From Phytopythium helicoides (lineage: Eukaryota > Oomycota > Peronosporomycetes > Pythiales > Pythiaceae): a DNA stretch of 64,000 nt. Shown piece after piece: positions 1 through 64,000 of the stretch (the first letter of the stretch is position 1; every line of letters begins with the position of its first letter). Location: positions 62,001 through 126,000 of the forward strand of contig JANFNE010000013.1 of the NCBI GenBank assembly GCA_024867545.1. The letters run 5' to 3'. The notes beneath the pieces were generated by a model. It had not been told where the DNA came from, ran no database searches, and was given only the letters and a program-made list of their open reading frames with translations. Position numbers and translations under genes: made by a program.

Positions 1-939
1 TGGTGCCGGCTGCAGCAGCGACATGACCACGGTCTTGCGGAACGTCTTGGCCAGGCTGCGCTGCGTGCTCACGATGTCGAAGGTGGCGGCGCTGTCCAGG
101 CCCGTGGAGATCTCGTCCAGCATGCAGGCGGCCTTGTTGCCGAACTCCATCTCGCCCGTGGTGACGCGCTTGCGCTCGCCGCCCGAGATGCCGCGCATCA
201 TGGCGTCGCCGACTACTGTGTCGGCACAGCCCTCGAGTCCGAGCTGCTGGAGCACGAGGCCGGGCATGTGCTCGTTCATGGCGCGCGCGGCCTCGAGCGC
301 GCGCTGGTTCTCCTCGGGCGTGCCGTTGCAGAAGTGCTGCGCGAAGGTGCGGTCGGCGAGCGTGGCGCCGCCCGAGAAGGTGTGTGCGAACTCAAGTGTC
401 TCGCGCACGGTGAGCATGGGGTAGTGCGTGTCCCGCTGCGTGACGTAGGACACGAGCTGCGGCAGCTTACGCATGAGGTGCGCCTGCGCCGTGCCGTTGT
501 AGGTCACCTCGCCCTCGAGCACGATGTTCTTGTCCATGGGGAAGCGTCCGCTGAGCACCTTCATGAGCGCCGACTTGCCCGAGCCGGGCTGGCCCAAGAT
601 GAGCGTCATGGAGCCGGGCTTGAGCACGCCGCTGATGCCCTTAAGGATCTGCTTGCGCACCACGGTCTTCTTCTTGCCGCAGCGGCCGTACCTCTTCTTG
701 AGGTGGTTGGCGATCGTGGGCAGCTCGGCCTTGGTGTCGCCCTCATCGGCCACCACCAGGTCGGCGCCGAGCGACAGGTTGGTGAAGCGCACCTCGAGCT
801 GCGGCAGCGCCTGGCCCAGCGCCGCCTCCATGCGCGAGGCCACATGCGCGTGCAGCGCCTGCGGGCCGTGCGCCATCAGCTCGCTGGCCGAGGCGTACGT
901 GATGGCCGGCGACGGCGGCACCGTCGGAGGCTGCTCCAT
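1..939 (-). CDS. PDR-type ABCG transporter, N-terminal half (partial)
   Basis: Reads on the minus strand from the ATG at 939 and is still open at base 1, giving 313 visible codons. The N-terminal cytoplasmic region is followed by the first nucleotide-binding domain: Walker A GQPGSGKS, signature ISGGERKR, Walker B CMLDEI and the STGLDSAATFDI segment typical of pleiotropic-drug-resistance ABCG transporters. These full-size pumps normally have a second NBD and two six-helix membrane domains, which lie outside the window. The family exports lipids, xenobiotics and antifungals across the plasma membrane; the substrate here cannot be told. No intron or frameshift is seen. The start is chosen because it is the first ATG in frame and gives the usual short leader before the NBD. 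The region upstream is pyrimidine-rich. Confidence 0.93.
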   Translation of the reverse strand, partial: MEQPPTVPPSPAITYASASELMAHGPQALHAHVASRMEAALGQALPQLEVRFTNLSLGADLVVADEGDTKAELPTIANHLKKRYGRCGKKKTVVRKQILKGISGVLKPGSMTLILGQPGSGKSALMKVLSGRFPMDKNIVLEGEVTYNGTAQAHLMRKLPQLVSYVTQRDTHYPMLTVRETLEFAHTFSGGATLADRTFAQHFCNGTPEENQRALEAARAMNEHMPGLVLQQLGLEGCADTVVGDAMMRGISGGERKRVTTGEMEFGNKAACMLDEISTGLDSAATFDIVSTQRSLAKTFRKTVVMSLLQPAP

Positions 940-3004
940 GCTCGCGGGTGTCGGGGGCAGCGCGAAAGCGGGAATGGCGACTGCGCGCAACGAGACGAGC
1001 AGGCGGAGACGAACGCGGCGTGTGCGCGAGGGGAGAAACGAGCCTCGGGGTCCTGGAGCCGTCGGGAAAGGAGAGGAGAGGCCGGCGGGCTCACCACATT
1101 GGCCTTGACGTACCACGTGCGACTTGACTTGACTGTGCTGTGTACCGTACATGCGAGCGCTGGATACGCGCGGAAGGAGCTGCTTCGACCCGTCTGCAGA
1201 GGACGACGCCACGACTGCAATACCCTTGCCCTCCCGAGGATGGCGCCGACAGCCACATCAATGCGCTTCTGCGGCGCCGGCTGGACCTGGACGGAGCATC
1301 GCTGAGATTGGCGACAAGGTGCATCGGCTCTGCTTTGGAGTCGCCGAGGTATCACAAATCTGCAGCTGAGAGGTTTCAAGTGGTCCATTTGGGCTGAGGA
1401 TTATCGACATCTCAGTGATATATCAAGCGCCTCGGCCGATTTCAGCTGCACTCGATGCATGAGCAGATGTGCTGGACGGCGTGCGGTACCTCGGTGGTCA
1501 AGCAGACGGGAAGGCTATGGGAGCCGAGAGCGCGCAGCTGCTGGCTGGTGGACCCGGTCGACGGGTGCTCGGTGGACAGAGACGCCTCGCGGATATAACA
1601 GAGCGAGCTGGCTCTGCCTCCCGCAGCGCACACGCGAGCAATTGGTCCCTTCGGACCGCGAGCAAATCCACCGGGCGATCACAGTCAGCGACCGATCGAT
1701 GATGCCCCGTGATGCTTGATGCAGCTCAATCTGTTGCACTTTGCAAGTGAGTTTGGTCACGAAGGCACATCCGACCCAATGTATCGGGTTGAAGCGAGTA
1801 CTATTCGAAACATCTTGGCGTTTGTATGGCATCTTCAACGCTACGGCGAGAAGCCAGTCTGCTGTCACGAACAGTGGGACCACGCGCGTCTGAATCTGAA
1901 CCTGTCATCATACAAATGCCAAGTGTACAATGACAAACATCAGCCCGAATCAGACATTCGAACCGAACACCTCATCAAAAACGACCCAGCGCCGGGGCGA
2001 CCAGGCGACAACGTGACGTGCATTAGCAGCGCTGTCGACACTTGGCGGCGGCGAGGGGAAGTGGGACTCGCTCCGCGCCTTACCAGATGCAGCCGTGCAC
2101 AGCAATGCGGTCTCACTTGGGTTCGAGCAGACGGCGTTGGTGCTGGCGTGGCGGTCATGGCTGCTTCAAACTCTGAGGACGCAAGGAATTGGTGGAGCGT
2201 GCAGGCCCGAGCCGTGATGATGGGCTGTCTGCTGCTCCCGCTCGGCCACGGACGCAGCGCTGGGAGTGATCCGTGACAAGCCGGCGCTGGCGAGGGTCGC
2301 AGCGCCTGTGCACGCTCGACAGGATGAGCGTGGCTCGGACTCACCACCAACTGGTCCGCCGGCTGCTGCCTGGCGTCATCGCTCACGCCGCGGCCCAGTA
2401 ACCCCGCACTCGCCGCAATTGGAGAGCGGCAGGATCGCTCCGGCGCCTTCAACGCTCCTGTGGATGACCGGCGCCTTCAACGCTCCCGTGGATGACCGGA
2501 AGATTGCCAGTCAGGCTGGGCAGCAGAGAGCTGAGCCGAGCCGATCGCGTCTTTCGCGGCGCCTGGTCTGTCTGACCTGAACCCGTGGCACCGACTTTAC
2601 GGCGAGGATGGGCTTCAGTTGTTTTTGGTCAGAAACTGGAGTGCAGTGGTCGAGAAGATGGCATCTCAGAGAAGTAGTCCGAGGACTCACTAGGATACGC
2701 TTGCAGAAAAGCTGGCTGGTATGATAGCAAGCACTTCGATAAGCAAAGCAAGCCGATCACACAGCATAGACAGCATCAAACTTTTGCGATGGAGCAAGCA
2801 TGTGTAGCAGGAACGCTCACGATTTTGGGGATTACTGTGAGGAACGGCGCTCGCCACACAGCCAGCCTCATGGCTCGCGGCGCCTGCAGTGCCTTTACAT
2901 TCCCCTTAGCATCGCTTTACCCGCTCGCAGTGATCCACCATGGATGTCTTCATTGCCGAAATGGATGAGCTTGGACGACGTAAAGGCGCCATGACACGTC
3001 TTCT
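940..3004. other. Intergenic region, no supported gene
   Basis: About 2 kb between the ABC transporter start and the end of the DapA-like gene. Open frames are short, mostly lack ATG starts and resemble no family I know. It contains a 28-bp tandem duplication (2441-2496). It also has one copy of a recurring 16-mer (1814-1829) and an inverted near-copy (1909-1925). Confidence 0.5.
2441..2496. repeat. 28-bp tandem duplication
   Basis: Two adjacent copies, 2441-2468 and 2469-2496, start with CGGCGCCTTCAACGCTC and differ at one base. It lies in noncoding sequence and looks like a recent slippage or duplication event. Confidence 0.8.
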
Positions 3005-4208
3005 CTACAGCAACCCATTCTCGCGAAGCTGCTGCTCAAGGAGTTCTCCGGTTTCTGCTGAGCACTCAGTGAGCGGCCGGCGCACGACGCCGGAGCAGTG
3101 ACCCTGGAGCTCCATGACCTTCTTGATCGGCTGCGGGTTTGGCTCGACAAAGAGCGAGTCGACGAGAAGAACCTGTGCGTTGGTGCAGAGTCGTAGTTAG
3201 CAAGTGAGCTCGAAGTCCAAGATGCCAGGACATGGATACGCGCATTCTTTTGGTGTGCCTCTCGCGCTGCCTTGTAATCTCCACGCTGCACGGCCTTGGT
3301 AATTGCGAGGACGCGCTCGGGAGCTGCAGAAAGCCGATGAGCACCTTCGGTTTACAGCTCAAAGGAGATAACCACGCTCGGACCCCACCTGCGTTCGAGA
3401 GGATGCTCATGACTCCCGTGGCGCCGATCGACATCATTGGCAGCGCCATGTTGTCGCTGCCGGAGATGACGTTGATGTCGCACAGCGCGAGCACGCGCAC
3501 GACGTTGTCGAGCGAAGGCGTCGCATCCTTGAGCGCGACGATACCAGGCAGCTTGAACAGCTCGGCAATGGTCTCAGGGCTCGACAGTCACGCCGGCGCG
3601 ACTCGGGTTGTTGTAGATCATGACGGGCAGTCCGACCTCGGCGACGGCCTTGTAGTGCTCGTAGATACCGCGCTGGCTCGGTCGCGCGTAGTACGGCGGG
3701 ATCACGAGGCACGCGTCTGCTCCGGCGCGCTTGGCCTCCGTCGCGAGCTGCACCGCGTGCTCCGTCGAGTGCGAGCCCGTGCCCGCGATGACCTGGCACG
3801 CGCTTGTCTGTCCACTGCACGACCTTGGCGATGACCTCGAGCCGCTCCTCGGCGCTCACGAGCGTGTTCTCGCCGGTGGAGCCCATCTAGACCGTCAGAA
3901 AACGCCTTGTGAGCAGCTCTTCCACCGCAGTCGGCTGAACTGCGCCATTGCATTACCGGGACGAGCCCGTCGACGCCTGCGGCGATCTGGCGCTCCACGA
4001 TGCGCCGGAGCGCCGCCAAGTCGACGGCCGAGCCGTCAGGCGTGAAGGGCGTGACGAGCGCCGTGTAGACGCCGTGGAACTGCAGCTTGGAGGCGCTGGA
4101 GCTGCTCATGGCGCGGGCGAGCGAGGTGCGAGCGGCGAGCGGCAGCATCGGCAATGGCACAGGCGGCCGGCAGTTGAAGCGGAGCTGCATCGAATCATCC
4201 GCAGCCAT
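3005..4208 (-). CDS. dapA: 4-hydroxy-tetrahydrodipicolinate synthase-like protein (DapA family)
   Basis: A class I aldolase of the DHDPS/NAL family. DapA condenses pyruvate with aspartate semialdehyde in the diaminopimelate route to lysine, which oomycetes use. After a leader rich in R, A and S, possibly mitochondrial, comes the barrel start [10 protein letters not shown]. The GSTGE substrate loop, the catalytic Tyr in YNNPSR and the Schiff-base Lys in IVALKDAT follow, and the protein ends at GLL. Three introns are inferred on the minus strand: 3887-3956 and 3324-3388 (GT..AG) and 3173-3225 (GC..AG, with a CTAAC branch-like sequence). Two extra single bases break the frame, near KRVP and near TVEP. 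All catalytic positions survive on either side, so I favour sequence errors over a pseudogene. A related aldolase such as N-acetylneuraminate lyase is possible. It is divergent from the LMBD2-like gene, 89 bp away. Confidence 0.85.
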
Positions 4209-4297
4209 AATCAATCTCCGATTGGACAAAAGTATCGACCAATCATCACTCGTATCAGACTATCCGATCAGAGGAATCTTTCGACGCCAAAGGTCGC
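4209..4297. promoter_or_regulatory. Shared divergent promoter with CCAAT boxes
   Basis: Only 89 bp separate the DapA-like start (-) from the LMBD2-like start (+). The gap contains ATTGG at 4221-4225 and CCAAT at 4239-4243, one per strand. CCAAT boxes are common activator (NF-Y) sites in eukaryotic promoters; function here is inferred. Confidence 0.5.
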
Positions 4298-6236
4298 ATG
4301 TGGGAGCTGCTCAAAGTGGGCGAGGCGCTGGGCTCGGTGACGCACATGGCGCTGCTGGCGACGCTCGTGCACGTGGGCGCCGTGCTGGCGCTGACCTGGT
4401 GGGTGCTGGCGCGCTTCCGCGACTCGCTCGTGCCGCCGGCGGTGCTGGCGGCGGTGTTCGGGCTCCTGGTCGCTGGGTTTCCTCGGGCTCCTGCTGCTGC
4501 CTATGGACATCACAGCCAACGGGCTGCGTGCGAGCGACCGGCAGACCTTCGGGGAGTACCTAGGCGCCTGGGAGGCGCTCTACTGGCTCACGTTCGCGCT
4601 CAGCTGGCTGCTGCTGCCAATACTGGCCGAGCTGCGGCTCAACGGCGAATTCTCGCTCAAGGCGCGCCTGGTCAGCTCGCTGCGCAACCTTGTGCTGCAC
4701 TGGTCCATCCTCGGCGCGGCGGCCGGGGTCGTTGCGTTCTACTTGGTGTTTGTTAACCGACTGTCGCTACACGGCGTGCTCGGACTGGCGATGGCCAGCG
4801 CCAACACCTACGGACTTCTATGGCTCGTGGCACTGCTGGGCTATGGCCTCGTAGACATCCCGCGATCGTTCTGGATCCTTCGCACACCCGAGAGGAAGCT
4901 GCAACAAATGTACTTTACGGCCGTGCAGCTTCATGAAGAGCGGATGGAGGCGCTGTTTCTCTACGACGAAGTGCAGAGCGACGTCGCGAGCTGCTACCAG
5001 CGCATTCTCCAAGCGGAGAGCGATGCCATCATCCTCACGAGCGACATGCAGCACACCAAAACGTGTCTAGACCAGGTTGTAGCGATGATTGATGGTCGCA
5101 AGCAAGTCTCCTCGAATGGCTCGGAGCAAAGGAGACCGAGCAGTGTCTCGGAGAAGAAACGAGCCCCCAGCGTCAATGCCATGAGCACCGCAGCAAAAGC
5201 GAAGCGCGCTTTCGGACTAAGCGCGAGAAGCTTGTCCGCGCCAACAGTATCGGAAGTTGTCGCTCTTCACCGACGGGTGCGCACATCCCAGCTGGAACTT
5301 CGTCGTTGCGAGCAGGCGTGGATCGACCTCTGTGTTCGTGTCGAGAAGCTTCGCGATCACCTGGCGAAGCGCGATCTGCCTGCATCTTGCCTATTCCCTG
5401 ATTCTTCAGCCATCAACCGCCTCCGAAACGCTGTCATTGGATTCCGGTTCCGCATTCACACGCTTGTGACCGAGCCAGTGTCAATTGGGTGTGCAGGGCT
5501 CACTGGGATTGCGTCTCTCTGCATTCTTTGGGGAGAGGCCACAATGGGCTGGAATATGCCGTCGGTGTCTTTGTTCCGATGGATCATCGCCCACGAGCGA
5601 ACAGATTCTGGTGACGATGACAGAAGTGCAACTGCCGCAGAGCTGGTTGCATTGTTACTTCTTCTCTACATGGTTGTGTGCGCCTACTCCAGCCTGTTCA
5701 AGCTGCGCTGGTTTGGCAAGTACGCGCTGGTTGCACACGGAAACTCGACTGAGCTGTGCCTGCTCAAGACATCTACTTTGCTCTGCCGCCTGCAGTTTTC
5801 TCTCGCATACAACGTTTTGCTGATGCTCAACGACACCGAGCTGACTGATCGGACTGCGTTTCATGCCTTGTTCGACCGAATGCACGTTGTGCATGTGTTT
5901 GGGCAGAGCTTCTCCGTGTACGCCCCCATCGTATTGGTGGTACTTGTGGGGCTGACTCTTAGCAACGCGTATGCTCGAGTAATGGCGTCTCTCGGACTCG
6001 AACAATACGAGCAGCTCGCCGGTGGCAGCGATGCGGCCACAAAGGCGCAGGCAATAGCCAAAGGCGAGCAACTCGTGCAGAAGGCGCTCGAGCGCCATCG
6101 CGCGCTCATCTCGAGGCAGAAGCGCGCGTACGACGGCGACGCGTCCAGAGTCTACGGATACGCGCCAACCACAACGGTCGCGCAGTCGCTGCTTGCTGAC
6201 GACGACCACGAGGCGCGCGAGGACGCGCTAGTGTAG
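4298..6236 (+). CDS. LMBR1-domain (LMBD2-like) multi-pass membrane protein
   Basis: A predicted multi-pass membrane protein of the LMBR1/LMBRD2 family. N-terminal helices run to LLLLPMDIT, and the family segment ALLGYGLVDIPRSFW falls in the first third. A central cytosolic stretch with coiled-coil character and basic, serine-rich linkers follows, then several C-terminal membrane spans (around ELVALLLLLYMVVCAY and VYAPIVLVVLVG). The C-terminal tail is charged. Family members lie in plasma or internal membranes; LMBRD2 is linked to receptor signalling in animals, but a role here cannot be assigned. One extra G near 4453 splits the frame; removing it joins VLAAVFG to SWSLGFLG. No introns are seen. 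Stop TAG is at 6234-6236. Confidence 0.85.
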
Positions 6237-6475
6237 GGCTGTGTGGGCTTCGTGCATCGACATGCATTCCTAGTGAGAAGTTGCCTTTTTGTGTTTTTCA
6301 CACCAACAGACGAGTTGCGGCAGAGAGGTGTGCATTTGCATTGCGATTCTTGCCGTCCATTACCACTGGGCGCGTGGCCAGTTCCTGGAGGTACCGCAGA
6401 GCGCGAGGAGCTCCGTTCCCTCCCCTCCCTCCTCGCACATCCAAGCGGCGTGGCTTCTTCTCGCGACAGTTGCGA

Positions 6476-8058
6476 ATGGACCATTGGCGCAGCAATCCGA
6501 GCGGCAGCGGGTCGACCAACGCGTTCTTTGTGGGCTCGAGCAGCCAGCGCACGCAGTACGGCGTGGACGATGACACAACCTACTATTACTACCCGCCCAG
6601 CGGCATGGGGCCGTACCTGTCGTCTTCCATCGAGCAGCGCACGGCGCCCAAGCCCAAACGCTCGCCGTGCTTCAACCGCACGCTGCCGTTTGTGGGAGGT
6701 GCGAGACTGGTTGCTGCATACCTTCTCACAAGATTCACTCAAGTTTTGACTCCTTTCTGCTCACGTTCGTGCAGTGGTCATCCTGATCGTTGGTATTGTG
6801 GTGGTTTCCGTGACGCTACATGGTGGCTGGGGGTAGCGACAGCTCCACGGGCGACTCGGCGAGCAGCTCCAACTCAACTATCAGTGATAGTACCAGCACT
6901 GTTAGCAGTAGTAGCAGCAGGTGACGGATCGGTTGGTGTCGTGGGCTCTTCTTCGTCGTCATCCTGCTCGGCTGTCGCGCCAAACGAGCGAACAGTAGTG
7001 TTCTGGCAGAGTGAAGTGGCCGGGTGCGATCAACTTCCAGACGGGGTCACACACGTTGTGTGGGGATTCGCGCTTGTGGCCGACGGAGAAATCGTGCCAG
7101 CATTTCAAGGTGCGGATGCCACGCTAATCACCTGTGTCAAGATGTTGCGAGCGTAAGTGCATAATTTCTAGATCTAGTACTTGAAGCATACCTTGCACTA
7201 ACAAGCTTGCTGGCGCGAATGTTTGGGCAAAGCAGTCGGTGCATACAGTCAATTGGTGGTATTGGCGGAGCGACCAACAACGAAAAATATGTCGATAGTG
7301 TCGGACTTTGATCTCTTCGCACAGTCAGCCTGTCGCAATCGTCGAAAAGTACGGTTTCGATGGTCTCGACCTCGATGATGAGACTGTCGGCGACGAATTC
7401 AACTCCACCCGCGTTGTGGAGACATTGCGAGTGACAAGATCGGCTCTGGACAAAGTGAACCCAAGTTTCATTCTAACTTATGACGCGTATTTCTTCGAAG
7501 GCCAGCCCTCTTTTTGCGAAGATCCCAAGCACACGACGTATTCTCGGTGTTTCCCCACGGGAGTACTTTCGTATGTGGATTGGATCAACATTATGGCGTA
7601 CAATGCTGCGCAAAACGAGACCGAAGCTGAAGCCATTTACGCCGCCGCACTTTCAACCACGTTTGTGGCCTGGGAAGAGCAGTTGGGCGGGAACTTCTCT
7701 CTCGCTACAATCGGCGTGTGTGTCACCAGCAACTGCGCGTTTGGGCCAGGTCCCAACGCCACAATCATCAGTGAGTGGGAGCAGTTTGCGCGACGGTCTA
7801 CTTCAGGGATCTGGGAGTAGTGGAAGTTCGATGGGAGGTGGTATGATGGTTTTTGCTGCCTCAGGAGAGATAGCAGATGATTTCCAGTCACTCGCAGCGT
7901 GCTTGTTTCATGAATGGGATATTCAACCCGTGAGTAAATGCATTAGACGATCACTAAGACATGCTGCCGTTCACATGAATCATTTACCAACTATCAACGC
8001 CTCAAAACACGAATCTTTATCAATCCCAGTCATTGGTACCACCCGTTTGCCGACTTGA
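6476..8058 (+). CDS. Type II membrane-anchored GH18 (chitinase-like) protein
   Basis: The N-terminal tail of about 75 residues is cytosolic and contains YYYYPPSG. It is followed by one hydrophobic span (VVILIVGIVVVSVTL), then a Ser/Thr-rich linker and a glycoside hydrolase family 18 barrel. GH18 signs are SIGGIGGATNN, the catalytic DxxDxDxE motif read as DGLDLDDE (7359-7382) and the WINIMAYN strand. Such enzymes cleave chitin-type beta-1,4-GlcNAc chains, so wall remodelling at the cell surface is plausible. An intron lies at about 6699-6772 and another at about 7155-7208. Frameshifts occur near 6830, 6920, 7300 and 7815. The 3' end is uncertain: a donor-like GTGAGTAAA follows DIQP near 7930, otherwise the frame runs to 8058. 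Confidence 0.8.
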
Positions 8059-8796
8059 CATGCCCGACATTGCTGACGCCGCACTTAAATGAGTGGATGA
8101 GTTGCGCTCTGGGTCGAAAGTCTAGCGCTGAGCTTGCGACCGATGGAAGTGCAACAGCACCCACAGTCGCTGCAGCTCGAACTCGTCGAGGCTTTCGGTC
8201 GAAATATAAATCGATGGCGATGGCCAAGATGACAGCCATACCAAGGGCTACGAGGTGGAACAATGTGCGGTATTGCCGTTCTTCCACCACAAGCCAAGCT
8301 GACACGAGGTGGCTGGGCTCGGGTCTGCACCAGTTGTCGCTGTCTTCTCCGCTAACTTGCTCCAAAGAAACGCAAGGTACAACAAGGGAAGGTGTTCGGG
8401 GACACTGTTGACCGTTAAGCACTTCGTGCTCGGTCTGATCCAATGTGTAGTGAGTGTGGATACCGAAAAGTTCAGCAGTGTAAGCTTCATGAATGAACTG
8501 ATGCCGCTTCAATGTTGGATGGGGGATTGCATGCGCGCTGGAAACGCTTAGTGGCCCTACAGACCAAATCGATGCATTCGACGCAGCCAGTGAAACCTGC
8601 CTTTCTCTCTAAGCTTGACGGTGTCGGCGGCACAGAGAGTAGTTGTGGTGAGTTTTCGAGGAGAGCAGGATGATGCTGAAGTCGCATCAATGTTTGAGTG
8701 GAACGAGGACACCGTAGATATTCGTACTGGCATTGAAAGAGCTGCAGTTGCTGGTAGCGCAGCCTGACAACTCGTATACTGAGCGAGGAACTGCAA
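8030..8796 (-). pseudogene. Receptor-kinase ectodomain remnant with TM (copy A)
   Basis: The minus strand encodes the C-terminal half of the eight-cysteine ectodomain found in copies C and D. It has the C-x9-C pair in CPRTPSLVVPC, then NWC and a following tryptophan. A hydrophobic span (LVALGMAVILAIAIDLY) and a basic stop-transfer FDRKPRR follow. The upstream part (to about 8796) is broken into frames and no kinase follows; the 3' end runs into the tail of the GH18 gene. It is probably a decayed or badly sequenced paralog of copy B, which lies directly upstream on the same strand. Confidence 0.6.
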
Positions 8797-8835
8797 TGTC
8801 AGCCATTCGAAGTCCGCACCGGACCCACACTGGCA

Positions 8836-10070
8836 CTAGTAGAGGCTTTTCGTCGGCATCAGTGGCGAGAACGTAGCCAGAGTCCCACAGTAGAGCAAGC
8901 CGCAGCAGACCCGAGAGCTGTCCAAAGTTAATTTGAATGGCTGGAGCCGATTGTTGACCTCTTCAGGAAGCTTGACGGACTTGCTGAGATCGAAGTCGAG
9001 TCCAGAGTCGAGTTCATGCAGTCGAAAGTACTCTCGAGCGAGATCAGCGGACGTGGATATTGGGTCATTGCCGCTAGACCCAGTTCTCCACAAGGAAGTG
9101 AGACTAGTGCTTACATCCTGGGCTGCTGGATCTGGAACTGAAATACCTGTTGTACCCAGCATCATATTAGGGAGGGCAGCTTCCCGTGGTATCGTTATGG
9201 TCTCCATTTCTAGTATGACCGCCCCACTGCTGTCTCCAATCGACCGTGAAGCTGATTCAGATCCGCCGGTAATTGTTTGGCGTGCTTGGTGCTCCTGAAC
9301 CCATCGATTCAAGAGCTCGGATGGTTCTGGAAGGCACCATTTATCATTATCCCATGCGTCTGTTTCGAGAACTGCGCAGGTGACGAGCGTGGAAGCTGAG
9401 CATGCTCCTTTTGAAGATCGACGACATCGCTCTTCCGCCGAATCAAAGAGAATGACCGGAATTTCGTTTGAGTCCTGCTCATCAACCAAAGAGATCTTGC
9501 TCATGTGAGGCTGAAGCTCGTTCACAGTCCACTTTCTGTCGAGCTTTTCATCATTCCATAACCGAATGCCGACGCCGTTCAACGATGACAGTCTTGAGAG
9601 CTCGTGACTTCTCACTGCGCACTTACTAGTTGCAGCCAGTTTGCGGTAATAACACAATCTCGAAGTAGACGATGCATCTGGATCGAGTCTGCACCCCTTG
9701 TTTTCAATGTCTTGCTCTGAAAGCGTGACGGACGCCATGGGTGTCCCACAACTCGTGAAAATCTGAACAAATTGTTCATTCTTGTCCGAGTCCGTGGAGG
9801 ACAGCCGCCCAGATTCCCAAACAAGTGCACGCTGGAGCAGTCCAGGAGCGTCGTCGAATTCCAATTCGTGTGAATCCAACAAAGCCGAGATTGCCGAGGA
9901 CAATACGATGTGAGTCGGATCATTGAATGAAGCCAATCTATTGCCGTGCAGGTGGTGATTATAGTAGAACGCGGTGACATCCACGCCGTGAGGCAGCGGC
10001 AGCGCGGACTCGTCAAGCATGCCGAGCGCCGAGAACAGCGACCACGACCAGCGTGAAGTGGTGACAATGC
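8836..10070 (-). CDS. Receptor-type ectodomain protein without kinase (copy B)
   Basis: A long minus-strand frame homologous to the ectodomain of receptor kinases C and D. It has LLQRALVWESG, VQIFTSCGTPM, internal cysteines and the distal cluster ending DNDKWC followed by a tryptophan. Where C and D have a transmembrane helix, this frame continues in soluble, Ser/Thr-rich sequence and stops at 8836. There is therefore no visible membrane anchor and no kinase. The start is unclear: no good in-frame ATG precedes the conserved part. A neighbouring frame encodes a signal-peptide-like FTLVVVAVLGARHA at about 10015-10060, so one indel may hide the true start. It may be a secreted decoy-like protein, or a truncated receptor. 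The ligand is unknown. Confidence 0.6.
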
Positions 10071-10198
10071 AACGCAGTATTAATAGACGCAAGGGGCAAG
10101 CGGAAATAGCGGGCTTCGAGCTGATGCGTGGCAAACAGAAGCCTCGAACGATGCCCCTGCACCAGTGTCTGACCAATGAAACGCAACTCACCAAAAAG

Positions 10199-10505
10199 CA
10201 TCAACTTGGACAGGACCAACGTTACTTCGTTTCCATCTTGGATTGATGAGTGGCTGACGTTTCCAGGGCCACTTACCTTCTCGGAGCGGTTTTCGGCTGC
10301 TGGATCCGCCTACTGTGCAGATCGCGATCGGATCTTTGCAGGAGAGCAGTTCGCTTTCTCGACACCCTCGACCGCTGAACGCTCTCGACTGCAAGATGCT
10401 TCTAGAGACAACTGGGACTATTTGAAGCGCGGAGTGGCATGCACGCCAACGATAATGTATCGTTATCCGCTGGGCCTGGAGGACCTCTTTAGCCGAGCTT
10501 CCTGA
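10199..10505 (+). pseudogene. C-terminal fragment of an LRR/TM family gene (copy F1)
   Basis: About 100 codons match the last part of the full-length copy at 50388-52498: a last LRR-like unit (INLDRTNVTS), the signature FPSWIDEWLTFPG, SAYCADRDRIFAGEQ and the ending YPLGLEDLF. No membrane region precedes it. It starts abruptly next to the 5' end of ectodomain gene B on the other strand, so it is a truncated duplicate. Confidence 0.8.
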
Positions 10506-10778
10506 ATGTCAGAGTTAGTTGAGATGGCTGGAGAGAATGAAATGAAAACGTCGGAATGGGCAATGATGCACACGTCGCAGGAGCACGTTGAAGCGGGGAC
10601 GTTATGCTGTTTTTCGTATGGCATACTCGCTCCAAGTCGGGTCCGACAGCGCTGATGCGTTATTGAACTTGCCATCGCGCCAATCAGCGCTCCTCTCTCC
10701 TTGATTACCGCCAATCCGCGGCCGCGCTTTAAACGGCAACTTTGCTCGGCCCATTCCGCCTTCCGACCGCTGGCAGGC

Positions 10779-12643
10779 ATGGCGACCGCGCTGCTGCCCG
10801 CTGCGGCGCCGCTGGGCGCGCGCGCGGCCGTCGACGCCGTCGCGCCGCTCGCCTGTCGCTTCCGACTCGAGTTCTCGCGCGACGCGCGCACGCGCGAGCT
10901 GCGCTGGGTGCTGTTCTGCGGTGCGTGGCGTTGGTTTTCGGCTCGTCAGACGGGGACGAGGAGCTCATGAGGGTGCGCAGCCGCCAGGCGCGGGGCCGCC
11001 GGCAAGCTCGTGTTCACGCTGGAGCGCGGCGGGGAGGCCGCGCACGTCAAGGCGCTGGCCGTGGGCCGCGAGTGGCGCGGGCTCGGGCTCGCGCGCGTGC
11101 TGTTCCTGGCCTGCCGCGCGACGCTCATGGAGCTCGGCGTGCAGCGCGTCGAGCTTGAGGCCGAGGAGGACGCGCGCAGGTGCGGCTGCTGAGCGGATAA
11201 TGGGAGGGACGGGGACTGACGTACGGCTGGCGCAGGCACGGCAAGCTCGTGGCGCTCTACGAGGACTGGGGCTTTCAGGTCACGCCCGGTGCCAAGGTGC
11301 TCTTCCTCTACAACGACGCCGAGTGCTTCCGCAAGGTGCCCATGGCGCTCACGCTGCGCACCGAGCGACCGCCAGCCATCAAGCCCACGGCCGCCGCGCC
11401 CTCGGCCGCCAACTGGTTCTGCATGCTCACGCTGCGCGCCGCAGACGGCTCGTGCCTCGCCGCCACCGAGGACGGAGAGATCGAGGCGCGCCCGGACGGT
11501 GACCGCGACGCGCTCTGGCAGACGCTGCTCGGCGCAGAGAGCGGAGAGGTATTCCTGCGCAGCGCGCACGGCAAGTTCCTGTGCGTCGAGGAGAGTGGCC
11601 ACGTGCTGGCCGACCGACCGCTCAACTCGACGTGGGAGACGTTCCAGGTCGTGCCGCTGCACGATCAGAGCGGCGTCGCGCTGCGCAACTTCCACGGCGG
11701 ATACCTGTGCATCGACTCGGACCACCACACGGTGGTGTCGTCTCGCGAGCCCGTGCCGTGGGACGGCGGTAGCGACCTCATGTCGCTCGTCTGCAACAAA
11801 CACGACGCCCGCCCGCTTTACGCGAGGATCATGCGCAAGCACCAGACAAAGGCGTTCGTTAAGCGGGAGATTAACAAGTTCGGTGGGTTTCAGCGAGCAG
11901 CCTGGTCAGGTCCGGGACGCGTGCTATCGAGTGATGGATCTTGTGGGAGACACAGCCATCAGCGAGAGCTGGATCCTACGCTACATGCTGGCGTCCGCGC
12001 AGGCCGTGCGAAGCGATGGTCACCCGGATTGGCTCCAGCTTGCAACATTTCTGTGAGTGATTGTCGACGTGGCGCCTTGTGTTTGACTCTAGCGCTCACT
12101 TTTGTGTCCTTTCGATTGTTCAGACGTGCGCTGGGGCTGCTGTTCTTGCAATGGACAGACGACGAAAACGCCGTGCTACGCAGCATTTCCGCCCACGAGT
12201 GGCTCGCGTCGAACTCAACGTGGCTTCTTGACGCGCGAATCCCTGACGCGATTGACTTTCCGGAGCTCAATGAGCTGAACGCAGACCACAAAAGTGCTGG
12301 GTCGTCACCACTGGCTTCTGTAGACGCGATGGATGACTCGTTGCTCATGCCGTGGACTCCCGACGAATACTTGTACCGAGCGCTGGTGCACAACAAGTCG
12401 TCATTGCCAGCAGAAGCGCTCGCTGTCATTCGCCTGTGGTCACTCAAGCCGTGGTACATCCACGGGAGTTATTCCAAGGAGCTTTCGTCAGCCACCGACG
12501 CCGACACAAAAGAGTGGCTCAGCTCGTTAAGCCAGCTCACGCGCGTATCAGACGCCGCTATCAAAGAAGTCGACCCCGAGATGCTTCTGCCATACTACCT
12601 GTCGCTCGCAGATAAGTATCTACCAGCTATACTCGAGTGGTGA
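10779..12643 (+). CDS. GNAT / beta-trefoil / degenerate MIOX-like fusion protein
   Basis: Three domains can be read in order. First is a GNAT acetyltransferase-like core (VGREWRGLGLARVLFLA, then LYEDWGFQV), with acetyl-CoA loop R-G-L-G-L-A. Second is a fascin-like beta-trefoil with repeated turns (RAADGSCLAATEDGE, RSAHGKFLCVEESG, RNFHGGYLCIDSD). Third is a region aligning with myo-inositol oxygenase to its end (PWTPDEYLYRALVHN, PYYLSLADKYLP). MIOX opens the inositol ring using a di-iron site. Here the HD pair of LLHDLGK reads FLRALGL, GHDEY reads TPDEY and FHSFYPW reads LWSLKPW. The later Asp is also absent, so no iron site is expected. Introns lie at about 10921-10987, 11180-11235 and 12053-12123. 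One extra G near 11883 breaks the frame. Binding or scaffold function is inferred. Confidence 0.75.
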
Positions 12644-12801
12644 GCGAAAGTAAGGGCAGTGTGTTTGTGTGTGCGGCAAAGGGTATGTAAAATATATTGA
12701 ATTGAACCACGTTCTCGCGATGAAGCTGTTCGTTGGATCTCCATGATAGCACACCACGCGACGAGTACAGCCTCGCTCTCCGAATTATCCAAGCCAAAGC
12801 G

Positions 12802-15243
12802 TCAGAGTACTTGTGATGATGCGCGCACCAGGGTGATCAGAGGCGAACGAGTTGTTGGCGAAAATCGAGGAGACTCATGACTGCATCCGGAAGATGATGA
12901 AGAAGACGGAGAAAGAATAAGCACACGACTAGAGTGCCGCAGCGGAGAAGACGAAGTAATCCGACCAGCTGCTAATCGGATAGAGCGCTCAGGCGAATAC
13001 TCGAGCGCTAGAGAGAGGCCTCGTGCACTGACACTACTCGGAGTTTTCGAAAGCAACGAAGCCTTGCTCTTTTGCTTCTTGGTGGGTGACACAAAAGCCT
13101 GTCCCGCCAATGCGCGCATCAAATCTAACTTCATCTTCAGGCGCTTTCCGGCTGATTTTGTACGACTTCGACCTCGAGAGCCACCCGCTTGACCTCGTAA
13201 TCAACAATCCATTTGACCACTGAGCGTACATTTTCGGGCGATGGAGACGGATACGAGCTGAACCCACCCGCAACGCGTGCAGGGAGTTGCACGCCGCGAG
13301 TTTTGATGTCTGTGAGTTGACGTACAACATGTCGCCACTGAAAGCGAAGCTCATCTCTCTCAGCGCGGATGATCTCTAGCTTTGTTTGTGTACGGCATTA
13401 GCTGCTCTCGATCTCGCTCGATGCGAGCTGATTCCTCTTTTGCTCGGTCAACTTGAGCTTGAATACTAGCGACGGATGCAAGCCAATCAGAACGCCATTG
13501 GTCAACGAGTGCATCATACTGCTGCTCAAATTGCGCCTCAACGAGTAAAGACACCTGTCGCTTAACTCGGGCTTCGTGTGCTTGCCAGTGATAAGTGTCA
13601 CCTCCATACCATGACAAGTCTTCTAGTGCCATACTGCGCAATTCCCTAGCCTCTGAAAGCTGACGTTGAATTGCTGTCATTTCTCTATCGTGATGTTCGG
13701 CAAGTGCTTGACAACGGTTCATCCACTCATCGCGCTCATTTATTAACTGCTGTATCTGGTTTTCCAATCTCTTTCTAGTCTCTTCGAGTCCAAAAGCTGT
13801 GGTTTGGATCGCATCATACTTTGCGAGGGCAGAACGAGTTGCTGCTCGTTCGTGCTTCAGCTCATTAGCAAGGGCAACATCAAGTGGTCCACGGCACTGA
13901 CGACATACTCTTGGCAGTGTCGGGATATCAGTGTCTGCGCTGCACATACTATGCTGTTTCCCTTTGCAATTGGCATTTGGCAGCGAGGGTAGATTAAATT
14001 GCCAGGTGATATGCTCTTCAGCGCTGCATCTAGTTTTTTCATCAGCATCCATCAGTTCTGTATAGTCGACCCGTGGTGACGCTAAAAAGGTTTTAATGTT
14101 GGCGTCTGCAGGTACAAAAGCGACCTTTATCGCCCTCGCAGCAATGAGTGCGATATCACTCGTGCTGCCAGGTTTGGGAAGCTTAAGCAACGCAAACTCT
14201 AGTTCCACAGCTAGCAAAAGTATCCCATGATTTTCACGAAGATGCAGTAAAAGCCGAGTGACGATTTCCTGGATTTTTTGCTTTGTGGTAGCTGTCGTAA
14301 TACCCAATGTCATCTTCTCATGCTGGCCACTGGCACAGCATTTGCACGAACATTCTGTAGATACATTTTCTTCATGTAGTGATATCTGACACACGGGCTG
14401 TGCTCCACTTTGGAGATTATTTTTCATCTCAAGGGCAGCAACAACCACTTTATTGCTTCCACTAATGTGCTCCTGCAGACAACATGGCGCTGGCCCGTTG
14501 TAACCTACAGTTGCGGGATCGTTGGCGGAAATTCGTGCCTTTTCGTCAGCAGTATTCAGTGATTCGGAAGACAAGAATTGCAACGTTAGCTCACGCGCAC
14601 ACAGCGTTCGGATCAACTTGTCTAGATCGTGCTCTGTGAGCAATCGTGGGCCAACATCAAGCTGTTGAGTAGCAATAGCCACACATACGATAGGCTTGTT
14701 ATCGATGCCATTATCGGAGTTTCGTTTATTGACCTTCGTGGTCTTTTTGTGACGGGTACTTGCCAGATCCTGGAGTGAAATACATTGAACGAAAGTAAAT
14801 TTTCAAGCCTAGTAGTTTCCATGACTAGAGGCGCTTACCTGAAGGTGCGCTTCGAATCGCAACAAATTGGTCTGAACTACGTCGTGCGATACAATAATTA
14901 CACTTAGAGCTGAGTTTCGATCTCCCATCGAAGTAGTGCTGATCCAGCCTTCTAGTAAACCTTCCGACCCGATAAGAGCTGTAGCAGGAATGGCCACGCC
15001 GTGCAGTCCTTCTAATCGTTTCATGAGCCAGTATGTTGAGCGCTGACGCCCTGACATTTTGATACTCTGCGCCAGGCGCTTCATCTGCCACTCACTATCT
15101 CGCCCTTTCCCTTCTATTGACAATTTAGAAATTGAGCGGGGTGCGATTCTTTCGCTGGGGTGGGCTCTGTCGCTATTTTTGCCATTGTGACCCGATATCT
15201 GCTTCTGCCTCACTGCAATGACGTGCGACGCTCGAGCTTCCAC
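12802..15243 (-). CDS. Coiled-coil protein of unknown function with CxxC motifs
   Basis: I do not recognise a family. The first exon (15243 down to about 14840) ends at FEAHLQ. It is spliced through a 69-nt GT..AG intron to DLASTRHKKTTKV, and the long second exon continues in frame. The middle has a cysteine cluster (CSCKCCASG) and a CRQC motif that could bind metal. From about 13870 down the protein is a charged coiled coil (ERDEWMNRCQALAEHHDRE and beyond). An extra A near 13380 causes an apparent stop; removing it continues into KLEIIRAERDELRFQW. The last part, down to 12802, needs one further frame change and ends in a Ser-rich tail with KKQKSK, nuclear-signal-like. Its start overlaps the end of the next gene by about 30 bp, so the true ATG may be internal. 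Confidence 0.55.
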
Positions 15244-18200
15244 ATTGCCTGAAATTTGTCATTGCTTTGGGGAGAAGCAGCTGAGAAGGTTTCGCTCAAA
15301 GTTGGATGCTGGCGACGAAGTCTCTCTCGTCCTTTGAGTGCCCTAGGAGAGCTTTGTGCCACTGCCGAACCCTGAGGTGGTGCAATGAGAGCAATGTGAC
15401 GATGATTTGCTGGAATACCTTGAGTCCTGCTTCTGGCGATAGGCGCTTCACTGTTATCCCCTGATAGTGCATCCCTTGACAAAAAAGAACCCCCTAGATG
15501 ACTTGATGCGGGTTTGAGAGTGGTGCGTGGAGACATTGCACCCTCCCAAGTCATCGGTGGTGAACGGAAGCTGGTTGAAAAAGAGATACCTGTGGGGCTT
15601 AGCTGCTGCAAAGATACAGGCTCTACGGATGTTCGTGGTGAAGTTGGGCAAACTGCTAAGACAGGAAGCGCTTCAACTTGAGTCGTACTCCGAGGGCCAG
15701 TATAGACATTAGTGGCTGCTATAGTCGAACGATCTTTGATTGCTGGGACCACGGCGAATAATCTTGAGAAAGCACTATCATGTCCTGCTCGCTGTTTCTT
15801 GTCTTTTAGATGACGAGCAAGCTGGGTTGTTGCTACAGGCTCCACCATTTCTTGACACTTCGCCCCTGCTGATGCACGACTTATCGCCACACATTTATCT
15901 CCACCTGCGCTGCTAGTTCCCAATAGCTGCCAAGGACGGTCAGCATGATAAAAGTAACGCTGGTGATCGGCCACCTCTGCATTCCATTTGTGCCGCTCGA
16001 GCAAAGCGCTACGGATTTGTGAAAGGCTAGTCGGTCCCAGCCGGCGCCATCCTCGCTCAGGTAATTCAAGTACTTGCAAATGAGAGCAGCTCATATACAC
16101 GGTCCCGAGCTCCATAGCCGAAATATCTTCATTCACTGTTGACCCGGGGCTGGCGCTTATAGTTGCAATTGTCGCACCAAAAAACTCCTGGGGACCTATC
16201 GTCGCCACACGAACGAGTGCAGGGCGGTTAATGGCAAAGGTTGTGCCCGCGGCATTTTGTATGGATGGTTGACTTGGCACCAACTTTCGTACAAACACCC
16301 CGACTTCCCCGCTTTTGACAATGAACAATACACGGCGGTCGACTTGGTCCTGAAAGAACCGATGCCGTGGGTCAAAGGTACGTTCAACAACATCGTGTGC
16401 AACCCGTATGCATTCACCAAATGCATCTTCACTCGCTCCTTCTTCGATTTCGCTCGCAGTCATCGATTTCGGAGGTTTCATGAAAGATAATCGGGCTAGG
16501 AATTCAGCGCGTTCAACCATGACGTGTTGCACTGAGACTCCAGGAAGAGCACGCTGAAGGTGAGCGAGGTGCTCGCGATCAAATGCAATCAAATCAGCAC
16601 TAAGTGGTGCCATGGCCGTGGCTGAGCGTCGCAGTTTGGCTACTAGAGACAGCTCACCGAAGGAATCTCCTGCTCCGAGCGTTGCGAGTACTTCACTTCC
16701 ACTCGCTCCACGCTCGTTTACGATGGCAATTTTGCCGCGGAGAATCAAGAATGCACGACTCTCGACACGACCTTGCCTGAACAGTAGCTGTCCTTTTGAT
16801 GCACGAACAAAAATCACAACTTGAGCAAGGGCTCGTGCCACTTGCAGTGATGATACGTGAGAGGGGCGCTCGATTTTGTTGATAAGAGCGGATCGTTCAA
16901 TGAGCCTCGTGACAAACGCAATGTCTGCTACGGAACGTGCATTGGAAGGGAGAGCCAATACCCGACGAGTTTCGGATCTCACAACCCCGAGCGATGCGAC
17001 TGTCAGTGGGATCTGCATTGACGCATCGAGTGCGAGGCTCGCAATGATTTTTTCTACTAGCGGCGATAACTCACCTTTGGTTTCGTCGTCTCCACCACGG
17101 ATAAGTGCGGACTCATCTCGGAGGCGCCGCAGTAGGTCGAGGTAAGCGGATTTACCGTCAAAGAGTTGTTGGTATGCAGCTTTGAATCGCTGGATGAAAG
17201 TTACGAGGTGTCGGGCGACTCGAGGATTAGAGAGTCGAAGACGACGTGCGTTGGTTGCTAGTGTCCACTCATCAGCAAGCATGGACGCTAGCGCTGATTC
17301 CTCTTCTTCATCAGCGTTGAGACCTTCCCGAACGCCTTGATCAAGCAGTGCTGTGGATTCTGAAGTCTCCTCACGTAGACGCTTAGCAGCTAAGTAGAGT
17401 GCACGAGTGATGACAATACACGCGATCCCCGTCGATCTTGATGTCATGCCACCGTCGTTATCGGACGGAGATCCAACAGCGATGACACTGGCAACGCGCG
17501 CACGCCCAAGTAAGGCCATCTCGCCAAAGCTCTGGAATGGACCCTTGCGAGCAAGAACTGCAGACTCTACCGCTCGGGTGTCTCGTTCGCTGTTGTCTAT
17601 GCTTGTAAAAGGATGACAAGGATCGCTGCTTTCTGCATTGTCATCGGCTTCGTCTAATACTACGTCGGCTTCGCCCTCAATGACGATAAAGAACCGATCA
17701 TCATGCGTGTCTCGCTGCTCACATATTCGGGTCCCGGGAGCAAAGCGAGCGAACTCGCAGCGCTCAAGGATATATCGCCGCTGGAGTGGCCGCCATGCAC
17801 GGAAGAGTCGCTCTCGGTCCAATACTCGATGAGTTCGCAGAAGTGAACGCGCATACATAAGTTCATGCAACGGCTTGAGCAGCAATGCGAACGCGTCCTC
17901 TCTCATCACGAGGCAGGAAACAGCAGGAAGCTCATCACTTTCTTTTTCTGCTTCGCTGGCCATGGTCTCATTAGGCAAAGCAACCGCGTTCGTGGGTCGC
18001 AGATTTGTACCAGAGAGCAGTGGAGTCTCACCAAAGTACTCGTGCGACTCCACGACTTCAATCAGCATTTCGCTCTCGGCCTCTGATGGAGATCTTTTTT
18101 TCCCGGCAAGTGGAGGAGCATTTCGGACCTGAGCATGGAGCTTGTCGGTATAACGCTTGGTGAGTGCTACCCGCCCGCGCTCTACGAAGAAGAGATCGCG

Positions 18201-18383
18201 CGACCCGGACTGACCCTGCGTAAATATGTACTCTCCAGCATAAAATTCTCGCGGCGCCATGGAGGCTACCAAAGACTCCAATGAGCACTCGCCGCGTCGA
18301 ATAGCTTGAGCAAGCAGCGGCACTTGCTTGACAAGTGCAAGTGCTCGCTCAATTGGGTCGGACCCTTTTGAACTCGGCTCCAT
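15210..18383 (-). CDS. Large protein with four cyclic-nucleotide-binding-like domains
   Basis: A single 1057-codon frame without introns. It contains four cNBD/CAP_ED-type beta-barrels at roughly residues 50-170, 205-325, 520-625 and 655-790. Each has the 'capture' strand and a phosphate-cassette-like FGE: YFGETPLL, SFGEMALL, SFGELSL and FFGATIA. The third (FGELSLVAKLRRSATAMA) keeps the Arg and Ala-Thr of PKA regulatory subunits and is the best candidate to bind a cyclic nucleotide. The others are degraded. There is no kinase, channel, pseudosubstrate or docking domain, and the C-terminal 200 residues are Ser/Pro-rich and probably disordered. The role is likely cNMP sensing or scaffolding. 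The ATG at 18383 is the first in frame. A 46-bp palindrome lies 114 bp upstream. Confidence 0.85.
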   Translation of the reverse strand: MEPSSKGSDPIERALALVKQVPLLAQAIRRGECSLESLVASMAPREFYAGEYIFTQGQSGSRDLFFVERGRVALTKRYTDKLHAQVRNAPPLAGKKRSPSEAESEMLIEVVESHEYFGETPLLSGTNLRPTNAVALPNETMASEAEKESDELPAVSCLVMREDAFALLLKPLHELMYARSLLRTHRVLDRERLFRAWRPLQRRYILERCEFARFAPGTRICEQRDTHDDRFFIVIEGEADVVLDEADDNAESSDPCHPFTSIDNSERDTRAVESAVLARKGPFQSFGEMALLGRARVASVIAVGSPSDNDGGMTSRSTGIACIVITRALYLAAKRLREETSESTALLDQGVREGLNADEEEESALASMLADEWTLATNARRLRLSNPRVARHLVTFIQRFKAAYQQLFDGKSAYLDLLRRLRDESALIRGGDDETKGELSPLVEKIIASLALDASMQIPLTVASLGVVRSETRRVLALPSNARSVADIAFVTRLIERSALINKIERPSHVSSLQVARALAQVVIFVRASKGQLLFRQGRVESRAFLILRGKIAIVNERGASGSEVLATLGAGDSFGELSLVAKLRRSATAMAPLSADLIAFDREHLAHLQRALPGVSVQHVMVERAEFLARLSFMKPPKSMTASEIEEGASEDAFGECIRVAHDVVERTFDPRHRFFQDQVDRRVLFIVKSGEVGVFVRKLVPSQPSIQNAAGTTFAINRPALVRVATIGPQEFFGATIATISASPGSTVNEDISAMELGTVYMSCSHLQVLELPERGWRRLGPTSLSQIRSALLERHKWNAEVADHQRYFYHADRPWQLLGTSSAGGDKCVAISRASAGAKCQEMVEPVATTQLARHLKDKKQRAGHDSAFSRLFAVVPAIKDRSTIAATNVYTGPRSTTQVEALPVLAVCPTSPRTSVEPVSLQQLSPTGISFSTSFRSPPMTWEGAMSPRTTLKPASSHLGGSFLSRDALSGDNSEAPIARSRTQGIPANHRHIALIAPPQGSAVAQSSPRALKGRERLRRQHPTLSETFSAASPQSNDKFQAMWKLERRTSLQ

Positions 18384-18496
18384 GTAGATGCAGCAGAGAC
18401 TTCGAAACGAGAAGGCATCGTTGCTCCAAGTTTAACCCCTTCCGACATAAATAAATGGGCCGCAAGTGATGCAGTCTCTGTATGATACGAAGTGAA

Positions 18497-18542
18497 CTCA
18501 CAAATGGAGTCCTTGGAGCCCTCCAAGGACTCCATTTGTGAG
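18497..18542. repeat. 46-bp near-perfect palindrome (22-bp arms)
   Basis: Arms 18497-18518 and 18521-18542 are exact reverse complements around a 2-nt centre. The left arm begins CTCACAAATGGAGTCC. It would form a strong hairpin or cruciform. It lies between the start of the four-cNBD gene and the LRR/TM remnant F2. Confidence 0.95.
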
Positions 18543-18859
18543 CATCATGAGGAGTGTCTAGGCGACTCAATGGACACTACACTACTCGACTCGATTCTCG
18601 GTCGCGTGGAAGGCTTGCCGAGAGCTCGTTGGCCGCATCATGGATTGCCAATGCACAGTCCTAAATTCTTTCCACAACGTCGCTCCACCGGATCCAAGCG
18701 GTTCGATGGGACCGTTATGGAGGGCTCCCTACAAGAGAGGAAGGGGTCACTGGCTGAGCAAACCGCAGCACTCGACGCGCAGCATTTATTTTCTCAGTCG
18801 TGAATTTGTAAGATGGAGTCCAAGCGGCCGCATTTCCTGGCTCACGACCCGGGGCCACG

Positions 18860-19413
18860 CAGCTACTCCAAGCAGGCGGAGTCTTCCGACGTTGAGATAT
18901 TTGAGGTCCAATCAATGGAGTATTTGGACATCCATTCAACCAGCATATCCATACTTCCCGAAAACCTGGCAAGACTGCCGAGCAAACTCGCGTCTGTAAA
19001 CTTAGATGATGCCAACATTTCCTCGTTTCCTAGTTGGATAGATGAGTGGCTGACATTCCAAGGTGACGTTCTTTACCTAGCGGATTTCGTCAGCTGGCTC
19101 ACCTTATTACCGTGAGCGAAGTCAAATATTTGCCGGAGAAATGGCATCTTTCTCATCAACTTCGAGCTCAAATCTGATGAATGCATCGCCATCAAATTGG
19201 AAGTATCTTGATACAACCGTCTCGTGTGTTCCGACAGTAATGCGCTCCTATCCCGTGGAACTCGAAGATTCATTCAGTGCTAACCAGCTCTTTCGCTCGC
19301 AACGTGTAGGTGAGTTCTTGGACGATTTCATAGCCAAATACCGTTCGAGCACACGTCCAGAAGCTTTTGACGCGGAACGTGCGGTGCTACTTAGTGGTCG
19401 GATGGTGGTGTGA
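18860..19413 (+). pseudogene. LRR/TM family C-terminal remnant (copy F2)
   Basis: Two frames together encode the last LRR-like units (IFEVQSMEYLDIHSTSIS, LPSKLASVNLDDANIS), FPSWIDEWLTF, then after a frame change LMNASPSNWKYLDTTVSC and MRSYPVELED. The membrane half is missing. The family motif AAGSPYC is destroyed near 19090. It is closest to the full copy at 43116-45300. From 19136 rightward it is duplicated in inverse orientation at 29002-29281. Confidence 0.75.
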
Positions 19414-22400
19414 AAACCACCGTTAAAGTCACGACCACAGCAGCAGCCGTGGTAGCGGTTCGTCTGTCTGCTGCAGTCACTCTCCTCGAAATGTCTATTC
19501 AAACACTTGTGTTTACTTCACTTCAAGTGAAGTGCGTTTCAACTTCTGCTATATTTGTCAAATCTTAATAGCGACAAAGCACCGTCACACTGAGGTCATC
19601 CCTAAAACGCAGTCACCGAGTGAGATGACCGCTGTTTCTTCGGGTCCCCGCATGAAGAGCATTCGCGCCACGCATAAGTCCAGGTTGTCGCAACAGGTTT
19701 TTATCGCTGGATCATGGATAGCCTTCTTGATTCTCCACATACTCCCCACCGTGTTTTTCTCCGTCTCAGCGTATGGTTATCTGGCCCTCCTTGACAGCGG
19801 GGCAACTGGGTACTTGAATGTTTTTCATATCGGAATGCCATCCACTTGCTACCGGACAATTGCTGTTGCGTATGGTACTATCGCGCTCATACACGTGTGG
19901 CTGCTCCTTCGAATGATTGTAGCGTCTGTAACAAGACGCCAATTCGTGTTCACCGTGATGCTGCAAGTGCATGAAGCCGCTGCTAGTCGGCGAGGAATTG
20001 CTCGCTCTGTCTATGAGCTGGTTACAGCCACAAACGTGGCTCTGTTCTCCCAATCTGGACTGCTCGGTGTCAGTGGTCCATGTTTTGATCTTTTGCTGCT
20101 CATCCGAGAGATTCTGGAGACGATACTACAAACAGTACAAGCATATCGAATGAGTCAATTTCTAACGCGATCATCACTCAACCGATTCTACGTCGCCCTC
20201 TTAGTTCTCAACTGCTGGGTGATGGCGATCGTGCACTCCGTTTTCCACCGATCGGAGACGTCTCGGTATTTTGCGTCTTTGATTTGCGACCTGATGCTTG
20301 ACATTGCGTCTTCCATGGCTGTACCATTTGTTATTGCTCTGGACTACTTGAAGGACATTGATCCAGGCTCTTCAACTCTATTCAGACTCAAGTGGTTCGA
20401 GGATGTGTGGGTGACCAATGCGATGAGCGAGTTTCGGCTCGTTCTGGTTGTCTCGTGGAGTGATCTAGCAGTACGTCTTATTTTTGCCATCAGCATGCTC
20501 ACTAACGTCAACACACTCAAGCTTTTTGTTGGAAATATGGCGAGCGGTGCGCGCATGCACAAAAGCTGGAGGTCACACTGGAGGTCCATCGTCCCGGTGA
20601 CGAATCAATCGGACCACCTTCGAACAAGTTCACGCACCATGCAAGTGTTGAGACAGACTAATGAGGCTGTCAAAGCGAATCCTGTCCTGACAACGAGTCT
20701 TCGAGCGGGGTTTGCCATTTGGGGAGCTGTGGTGCTTGGCCTGCACTTAGCAGCAGAGCACAACGCAAAGGTATCAGGATGTGTGATGCAGTTCGGCCTT
20801 GGGGGATCGAGCAACCGTCCTGTAATCTCATGGTCGTTAACTGCAATACCCGCCGGATCTCTGGGCGTGAGAATGAGATCTACAGTGAATTGAAATATCT
20901 GTATCCACTCTCAATGACCAAGCTGGTGATTCGTCACTGTCCAGCACTGGAGATGCCGCCGATCATTCAGACGTTTCCCTACCTGGATCTGCTCAAAATC
21001 TACAACTCGACGATTGTGCGGTGGGGTCATGACGCCGCAGTTACCGGGATGAGCCATCCTTTCATGAACTTCCTCTTGCTGATTCGTGTTGAATTTCAAG
21101 ACGGACTTTTGCCGATGGGACTTCAAAGTATGGACTTTCCGCCCTCTATCATAGTGTTTGGACTCATCGTTACGAATCTCCAAGAGCTTCCGGCTACTTT
21201 CGACAGGATGTTGCCACAAGGAGCAATTATTGACATCGATACGTCACAGCTCGCAAAGGTGCCGGGTGCGTTATTACGGCTTGCGCCAAAAACACTACTC
21301 ATGGCTGCAAATCCAGTTCGAGAGATCCCAGAGCAACTCTTTGAGCTTCCTACTATTGAGTCGATCGACTTTCGAGATACCCTACTGTGCGAGCTACCAG
21401 CCAACGTCATGCGTCCATCGAAGACACTGGCATCCATCAACTTGGATGGTACCAACATATCGTTTTTTCCGTCGTGGATCGATGAGTGGCTAACATTTCC
21501 TGGCGACGTGATGTTCCCGGAGCGTATTTCAGCAGCTGGATCGCCTTATTGCGCCGATCGAGAGCGGATCTTTGCAGGTGAACAGACAGAGTTCACAGCA
21601 GTTTCCACTTCTTCCCGTAGCTCTGTATCGCAACTTATGAATGCGTCCGTAGCCAACTGGAAGTACTTGGAACGAGGCGTGTCGTGCTCTCCAACCATCA
21701 TGCATCAGTTCCCACTCGCCCAAGAGGATACAATCGCAAAAATCGATTAACACGGATTCTGCATCAATATCATAGCATTCATATTACTTCTTTGTTGTTG
21801 GTGGCCTAGAGAATTATGATGATGGTGACTGCGGCACTGCAGGGTGGTCGGACGATGAGGTGGATAATGCTGTCGAACCCGAGACCGTGGCCACGCCGAT
21901 GACAGCGGTTTCATCTGTCTGCTGCAGCAGCATCGGCAAAATGGAAGATCGCAGCTCATAGGCGACTTCCATCGCCGTTGGACGCGAGGAGGGATCCAGA
22001 CGGAGACACCGCTGCGCAAGTGCAACGAGTGCTGCAGGGCAATCGTCGCGGAAAGTAGGCAGCAGCTTCCCCTCCGACACCAAATGCACAATCTGCATGC
22101 TCTTCATCTTGTTTCGACCAGCGCCAGCGGCGACTGCGCCAATCGCTGCTGCTGCACCTATGCCGGCAGCGGCTCCAATGCCAATCCCATTAGCAGCACC
22201 TGGAGCTCCACCAGCTCCGCGATCCTTCGTGAACCCGTACGGCAATGCGCACGTGTCGATCTCGGATAGTACGATGCCAAAAGAGAAGATGTCGGCCTTC
22301 TCGTCGTACTGGTTGCCCTCAAGCACCTCGGGAGCACTCCAGAGGATCGTCCCGACGCCATTCGTCATCGTATCCTCCATCGACCGCTCGCGACTGAGAC

Positions 22401-22596
22401 CGAAATCACTCAGCTTTGCACGGAGATGACGGTCAAGCAACACGTTCTTCGACTTGAGATCGCGATGAATGACAACAGGCACGAGCGAGTGCAAGTACAC
22501 AAGTGCGTCCACAATGTCGATGGCCAGGCTGATCTTCTCTCGCTGCCATGAAAGCGTGCTCGAGGCCGCTGGGAGCGCGAGTAGCGACTCCAAATC
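19136..22596 (+). repeat. Left arm of a 3.46-kb inverted duplication
   Basis: Reads as the near-identical reverse complement of 25818-29281; the translated products differ at only a few residues. It carries the end of F2, the whole LRR/TM gene F3 and the 3' part of receptor kinase C. The outer break lies inside a paralogous coding frame and the inner break inside the kinase domain, just before GATTTGGAG. Confidence 0.9.
19625..21750 (+). CDS. Multi-pass membrane protein with C-terminal LRR-like domain (copy F3)
   Basis: A lineage-type family seen eight times in this window; function unknown. The ATG at 19625 follows a GTG-only extension and matches the ATG of copy F4. About seven hydrophobic spans fill residues 25-375, including VFIAGSWIAFLILHILP and LLVLNCWVMAIVHSVF. 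The C-terminal part has RPWGI-type and PSCNLMVVNC motifs, RHCPALEMPPIIQTFP and irregular leucine-rich units. SINLDGTNIS, FPSWIDEWLTFPGD and AAGSPYC follow. A one-base loss near 20790 (CAG-TTCGG against CAGGTTCGG in F4) breaks the frame between the membrane and LRR parts. It is convergent with receptor kinase C, 63 bp apart. A surface sensor or partner for the kinases is a guess. Confidence 0.8.
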
Positions 22597-24026
22597 GCCC
22601 CGTTCCATGTACTCGGTGATGGCACATAAGTGCAGCAGCGACTGCCACGCCACACCAACAAAACCGACGATCGGGGATGATCCAGTACCTGACGCCATGC
22701 GGATCTCGTCCGAGAACTGCTCGAGCGACGCAACATCTTCGCGCTTGGACGGCAACAGACACTTCATCGCGACGTAGCGCGCCTCGTACTGTCCCAAGCC
22801 AGACCTCGCCCATACCTCCTTTTGAGAGCAGCCGCAGGAAAGCCAGCTGCGCGAACGAAATGCGTTTGGTCACAATCGTTGGCTCGGCGACAAACTTCCG
22901 GAGAACGCTCGACTTGCGGCACAGCTGGTCGTTGGACAGCGCGATCTCGGCGCGCGTGGTCGCGACGATGGTGCCTGCAGTCGCGCCTTTCACGCCAGGC
23001 GTGCGTCGACTGCGCGGCCGCGCGCCGAAGAACACCTCCATCGGCGTGAGCCGCTCTTCCGAGAGCAGCCGCGCAGCCGTCGGCTCTGTCAGCAGCGCGT
23101 CGAGCGCTCCTCCTGGTCCTTCACCCTGCCTCGAGCAGGACCTTGTCCCTGAACAGCTTGTGGCGGCGCACGAGGTACCAGACCGCGAGCGCGAGCATGA
23201 CGCAGACGCCGAAGAGCAGCACGAGCATGACGATGGCCGCGGTGGAGAAGGAGCTGGGCTCGGGCACCGCCAGGTACTCGAGCCAGGCGTCCATGGCGGC
23301 TGACGTCATGACGGCGCACAGGTCGGCGTCGCTGGTAGCGCCCTTGGCGCGGCACGGCACGATGAAGTTGCCGTTGGCCTGGCACGTGCTCTGCCCCGTG
23401 AAGACCGAGGCGTCCACGTGGATGGCGAAGAGGCTGTAGGAGGCGTTGGCGGCGCTGTGCAGGCGGATGACGGGGTTCGCCACGTCGAAGTTCTGTCCGT
23501 CCTCGGCCCATACGACCGCGCCTTGGGTCTGTTCGGCGCCGTCCATGTCGCTTGCAGCCACGGCGCATCGCAGTATGCTCGATGGCGCTAGCACGTCCGT
23601 GTCGCATCCGCTGGCTAGGAAGTGGTTGATGGATCCGCAGTCGCTGATGGCGCAGCCGACCGCCGTCTCGTTCTCGTAGGCGTCGCGCACGGCCGCCAGG
23701 TCTGGCAGCAGCTCGGCCATTGTGCGTCCGCAAGCCGTGAACACCTGCACGAGCGTGTCGTTGTCGTCCGCGCGCAGCACGAAGCCCGAGTCCCAGAGCA
23801 GCGCGCGCTGCGCGAGCCCCGAGAGCGAGCCCCAGGCCAGCGACCGGCTGCTCAGCCGCGCGCTCACGGCCGAGGGCAGCGCGCTCTCCTTGACGCCCAG
23901 CGCGTCGGCCGCCTCGCCCGCCTGCTCCAGTCGGAACAGCCGCTGCACCAGGTCGCTGTCGGCGCGCGCAGGCAGCGCCAGCAGCGCCAGGACCGCCGGC
24001 GCCAGGAGCGAGCACGAAGGCGCCAT
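21814..24026 (-). CDS. Receptor-like TKL protein kinase with eight-cysteine ectodomain (copy C)
   Basis: The signal peptide is residues 1-22 (LLAPAVLALLALPARA). The ectodomain to about residue 258 has LAQRALLWDSG, VQVFTACGRTM and eight cysteines (99, 125, 130, 141, 154, 215, 225, 237). A TM helix spans about 261-287, followed by basic RRHK. The cytosolic part has a juxtamembrane linker, then a TKL-type kinase: KGGMGEVWLG, AMK, HRDLKSKN, DFGLSRE and GTILWSAPE, all the catalytic residues. A Gly/Ala-rich insert of about 40 residues sits in the C-lobe after YGFTKDR. Two extra G bases (near 23122 and 22798) shift the frame. It should be a plasma-membrane Ser/Thr or dual-specific kinase sensing an unknown external ligand. 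Its 3' end lies in the left inverted-repeat arm. Confidence 0.88.
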
Positions 24027-24071
24027 CGCGGAGCGGAAGTGGCGGTTCTCTGCCAACTGCAAGCGCGGCCA

Positions 24072-24087
24072 CTTGGCGTTTGTATGG
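24072..24087 (+). promoter_or_regulatory. Recurring 16-mer CTTGGCGTTTGTATGG upstream of receptor C
   Basis: An exact copy lies 46-61 bp upstream of the receptor C ATG, in inverse orientation to the gene. Identical copies occur at 1814-1829 and 37816-37831, with variants at 25430-25446 and 1909-1925. The position suggests a promoter element; I know of no name for it. Confidence 0.45.
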
Positions 24088-24575
24088 GGGGCCAGTCTGA
24101 CCGGAGGGTTCTGCGGGAGGGGAATATTGGCCAATGGATGCGCGAGTTGGGAGGTTTTTAGACCAATCACAAGACTACTGGTTGGACGGGGGAGGGAGGG
24201 CTTTCTCATACGTTTTTTTTTTCTGGTCAAATGGGCATACCATCTTTCTAATTGGTTTGCATCGTTCCGCCCCAACAGCACGACAACACAGCGATTCAAG
24301 ATCTAAGCGGAGAAGCGAAAGTTCTACGAGACATAGAGGGAAAGAGATCAACAGGTATCCCATTCACCCACCCACGCACACACAGACAAGAGCTCCAAAT
24401 CCAAACCAAACAACGTTGAGCTGTCAAAGTCGCATGCGTGTTCGCTCGTTGTGTTCGTGCGCGAGCATGCACTTGGATGAACATATATGAAGCATTGCAC
24501 AAGCACGCTTCACTAATAAGTTACACTCGAGCGGACTGCAGCCTCTGGCGAAGAGGGGATGCTCCGTCAACTCGA

Positions 24576-25343
24576 TCAGCGCCAGCGAGGTTGGACCATC
24601 GACTTGGCGACAAGAGTCTGTCTCGATCGCGTCGACTTGGTGGGGGTCGAAGCGCCGATTTCAGCAGCAGCTTTGGCGGCTTGCTCCTCGCGTCGGCGGC
24701 CGAGTGAAACGAATCGAGTGTCTTGCCGCTCAGTTGCGGTAGGCAGAGGAGCGGCGATCTTCGCGATTGGCTGCTCCGAGTTGCTGTTGTTGTTGTTGTT
24801 GTTGTTGTTGCTGCTGCTGCTGCTACTGCTCCTATCACATCGGCGGCGGCCTTGAGACACAAAGTGCCGCAGCTGAAACTCACGCTTCAGGTTCCACTCG
24901 CGCGTGGCGCGGGCTGCACGGAAGCTGGCGACGAGCTCCTCGCACGAGTCGTGCGGCTCCAGCTGGCACTCGCTCTCCAAGGCGATGTGTTCCGGCTTCG
25001 ACTGATGGTAGGACTCGCTGTCGCTGTCGCTGTCGTCGTCCTCGTCCGTGGTCGAGTCGATTTGGGTCTTCTCGTCGGTTTGCTCCTTGACCGAGGTATC
25101 AGCGTGGACCGAGGCTGTGGGTCGCTTCTCTAAGTCCTTCGAGCCGACTTGGGCGAGGCTCGTGGGCTCCTTCGCGTCGCTTGAGGCAGTGGAGTCCGTC
25201 AAGGGAGCGAAGCGCGCGACGGGAGACGCGTAGGGGGCCGACGAGAGCTGCAGCAGCACAGCCCAGACGACGGCGACGAGCAGCGCCGAGCAGACGGCGA
25301 TCACCAGCACAGAGACGAGCGTGAGAGCGGCGGCGGTGCTCAT
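24576..25343 (-). CDS. Small single-pass membrane protein with acidic and homopolymeric tracts
   Basis: 255 residues, no intron, ATG at 25343. The N-terminus is a hydrophobic span (LVSVLVIAVCSALLVAVVWAVLL), either a signal anchor or an uncleaved TM. A Ser/Thr-rich stretch, a strongly acidic tract (DEDDDSDSDSES) and a short charged region FRAARATREWNLKREFQLR follow. Next are poly-Ser and poly-Asn runs encoded by a CAG/CAA-type microsatellite, and a basic tail. No known domain is seen. It lies in the spacer of the inverted duplication, upstream of receptor C and on the same strand. A variant of the recurring 16-mer lies about 90 bp before its start. Function unknown. Confidence 0.65.
   Translation of the reverse strand: MSTAAALTLVSVLVIAVCSALLVAVVWAVLLQLSSAPYASPVARFAPLTDSTASSDAKEPTSLAQVGSKDLEKRPTASVHADTSVKEQTDEKTQIDSTTDEDDDSDSDSESYHQSKPEHIALESECQLEPHDSCEELVASFRAARATREWNLKREFQLRHFVSQGRRRCDRSSSSSSSNNNNNNNNSNSEQPIAKIAAPLPTATERQDTRFVSLGRRREEQAAKAAAEIGASTPTKSTRSRQTLVAKSMVQPRWR
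24783..24829. repeat. Trinucleotide microsatellite (TTG)n(CTG)n
   Basis: A run of TTG/TTGTTG followed by CTG repeats. On the minus strand it encodes the poly-Ser then poly-Asn tracts of the acidic membrane protein. Length polymorphism is expected. Confidence 0.9.
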
Positions 25344-25429
25344 GCTGGCTGGAGGCTGAGGGCTTGGCTTGCTCTCTGGGCGGCGAGAAGGAAAGTGAGG
25401 GCTTGGCTGGAAAAGGCAACCCGAGTTGA

Positions 25430-25446
25430 CTTAGCGTTTGTATGTG
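25430..25446 (+). promoter_or_regulatory. Variant of the recurring 16-mer upstream of the acidic membrane protein
   Basis: CTTAGCGTTTGTATG, followed by TGG, matches the 16-mer with one internal change and one insertion-like change. It lies about 90 bp upstream of the ATG at 25343. Confidence 0.35.
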
Positions 25447-25817
25447 GGGATTTTGGAGAAAAGCCTCGGAAAGGCCCATGGCGGCCAGGGAGTCACGATC
25501 GCTCGTGGAGAGAAAGCGAACGAACAGCCAGTGCCTGTAAGGACCGACGTGTAGCAGAAGCGCGTCAAGAGGTCGGTCAGGATCTGCGGATCCTCCGTGG
25601 TTGAAGTATCCAAGTGTTGAAGCGGATCTGTAGCCATTTCCACCGTAACCAGATGCCCGTCACATTTGTGGCGCCACCACCAGTCGCGTGGCACGTCACA
25701 TGAGTGCACATTCCAAGTAGCTCAGATGGCGAGCACGGGCGTAGATAGTAAGAGGGAGGCTGAGTGATTTCACAGACTGATCGGCGCGTCTTCGCCGAAG
25801 TATCTTCAGGTAGTGGT

Positions 25818-26600
25818 GATTTGGAGTCGCTACTCGCGCTCCCAGCGGCCTCGAGCACGCTTTCATGGCAGCGAGAGAAGATCAGCCTGGCCATCGACAT
25901 TGTGGACGCACTTGTGTACTTGCACTCGCTCGTGCCTGTTGTCATTCATCGCGATCTCAAGTCGAAGAACGTGTTGCTTGACCGCCATCTCCGCGCAAAA
26001 CTGAGTGATTTCGGTCTCAGTCGCGAGCGGTCGATGGAGGATACGATGACGAACGGCGTCGGGACAATCCTCTGGAGTGCTCCCGAGGTGCTTGAGGGGA
26101 ACCAGTACGACGAGAAGGCCGACATCTTCTCTTTTGGCATCGTACTATCCGAGATCGACACGTGCGCATTGCCGTACGGGTTCACGAAGGATCGTGGAGC
26201 TGGTGGAGCTCCAGGTGCTGCCAATGGGATTGGCATTGGAGCTGCCGCCGGCATGGGTGCAGCAGCAGCGATTGGTGCAGTCGCCGCTGGCGCTGGTCGC
26301 AACAAGATGAAGAGCATGCAGATTGTGCATTTGGTGTCGGAGGGGAAGCTGCTGCCGACTTTCCGCGATGATTGTCCTGCAGCACTCGTTGCGCTTGCAC
26401 AGCGATGCCTCCGTCTGGATCCCTCCTCGCGTCCAACGGCGATGGAAGTCGCCTACGAGCTGCGATCTTCCATTCTGCCGATGCTGCTGCAGCAGGCAGA
26501 TGAAACCGCTGCCACCGGCGCGGCCACAGTCTCGGGTTCGACAGCGGTGTCCACCTCATCGTCCGACCATCCTGCCGTGCCGCAGTCGCCCTCTTCATAA
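25818..26600 (+). pseudogene. 5'-truncated TKL kinase fragment (copy E)
   Basis: Near-identical to the 3' part of receptor kinase C. It starts at GDLESLLALP, in the middle of the N-lobe/hinge, and runs through HRDLKSKN, DFGLSRE, GTILWSAPE and the Gly/Ala insert to the same C-terminus. It lacks the glycine loop, the VAMK lysine, the TM helix and the ectodomain, so it cannot be an active kinase alone. Its 5' end coincides exactly with the inner boundary of the right inverted-repeat arm. The 240 bp upstream show no matching receptor sequence. Confidence 0.9.
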
Positions 26601-26663
26601 TGCACGAGGGCCACCAACAAAAAGAAGTAATATGAATGCTATGATATTGATGCAGAGTCCGTG

Positions 26664-28790
26664 TCAATCGATTTTTGCAATCGCATCCTCTTGGGCGAGT
26701 GGGAACCGATGCATGACGGTTGGAGAGCACGACACGCCTCGTTCCAAGTATTTCCAGTTGGCTACGGACGCATCCATAAGTTGCGATGCAAGACCATGCG
26801 AGGAAGCGGGAACTGCTGTGAATTCTGTCTGTTCGCCTGCAAAGATCCGCTCTCGATCGGCACAATAAGGCGACCCAGCCGCTGAAATGCGCTCCGGGAA
26901 CATCATGTCGCCAGGGAATGTAAGCCACTCATCGATCCACGACGGAAAATACGAGATGTTGGTGCCATCCAAGTTGATGGATGTCAGCGTCTTCGAAAGA
27001 TGTGTGACGTTGGCTGGTAGCTCGCGCAGTAGGGTATCTCGAAAGTCGATCGATTCGATAGTAGGAAGCTCGAAGAGTTGCTCTGGGATTTCTCGAATTG
27101 GATTTGCAGCCATGAGCAGTGCTCTCGGTGCAAGTCGTGATAAAGCACTCGGCACCTTTGCGAGCAGTGACGTATCGAAGTGAATAATTGCTCCTTGTGG
27201 CAACATCGTGTCGAAAGTAGCCGGAAGCTCTCGGAGATTCGTAATAACGAGTCCAAACACTATGATAGAGGGCGGAAAGTCCGAGCTTTGAAGTCCCATC
27301 GGCAAGAGTCCGCCTTGAAATTCAACGCGAATCAGCAAGAGGAAGTTCATGAAAGGATGGGTCATCCCGGTAACTGCGGCATCATGACCCCACCGCATAA
27401 TCGTCGAGTTGTAAATTTTGAGCAGGCCCAGATGTGGAAATGTCTGAATGATCGGCGGCATCTCCAGCGCTGGACAGTGACGAATCACCAGCTTGGTCAT
27501 TGAGAGTGGATACAGATGCTTCAGTTCACTGTAGATCTCGTTCTCACGCCCAGAGATCCGGCAGATATTGCAGTTGACGACCATGAGATTACACGACGGC
27601 TGATCGATCCCCCAAGGCCGAACCTGCATCACACATCCTGATACCTTTGTATTGTGCTCGGCTGCTAAGTGCAGACCTAGCACCACAGCTCCCCAAATGG
27701 CAAACCCCGCTCGAAGACTCCTTGTCAGGACAGGATTCGCTTTGACAGCCTCGTTAGTCAGTCTCAACACTTGCATGGTGCGCGAGCTTGTTCGAGGGTG
27801 ATCCGATTGACTCGTCACCGGGACGATGGACCTCCAGTGTGACCTCCAGCTTTTGTGCATGCGCGCACCGCTTGCCATATTTCCAACAAAAAGCTTGAGT
27901 GTATTGACTGTAGTGAGCATGCTGATGGCAAAAACAAGACGCGCTGCTAGATCACTCCACGAAACAACTAGAACGAGTCGAAACTCGCTCATCGCATTGG
28001 TTACCCACACATCCTCGAACCACTTGAGTCCGAATAGAGTCGAAGAGCCTGGATCCATGTCCTTCAAGTAGTCAAGAGCAATTACAAATGGCACAGCCAT
28101 GGAAGACGCAATGTCAAGCATCAGGTCGCAAATCAAAGACGCAAAATACCGAGACGTCTCCGATCGGTGGAAAACGGAGTGCACGATCGCCATCACCCAG
28201 CAGTTGAGAACTAAGAGGGCGACGTAGAATCGGTTGAGCGACGACCGCGTGAGGAATTGACTCATTCGGTATGCTTGTACTGTTTGTAGTATCGTCTCCA
28301 GAATCTCTCGGATGAGCAGCAAAAGATCAAAGCATGGACCACTGACACCGAGCAATCCGGATTGGGAGAACAGAGCCGAGTTTATGGCTGTAACCAGCTC
28401 ATAGACAGAGCGAGCAATTCCTCGCCGACTAGCAGCGGCTTCATGCACTTGCAGCATCACGGTGAAGACGAATTGGCGTCTTGTTACAGACGCTACAATC
28501 ATTCGAAGGAGCAGCCACACGTGTATGAGCGCGATAGTACCATACGCAGCAGCAATCGTCTGGTAGCAAGTGGATGGCATTCCGATATGAAAAGCATCCA
28601 AGTACCCAGTTGCCCCGCTGTCAAGGAGGGCCAGATAACCATACGCTGAGACGGAGAAAAACACGGTGGGGAGTATGTGGAGAATCAAGAAGGCTATCCA
28701 TGATCCAGCGATAAAAACCTGTTGCGACAACCTGGACTTATGCGTGGCGCGAATGCTCTTCATGCGGGGACCCGAAGAAACAGCGGTCAT
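26664..28790 (-). CDS. Multi-pass membrane protein with C-terminal LRR-like domain (copy F4, intact)
   Basis: The best-preserved member of the family: one uninterrupted 708-codon frame from the ATG at 28790, no introns. About seven hydrophobic spans lie between residues 25 and 375. The extracytoplasmic-type C-terminal half starts at CVMQVRPWGIDQPSC. It continues with an RHCPALEMPP unit, leucine-rich units of about 22-26 residues (LRELPATFD, IREIPEQLFELP, LRELPANV), SINLDGTNIS and FPSWIDEWLTFPGD. It ends with SAAGSPYCADRERIF and WKYLERGVSCSP. Conserved cysteines suggest a disulfide-capped LRR. It is convergent with kinase fragment E. Topology and role are inferred; no family name is known to me. 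Confidence 0.88.
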   Translation of the reverse strand: MTAVSSGPRMKSIRATHKSRLSQQVFIAGSWIAFLILHILPTVFFSVSAYGYLALLDSGATGYLDAFHIGMPSTCYQTIAAAYGTIALIHVWLLLRMIVASVTRRQFVFTVMLQVHEAAASRRGIARSVYELVTAINSALFSQSGLLGVSGPCFDLLLLIREILETILQTVQAYRMSQFLTRSSLNRFYVALLVLNCWVMAIVHSVFHRSETSRYFASLICDLMLDIASSMAVPFVIALDYLKDMDPGSSTLFGLKWFEDVWVTNAMSEFRLVLVVSWSDLAARLVFAISMLTTVNTLKLFVGNMASGARMHKSWRSHWRSIVPVTSQSDHPRTSSRTMQVLRLTNEAVKANPVLTRSLRAGFAIWGAVVLGLHLAAEHNTKVSGCVMQVRPWGIDQPSCNLMVVNCNICRISGRENEIYSELKHLYPLSMTKLVIRHCPALEMPPIIQTFPHLGLLKIYNSTIMRWGHDAAVTGMTHPFMNFLLLIRVEFQGGLLPMGLQSSDFPPSIIVFGLVITNLRELPATFDTMLPQGAIIHFDTSLLAKVPSALSRLAPRALLMAANPIREIPEQLFELPTIESIDFRDTLLRELPANVTHLSKTLTSINLDGTNISYFPSWIDEWLTFPGDMMFPERISAAGSPYCADRERIFAGEQTEFTAVPASSHGLASQLMDASVANWKYLERGVSCSPTVMHRFPLAQEDAIAKID

Positions 28791-29001
28791 CTCACTCGGT
28801 GACTGCGTTTTAGGGATGACCTCAGTGTGACGGTGCTTTGTCGCTATTAAGATTTGACAAATATAGCAGAAGTTGAAACGCACTTCACTTGAAGTGAAGT
28901 AAACACAAGTGTTTGAATAGACATTTCGAGGAGAGTGACTGCAGCAGACAGACGAACCGCTACCACGGCTGCTGCTGTGGTCGTGACTTTAACGGTGGTT
29001 T

Positions 29002-29500
29002 TCACACCACCATCCGACCACTAAGTAGCACCGCACGTTCCGCGTCAAAAGCTTCTGGACGTGTGCTCGAACGGTATTTGGCTATGAAATCGTCCAAGAA
29101 CTCACCTACACGTTGCGAGCGAAAGAGCTGGTTAGCACTGAATGAATCTTCGAGTTCCACGGGATAGGAGCGCATTACTGTCGGAACACACGAGACGGTT
29201 GTATCAAGATACTTCCAATTTGATGGCGATGCATTCATCAGATTTGAGCTCGAAGTTGATGAGAAAGATGCCATTTCTCCAGTGAATATTCGGGTCCGAA
29301 TAACCCCTGCGATCTACTCTTGACAAAGAACATTTCCTGGGAACGTCAGCCACCCTTCTATCCGGCTTGGAAACAACGAGATGTTGATAACATTCAGGTT
29401 TATAGATGCGAGTCTGCTTGGGAGTCTGGTCAGTTTTTCAGAAAGGCTGGACATTTTGATTGACCTGATGGCAATTGATCTGGTCTGAGATATCTCAACT
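29002..29500 (-). pseudogene. LRR/TM family C-terminal remnant (copy F5)
   Basis: 29002-29281 is the inverted copy of the end of F2 (LMNASPSNWKYLDTTVSC). Upstream, to about 29500, the frame still encodes recognisable but diverged family sequence (LPSRLASINLNVINIS, then WLTFPGN). It carries an in-frame stop and has lost AAGSPYC. No membrane half is found. Confidence 0.75.
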
Positions 29501-29798
29501 ACAATTAGAGCAACATCACCCCATTCCTGGATGGTTGTTATTCAGGTTGTGCCAAAAAGCAGATTTATCGAAGACATTTCAAAAGCACGACTGAGCAAAG
29601 GTGAACGAGGATCTTGGCAACTGATGGCCGAAAAACCGTGTGCAGTAGCACTGTTCGATTTGGAGCACACGCGAGTAATTGTGAATAGCCCGATCCGTCT
29701 TCTACCCACGACAACACAAGAAAGCCACCTTGACGCGCGATAAATACAACGTGCTCTCATTCCCTCACGTGTTTGCATCCACCTGAAATCCCTACACT

Positions 29799-31897
29799 CT
29801 ACTTGCGCACAACCTCCTCCGTCTGGCTCAGCACCACGTCATGCGTGTGCTTCTCGATGATGTACTCGTCTTCATCCTCGCTGTCGTAGCCGCCGAGCAG
29901 AGCAATGTACTCGGCGCGGAGCGCGGCCACGGCGGCCTGGCGCTGGGCCAGCAGGTCCTGGAACTCCTTCTCCTGGCGCTGCTTCTCGGCCTTCTCCTGA
30001 GCAATGCGCTCGCGCTCCTTCATGCGGTCCATCTCGTTGAAGCGCTTCTCGTACTTCTTGAGGTTCTTGACCACGTCGGCGTACTCGGCGTCCGACAGCA
30101 GCGACTTGGGGCGCGGGCGCCATAGGAACTGGTAGAACGAGTCCTTCTTCTCCTCCAGGAGCTGCTTGCCCTGGAAAGTCCACAGCGTGAAGCCGTTGTC
30201 CATCTGGAACTTGTAGTACGAATTGTCAATGGCCTGGCACACGGCCGTGGCCACCACGCGGCCCGACGGGTCCCACTCGACGTGCGTGCACTTAAAGTGC
30301 TCCTGCACCGTGATGCTCTGCTTCTCGTCGGCGTCCCAGAACTCGAGCACACCGTTAATGTCACCCAGACCGGCCAGCACAATGTTGTTGCCGTGCGGCG
30401 ACCAGTACAGGTGGCTGCACGGCTTGTCCGTCAGCGTGTACAGGTGTGTGATCTCGCTCGTGGCCTTGCCCGAGCTGCCACCCGCGTTCATGTCGTAGAA
30501 CGACACGTTCAGGCGCTGCGCACCCTCACCGTGCACCGTGGCGAAACGAGTACCCTTGGGCTCCCACGCGAACGCGACGATCGGGTCCTTCATCTCGAGC
30601 ATCTCGACGGGCACCAGCGGCTCGTGGACGCGGAAGATCTCAAAGTTCGTGTACAGCGTCTTCTTCGACTTGGAGTGGCGCGTGACCTTGACGCTGAGGA
30701 ACGTGCCGTTCGGGTGCCAGTTGAGCTTGCAGTCGCTGACGTTGAACAGGTTCTTCTGGCGCACCTCGCGGCGAGACGGCAGCTCGACGAGCGACACACG
30801 CGCGGGCACGTTGTCCTTCTCCGGCGCCCAGTACGCAATGATTGGGTCCGTGGGCGACCAGAAAAAGTCGTGCACGCCCTCGGCGCGCAGCGACTTCTTC
30901 TCGAGGAGCTTCATGGACGGCAGCTCGTAGATGCTGATGACATCCTTGCCGCGGCGAGCGACGTACTTGTCGTCGGCACTCCACTTGAAGGGGGTCATGA
31001 GCCCCTGCACAACCTCGTCCTTGGCGCCCGTGGGCTTGCCGGCCGGGAAGGCGCGCAGCATCTTGTTGTTCTGGACGTCCCAGATGATGATGGCGTTCTC
31101 CGTCTCCGTCTCGCTGACCGTGATGAGGTACTTCTCGTTGGGCGAGAAGACGGCGAGCTTGACGTTCTTGTGGGCGAAGCGGCCAACCTTCTCGTACTTG
31201 TCGCCGCCCCAGAGCGCGATGCCGGGCGGGTGGAAGGTGGCGAGGTAGGATCCCTGCGGCGACCAGAGCACGTACTGCGAGCACCACTGCTTGCCGTTGA
31301 CCTTCTCGCGCTCTCCGCCGTAGTCCATCGAGATCTCTCCCTTGTCGCTCCAGAAGATCTCGGTCTCGGAGCCGTAGCGCAGCGCGAACATGTCGCGGCG
31401 TGCGCTGTCCATGAGCCAGTTCTGGAGGTTCTTGGGTTCGGTGAACTTGTCGAGCTTGGGGGCGACGAAGTCAGCGGGCGTGCTCTGGTACTTGGCCAGG
31501 TCTGCGTACTTGTTGACGCGCAGCGTGTGGCGCTTGTCGAGGCGCAAAGTTGTCGATGGTGCGCACGGCGTCGGCGGCGTGTGCCTCGCTCTCGAACTCG
31601 AGGAAGGCGAAGCCGTTGGTGCTGCCGCCGGCCGCGAATGGCATCTGCAGGTCCACGATGGCGCCGACCTGCGAGAAGATCTTGCGCACCACGTTGAGCA
31701 GCTTGGCGTGCTTGGCGCTGTCCACGACGGGGAGCCCGCCGACGACGACGCAGGCCGAGAAGTCGTTGCAGAAGTCGTCCTCCTCATGCTGCAGCGTCGT
31801 CTGCTCGTCCTCCTGCTCCTCCTCGCTCATGTAGTCGGCCAGCTCCTCGGCCTCGCGCTGGCAGCGCGGCCAGCCGCTGCTCGAACGTCGGCGCCAT
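29799..31897 (-). CDS. eIF3b: Eukaryotic translation initiation factor 3 subunit B
   Basis: A core scaffold subunit of eIF3, which loads mRNA and initiator tRNA on the 40S ribosome in the cytosol. The ATG at 31897 gives MAPTFEQRLAAL and an acidic N-terminus. An RRM follows (ACVVVGGLP as RNP2, GFAFLEFES as RNP1), then the long WD40-like beta-propeller (VLWSPQGSYLATFHP, FKWSADDKYVA, LYWSPHGNNIVLAGLG). The C-terminal helical tail is rich in E/K/R and ends in YDSEDEDEY and TEEVVRK. Two extra bases interrupt the frame: a C near 31846 (LAALQREAEEL restored) and a T near 31545 (IDNLRLDKRHTL restored). Because this gene is essential, these breaks are best seen as sequencing errors. It is divergent from receptor D, 274 bp apart. 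Confidence 0.96.
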
Positions 31898-32171
31898 CGT
31901 CTGCTGCTTGTGGGGGAAGAAGAAGATGATCTGCGGGGTTTTATTGTGCGCCAGCCATTGCTGGAGCGCGTCTATCTACAGAAGTAGTCCCTCTATTATC
32001 CTAAAATTCCCACATATATCCTAATAGCAAAGTGAAACTTGCGAATATACACACAAACCTTTGCGAAAGCGCGCGCGTGGCCCGGCGCGACGCTTGACGG
32101 CCAGAGTTCAGCGCCGGAGATGCGCCGCCAGCAGGCGCCAGACCCGCAGCAGGCGCCGCCCGAGAGCGACG

Positions 32172-34216
32172 ATGGCCGTCGACGTCGTGGAGCAGCTCTA
32201 CCAGCAGCAGGAGGAGCGCGGCGACGCGGCCGAGCGGCAGGTCGCGCTGGCGAGCGTCCCGGCCGCGCTCGAGGCGCGTCTGGCGGAGCGCGGCGTCGCC
32301 TGGCGAGCGCTCTCGGGGTTCCTGCAGCGCGCGCTGCTGTGGGACCTCGGGCTCGTGCTCACGGACGCCGCGCAGCTCGTACAGGTGCTCGTCCCGTGCG
32401 GACAGCCCATGGACGTCGCGTTCCTGGCGCTCGACGACGTGCAGGGGCTCGCCAGGAAAGGCACCTGCGAGATTGAGACGTGCGCCAACGGGTCCAGGGC
32501 GCACCGGTTCGCGGACGGCAGCTGCTCCGCGGAGGCCATCCGCTCGATCGCCCAGTGCGTCTACCAGAATGACTCCGGCGTGGAAGTTGCGGCGGCGGCG
32601 GGGCCCGTGTGGTCGCTTGAACAGGAATCCGCGGCGATGCAGCTGGATATGCGCGTGTACAGGCGCCCGAGCGCTCTGGAGGGATACCAAGTCAACGCCA
32701 CCAATGGCTCCGCAGCAGCTGGAAATGCATCGAATGCGGCCGCCGACCTCTTCATCATCCACCAAGTCCCATTGACGTCAAGCGACGGGGAATACAACTG
32801 CGCAGTCGCCCCAGTGTTCACGATACCGTGCGTGTCAAGTGACTGGGTCAATTTGGAGGACTGGTGCGAACCCGCCGGAAACAGCTTCCTCAACTTGTGG
32901 ATCGAAAAGGAGCGTGAAGCCACGCAATCGAGTGATTCTATTTCGCGCGGGACCGCCACGCTTCTATTCATGCTGCTTGCTCTCACTCTAATCATCTGTG
33001 TCGTTGGCGTCGCCTACGTCTGCCACGCGAGGCGTCAGGAAAGGAGCAAAGCTGCCAGGTTCGCTCTCAACTCCCACTCGCCAAGCCCCGCTAGTCACCC
33101 CAGTCGATACCAAAGTCTCACGCTTTTCAGGCGTTTCAGAACTTCATGATTCTCTCGCAGAGCTGCAGCTTGTTGACTCGTACTGGACATCGTCTAAAGA
33201 ACAGCAGTCGTCAAGGTGAATAGCAACAGCAGCAGCAGCAGCGCCTTTTTCGTGGATAACGCGTCATCGTCGGTAGAGAACTCTGGCAATAGTCGACATC
33301 GTGAACTCTTCAATTCTCCACGATTCACTCGAGTTGCGGTCTTTCTGCTCCGACTCGGAGCTTATGAAGCGACGGGTGCCGTACAACAGCATTACATTCA
33401 ATTCACTGGTTGCTCGTGGTGCGAATGGAGAAGTCTGGTCTGGTGTGTTTCGTGGGCAAGTCGTGGCCATCAAGACATTGCTACCAGACAAGCGTAGTGA
33501 CAAGTCAGCGATCGGGATGTTTGCGCACGAGATCCGACTGTCTTCTACGCTGGCGCACCCAAACATCGTTCGTTTTGTCGGGCTAGCGTGGCACCGCCTT
33601 TCAGATCTATGCATTCTGTCCGAGTTCATGAGCAAGGGGGATCTGTCGGAAATCATCAGCTCTAAACTCAGCGGACGCATGTCGTGGAATTGCGAGAAGC
33701 TGTCTATCGCCATTGATATTGCAGAAGCACTCGTCTATTTGCACTCTCGGTCGCCGGCAATCATTCACCGCGACCTCAAGTCGTTGAATATACTGCTCGA
33801 TGAATCGCTGCGCGCCAAGCTGAGCGACTTTGGACTCAGTCGAGAGCGGTCATTCGAGGAGACTATGACCACAGGCGTCGGCACGTTGCTGTGGACGGCA
33901 CCCGAGATTCTGCGCGGCGAGGCGTATTCAGAGAAGGCGGATATCTACTCGTATGGCATCGTCTTCTCAGAGCTCGACACGTGCCTCCCGACCTTTTTCA
34001 CTCAACAATGAGAGTAGCCGGCAGCACCTTACCACGATGCAGATCATGCATCTGGTGACGCGCGCGCAGATCTCGCCCAAAATGCGCGGGGACTGTCCGC
34101 CGGAGCTCGAGCGATTGGCGCGCGCATGCGTAGCGCCTGACGCAACCCAACGGCCGTCTGCGTTGCAGATTGTCTTCGCATTGCGAACCATCAGCGCAGC
34201 ATCACGGTTTGACTAG
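32172..34216 (+). CDS. Receptor-like TKL protein kinase with eight-cysteine ectodomain (copy D)
   Basis: The ectodomain from residue 1 aligns with mature copy C: FLQRALLWDLG, VQVLVPCGQPM and cysteines 76, 99, 104, 118, 129, 210, 220, 232. A TM helix spans about 260-284. The juxtamembrane region is Ser-rich and broken by several frame changes between 33055 and 33320. The kinase has ARGANGEVWSG, VAIK, HRDLKSLN, DFGLSRE and GTLLWTAPE, all the catalytic residues. A frameshift near 33990 precedes the last helices (MQIMHLVTRAQIS to the stop at 34216). It lacks the Gly/Ala insert of copy C. The visible ATG at 32172 gives no signal peptide, so a missed upstream exon or an indel is likely. It is a surface receptor kinase of unknown ligand. 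Confidence 0.87.
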
Positions 34217-35637
34217 CAATCGGACCAAATACTTCGTCGGACCAACCCTCTGCGTGCTTTCCCTTGTCAAGGTGGAGGTGCTCGAGAGTTTCCGCTCGTG
34301 GACAGAGCAAAACAGCGGACGCAATGACGCAGGCGGCGAGGGCCAATTACGAGAGCTTAACGATGTTGGCGCAAAGCAAGAGTACGAGTAGTGCTGTATT
34401 TGTTACTAATTGTTCAAGGAGTCAGATAGTTTGCCCGTTTGAAAAAGGTGAGGAGGCATGGACGGCCGCAACCGAGACAAGCCCCTAGTTGATCACAATG
34501 GCTTCAACTACCGCGATGATACTCTACTAGGCGATACAAAGATTCAAGCCTCATTTTTGAAAATCCAAACCTCGAGAAAGTCCATCGCGAGAAAGTCCAT
34601 CACAAGAAAGTCCGGAGGCGATGCCACACAAGCAGTCTCCAAAGCACTCTCCATCCACGCGGTCACAGGGCCTGTCGCCAGGCAAAGCAAGCTGCCTCGG
34701 CCCAGCCTCCACCTCGCCACCCTCCCTCCTCCTCCTCACCAGCAGAAGCAGCAGCATCAAACGTCAAGGCGATCGCTGATCTATCACGCGACTCGTGATG
34801 GTTGGATGCGTCTCGCCGCACCAGCTACACGCGGGACGCGATGGACTGGTTGCGCTTCCATATTATCGATTGGGAGTCGGCATTCGTTGTCTCCGCGGTA
34901 TTGTTTTGAGCCGTATGCTCCAGCCTCTATTCAGCTTGAGCTTGGGAGTAAGTATCTCGCTAGCTTGGATGTGACTCGTCGCCACGTGCAGCCCCTGCAG
35001 TTTGGAAACTTCAGCCGACAGGCGTTTCAGTTTCTGTTCCGGTTGACGCGATTGTCAACTGCTCAGCTCTCAATTGCGATTACTGTGCTGCCAGCAGATT
35101 GGTGTAGTCAAGGAACCCCTTTGCGTCTGCAGCGTTTTGAACTCTCGGAAGTTTGGTCTTCATCTCCACAACGAAGATAGCCGCTCACTAGTCTGACACC
35201 TACTTCGCGAGCTTCGTCACATTTGGCGCTCACAATATTGTACACTTCGTCTGTATCTCCGGCCCTCTTTACAACTCCGAGTTGTGACTGTGGAACTGCT
35301 CAGCCTCCTTGACTAGCTTCACGAGTCACTTCCTTTGTGCAGGGAGGCACCGAGTCTCGGTCAAAAATTCCGTCTCCTTCGTATCGGCGACAAGATTTTT
35401 CTCCAGCATTTTCTCGATGATGGGATGCTCAGCCGTGGGTGGTGTCAGGGCAGGTTGTACGGAGCTATCCTTGAAGCTGCTTGTTTAATTTCGGTGATTG
35501 ACTCGCTGATTGACTGATTCAGACTCGACTTCTGGATGTAAAAGAGGTTGGTGTTGGCGCTGCTCATTCTGCTGGTGATGCAGCCTTTCAATAGGAAGGC
35601 TGCTTCGAGAGCATTTCCTCTCTCCAGCTTCGAGCTC

Positions 35638-35736
35638 AAAATTGAGAATCCCAGTCGAAATTCTAGCTGGACCCCGACATTGACTAATGGACCTTTGTCA
35701 ATGTTGGTGTCCAAGAAATGCTGGGATTCTCAATTT
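35638..35736. repeat. Imperfect inverted repeat, arms of about 40-47 bp
   Basis: The outer 16 bases are perfectly complementary (AAATTGAGAATCCCAG against CTGGGATTCTCAATTT). The inner parts (TGGAC..GACATTGAC against GTCAATG..GTCC) also pair, with small bulges and a 12-nt loop around 35685-35696. It could be a small foldback element or a structured transcript. Confidence 0.8.
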
Positions 35737-36892
35737 CGCCATTGACTGCAAAGAATAAGGTCTGTGATGAAACCCAGCACTCACGAACCAGTGAGCCTCG
35801 GGACCTTCTGCACGGTTTCCGACTGAGGCGACGGCAAACAAACGAGCCATCCTGGCAATCGAGGAGTCGACCTATTTGGCCACCATAGCGACTTGTTATC
35901 CTCACAGCACCTTCCATTCCAGCAACCACGGGGTGCGCTTTGTCTCGCAGTCTTTTGTTGGAATAGAGTTCGTTCAGGTGGCACAGCAGTTCACACGGAA
36001 CTGAATGCGCCATTCTCGGCAAGCATTCGCCAAGTATGAGGTTGTAACGGCACCTCCCTGGCCTCGACTTGGAGGGATCAGCAGTCAATGGATCAGTATC
36101 TGTTTCGACGGTAAGCATTGCCTTCTTGCCGCATGCCATCAGCGCTATCGAAAAACGAGCAACAACTCGATGGCTTCGGGGTTGTGAGGTTGCGTGCAAG
36201 CATCCATTTCGACCAAATGGTGGTGTTGTGATCAATCTATACTGACACAGGTCCTCCTGCAGGTGACCAAAGAATCCCAGTACTGGGGTCGTCTACCGAT
36301 ATTGCAGTCGGCGAACTCGGACTGGGATCCTCCGATATTACCGTGGTTGCGCGACGAGTCCTGACTTGGCTCCAGCAGCACGATGCGAGCCAACGTCGTC
36401 CTGAGTAAATCTTTTCGTGTCCGGGTCCTCACCACCCTCCGAACACCGAGGCACGCTTGTCAACGTCCAGTCCATTTTGGTTCCCCCCTACTGTTATTGA
36501 CGGCCGTTTCACTGTTATGTCCGGATCAAGAACAAATAACTGCAGAGTGAGAAAACACACCGGACAGCAACCACTACGTAGCTAGGACGTGGCTCGCGAA
36601 GAGTGCAAGTGATCCATTTGTCGATCGTGGCGGTGACCAGTTTAGAGCTGGCGTGTGGGTGATTCCGTCCGCAGTTGCAGCTGGAGGAACTTTCGAGCGC
36701 GCCCCCAATGCGCAAACGGAGGCGCTGAGCATTCGACTCCTCAGCATGCAACACGCACACAGCACGCTGAGGAGCGGTCATCGAGTGGCAGTGGTGGTGG
36801 TGGTGATGGATGAAGCTATTATCGCGCAAAGGCTACCAGGTAGTCTTTTCAAGAGAGTGACATCAGCTGCAGCACGAGTTTGACCGTCTGAA

Positions 36893-36929
36893 GCACGTGC
36901 CGCGGGCATCCATCAAGCCCGGCACGTGC
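36893..36929. repeat. Short inverted repeat with two CACGTG cores
   Basis: GCACGTGCCG at 36893-36902 is mirrored by CGGCACGTGC at 36920-36929. Each arm holds an E-box/G-box core CACGTG, a common bHLH or bZIP site. Regulatory use is only a guess. Confidence 0.6.
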
Positions 36930-37329
36930 CGCCGATGGCGGAATATCCACCACCGCTCCCCTCGCGAGCTGCTTGGACTCGGCTCGACCGTCATCGCAGA
37001 CGCCACCCGACGATGGATTTCGCAGAGAAAATCGACTGGAGTCACACGACAAGCCGCTTTGAGATTTTGAGAGCGGGCTTCATATGTACATATATTGTGA
37101 GAAACAATAGTTATAAAAAATAGATTTTATATGTATTGACCAGACTAGAAACCTTTGATAATATATATATTGATACTGCACAGCCAATCGAGTCGGAACC
37201 AAGTGTCCCACAATACTTGAGGCCCAGCTGTAAAACCTGCAAGAGCCGATGCTGATTGTGCTGGGATGGGAATATCTCGTCGTTTGTATGTCGCCGCCTT
37301 TCCTGCGCCACGTGAAACACAAATGCCGG

Positions 37330-37493
37330 CATGACGTATATCTAGTCGAGTCCATGCATTATCACACACAGTATATAAAAGCCACGCTAACCGTCAATCT
37401 AGACAAGTATGCATGACGTATATCTAGTAAAGTATATATATTATCACAAATAATATACAATAGACAAGCTAACCGTCAAACAAGACAAGTAAG
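37330..37493. repeat. 82-bp diverged tandem repeat, AT-rich
   Basis: Two units (37330-37411 and 37412-37493) share CATGACGTATATCTAGT at the start, ATTATCACA in the middle and GCTAACCGTCAA near the end. Unit 1 contains TATATAAAAG. The repeat ends about 210 bp upstream of the HAD phosphatase start. Confidence 0.75.
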
Positions 37494-37705
37494 CCGCTCG
37501 GTTGCAGTTGAAGAAACAAAGGCGGACCGCGCATAGAAGCGCCGAGGCGCGCGAGGTTTTGAGGTGTTTTCTGCGCCGCGCCGCCCCCCTCGCCCAGCCG
37601 CTCACACCGCGAACGAAGCGCCGCCGAGCACGTCTCGCCGCCTTGCCCCCGACCGCTGCCGCCTGCCGCCCCCCACGCCTCCCACCAGCCCCCGCGCCGC
37701 GTTAG

Positions 37706-38504
37706 ATGGCCGTCAGCCGCGTGGTCGTCGACGAAGAGCCCGCCGCGCAGGCCCCGCCGGCGCCGCCCACCCCCCGTACGTCGCGGCGCGCGAGAGCCAG
37801 CGCCTGTCGCTTTGACTTGGCGTTTGTATGGTCTGACGTTTCCGTTGCCGCGCCAGTGGTCATCCTCGACTGGGACGACACGCTCCTGCCCAACACGCAC
37901 CTGACGGTGCTCGGCTGCATCGATGAGGACTGCGCGTTCGCACTGGCTGAGGAGGACGCGCGCGCGCTCGCCGACCTCGAGCAGGAGATCGCGGGCTTCT
38001 TGAGCGCCTGCGCCAAGATCGGCGCCTGCTACATCGTGACGAACGCGCTCAAGGGCTGGGTCGAGGAGTCGTGCGCGCGCTTCCTGCCCAGCGTGCTGCC
38101 GCTCCTGGAGGGCGTCACCGTCATCTCGGCGCGCTCCAAGTTCGAGTCCACGTACCCGTACAAGCCCGTCGAGTGGAAGATCGCCTGTCTACAAGGACTT
38201 GCTTGCCAAGCACTCGGGCGAAGACGCCGATGCACAGGACGCCGAGCGCCAGCGCTCTGCGAGCTTCGAGGCGCCGCCCTGCCAGCAGATCATCGCTGTT
38301 GGCGACTCGAGCATCGACCGCCGCGCCATCCAGTACGTGGCGCGTCGCACGCCCAACGTGCAGCTCAAGTCCATCAAGCTGCTCGAGAACCCGAGCGCGC
38401 GCCAGGTGTACAAGCAGCTACGCCTGCTCGGCGGCTACCTGCCGCAGCTGAGCAAGCACCGCGAGGCGCTCGACCTCGAGCTCACGGCCAAGATGCTGCG
38501 CTAA
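37706..38504 (+). CDS. HAD-superfamily phosphatase-like protein
   Basis: Exon 1 (37706-37775) encodes a Pro/Ala-rich start. An intron at 37776-37856 separates it from the catalytic core. HAD motifs are seen in order: motif I DWDDTLLP (nucleophile and acid/base Asp), motif II in IVTNALKGW, motif III Lys probably in ARSKFES, and motif [12 protein letters not shown]. Such enzymes usually remove phosphate through an aspartyl-phosphate intermediate using Mg2+. The substrate cannot be told; the absence of a clear cap domain may mean a macromolecular substrate. One extra base near 38190 breaks the frame before [12 protein letters not shown]. The intron contains an exact copy of the recurring 16-mer (37816-37831). 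Stop TAA is at 38502-38504. Confidence 0.82.
37816..37831 (+). promoter_or_regulatory. Recurring 16-mer inside the first intron of the HAD gene
   Basis: An exact CTTGGCGTTTGTATGG lies 25 bp before the intron 3' end. If it is a promoter element, an alternative transcription start could lie in this intron. Alternatively it is a mobile or splicing-related sequence. Confidence 0.35.
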
Positions 38505-39449
38505 AAGCACCCCGGTCAGCCCTCGAAGCGCTCGAGAGCGGAGCGGCACGCGCCCGCCCCCTTATGTATCGACCAAGTGGCCACCAACGTATGTATTTCT
38601 CCCGCATCACCAACTAATCCGTTCATTATAAAACACGTAGCGACGTTTTCCCGTCCACTCATCGCCTCGACTCTACTGTGCATCAAAGCCTGCCTGCAGC
38701 CATGACCACCGACTCCCACCCATCGCGCGCTTTTGCTGCCGTGGTCAATCGCTGTGCTGACTGACTCCACTTTATCGTTGTGTTCTATGCAGACGACTGT
38801 CGGCGGTGCGCCGGAATCCACCAGTTCGCCACATGCAGTTGGGCGGGAGTAGGCCGTTCCGACGCTTCCAGGAGCCTCTCGACGTTTCCTGGCGCTCCAT
38901 TTGCTGCTGCTGCGTCAACGGCCGAAGTCTTCCAGGTGATGACGGGTACTGCTGTCTTTTTTTATCGCCCGCGCTCCCCGTTTCTTCTCCGCCGACTTTG
39001 TCACGTGTACGTACGCAGCCGGCCCACAGCTGTGAACATGGAGGCGTGAGCAAGCGACTTCAACGTCGAGTGCTGACTGCCGTGGTACACCGCAGCGTGT
39101 CAAACCCATGCACAGCAGGCAATGGAGTCGCGAGCGGAAAAGTGAGGCCACTACGTGCACGACCGACTGATTGGTCTCCAACGCTGAAAACTTGCTTTCA
39201 CGATAGGCAAAGTCCGGAAGCGGACGGCTCCGAGAGTGCTCGACGCGATTAGGTGGAGCAACCAGGACCGATGCCAGCGCGGGTGCTGCTGTGGCTTCGA
39301 GACTGCAGCCACCTGGCCATTCTTGCAGCAGTGCGATCATCATTTCGAGCCATATGTCCATCATGAAAAGCGCAGCCAAAGACACCCTCCTCCACCACGC
39401 CCACCTTGTATCTCGCTGCCTCCTCTAGAGCACTATTCCGACAGAGCAC
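38505..39449. other. Intergenic region, nothing recognised
   Basis: Several overlapping short frames on both strands, none with family similarity or consistent codon character. The 5' exon of the IQ-motif gene may begin within it. Confidence 0.45.
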
Positions 39450-40335
39450 ATGGCCAACAAGACCGCAACCGGAGGCGATCTCCTCTCCTCGAGCGCTGCA
39501 ACTATCGGCAACCGCGCCACTACAGCGACAATGAAAGCAATGAGAGCGATAGAAGTGCAGAGGATGCAGAACGCGATGAGTTAGAGTACAGGCGCTCGAC
39601 CATTCGAGACGAGCGCTTTCGCTCGATCGCGGCCTTATCGAGGCTGCAGCACACAGCAGCAACTGCTATTCAGGTAGAATGACAACTCTCGTCTTGCTTC
39701 GAAAGACCAATGACCAACCTCACAAACTTGTCTGTAGCAAGAGTTTCGATTCTACCGCCGACGATGCCTGAACCGCCGCCGCCGAGCGATTGAGCTCGAT
39801 GATCGCGCACGAGCTTGGCTCGCCAGTTTTCTGAGGGACGAACTGGAGCGGGAACTCGTTCCCTGCTGCCTTCTGGAGCTACTCGCTGATAAGCGAGACA
39901 AGGTAAGCCAGCAAATATTTCTGATGGCACTCATTGGCCTCTCACAGTGTTTCTACATGTAGGCACTTGCAGAAGCTCAGCATAGACGTGAACTGGTCAA
40001 CGCGCTCGCGATCGAGCTGCGAGATGAGCTCGTAAGGACTGAAGTGGCAAGCGCAACTCGTGACACATTTTCGTCTGCGCTACGTGAGTTAGTCACAGAG
40101 TACATGAGCACTCGCGCGACCCAACGGCTGGAGCGAGCAGCTACTGACCCGACACACGCCGTCGCCTCCGATGTGTTGGCCGACTGGACCCGCGAGCTCA
40201 GCGAGGAAGTGCTGCTGCAAGGTATCCATACTGTTGACCGGCAAGGTCGTCATGATCAGCAACACTGACGTCTGGCTGCTGGTGTCTCTTGCAGTGCTAG
40301 ACGAGCTCACATGCGAATATCTGGAACGTCAATAG
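39450..40335 (+). CDS. IQ-motif (calmodulin-binding-type) small protein, multi-exon
   Basis: At least four exons are supported by GT..AG borders and continuous protein character. They encode DRSAEDAERDELEYRRS to TAATAIQ, then QEFRFYRRRCLNRRRR after the intron at about 39675-39738. The chain continues ALAEAQHRRELVNALAIEL after the intron at about 39903-39961. It ends LDELTCEYLERQ after the intron at about 40222-40294. The junction of the first two exons creates IQQEFRFYRRR, a perfect IQxxxRxxxxR motif, so calmodulin or a myosin light-chain-like protein may bind there. The rest is helical and charged. The 5' end is uncertain: no ATG is in frame with the first exon, so the start given is approximate. 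Function unknown. Confidence 0.6.
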
Positions 40336-40575
40336 CTCGTCAAGATTGAACCGAGTGGTACAGCCACGCCATCTTCCAGTGATCAGTGAGCTCTAAAGTA
40401 TCGTCAACATCGATTGTGAAGGCGGAACGCCGTGAAGCGCTCCATGCATCTGTACGCAGCTCTATCTCCGCCCCGCGCGCGTCGTCCTCCGCTCCGCCAC
40501 CCGCCGCTCCGCTGCCTCATTAAATAGCGCCGTCCTTCGCGTATCCACCGCCGCGTTGCCTCGCCCACGCCTCGC

Positions 40576-41142
40576 TCAGTACACGTGCTTGTACTTCTCT
40601 CGACGGTGCAAGCGCTGCGCGCCGCGCTGGGACTTGGCGCCTCGGCGGCCCTCGTATCCCTCGGCGCGCTCCTTGGCCTTCTCCTTCTTCTGGCGCTGGC
40701 GCCGCGACTGCGTGCCCCTGCCCGCCGCGGCTCGCGGTTGGAACGCCTCCGCCTCGCCGTCGAACGCCTCGAGCGCCTGCGTGAGCGCGGTCGCGGGCGC
40801 CTTCTTGGCCGGAGCGGCCGCCGCCTGGCGCTGCTTGGCGAACGCTCTCGCGGCTTCTGCCTGCTGCTCGGCCTGCTGCTCCGCCTGCTTCCTGGCCAGC
40901 AGCTCCCGCGCCGCCGACGGGCCGCTCTGCGCGCCGAAGCTCTCGTCCAGCGCCAGGTCGAGCTCCGAGAAGGCCGACGTGACGATCTGGCGGGACGGCG
41001 CGGCGCCCGCGGCCGCCACCGACGCCAGCGCCGACGCGCTGAGCGACGCGAAAGGGTTGGCGAGGCCCGCGGCGCCGGCGGCGGGCGCGGCGGGCGCCAG
41101 CGACGCGCGGAGGCTCGAGACGAAGGGCTGGCTGGTCGCCAT
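40576..41142 (-). CDS. Small Ala-rich protein with basic C-terminus, unknown
   Basis: 188 residues in one exon, starting MATSQPFVSSLRASLAP at the ATG at 41142. The middle is Ala/Gln-rich and helical (LARKQAEQQAEQQAEAARAF). The C-terminus is very basic (RRQRQKKEKAKERAEGYEGR, then HRREKYKHVY), of the kind seen in nucleolar or ribosome-assembly proteins. I cannot assign a family. It is divergent from SMG9 with about 140 bp between the starts, suggesting a shared promoter. Long frames on the other strand are GC-rich shadows. Confidence 0.65.
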   Translation of the reverse strand: MATSQPFVSSLRASLAPAAPAAGAAGLANPFASLSASALASVAAAGAAPSRQIVTSAFSELDLALDESFGAQSGPSAARELLARKQAEQQAEQQAEAARAFAKQRQAAAAPAKKAPATALTQALEAFDGEAEAFQPRAAAGRGTQSRRQRQKKEKAKERAEGYEGRRGAKSQRGAQRLHRREKYKHVY

Positions 41143-41282
41143 GGCAAGTGGCGGAGTGAGCGGGTGGCTCCAACTCTCGGTCGGGAATATGAGGTGCGGT
41201 CTCGCTATAATAGTGACTTTTCGCACCGGTTGATGCGGAATACACAGAGCCAGCACCTTCCCGCCGCCACTTGTTGGCGTCC

Positions 41283-43144
41283 ATGCAGACGGATCGCGAG
41301 TCGACGCCTGTCAAGCAGCGCCAGAAGGTGCCGCCGCCTCGCCAGCGCCCCGCCGCCGCCGCCCCACGCACTGACGCGCTCTCTGCCGCTCGCAGCGCGG
41401 CGCCGGACGCAAAAGCGCCGCCGGAGGCGCCGCAAGCGCCGCAAATGCGGGCGGAGCGACCGCCCGCGCCTTCCGCACGCCAGCCGCCGCTCCCAGCGCT
41501 CCGCGTGTGCGTCGCTCGCTCTCTCGGTACCCAGTGCGTGGCCTAATTGCTGACGTGGACATGGAGCAGACCCGCGGCAGGCAGCAGCCGAGCGCGCCGG
41601 CCATGATACTCGCCAAGCCCGCAGCTTCAGCTCCCCCCGCGCCGACAGGAGTGCTATGGGAGCCGTCGGACGCCAAGCGACCGAGCACGACGCCTGCCAT
41701 GACCCATCGAGCGTCGACCGGCGCGCTGTACCACCGAGCAGACGCGGAGCTGACGGTGAACACGCGCCACAGCGTCGCGTCCAGCTCGGCTCCGTCTGGA
41801 AACGACAGGCGATCGCCGTCCGTGATGCGGAAACCCTCAGTGGCGGCATCCCACGCTGCGCCTCCAGTTATTGGAAGTCAGCGAGGCAAGCTGCCAACGA
41901 CGAGAGTGAAACTCGTGACCCCGGCGCTGCAGTTCGCGACAGACCTCGGCTCCAAGCTCAGCGGCTGCCTCGAGGTCAGCAACCTGACTGTCGTGGGAGT
42001 GCTCGGTCTCGATGGAGTCGGCAAGTCGACAGTCATGTCGAGCATTGCTTCCATAGGCGAAGGCATGTTTCCAATGCAGTCACTCGAGGCTGTGGCGCTT
42101 AGTCGCGCAGAGACGGTGGGCATCGACATGGCAATAGTCGCAAACAACAGCCAGCATCGCCACTTGGTTTTACTCGATACGCAGCCTCTACTCAGTGGCT
42201 CACTATTGATTGATCTGCTCACCAAGGCAGACTCGATGGTATCTGCGTCGTCGGTGGTGCTCCAAAACCAGCAGCAGCGAGGATTTTTCAACCCGCCTGC
42301 CGCACTCTCGGCGGAGCAGCAGATTGACGTGGCCTCGTACCAGCTCGCAGTTTTCCTCGCCTCGGTTTGCCACTATGTCATTGTTGTTCACGATGCGCTC
42401 GCCGGGGATGATTCCGAAGAATCACTACTGCTCACGCAGTTCTTTCGCGGAGTGCAGCAGAAGCTGGAGCAGTGCCGCGTTCCTCACGTATCGGGAGCAC
42501 CGGTTGCTTCTCGCAAACACGTTGCACAACTGCTGTTTGTCCCCAACAACCTGCCTGCAGTCTCTACACCAAAACGCGAGCGGCTTCAGCGCCACGCAGC
42601 AGCTTTGGAGCTCATATGGGGAGCGCAGCATCTTGTACGAGTGAGGCAAAGTTGTGTGGTGCCGACTGTTATCGACAGTAGTGTTGAAGAAGGGATCGAG
42701 GCTCCAGGGAAAGGGAAAAAGAGAGGCAAGACCGTGATTGATGGTACAATCAGCAATAACAGTCCGGCTACAACACAAACGATTCAAGAAGAAGGGCGGT
42801 CACGCAAGAATGAACCTGAGGAATCCAACGTCTTTATCAAAGGTATTCCGTTCCTCACGCTGCCTCACAATGACGAGCTACTCGTGGGATATTCCAGTGA
42901 ATCAAACACATCAAAGAGAAAGCCAAAGGCCCGCCATCAGGGCAAACAACAGTTCAACGCATCAGCTCAGGCGCTTGGTCGATTTATTCGTGCTCTCCCA
43001 TCAGATTCAACCTTCAGCTTTGGATCGGTCCCTGAGCCGCCTCGACCGCTAACACTGCGAGAGTGGCTCAGTAACGCGTCGCGAGTTTTTGATAGCGTCC
43101 GAAAGTCAGCCGTATTCACGGCAGAGTACGCTGCTGGCAGATGA
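41283..43144 (+). CDS. SMG9: SMG9-like nonsense-mediated decay factor
   Basis: SMG9 with SMG8 binds and restrains the SMG1 kinase, which phosphorylates UPF1 in nonsense-mediated mRNA decay. The disordered Pro/Ala-rich N-terminus is followed by a P-loop NTPase-like domain: VLGLDGVGKSTVMSSIA, then GIDMAI and HLVLLDTQPLLSGSLL. The chain continues VCHYVIVVHDA and QLLFVPNNLP. An acidic/basic linker precedes the family C-terminus LREWLSNASRVFDSVRKS. The ATG at 41283 opens a Pro-rich frame that joins the main frame near 41500 through one indel; alternatively translation starts at 41561 (MEQTRGRQQ). No introns are seen. Its end overlaps or abuts the convergent LRR/TM gene F6. Confidence 0.85.
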
Positions 43145-45300
43145 GTACATGGAAAGAAGTTCCGATACATCCGAGTTTCGAAAATAAAGCATATTTGTCA
43201 TGGTGTAGGACGCGAACAGCACTAAACAAATCTTCAAGTTCCACAGGATAGGATCGCATTACTGTCGAACACACGAAACGGTTGTCTCGAGATACTTCCA
43301 ATTCGCTGGCGATGCGTTCATCAGGCTCGAGCTCGAAGTTGATGAGAAAGATTCATTTCTCCAGCAAATATTTGACTTCGCTCATGGCAGTAAGGTGATC
43401 CAGCCGCCGAGATTCGCTCTGGATAAAGAACGTCACCTGGGAAGGTCAGCCACTCATCTATCCAACTTGGAAACGAGGAGATGTTGGTACCATCCAGGTT
43501 TATAGACGCGAGCTTGCTCGGGAGTCTGGTCAGTTGTTCAGGAAGGGTGGAGATGTTAGTCGACCGAATATCTAAATATGCCACGGACTGGATCTCAAAT
43601 ATCTCAACTGGTACTGATTGGATCGGGTTCCCTCCAATTACTAGGTAGGTGGGCAATAGCCTCACCAAGACAGAGGGTAGAACAGATAGCTGGCTATTAG
43701 CAAAGTGTACGATTACACCAGGTGGCCATTTGAGATCAAGGTCGCTCGGAATCTGTACAAGATTGGTGTTTAGAAAGACAGCTATCGTCATTGTCGGAGG
43801 GAAGTCAGCCGATAGGAGTCCAAGAGGTATCTTTCCGTCCTTGAAGTTGACACGAATGAATGCGATAAGATTGAAACGAGGCTGGTTGTTTGCTGTTATA
43901 GCTGCGTCTTCGCCCCATTCCTGGAGCGTTGTGTTATACATCTTGATCGTGTCAAAAAGTGGAAATGATTGGATTATCGGAGGCATTTCAAAAGCCGGAC
44001 AGTGGCGAACGAGAATCTCGACAACCGATGGACGGTAAAATTGCTGCAATCGCTCTTCAACTTCCGTTGTACTACCGCTAATGCGAGATGCATAGCAATC
44101 GATCAAAACGAGATGGCACGACGGCTGGGCAATTCCCCAAGGCCGAACTTGCATGAGACAGTGTGATGCAGCACTGATTGAGTTTGCTGCTAAATGGAGA
44201 GCGAGAACTGTAAAACCCCAAACAGTGAAGAGAACTCTAATGAAGTTGATGACTGCAGAATGACTCTTGACTGCTTCGTTGGATGCTTTTAAGGCACGGA
44301 TGGTGGTTGATCCTATCTTTTGACTGCGAGTTTTTGCTAATTGTGCTGTCATTTGCGCGCCAACTGCCAAGTCTATCGCAGATGAAGTGTTCAAGAATTG
44401 CTTGAGCGCACTCAGGGTGGTGATCATGCTATTTGCGAATACTAATCGCATCGCCATATCAGAGAGAGAAGTAACAAGCGTGATATTGAATTCGTAGAAT
44501 GCATTCGTCACCCACACATCTTCGTACCACTTGATACCAAACAAAGTTGGTGAGCCTGGCTCAATATCTTTCAAGTAGATCAGCACGAGCATAAGCGGAA
44601 CACCTAACGATGCCATCAGATCTAGCGCGAGGTCACAAAGTAGTGTCACAAAGTAGCGTCTTGTCGATGGTCGGTGAAAAATCATATGCACTGCTGCAGT
44701 TGACCAGCAATTTGTCACCAAAAGTCCGACAAACAGCTGATTAAGCCATTGTCTTGACAAGAACAGACTCATTCGATAGGCTTGATACGTCTGAAGTGCC
44801 GACTCAATGACCTCACGTACGAGTAGCACCAGGTCAAAGCACGGACCGTTGATACCAAATACTTTGCCTGAGCACGATAGTACCGAGTAAATCGAGCGAG
44901 CTAGACGTCTAATAGTTTTGGTAGACTCAATTCGTGTTCGGGTTTTCTCTGTACTAGAAAAAACAAATTGCCTTGCTTGGATGGAGGCAACGAGCATCTG
45001 GAGTGTGCACCATGCGTGGACACCCGCAACGATGCCGAAACTGACTGCAACAATTGCGTACTTGTTTGACTCGATGCCGATGTGATATACCTCCAGGCCA
45101 AAGCTTGCTCCACTGTTCCGCAGTGTCGTGTAGACATACGCAGATACACCGTAGAATAAAAGCGCGCAGAAATGGATGAACAGGAATACGATCCACGCTG
45201 CTGTAGCAACGAGTCCACTAAATGGTCTCGATCCATTGTGAGGTTGGAGTTGTCTGGCACCTTCAGCATCGACAACTCTTTGATCGAAAGGGACAATCAT
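43116..45300 (-). CDS. Multi-pass membrane protein with C-terminal LRR-like domain (copy F6)
   Basis: ATG at 45300 (MIVPFDQRVVDA). Hydrophobic spans occur throughout the first half, for example LVATAAWIVFLFIHFCALLFY and LLVTNCWSTAAVHMIF. The C-terminal half has MQVRPWGIAQPSCHLVLIDC, RHCPAFEMPPIIQSFP, LRR-like units, SINLDGTNIS, FPSWIDEWLTFPGD and AAGSPYC. Two single-base losses relative to F2, after GEMN and after VSC, break the last 70 codons. Removing them restores LMNASPANWKYLETTVSC and MRSYPVELEDLF. The exact 3' end is uncertain and may overlap SMG9 by up to 29 bp. Confidence 0.82.
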
Positions 45301-45410
45301 GATGTCGGATGTGAAATGCGTGCGAATAGTTTACAAATGGAGAAGATGGGGTGGATTGAGACTCGTTTTTTCAGACTAAAATATCAGTGGTATATTTGGA
45401 CTCCAGCATT

Positions 45411-46584
45411 TTATGGAAGTTGGTGGACATGACCATGCTCGTATTTTTCCTCATGGCTGCCATCAAGCACACTTGAGATCCAGGCATGCAGTTCGTCAGC
45501 GAGTATTTCGGCTTTAGACTTCTGGATGTTGTGTCCACCTTTCTCAAATGCAAAGCGAGGTCCAGGGCGGAGGTGGTCACTAACAGCCTCAAATACCTCT
45601 TCTTCAATCAACGCATCGTCTTTAGCCCACGCCACAAAGCTTGGGAGATGCGAATTGCGCGTTAGGTGCTCGCTGAATAACTTGAAGTCGGCACTCGCAC
45701 ACCGAACAATGCCGGCAGCAAAGTAATCAGGAGTGAATCCTCGGGCTGGGAACTTGAGCCACTGCGTATAAATCTTCTCGACCAGCACTTTTGCCAATCC
45801 TTCGATCGGCGCTACTCCCGAGCGCAGCATTCGCCACATGAGGTCATTGACGCGTGGAGCCAGAGCCTTGTGGGGCCGGTGACCAGCGCTCGCCAAAAGC
45901 GCAAGACCCTTGACGTCGATTCCTCGCTCACAAGCGTCGATACCAGTGAAGTGAACTGCTGCATGACCGCCGAATGAGTGTCCGAGAACGAATACTGGAC
46001 TCTTGCTTCCGTCTAGCACCTGCTGCACTGCCTTGTACGTCAGGTACATGGACGGCAGCGCGCTGATGTGCTGGTAGTAGTTGTCTCGGTCGAGTACTTG
46101 CGAGTCACCGAATCCCGGGAGGTTGACACCCAGCACGCGCACGCCACGCGCAGCCAGCAGCGGAATCATGTGCCGGAAGTCGCGGTAGGTACCCGGCGCG
46201 CCATGGATGAGCACGAGCGTCGGCGCATTGGCCGCGTCCACTGCTTGGCCAGTCGGCGGCACATCCACGTACTCAATGCGGCACTTGCCATCCACCTCGA
46301 CGAATGACGGAGGCGGCAGGTCTGACGGCTTCCGAGGCGACTGAGAGGTTTCGCACCAGCAATTGACTGGCGCTGAGCGTTCGGCCGGCGCTGACGCTGC
46401 TCTGGAGCTCCCAGGGACGCGCGGAGACGGTGGAGATCCCGAATCGAGGCGCAGAACTTGGTGCAGCGTCTGCGAGCAGCACTGAGTTGCGACGAAGGAG
46501 CAGACGAGCGCTTCGGGCGGCTGGGAGACGCATGGCGGCGGCGGATCGAGTCGCGGAATGGGTGAGCGGACGCGACGGTCTCAT
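45411..46584 (-). CDS. Alpha/beta-hydrolase fold protein (copy 1), probably organelle-targeted
   Basis: The core has LVLIHGAPGTYRDF (HG oxyanion region), LPGFGDS, the nucleophile elbow GHSFGG, an acid in WAKDDALIEE and the catalytic His in FEKGGHNIQK, so a Ser-Asp-His triad is complete. Such proteins include esterases, epoxide hydrolases and lipases; the substrate is unknown. The N-terminal extension is Arg/Ala/Ser-rich (MRLPAARSARLLLRRN, ATG at 46533) and looks like a mitochondrial presequence; an earlier ATG is at 46584. One extra base near 46330 joins SVASEA to SDLPPPSFVEVDGK. It is divergent from its paralog at 46904 with about 320 bp between. Confidence 0.85.
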
Positions 46585-46903
46585 TTGCGCGAGGTGCGCA
46601 ATGTTTGACTCGCACTGTCCGTCTGTGAGTGTCTTAGAATCACATATAATCTTGGAAATGGGATTGTTTACGCCGACTGAAGAAATCGTTTCGTCAACGC
46701 CAACGTCACTCACGTCGGATCCGACCTGACGTGGTGGATCAGAAGCACCCGAGCAGCTACGTACTTACTTGGTCGATTGCTCGATAGACGCGACGCCTCC
46801 AGGCGCGAAGACGCGCTCGATTGCTCGCCGCCAGTGGATCGACACGCTGCTATTGCGTCCTTCCGCGCGTCCAGGCGCGTCGCTATTGCCATTTCTGCCA
46901 GCC

Positions 46904-47999
46904 ATGATGAAGCTCTCGGTGCTGGCGACGCGCAGTCGACTGGGATGGAGCAACACTCGCAGGCTGTCGCTCTCGCGGACTGCTGCTGCCCACGGCCAAG
47001 CCGCTCGTCCCGCGAGAGCATCGAGACCCGCCACCGCCATTGCCAGAGCCCTAAGCATATCGAGATTGACGGAAGATGCCGCATCGAGTACGTTGACGTG
47101 GCGCCAAGGGCGACAGCAGAGAGATCAATGACCATGGTCATGGTGCACGGCGCGCCAGGGCGGTACCAGGACTTTCGACACCTGATCCCGCAGCTCCAGC
47201 AGACGCACCCACATGCCCGGCTTCTCGCACTTACGTTACCTGGATTTGGAGAGTCCAGAGTATACGAACGCAGTGAGCGGTATTACCACCACATTAGCGC
47301 GCTGCCGTCGGCGGAGTTGACTCTCAAAGCATTGAGTGAGCTGTGCCATCCAGACGATCCTTTCAATCGAAACGTTTTCGTCATTGGACACTCGTTCGGC
47401 GGACATACAGGCGCTCAACATTGCGGCGCTCAACATGAAGAAGATCGAATCCGGACAGGTAGATGCCATTGACATCAAGGGTATCGCGTTGTTGGCGTCG
47501 GCGGGTTGCCAACCGCACCGCGTTCTTCGACCACAAGCAAATGCTGCTCTGGTCCGAGTACTTCAAGGCGCAGCTGCCGCTTCTCACCCAGGTCCTTCCA
47601 AGGATAGTGAAGGTGTTCTACACCAAGCTGCTTCAATTTGCTGACCACGGGCCACCCGAGCACTACATTGCTGGAATAGTGCGAGCGGGCACGACTGATT
47701 TCGACGTCATCCGAGAGCATGCGGAGATTCTGCGAGTCAAAGAGCTGCCAGCTTTGATGGCATGGTCACACAGTGACGAGTACATGGAGCGAGAAATCCC
47801 AGAGGAGCTTGCGCGCATAGGTCCGCCAGGGCCACGCCTCGCTTTTCTCGGTGGCGGTCACAATATCCAAAAGACCCGAGCGGAAGTGCTTGCAGCGGCG
47901 CTGCGACAGTGGACTGAAGATGTCACTGCTGTCGAGCGCAACAATAAGGAATGCTTAGCAGGCACTGTACGTTCAGGTAACGTTCAAGTTCTCCCATAG
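46904..47999 (+). CDS. Alpha/beta-hydrolase fold protein (copy 2), frame-disrupted
   Basis: A paralog of the hydrolase at 45411-46584: HIEIDGRCRIEYVDV, MVHGAPGRYQDF, LPGFGES, GHSFGG, WSHSDEYMERE and FLGGGHNIQK preserve the triad. The N-terminus (MMKLSVLATRSRLGWSNTRR) is again presequence-like. Three frame changes (near 47055, 47405 and 47590) interrupt it, so it is either error-damaged or a decaying duplicate. The head-to-head arrangement with copy 1 indicates an inverted local duplication. Confidence 0.78.
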
Positions 48000-48121
48000 G
48001 ATAGGATGCAAATAGTAAACATGCAGTGACCTTGCCATATTTGCCATGCTTCCTCGCAATCTTGCCTGGGTGAGATAGACAAGACAGAGAATAGATCAAG
48101 TGGTCGATAAGTGCAAGCTCA

Positions 48122-50200
48122 CTACCGCCCAATCGATTGAAGAAAATCTTCTAGTTCGATTGGGTATCTGTACATTTGTGTTGGAGTGCATGTTACACCG
48201 AACTCGAGGTATCTCCAGTTGCTGGACGAAGCATCCATAAGCTGTGAAGGCGGTGAGTTTGATTGATCTGTAAATGCTGTAAGCTTTCCAGAGAAAATTT
48301 GTTCTCTATTCTTGCAGTATGGTGATCCGGCAGCAGAGATTCGATCCGAGAAGAGTGGGTCCCCAGGAAATGTAAGCCACTTGTCAATCCAAGAAGGAAA
48401 GAACGATATAGCATCTCCATCAAAATTCATGGCCTGAAGATTTCTTGCGGGGTACGTTACATTGTCAGGTATTGCTGTGATGAGCGTGGAACGCAAGTCA
48501 AGGTATTCAAGTGTAGGAATCTCAAACAATTCCGAGGGAACAAACCCGATTGGGTTTGACCCCAGCGCGAGTGCAGTCGGCGACAACCGAATGAGTACCG
48601 AAGGCAGACTGTTCAATCTCGTCGTGTCAAAGTGAAGAATTGACCCCGGTGTCCATTTTGTATCCAAGTCATCTGGGAGCTCTCGAATATTGGAAACTAC
48701 AAATGCGATAACGTTGACACTCGTGGGAAAGTCTTGATGCTGGAGTCCAAGTGGAAGCAAGCCATCTTTGAATTGGGTACGAATAAACACAACAATATTA
48801 AGATGAGGATGGCATTCCGCTGTAACTGCTGCGTCGTCACTCCAGTTCTCGATGGTTGTGTTATACATCTTGATTGTGATCAAGTTGGAAAATGCTTGAA
48901 TATGCTCTGGCATCTCAAAGGCCGGACAATGGCGTACCATCAACATTACCACGGCTGAAGAATAGAGTGGATCAAGTCGATCATGGATATCTACCATGCT
49001 TCCATTGATTGATTCAGTGCTGCAATCGACTAAAGCGAGATGGCAAGACGGACGGAAAATTCCCCATGGTCTGACTTGCGCTAGGCAAAGAGAACTTGAG
49101 GGCTCAAACTCTGCAACGAGGTGAATAGAAGCAGTGCTGCTCCACAAAGGATAAAGCCGAGGCAGAGTAGTTTGCTCATCACGGGGTTGGCTTTCACAAC
49201 TTCGTTAGTTCGTTGAAGTCTACGAAGTACCATCAAGCTTGTAGTGCGCTTGTCTATCTGCTCTCGATTCAGCGCGTTTATTTTTCTAGGTTGATACACT
49301 TGAAGCGATAGAAAAGCTTATAAATCCTTTCAAAGTATTGAGAGTGCTGATCGTGCCAACCGCGAAAAAAATTCTTGTGGCTAAATCGCCGAGAGAAACG
49401 ACAAGAGCGAGTTGCAACTCGTACGACGCATTGTATATCCACACGTCATCAAACCACTTATCCCCGAAAAGGTTAGAAGCATTTGGGTTTACATCTTTCC
49501 AGTAGACTGCGATCAATGCAAGAGGAACACCAATTGATGCGGCAATATCGAGCGATAGATCACTCAGTAGGGCGACGAAATGCCTTCTTATCGAGGCTTG
49601 ATGGAAGATAGTATGAACTGCTGCGACTGTCCAGCAGTTCAGTACAAGCAGCCCAACATAAAATCTATTTAGCCACATTCTTGAGAGAAACAGACTCATT
49701 CGGTAGGCTTGAACTGCTTGGAGTACGGTCTCTAGCACTTCCCGACTGAGCAATAGCAAGTCGAAGCACGGACCCTCGACGCCAAACAGCCCGTTGCGAG
49801 TGAATATCACAACGTAGAAGAGTCCTACATAGTGTCGGATCTGTCCACTTGATTTTGGAGGCACTTTTCGAGCTGGTCTTGCAAACGTAAGTCTCCGATG
49901 CCTGATCGATAGAATAATCATATCACTGATGAACCACGCGTGAACGAAAGCAATCACGCCAAAACTGACAGCAACGATCGGGTAGCTGTCGATAGAGATA
50001 CCGATTCTGTACAAGTCGAGCCAGTAGCTCACATCGCTGCCTCTCAAGACAGAATATCCATAAGCCGCTGCGCCGTAGGTTACCAACGCCAGAATGTGGA
50101 TCGCAAGAAATACCATCCAAGCCACAGTGATACTCAATCGCTTCCAGCGGGTAAGCTGGATACCGATGGTTGATGCTGACCGTTGCCATGGAGAAATCAT
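48122..50200 (-). CDS. Multi-pass membrane protein with C-terminal LRR-like domain (copy F7)
   Basis: ATG at 50200 (MISPWQRSASTIGI), chosen because the upstream extension starts only with TTG and the other copies begin similarly (MIVP). Membrane spans are followed by a broken segment at 49150-49290, where two indels separate IASS, NEVVKANPVMSKLLCLGF and HLVAEFEPSSSLCL. The LRR half is intact: QVRPWGIFRPSCHLALVDC, RHCPAFEMPEHIQAF, IRELPDDLDTKW, a serine-to-aspartate variant of the last LRR (MNFDGDAIS), FPSWIDKWLTFPGD and AAGSPYC. Stop TAG is at 48122. Confidence 0.82.
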
Positions 50201-50387
50201 GCACACAAAACCTGATGATTGTCTCTCGAGAGTTGGTCGCTCACGTTTGAGTTTTCGCTGAAGACGTTCTGTGTGCGCAAGTACTATCAATAGATGAACA
50301 CAGTTTAGCGACAGCTATCAATAGTTTTCGAATACGCGATATGGCCTGATTTGACAACCCACCAGTGAGCGAAATTTTGCGTCGACG

Positions 50388-52498
50388 ATGATTGTTCCTC
50401 TGAAAGCTGGCCCAGCTCCACGCGACCTCCGAAAGAAGCAGCGACAAAGTTGGCGATGGAGCGCGTTAGTCACCATCGTCTGGTTGGTATTTGCAGCTCT
50501 TCACGCACTGCCATTGCTGTACTTTTCAACCTGTGCCTATGCTTACTGGGTTCTACGAGATAGCGGGCTTAGCAACTACCTCAATCTTTACAAAATTGGG
50601 ATGGCGTCGTCGCACTATCGATCGATATCTATCGCCTACGGATTTGTTGCACTCCTTCACCTGTGGGTACTGCTACGAATGATCTCTTCTTCACTCCGCA
50701 AGCGGAGCCTCATTTTCAGTGATACGCTCTTTATCAAACGCGGATCCCGCTGGAAGAAGCAGTCACGCAAGCTATCCGACAAGCATTCATTGGAGTGTAT
50801 TTGACTCTCTTTTCCTCTTCAGGCCTGCTGGGTGTTAGCGGTCCGTGCTTTGATCTTGTGCTGCTCTTTCGAGAGATGCTTGAAACACTTTTGCAAACCA
50901 TACAAGCGTACCGAATGAGCCAGTTCCTCTCGCGTCCGTCGCTGAACAAACTCTACGTTTCTCTGTTAGTTCTCAACTGCTGGACGATGGCTCTTGTGCA
51001 CTCTTTGTTCCATCGATCTTCGACATCTCGCTACTTTGTCTCCTTGCTCTGCGACCTCATACTTGATATTGCCTCATCGATAGGTGTCCCGTTCGCACTC
51101 ACAGTAATATATTCCAAGGATGCTGATACGAACTCTACAAGCCTTTTTGGTCTCAAGTGGTTTGAAGATGTATGGTTAGCGAATGCCTCAAGCGAATTTC
51201 AGCTCATCTCGTCGCTTCATGGGCAGACTTGGCCTCAAGGATGGTGTTCTCTCTAAGCATGGTCGGTACGCTAAACACACTAAAGCGATTTGTGGGTATT
51301 GCTCTCGACCAAACGGAAGAAAATCGTTGGGCAGCGCTGGAACTCGATTGTACAGGACCCGAAACACGAACGCAGTCGACGAACCAACTCATTGACGCTG
51401 CGCGTACTGAAAATATCAAGCGATGCCGTAAAGAGCCACCCGATCCTCACAAAGGTACTACAAGCAGCGTTTGCTGCATGGGGAGTCGCCGTTTTGGCAC
51501 TCCACCTTGCAGCGGAGTCAAATGCAAAGATTCCCGGGTGCGTAATGCAGGTTCGCCCATGGGGCGTGAAGCAACCCTCGTGCAATCTGATGTTAATCAA
51601 TTGCTACGCTGATGGCGTCTTAGGAAGCGAAATCGAAGTTCACGAGCGACTAGAACCTCTGTACCCACTTGCCTTGTCTAAAGTTGTGGTTCGGCATTGT
51701 GCTTCTTTGGAGATCCCACCAATTATCCAGACTTTCTCGGATCTGAGTGCTATCAAAATTTACAACTCAACGGTGATAAAGTGGGATCTCGACGCTGCTC
51801 TCACGCGAACTTCCCACCCAAAGATCTCAATCCTGATGATGACCCGCGTACTCACTCCAGATGGAAAGCTGCCTTTGGGGCTTCAAAGCACGGACTTTCC
51901 GCCCTCGCTGTTCGTCTTTGGCTTTATTGTCACCAACTTGCGCGAGCTTCCGGACGATCTCGACTCGAAGTGGCCTCCTGGAGCAATACTTCACTTTGAC
52001 ACGGGTAAATTCAGGCGTATACCGGCAACCTTACTCCGCTTGGCTCCAAGAACTCTGATTTTCCCGGCAAATCCCATTGATCAAGTAGACAGTGAGATAT
52101 TCGGTCTTCCAGGACTAGAAAATATTGACCTACGCGAAACACTAATCACCGAGCTACCTCCTAATGTCACCAGCCCGGCGACGACGCTCACAAGCATCAA
52201 TTTGGACGGGACCAACGTCTCTTCGTTTCCATCTTGGATCGATGAGTGGCTGACCTTTCCAGGCGACTTGCTCTTTCCCGAGCGGCTTTCGGCCGCTGGA
52301 TCACCCTACTGCGCAGAGCGCGACAGGATATTTGCAGGTGAGCAGTCAGCGTTCACGGTGGCCGTCACGGAGACAGCCTCCCGACTTATGGACGCGTCGA
52401 GAGACAATTGGGGGTACTTGAAGCGCGGAGTGTCGTGCTCCCCATCAAACATGTACCGCTTCCCTTTGGCCCTGGAAGACCTGTTCAATAGATTGTGA
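50388..52498 (+). CDS. Multi-pass membrane protein with C-terminal LRR-like domain (copy F8)
   Basis: ATG at 50388 (MIVPLKAGPAPRDLRK). The membrane half (LVTIVWLVFAALHALPLLY, LLVLNCWTMALVHSLF) is split by frame changes near 50780, 51215 and 51330. The C-terminal half is intact: MQVRPWGVKQPSCNLMLINC, RHCASLEIPPIIQTF, LRELPDDLDSKWPPGA, SINLDGTNVS, FPSWIDEWLTFPGD, AAGSPYCAERDRIF and FPLALEDLFNRL. Remnant F1 (10199-10505) is nearly the same as its tail. It is head-to-head with F7, 187 bp apart. Confidence 0.82.
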
Positions 52499-52848
52499 AG
52501 GCCGCTTCAGCGTGAGTGCCGTACAGTGAGTCCGCGTTTCCGCTCCCAACGCAGCGGGAGAAATGTAGCCATTGGCAGCATGTCATGAGGTGAGCTGTGG
52601 CTGACGTGGCGGTGTCACTTGCACCCATTTGAAGTCGCAGGTGGGTTATGTATGCTATACGCTGGTCCTCCGTTTGCTCTTGTCCATCTCTCTCTGAAGG
52701 GTATCTGTTCTCGAAGCCGCTTAGTCGATTCGCGCGGGTGGATTTTCGCTGCGACACGATTCGCCGAAATCCACCGCCGGGCGCTCCCATTGGCCGAAAG
52801 CGCGCATGGGTTGCGCCTCGCCGCCTTCCCAGTGCCCAACCCGCCGCC

Positions 52849-55800
52849 ATGGCGCGAGACGAGCCGCTCGCGCGCGCGGCTTCCTCGCTGCCGGCGCTGC
52901 TGGAGGCGCGCGGGAGCTCGAGCGACGGCGGCGACAGCGGCGACGAGCGGCGCGTGGGCGGGCGCGAGCTGCGTGCGGCCAGGAGCGCGGCGGCTTTCGA
53001 GCGGCTGCCGTCGCTGGGGCAGGAGCGGCGGCGCCGGCCGCGCGGGCTGCTGCTGGGCCTGGACGCCGAGAGCGACCCCTGCATGCTGGCGGACGGCGAC
53101 TCGCTCGACAGCATGGACGAGCTGCGCGGCGATGACGAGCAGGACGCGCGGATCGACGCGCTGCGCGTCGTCGTGGTGCGCGCGCAGTCGCCGCCGTCCG
53201 CGCAGTCCTCGTCCTCGTCCTCGTCGACCTCGTCGGTGCTCGAGCGACTGTCGGCCGCGGACAGAGAGTCGCTCGCGCTCATGCGCTCCGAGAGAGTCAG
53301 GGTTGTAGCTGCGCACGGGGCGACAAAGGGAGCAGAGCAGCACAGGCGACCGCCCGTCGCGCACGGAGACGCGCGGAGGAAGATACACCGCAGCCGCAGC
53401 GCCATTCGAGCCTGGCTATCGGCAACGTTCACAAAGCGCACGCTGCGCAAGCTCAGCGCAGTGCGGAACTCGTACTTTGCATGCTGGCTAGTCGTCTGCT
53501 CGCTGGCGGTGGTGGCGCTCCAGATCATCGCCATCACCATCGTGCATTTCCTTTACGAGCCCCCAATCCGTGAATCTTCTTCTTCGTCGTCGTCGTCTTC
53601 ATCCGGGTCATCATCCGAATCTGAGTATACCAGCCTTCACACATTCTACATGTCACCACACAGAGACCCAAGTCGCGAAGCCTGCGGAGGTCGCCTTCTT
53701 CTTTTGATGCATTTGGTTGGCATCCCGAACGTGATGCTGCTTGCCCCAGTCGTGTTTCCCGCCTCAACGATCTTTCAGTTGTACGTCGTACGGGACAGGC
53801 GAATGGTGCGCCGACCGTATCTACTTCTTTGCGAGTTGATTGTGGCCGCGCAGCTCGCGTTTATGACGTACTTTGCAGTGCGCCAAGTTTTGAATGTCCC
53901 AACAATTGTCGAGTGCCACGCACGTGCGAAATCGCACGAGATCCTCATGTTCTACTCGTCTATAGTTGTGTGGATTGTGCTTCTTCGCCAAATCATAGTA
54001 TTTGCGCGGTTCCTGACGCACATCAAACTTCAGGCTGACGGTGCAGACGACTCCTCTCACACATCAGCGATGGGGAGCTCGAAAGCTGTTTGGAAGAGGC
54101 TACTGCCTGAATTTTTGATCTCAGCACGGAGAAAACGAAAGAATGAGATAGCGGTCTTCAAGAAACAATTGTACCGCGCAGCAGCACGTGGGGATGTCAC
54201 GCAGGTCGCGGAGCTGCTATCGAAGACTCGCCAGCAAAGTGATGTAGATAGTGGAGAAAGTGCGAGTGCAGACCCAGACAACTCATTCCGGATGACTGAG
54301 CAGGAACTTCAACGTGAGTATACGACTCCGCGGTTGTGGTTCGGTGCATTTGCTCGGTCGCGCAAGAATCCACTGCACATTGCTGTCATACGTGGCCACC
54401 TCCCAGTCGTACGGATGCTTCTCGACCACGGATTTGACCCTAACGCCCTTGACAAGGTTTCTCGTGTCAACTTCAATCTTGCTCTGATTTTCAAACTTTG
54501 TAGTCGTCTCCTCGTAGGTGCTTGCTTTGGAATTCTACCCCAATCATTTGGACTAACTTGAGACACCTCTCACATGTTGACAGATTTTAACGCAAGATCG
54601 GCGGCGGTCTCCTTTACGCGCTCTGGTCTGCTCTGTGCTCCTACCACCTTTGCATGGGGCCGTCGCTGCAGGATACGTCCACATTGTGCGGGAATTGATT
54701 GACCGCGGCGCCGATGTCAATGCAATTCCTCGGGCTTCATTCTATTATCGACAAGCAGAACTACCGCCGATATTTGTGACGGATGATCCCCAAGTGCTTC
54801 AGCTTCTTGTGAGCAACGGAGCGAATTTTCTTTACGTTGCCGCGGTTGGGCTAAGTGGAGCGACACCAAGGAAGCGTCGAATGCTTGCAACGCCACTACA
54901 GCAAAGCGCTTTCACCCTTCGCTCTGACCTCAGCGAGTACCTCATTGAGTGTGGTGCGGACGTGGCGTTGACCCCTCTTCATGCTGCGGCAGCGCGTGAT
55001 GACACCAAAAAGATTGCAAAATTGCTGGCATCTCGTCATGCCACTCAAGTCGACACTCGTGGCGAGAGAGTTGCTGCAGGTGTGTTCAGACGTACCCCGC
55101 TACATTGGGCAGCAATTGCCGGCTCATTCAAGGCGGCAAGAATGCTACTGGAACATGGCGCAGATCCAAACGCACGGGATCGAGATGGACGCACACCGCT
55201 GCATTGGGCTGCGCGCAATAATCGCCCAGAAATTGTCTCTCTCTTGATCAATCGTGGTGCGGATCCTCAAGCAGTAGACACCACGATCAATGAGCTGCCA
55301 GTTGTGTGTTTTGCTGCAGAGGCGGAGGGCGTGAGTGTGAACGTGTTTGCATCTCTTGCTCGTGCTGGAGCAAGCCTCCACACACAGGTCGGTGCACTTG
55401 GAGGGGACACTGCCCTTCATATTGCTCTGCAGCACGAGAATCGACAGACAGCGCTATCACTGATTAAGTGTGGCGCGAACATGATGACAACGAATAGCGT
55501 GGGCAAGCGCGCCGTTGATTGCACTACCTCAACAGAACTGCAGTTTTATCTCAAGAAAGAGGCGGGTAGTCGCAAGATCATGATTTCGTACACACACTCG
55601 CACTTTCAGTTAGCCCAGCGAGTACGCGAGTACCTTGAGACTCGCGAGCAGCTAACGTGCTGGCTCGACACTATGGATCCAAGCGGCATTGGAGGTGGAG
55701 CTGTTTGGCGAGAGGAGATTGCCCGCGGTATCTCGAACTGCAGCCTAGTTCTCAGCCTTGTCAGCGAAGGTTACACGCGCTCTGAATGGTGCCTGAAGGA

Positions 55801-57041
55801 GCTTGCACTTGCCAAGCTCCTACGCAAACCAGGTTTGTTCTGACGTTTTCTTGTGAGGTGTTGTATTCGCTGATGCTGAACTGCATGTACTCGATCTAGT
55901 GCTTGCTTTGATCATTGAAGAAGGGGCGAAAACCACTGCTGCCGGCACTTGAGGTGGGTGCGGGCAGTTACAATCGAGCCTAGCAAAGAACTAACTATTT
56001 CGTTCTGGCGTAGTCATTGATCCAAAGGAAAACCAGGTCTCCTTTTACGATTTTATCACTGGCAGTCATATCGAAGAGAATCCGCGCGCCATTATCTTCG
56101 ACATTGACGACTCTTTATTCGCGAGCCGATGGCAAGTGATGAGGCCACTGTTGGTATCTGTCATGAAAGATGGTCGGCGTATCGAGCAGGACGACGAAGA
56201 AGCTGTGGTTTACACAGGGGTTAAAAGCCGGCGCGCCAAACAAAGCAGGTTTGGCGATGCATGGAGGCCATGGGCGTCGCAAAATGACAGTTGTCCAGGA
56301 AACCAACGAAAGTGAAGATGATGACCGAGACGATGAAAACAACCGAAACATACTGAATTCGAGATTGAGCGCAAACACCGACGATCATCCACAGGAACTA
56401 TGGCTTCGGTGACTCTAGCAGCAAGACTGGTCATGGCACGCCGCTTTAGGCGGCAACGAGAGGATGCTGCAGAGGAAGAAAAACGGGAACGTCCACGCGT
56501 ACTGCTTTACTCTCCAGCAGGTGAACAGAGCGTGCTGCTTCAAAAGATCCGAGCCGATCTTGAGCGACTGGGGTTCGTGTGCCAACCCTTGGACCTTTCG
56601 ACAAATGAAGACAATGATGTTATTCGACAACTCCTCGGAGCAGAAAGCGTGGTGTTCCTGATCGAATCCCACTTCAACAGCGATGACAGTGGCAGTGCCG
56701 CTGTGGAGCACGACGAAAGTGTGCGAACAAATCCGACCAAGTGCGCGCGGAAACAAGTATCCGAAGCTCTGAGCCGTGTTTTGGTCGCGGCTGCAGCTGT
56801 CAATGGCGACGACAGCGGGGAAAAGTCCGCAAAGAATCCCTCCGAGTCTCCCAAGATCCGCGTGCTTCCAGTGGTCGTGCAGCGCAACTTCCTTGATTTG
56901 AGCAAAATGTACAGTTTAGCAAGGTCCCAGCTGTACTACTTCATGGACGACGGTGGTGGCGCTCAGTGGCGGCGTAGTGCCAGCGAACTCCTTGGACGGC
57001 TGCAACGCGAGCACGATTCGCATCGACTGCGCATTGGCTAG
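52849..57041 (+). CDS. Membrane-anchored ankyrin-TIR protein with a second TIR-like region
   Basis: The cytosolic leader is charged and Ser-rich. Four or five TM spans follow (LVVCSLAVVALQIIAITIV, LLLMHLVGIPNVMLLAPVVF and others). Ankyrin repeats come next (NPLHIAVIRGHLPVVRMLL, TPLHWAAIAGSFKAARMLL, TPLHWAARNNRPEIVSLL). A TIR domain follows: KIMISYTHSHFQLAQRV, CWLDTMDPSGIGGG, SEWCLKELALAKLL, with the Glu that is catalytic in NAD+-cleaving TIRs. Introns lie at 54457-54593 and 55833-56013. Exon 3 continues VIDPKENQVSFYDF, changes frame near 56225 and 56400, and ends in a second TIR-like fold (VLLYSPAGEQSVLLQKIRAD) without the Glu. ATG 52849 has a good context; 52648 is an alternative. Signalling by NAD+ cleavage or TIR assembly is inferred. 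Confidence 0.8.
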
Positions 57042-57144
57042 TAACCATAGTGCCAATAAGTAACACGATAACATTATTATCACCTCGGCGAGGTGGCTCG
57101 ACGTAAATGATAAACATGTTCGTCACTAGAACTTACGTCAACGA

Positions 57145-58868
57145 TCATGAGTCGAACATCCGAATCCGGCCTTCGCACGAGGAATAATCCAACTCCTTGC
57201 GTTTTTCAACGAACGCTGCGACCAAGTCACGGACGATTGGTCCGGTTCGCACTACTGTGCCACCCCTGAAACATTTCCACTCGGCGTCCTTCGGAAGTCG
57301 AGGCACGGCAACCGTTACCAACCGATTCTCATCGCAGGAACTATCTTCTTTGTCAAGAAACTTGAGTGACCGGATGCAAACCCCACCGCTTGGTTCAGCT
57401 TCAGCTTCGATGGCCACACCAGATACTTGGGGGAACGTTGAGCTCATACTTGGATATCGACGCATCCAGTGGGCAAGCGCGCTCTTCAACTCTCCAACTC
57501 GTATCTGAACGACGACTACCGGATGTAGCAACGGGAAAAAAGCGTTCGAGCCATTTCCAAGTGATACTCAGTCCGGATGGATGGAGTGTGTCGCCCTTGA
57601 TGGCACCCGCATTCAGCACGGCTACGTCAGTTTCCATCTCGCACTTCAGCGCGTCTGCTATCAAGTTGCCAAGATTGCTCTCACCCAGTCGGCACCCCAT
57701 CGCAGTGCCATCAAGCACAGTTTTAGTACATCCAAGTGGGACCAACTTGCCTTCGGCTTCATCTTCCCGGTTCACTTTCTCAAGATACGTTTCTAGGACA
57801 GCTCGACACGCCGGATCTGGTAGATACCCTCGGTTCGCAATCATAGACCAGTGGAGCGTGATTTCCAAAGGGTTACTTCGACTTCGAGGGTTGAAGTCAA
57901 GGCGCAGGTCGATCAGGCCCAGCCAAAGCGCGTCCTTTCCCGACTTGTGGATGAACGTGCCATTAGCAAAAAGCGAGTACGGCGCGTGGTCGTGACCGCC
58001 GAGAATCACGTGAATACCCGGTACCTGCCGCGCAAGTCGTTGATCGTCCTCAATGTCGAGATGGGTAATAGCTACAATAGCGTCAACTTGGTGCTCAGTC
58101 TGCAGAAGTCTTACACATCGCCGCGCGTGCTGCACTTCATCCTCGAAGCGCACTGTGTTGCCAGCAAACGGATCCCGACCCGTTTCCGTCGTACATACTC
58201 CGAACAACCCAATTTTGATTCCGTTCTCCGCAGGCAGCACAAACACGTCTTTGACTGTAGGAAACAGGTCGCCAGAGTCTGCTAGTCGAATGTTGGAGCC
58301 CAATTGCGTGAATCGTGTCTCGGCGAGCAGCTCTCTCGTCAAAGGCGCGCCAAAGTCGAACTCGTGGTTGCCAAGCACCACGATTTCCACTCCCAGCGCG
58401 TGCAGCACCTCGACCATCACGGCTCTGTCTTGGGCAGCCAAAGAGTGAGCTGTAAGACATCAACGAAGCAATTGCTGCAATGCCGCCAGCGCGCACCCTT
58501 TGTCTCTCCTGTCGAGTTCTGAGCGCCACAGAAAGTCTCCGTTGAGCGTTACAATCACTTGAGCACCTTCCAGCTCCAGCTTTCGCCTCATTTCCTTCAA
58601 CATCGTCCCCAACTCCGCCATTCCTGGTGGTATCAGCAACCGTAAACTTTCCAAGATCTTGAAAAAGTTGAAAACGCGACGCACCGCCCAAGCCGCTGTG
58701 CGCGCTCGGAAACAGCTCGTAGACGTCATTGACCGTCAGGAACACCACGCGCGCGCCACCACTGCGATTCGCTTCGTCTGCTGCATTTTCCAGGGCAGCC
58801 GCAGCCGCCAGAGCGTTCTCAGGGCCTAGCGGAGGAAGCGGATCCGGTGGATCGACGGCGTAGGTCAT
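57145..58868 (-). CDS. 5'-nucleotidase-like metallophosphoesterase
   Basis: A UshA/5'-nucleotidase family protein: an N-terminal calcineurin-like metal site and a C-terminal substrate domain. Seen in order are LTVNDVYELFP (His replaced by Val-Asn-Asp wording, as in eukaryotic cytosolic forms), NGDFL, GNHEFDFG, GGHDHAPYS and ESNLGNLIADAL. NAGAIKGD and VGELKSALAHWMRRYP follow. An intron inferred at GGASR/MAELGTM (about 58621-58672) and another before LAAQDRAVMVEVL (about 58443-58490) explain the frame changes. An extra T in a homopolymer near 57535 joins ERFFP to LLHPVVVVQIRVGEL. No signal peptide is seen, so it is probably cytosolic, hydrolysing nucleotides or similar phosphates. It is convergent with the TIR gene. 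Confidence 0.85.
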
Positions 58869-59256
58869 GATGGGTTTCAAAAAATGAGAATGACATGACA
58901 GGTTAGATATGATTTCTATTTAGCAGCTGAGCCGTTTCTATGCGCACTCCACACTCCTTGCGATGACTCACTCATCGCCGATGAGCGAAAGCTGGCCATT
59001 TGGGGCTTCTGCACGGGGCGAGATGAGATCAAATGGACCAACCGCAACCAACCATCATTTGGGACGAGAAGCGATGTCATTCATGTCATTCGAAGTTGGT
59101 TCAAAGTTCCCAATGCGTTGCATCCTGCGGCGAAGAATCTCGTTCAAATGCAAAATTCGACGCTAGCAGAAAAAAAGTCTCGGTGTTTTGAATCTTTTTC
59201 TACTCAAACTTGTATTTATATCCATAAATTGCTGAAGCGCAGGGTCTTTAAGCTGG

Positions 59257-61375
59257 ATGTTCACGGGTGTTGTTCCTGAGCAGCCTTCGGGCCGTGGACC
59301 TCCCGGGAGTAGCCTGCCTCCACTCCCACGCCACTTATCATCTGTTCTTGAGCTAGATGATGCAGCTTCACCGAGGAAACTGCCGCTAACTCGAGCGCTG
59401 TCTAGGCGTCTGTCAAAGCAGGCATCTTTTCGGCGCCAAAGCACACAGCGCAATATGGTTGCTCCAAAGCCAGAGATCCCGGAAACATTGCTCAAGTTTT
59501 TGCAAAAGACGCCAGAGCAACGGACACTTGTGGACGCTGTAAAAGCAACGCTCGGCGAAGATCCGGCGACGAGGAACGAGCAGAGCGTGGATCTTGTTTA
59601 CGACTGGATGATGCACAACTGTCAGCAGTACAGCAACAACATCTTTGGGTCTGCACCAGAGTATATTCGACGAGAGATTTGCCGACAAATGAAGCTGATC
59701 ACCATCAAAAGTCAGGATTTGATTATTCGCCAGGGTGACACGGGTGATCGATGCTACATTGTCATCGACGGGATTGTCGACGTGTACATCCAGAAAGAGT
59801 CCTCGCTGGACTCGCCAAGGCGGCTTTCACGTCGAATGAGCTCGACGCTTTTAGAGTCCCAAGGCTCTGGACCTTTGGGTAGCAACAATGGTGGTGGGCG
59901 AATTCCAGCAGGAATTGAATACGGCGACATGGTAGCTAATCTCGGGCCTGGAGCCATGTTTGGCGAGATTGTGCTGCTCAATCCGTCAGCGCGGCGAAAT
60001 GCAACGATTCTCGCATCACAGTACACAGCAAGTTGTGATCTCATCTGTCTTGAACGCGCCGATTACATCCGCCTGGTGCGTACAGCATCCATGGAGGCTT
60101 CTCATTACAACAACGCAGTGATCTGGATCACATGTACTTCTTTCGCGCATGGGAGAAGCATGGTACGCACCAATCGTCATGTTGAGAGAAACAGGAGTGA
60201 TCCTGGACTAACTGCAACGCAATGACTATAAGACAAGATGCGATTAGTGAGCGCCTCGCGATCACTGCACTTTGCTGCCAACGTAAGTTGCTTGCTGTTG
60301 TTTATTCGATTTTGTCAGCATAAAATGCTGATGATTGCTGTAGGACCACCTGTACCGCGCGGGATCGGAAGCCAAATGGATGTTCATTGTGACATCAGGC
60401 GAAGTTAAGGAGCGAATGAGCTGGTCACTCTCATCTATGAGCTCAGCATCAACGACAGGAGCCGGCTCGTCAACGGGTTCGGACCCAGCTAATGACGCAG
60501 CTATGCGAGCATTATTCATGCAGACCGCGAAAAAAGAACCCTGAACGAGTCGTCAACGTCGAGTTATTACTTGTTGGACCAGGTGATCTGGTGGGAGAGG
60601 TGCCAATCGTGACATCTCGACGAAGTGCTCCATTCGACATCAAAGCAGTCACGGACGTCCAAGTTCTTGCAATAGATCGACGATTCTTTGAGACAGTCAT
60701 GGTCCCAGCCACTCGCGAACAAAAGCCAGCCGTACATGCAACTGTCCACCATCTGCGTAAGCTAGCCCGTGATCGAGAAGATTGGCGTCAGCAGCGAATT
60801 GCATGTGGGATCGCGTACCCTAACGCGCCAGTCACGATGTAAGGGCTTGATTGCATTCGTGACGCTGCTTGTTCTCATTCTAGTCTGTTGACCTGCAGAA
60901 CGTGGCAGCTCATGCGCATGTCTAATGGACGCTGTGCTCGCTGTGGGCAGAGAGGACATTTGGTAAGTGATACCTCGCGCTGCGAGATGACCAACCATTC
61001 TGCTGGACACCACATACCGCTGCCAGCGACAGTGCTGGCACCAGGGGACAGCGAGGTCCCATCGAATTCACTCCCGAGCGCTCTCTCCGGTAAAATTCAA
61101 GCTATCAAAGCCAGCACCACCTGCTACTGCTGCGGCTGGACATCAGTAAGATTCATTATTTCTCTCCTGTTTCTGGCTGTTGGCACTCAAACTTTCATTG
61201 GTCCAGCACTGAGGGCTCTCGAGTTAACCGTCAGCGCAACGCCACAGCATCGAATTTACGAGAACTATTTGACGACTCGTTCTTGCCAACTCCGCACGAA
61301 CTTCTGGAGCAGTGCCGCAACGTCAAATCACCACGAGTACAAGAGCTAACAGGAAGCAACAATCCAAGCAGATGA
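59257..61375 (+). CDS. cNMP-binding-domain protein with C-terminal zinc-knuckle-like motif
   Basis: The disordered basic N-terminus precedes two cNBD-type barrels. The first runs from LITIKSQDLIIRQGDTGDR through GAMFGEIVLLNPSARRNATI, a good phosphate cassette with Arg and Ala-Thr, with a long Ser/Gly loop in between. The second is NDHLYRAGSEAKWMFIVTSGE to GDLVGEVPIVTSRRSAPF, a weaker cassette. Introns lie near 60165-60245 and at about 60280-60343. An extra A near 60537 breaks the frame at AKK/NPERVVN. The frame then splices (about 60836-60898) into TWQLMRMSNGRCARCGQRGHL, a CCHC-like knuckle with long last spacing, and a CYCC cluster. It ends at LLEQCRNVKSPRVQEL (stop 61373-61375). Nucleotide sensing linked to nucleic acid or protein binding is inferred. 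Confidence 0.7.
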
Positions 61376-61470
61376 CACTGATATTTGTTTGCAACGTGCG
61401 TTGGTTCCATCTATTTCCACATCCTCTGTTGAAACTAACACTATCGCCGCAATCCACAGCTTTGTGCTTG

Positions 61471-63043
61471 TCACTGAAAGCTGCCCCAGCCGAAATCGTC
61501 ATTTGCAGGCGCAGTAGTTTGGTTTGCGGCAGGCGAAGGCGAGGGTGCTGCCACTGGCGACCCAAAATCAAAGGGATCCGCACTTGCTGCTGGATTCGTA
61601 CTCGCAGATTCGTGCTTTTCTGATGGTGTTGAGTTGCTGAAAGTCCCCCAGTCATCAAAGGCATTCGTACTAGCTGGTGACGGGTTTATGGTAGGAGTCG
61701 GGGTGCTCCCATTCTGCACAGCATCTACTTTCACTGCAGTCAGTCGATGATGACGGCGGGGAAAGTGCGCCCCAAGGATCGACAACAATTGCCCCGCTAG
61801 TGGCGGTTGCACTTGAAAATACGTCTGTGCCTGAGCTGTGACCGCTTTGAGTAAGGGAGCCGAACGCTTCGACAGCTGGTGCAGTTGATACTGTTACTGT
61901 TGGCGTAGCGGTGGATACCGATGAAACTTGTGACGATGAAGCAGAGTTTGCTGCTGTCGTTGCTGCTGTTGCTGCTGCTGCTTCCACTTGAACCTCCAAT
62001 GCGTCTCGACGAGTGAAGAGTTGCTTCACTTGCTGCTGAAGCCGAACCAGCTCTCGGTCAGAGCTGCAGCTTCCTTGAGCGGATCGCTTCTCTTCGGCTT
62101 AATTCCGCTCAGTGACTCAGTCCGCTCTGATGCAACACTCATCATTTGCGCCGAGATCTCCATGCTCTGAATTTCCTGCTTGACTGCGTGGACATGCTTG
62201 GTAAAGAGGTTGTTCAAGGTCATCCAGAGCGTCGAGAGTCCGGGAGGAAGACGGGACTGGAAACCCCAGCGCGTCGACTTGACTCGCAATCTGTTCCAGG
62301 CACGAGTGCAAGCTCTGCAACGTGCGGTTCTCGGAGTGCTCTAGGCTCGCGAGGGATGCGAGCTCTGACTTCCTGTTGCGTGTCTGCATCAAAGCGTTGC
62401 GTGAGGCCGCCACCTAGTACTGGTCAAGAGGCATAAGGTGTCTACCTCAGCGTGGACGAGCTCGACCAGTGAGCGCGCGTCAAGCAGCTTAGCTCCCGGG
62501 AGCGCGGCGGAGAGCGAACTAGAGCTGGTGCTGAGGTCCTCCATGCGAAGTTTGGGCGTATCGTGGTAGCTGTCGTTGCTGCCGTCCATATTCATGGCGG
62601 CGAAGCCTGCGGCGACGCCGGAGGGGGAGGGCGCGGGGGACGGGAACGCGCCTGAAGCCCGATGCCGAGGGCGTGGTGGCGGCGCTCCACACGTCGTCGT
62701 CCTGCTTGGTCTCGGGCGTGAGGTCTAGCGAGGGGAAGAGGTAGGTGGGGAATGGCAGCGGCACGCGCGCGAGCCCGCGCTTGGTGAGGCACACGATGAG
62801 GTGCATGGCCATGACGAACTCGGCCGCGCTCACGCGCTCGGGGTCCGCGAGCACGCCCACGCTCTTGACGCGCGCGTACAGCTCGGCCACCTGCGCGTCC
62901 GACAGCGCCGACTTGGCGAAGAACGCGACGGCGGCCGCGCGCGGCAGCGAGCCCTCCCCGCGCGCGTCCAGCTGCGCGAAGAAGCCGCCGTAGCGCCGGC
63001 CCTCGAGCTCGATCATGGTGAACAGCTGCCGGTCCAGCTCCAT
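61471..63043 (-). CDS. EH-domain endocytic adaptor (EPS15-like)
   Basis: ATG at 63043 (MELDRQLFTMIE). One N-terminal EH domain (YGGFFAQLDARGEGSL, AAEFVMAMHLI) binds NPF-type motifs. A linker, a coiled-coil region (LEHSENRTLQSLHSCLEQI, HVHAVKQEIQSMEISAQMM) and a Ser/Thr/Ala-rich tail follow. The tail carries clathrin/AP-2-type motifs: DPWGAL, DDWGTF, DPFDF and the terminal DDFGWGSFQ. This layout is that of EPS15/Ede1-type adaptors at clathrin-coated pits. At least four frame changes (near 62655, 62415, 62215 and 61700) break the chain, while the parts stay collinear. It is convergent with the cNBD/zinc-knuckle gene and divergent from the gene at 63237. Confidence 0.8.
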
Positions 63044-63236
63044 GGCGGCGCCTTTCTCGAGCTTCAACTGAGCGGCGCGGGGGGAGGAAGCCGGTCGTGG
63101 TGTGGACTACGTAGGAGGAGGTGATTGGCCCAAATGCGGGTTTGAAATGCGAGGGAAGGCACGCGATTGGGCGATATATGATCGCACTTGGGATCTGTAT
63201 GCGGCTTCATCGGTTTGAAACGGACGCACGGCCATC

Positions 63237-63590
63237 ATGACGCTCCGCGAGCCGAGACAGCCCGCTGCAGCGCCGCGTGAGGCGCCCACGACCTCCAGAC
63301 GGCGTATGCAAGCGGCGGTACCACCGGAGAAGTCGCACAGCTCCAACCTCCCGAAAGCGCGGCGCGAATTGAGGCCCTAGGAGCTCCAGGAGGCCCGAGA
63401 AACGCACGGTGGACGTCGATGGGGAGCTCGGTGCCGTGCCAGTGGCGTTCCGCGTGCGATCGGCGACGGGCGCGGCGGTAGACGCGGGGATGGAAAACCT
63501 GGTCGCGTACTCGAAGCGCTCGTGGTGGCAGAGCTTTGCGCGGCAGAAGGAGAGCGTCGTACTCGCGCTGTACGTTGCAAGGCGGTAGTG
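63237..63590 (+). CDS. Small unknown protein, possibly the first exon of a longer gene
   Basis: ATG at 63237 (MTLREPRQPAAAPREAP) opens a basic, Pro/Ala-rich N-terminus. After one frame change near 63378 it continues as a convincing coding stretch (RTVDVDGELGAVPVAFRVRS, then YSKRSWWQSFARQKESVV). It ends at a stop near 63590 unless spliced; GTAGTGTTG there resembles a donor. No family is recognised. Downstream to 64000 I see no supported gene. Confidence 0.4.
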
Positions 63591-64000
63591 TTGACGAGGG
63601 GATCAAGGCTGACACACTTCGCTTGTGCAGAGATCGAAAGACTCTGATGGCAGAGATCCGCATCCTCAACAAGGTAGACTGGATGGTGTGGGCTGAGATT
63701 GGAGCTACCTGGACTGACCAGACTTGTTGCTGCCACGTTAGAACGCATGCGCAGTCGACGTTAGTCTGGCGATGGAGAACCGATCGCGGTCGTACATCAA
63801 AAGTAGCTCACCTCTGATATGCAGCGAGCTTCATCAAGTCAATGCTTATGATGGCTTTGTGTGTGCATGTCAATCAGTCAAGCGGGTACAGCACATGCCT
63901 CACTACCGAGAGGTGACCATCAAGACGGGTTTCCTGCCTTGCCGATTCATCAAGTAAGCCGCAGCAAAGCAGGCGCAAGGTTCCCTCACTGGAAACTCTA

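What the first reader, a model, noticed from the sequence alone, without database searches (positions are those of the whole stretch)
10779..12643. GNAT + beta-trefoil + MIOX-like fusion with all iron ligands lost
The C-terminal third aligns with myo-inositol oxygenase to its last residues. Yet the His-Asp pair (LLHDLGK becomes FLRALGL), the GHDEY His (TPDEY), the FHSFYPW His (LWSLKPW) and the following Asp are replaced. A MIOX pseudoenzyme joined to an acetyltransferase-like domain and a fascin-like trefoil is an arrangement I do not know from any described protein. It might sense inositol or inositol phosphates, or anchor an acetyltransferase to a sugar or actin ligand.
Basis: partly seen in the sequence, partly recalled or inferred. 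Interest (0 to 1): 0.85.

Follow-up and report, generated by a model that had tools for sequence, protein, structure and literature searches.

The report
Oomycete acetyltransferase with dead inositol-oxygenase domain
An oomycete gene joins an acetyltransferase to a beta-trefoil and to a copy of the enzyme inositol oxygenase that has lost its iron site; relatives in other oomycetes share the loss, so the dead domain has probably been kept for another, still unknown job.

The parts
10779..10920 (+). exon 1: N-terminus and start of the GNAT domain
   Evidence: ATG and GT donor, frame matched to relatives
10921..10980 (+). intron 1, 60 nt
   Evidence: GT-AG; the joined phase fits relatives; no RNA evidence
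10981..11179 (+). exon 2: GNAT core with acetyl-CoA motif R-G-L-G-L-A
   Evidence: Pfam Acetyltransf_1 26.7 bits; motif
11180..11235 (+). intron 2, 56 nt
   Evidence: GT-AG
11236..12052 (+). exon 3: end of the GNAT (LYEDWGF), beta-trefoil and start of the MIOX-like domain; contains a net one-base frame change in about 11890-11912
   Evidence: Pfam Fascin 26.2 bits; frame compared with P0001, P0024, P0034
12053..12123 (+). intron 3, 71 nt, just before the lost His-Asp pair
   Evidence: GT-AG
12124..12643 (+). exon 4: rest of the MIOX-like domain, including the positions of H123, D124, H194, H220 and D253, none of which is a ligand here
   Evidence: Pfam MIOX 78.4 bits; 2huo E 3.9e-16; ligand letters

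Best explanation
The gene is the local copy of an old oomycete family in which a GNAT acetyltransferase is followed by one beta-trefoil and by a MIOX-fold pseudoenzyme. Shown: the three folds and their order, the conservation in oomycetes, the loss of the di-iron site and of most recalled inositol contacts, and separate canonical MIOX genes in the same genome. Inferred: the GNAT is the working part and still uses acetyl-CoA; the trefoil and the metal-free MIOX fold are binding modules that bring a protein partner or a small ligand to the acetyltransferase, or regulate it. The acetyl acceptor is unknown.
Against: No activity or binding data. The MIOX-like part diverges fastest (e.g. 32% against 50% and 47% between P0010 and Albugo P0039), which also fits relaxed constraint. 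The GNAT motif search failed in 8 of 43 and the tyrosine search in 7 of 43 (fragments not sorted out). The model has pTM 0.46, so domain contacts are unknown. PMC8177086 warns that cofactor and substrate of HD-domain proteins cannot be read from sequence alone (passage).
Confidence: 0.6

Rival explanations
1. The MIOX-like domain is only a structural or dimer-forming scaffold with no ligand of its own; the protein is an acetyltransferase with inert appendages.
For: Fold kept while the catalytic residues are lost; fastest-diverging part.
Against: Replacements at former active-site positions are themselves fixed: H123 to R in 32 of 32, and six positions with at least 95% one letter in each group but a different one, four of them ligands, contacts or within three residues of a ligand (on the motif-selected set) plus one more contact, D85.
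Confidence: 0.27
2. It is still an inositol oxygenase, as databases name it, perhaps with another metal arrangement.
For: 'Inositol oxygenase' is the name given by sources for many relatives; MIOX fold.
Against: Five of six ligands lost in 32 of 32 rows, apart from one gap cell at D253, and most recalled contacts lost. Canonical MIOX occurs in the same genome and in five named species that also have the fusion: P0004/P0048, P0030/P0056, P0028/P0064, P0025/P0075, P0012/P0069.
Confidence: 0.03
3. The window copy is a decaying pseudogene, so that its own ligand loss means nothing.
For: Net one-base frame change in exon 3; the trefoil is found only once in the genome, so there is no intact second copy in this assembly.
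Against: Exon 4 is open to the normal end and keeps the family's letters, and the ligand loss is shared with intact relatives. A recent lesion or an assembly error fits better, and the family conclusion does not depend on this copy.
Confidence: 0.1

Closest known systems
PifHAT2 and homologues (Wang et al. 2016, PMC5112689)
   Same: Same three domains: AT_1, then Fascin and DUF706 (PF05153) at the C-terminus, in oomycetes. That P0020 from P. infestans is PifHAT2 is my inference from domain content; its accession was not seen in the text.
   Different: Described there as a novel histone acetyltransferase; the loss of the iron site is not mentioned in the passages and sections I read (13, 17).
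Myo-inositol oxygenase (mouse 2huo, human 2ibn)
   Same: Fold and sequence over the whole domain to the last residue.
   Different: The di-iron motif H...HD...H...H...D is lost, and most recalled inositol contacts are replaced.
GNAT acetyltransferases; nearest solved sequence Naa30 (7l1k, E 1.8e-4), then RimI (5isv, E 0.003)
   Same: Fold and acetyl-CoA motif.
   Different: Substrate unknown; GNAT structure matches within 1 Z are ties, and human GCN5 is among them.
Fascin
   Same: Beta-trefoil fold and Pfam Fascin match.
   Different: One trefoil only; designed trefoils and FGFs match the fold as well; no evidence of actin binding.

Membership tests
MIOX family by sequence and fold (PF05153) | profile match and MIOX fold | tested here: met
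Inositol oxygenase, the enzyme | six iron ligands H...HD...H...H...D (motif in PMC8177086, passage) | tested here: not met
   0 of 6 in the window; 0 or 1 of 6 in 32 relatives
Inositol oxygenase, the enzyme | inositol-contact residues D85, K127, D142, S221, K257 (recalled, no call) | tested here: not met
   only S221 is generally kept
Inositol oxygenase, the enzyme | oxygenase activity | not testable with these tools
   no assay
GNAT superfamily | fold and R/Q-x-x-G-x-G/A motif | tested here: met
   window motif RGLGLA; Pfam; fold; 29 of 43 relatives strict, 6 with Ser, 8 unmatched
Histone acetyltransferase | acetylates histones | not testable with these tools
   no activity data in sections 13 and 17 of PMC5112689
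Fascin, the actin bundler | four tandem trefoils (recalled) | tested here: not met
   one trefoil region, model residues about 170-290
PifHAT2 family of oomycetes | AT_1 + Fascin + DUF706 order | tested here: met

The most novel reading that the evidence does not exclude
The former di-iron pocket has been rebuilt around an invariant arginine (H123 to Arg in 32 of 32 relatives) into a metal-free receptor for an anionic metabolite, and binding switches the attached acetyltransferase: a pseudo-oxygenase turned metabolite sensor, kept in oomycetes from Saprolegniales to Phytophthora.
Probability: 0.15. Interest if true: 0.75.

Novelty: new variant of a known kind. Interest (0 to 1): 0.5.

Why it matters
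Databases call these proteins inositol oxygenase, and one paper calls the family histone acetyltransferase; the residues speak against the first name, and I saw no activity data for the second. A MIOX fold without its iron site, kept in oomycetes beside canonical MIOX, is a clear and testable case of an enzyme fold reused for something else.

Tried and rejected
Short intron as the cause of the frame change: of 70 GT/GC-AG pairs that would restore the frame (50 printed), the printed ones are too short to be introns or cut out residues that relatives keep; rejected, though without RNA. Ligand loss as an alignment artefact: rejected, the sites lie in or beside well aligned blocks. Late duplication in one genus: rejected by one clade that spans Saprolegniales, Albugo, Pythium and Phytophthora.

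Non-oomycete fusions: none seen. The profile search gave 42 hits, of which P0044 is a canonical fungal MIOX. This does not show absence: only 7995 candidates were scored, that search missed P0025 and P0039 although both were in its query, and many hits are unnamed metagenome proteins. Papers on inositol oxygenase in oomycetes gave nothing on this protein (listings; passages). Searches for a pseudo-MIOX in print: 1 paper, PMC5112689; 0; 1, the same; 1, an HD-GYP enzyme, listing only. (domain combinations) was seen as a listing only. The library holds open-licence papers.

Mended counts: one search used a wrong D85 position and included intron read-through; one search selected rows by motifs (HPDW, EY) and by length, so their invariance there was built in and the complete P0005 was lost. 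One search recounts without motifs: 32 of 43 with at least 200 of 253 positions; left out P0024, P0029, P0031-P0038 (of these P0033 is long but covers 173) and P0040. rests on the set. In one search one helper piece of the window was in a wrong frame and is ignored. In one search the L003/L004 comparison failed; one search replaces it.

Full report
What is there. The window lies in a 49-Mb genome of 100 contigs. 10779-12643 (+) is one gene of four exons with GT-AG introns of 60, 56 and 71 nt, placed by comparison with relatives, not by RNA. Pfam gives Acetyltransf_1, Fascin and MIOX above their cut-offs on separate pieces. Exon 4 finds only mouse and human MIOX among solved structures at E up to 1. 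Trefoil and start of the MIOX-like domain lie in one exon. Nearby minus-strand open frames carry no Pfam match (8836-10200, 13360-14802) or cyclic-nucleotide-binding domains (15210-18431).

Frame change. Exon 3 shifts frame by a net one base in about 11890-11912. P0001, P0024 and P0034, the closest relatives, read straight through. No reasonable intron removes it. Exon 4 stays open to the normal end with the family's letters, so the change is recent or an assembly error. It is described, not mended.

How widespread. The window's open frame found 40 proteins; a profile of 25 of them found 42, including P0041-P0043 as further fusions and one canonical fungal MIOX, P0044. In all 43 fusion-type proteins, whole or partial. 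Those with an organism name are oomycetes: Phytophthora, Nothophytophthora, Peronospora, Peronosclerospora, Hyaloperonospora, Bremia, Pythium, Globisporangium, Lagenidium, Albugo, Achlya, Thraustotheca, Aphanomyces. In the window's genome the trefoil is found once, and MIOX four times: this gene and three canonical copies with all ligands.

Iron site. Counted without motif selection on 32 of 43 relatives (at least 200 of 253 positions filled) against 121 canonical rows: H98 is Y25 H5 S1 R1; H123 is R32; D124 is A20 G11 S1; H194 is P30 S1 N1; H220 is W26 F3 G1 Y1 Q1; D253 is A18 S4 R4 T3 N1 V1 and one gap. Canonical rows keep each ligand in 120 or 121 of 121; they were picked by similarity to a canonical query, so this is partly by selection. 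Recalled inositol contacts: D85 is G30 H1 Q1; K127 is M24 L8; D142 kept once; K257 kept twice; S221 kept in 32. Scaffold letters stay: G, P, D, W of GHPDW, EY and R225 in 32 of 32, final W in 30. On the slightly different set, positions with at least 95% one letter in each group number 19 with the same letter and 6 with another: D83G, L118F, H120R, G138R, A198P, G200T in L002 numbering. D83 is the D85 contact, H120 the H123 ligand; L118, A198 and G200 lie within three residues of a ligand.

History. In a quick tree of 17 fusion MIOX domains (of 43) and 31 canonical proteins (of 121 with P0044 and L002 in the choice), the groups part with SH-aLRT 100; inside the fusion group the four Saprolegniales stand apart from the other thirteen. 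The Albugo row has a very long branch. One fusion before these orders split is the simplest reading. Mean column conservation of GNAT, trefoil and MIOX-like parts is 0.79, 0.78 and 0.73 in 25 rows.

Known or new. Wang et al. 2016 (PMC5112689; I saw abstract, outline, sections 13 and 17 and passages) describe PifHAT2 and homologues with AT_1, Fascin and DUF706 and call the combination unreported before. They say that all 33 predicted HAT genes of P. infestans showed up across ten stages by qPCR, which by implication includes this one. The ligand loss is not in what I read, nor found.

How it likely works. The GNAT keeps its acetyl-CoA motif (29 of 43 strict, 6 with Ser, 8 unmatched) and the LYxxWGF tyrosine (36 of 43, 7 unmatched), so it is probably active; this is inference. 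The MIOX fold without iron can hardly be an oxygenase, and the fixed replacements suggest a rebuilt pocket. I favour a binding role that serves the acetyltransferase; an anion site around the invariant Arg is the bold version.

Noticed in passing
G000 contig C49, 249141-254366 (L006, L007, L008): Three nearly identical canonical MIOX genes within 5.3 kb, the middle one on the opposite strand; two proteins differ at 1 of 292 residues.
   Followed up: partly
P0017 (Phytophthora kernoviae) and P0041 (Lagenidium giganteum): Gene models with a Pfam glycosyl hydrolase 18 part (PF00704) in front of the fusion; possibly a merged neighbouring gene, which would hint at a conserved neighbour.
   Followed up: no
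P0070: A MIOX protein from a bacterial metagenome assembly (Oligoflexales) is 74% identical to the oomycete canonical MIOX: gene transfer or contamination.
   Followed up: no
window 15210-18431, minus strand: 1073-aa open frame with cyclic-nucleotide-binding domains (110.7 bits, two stretches).
   Followed up: no
window 8836-10200 and 13360-14802, minus strand: Long open frames (454 and 480 aa) on either side of the gene without a Pfam match at E 0.01.
   Followed up: no
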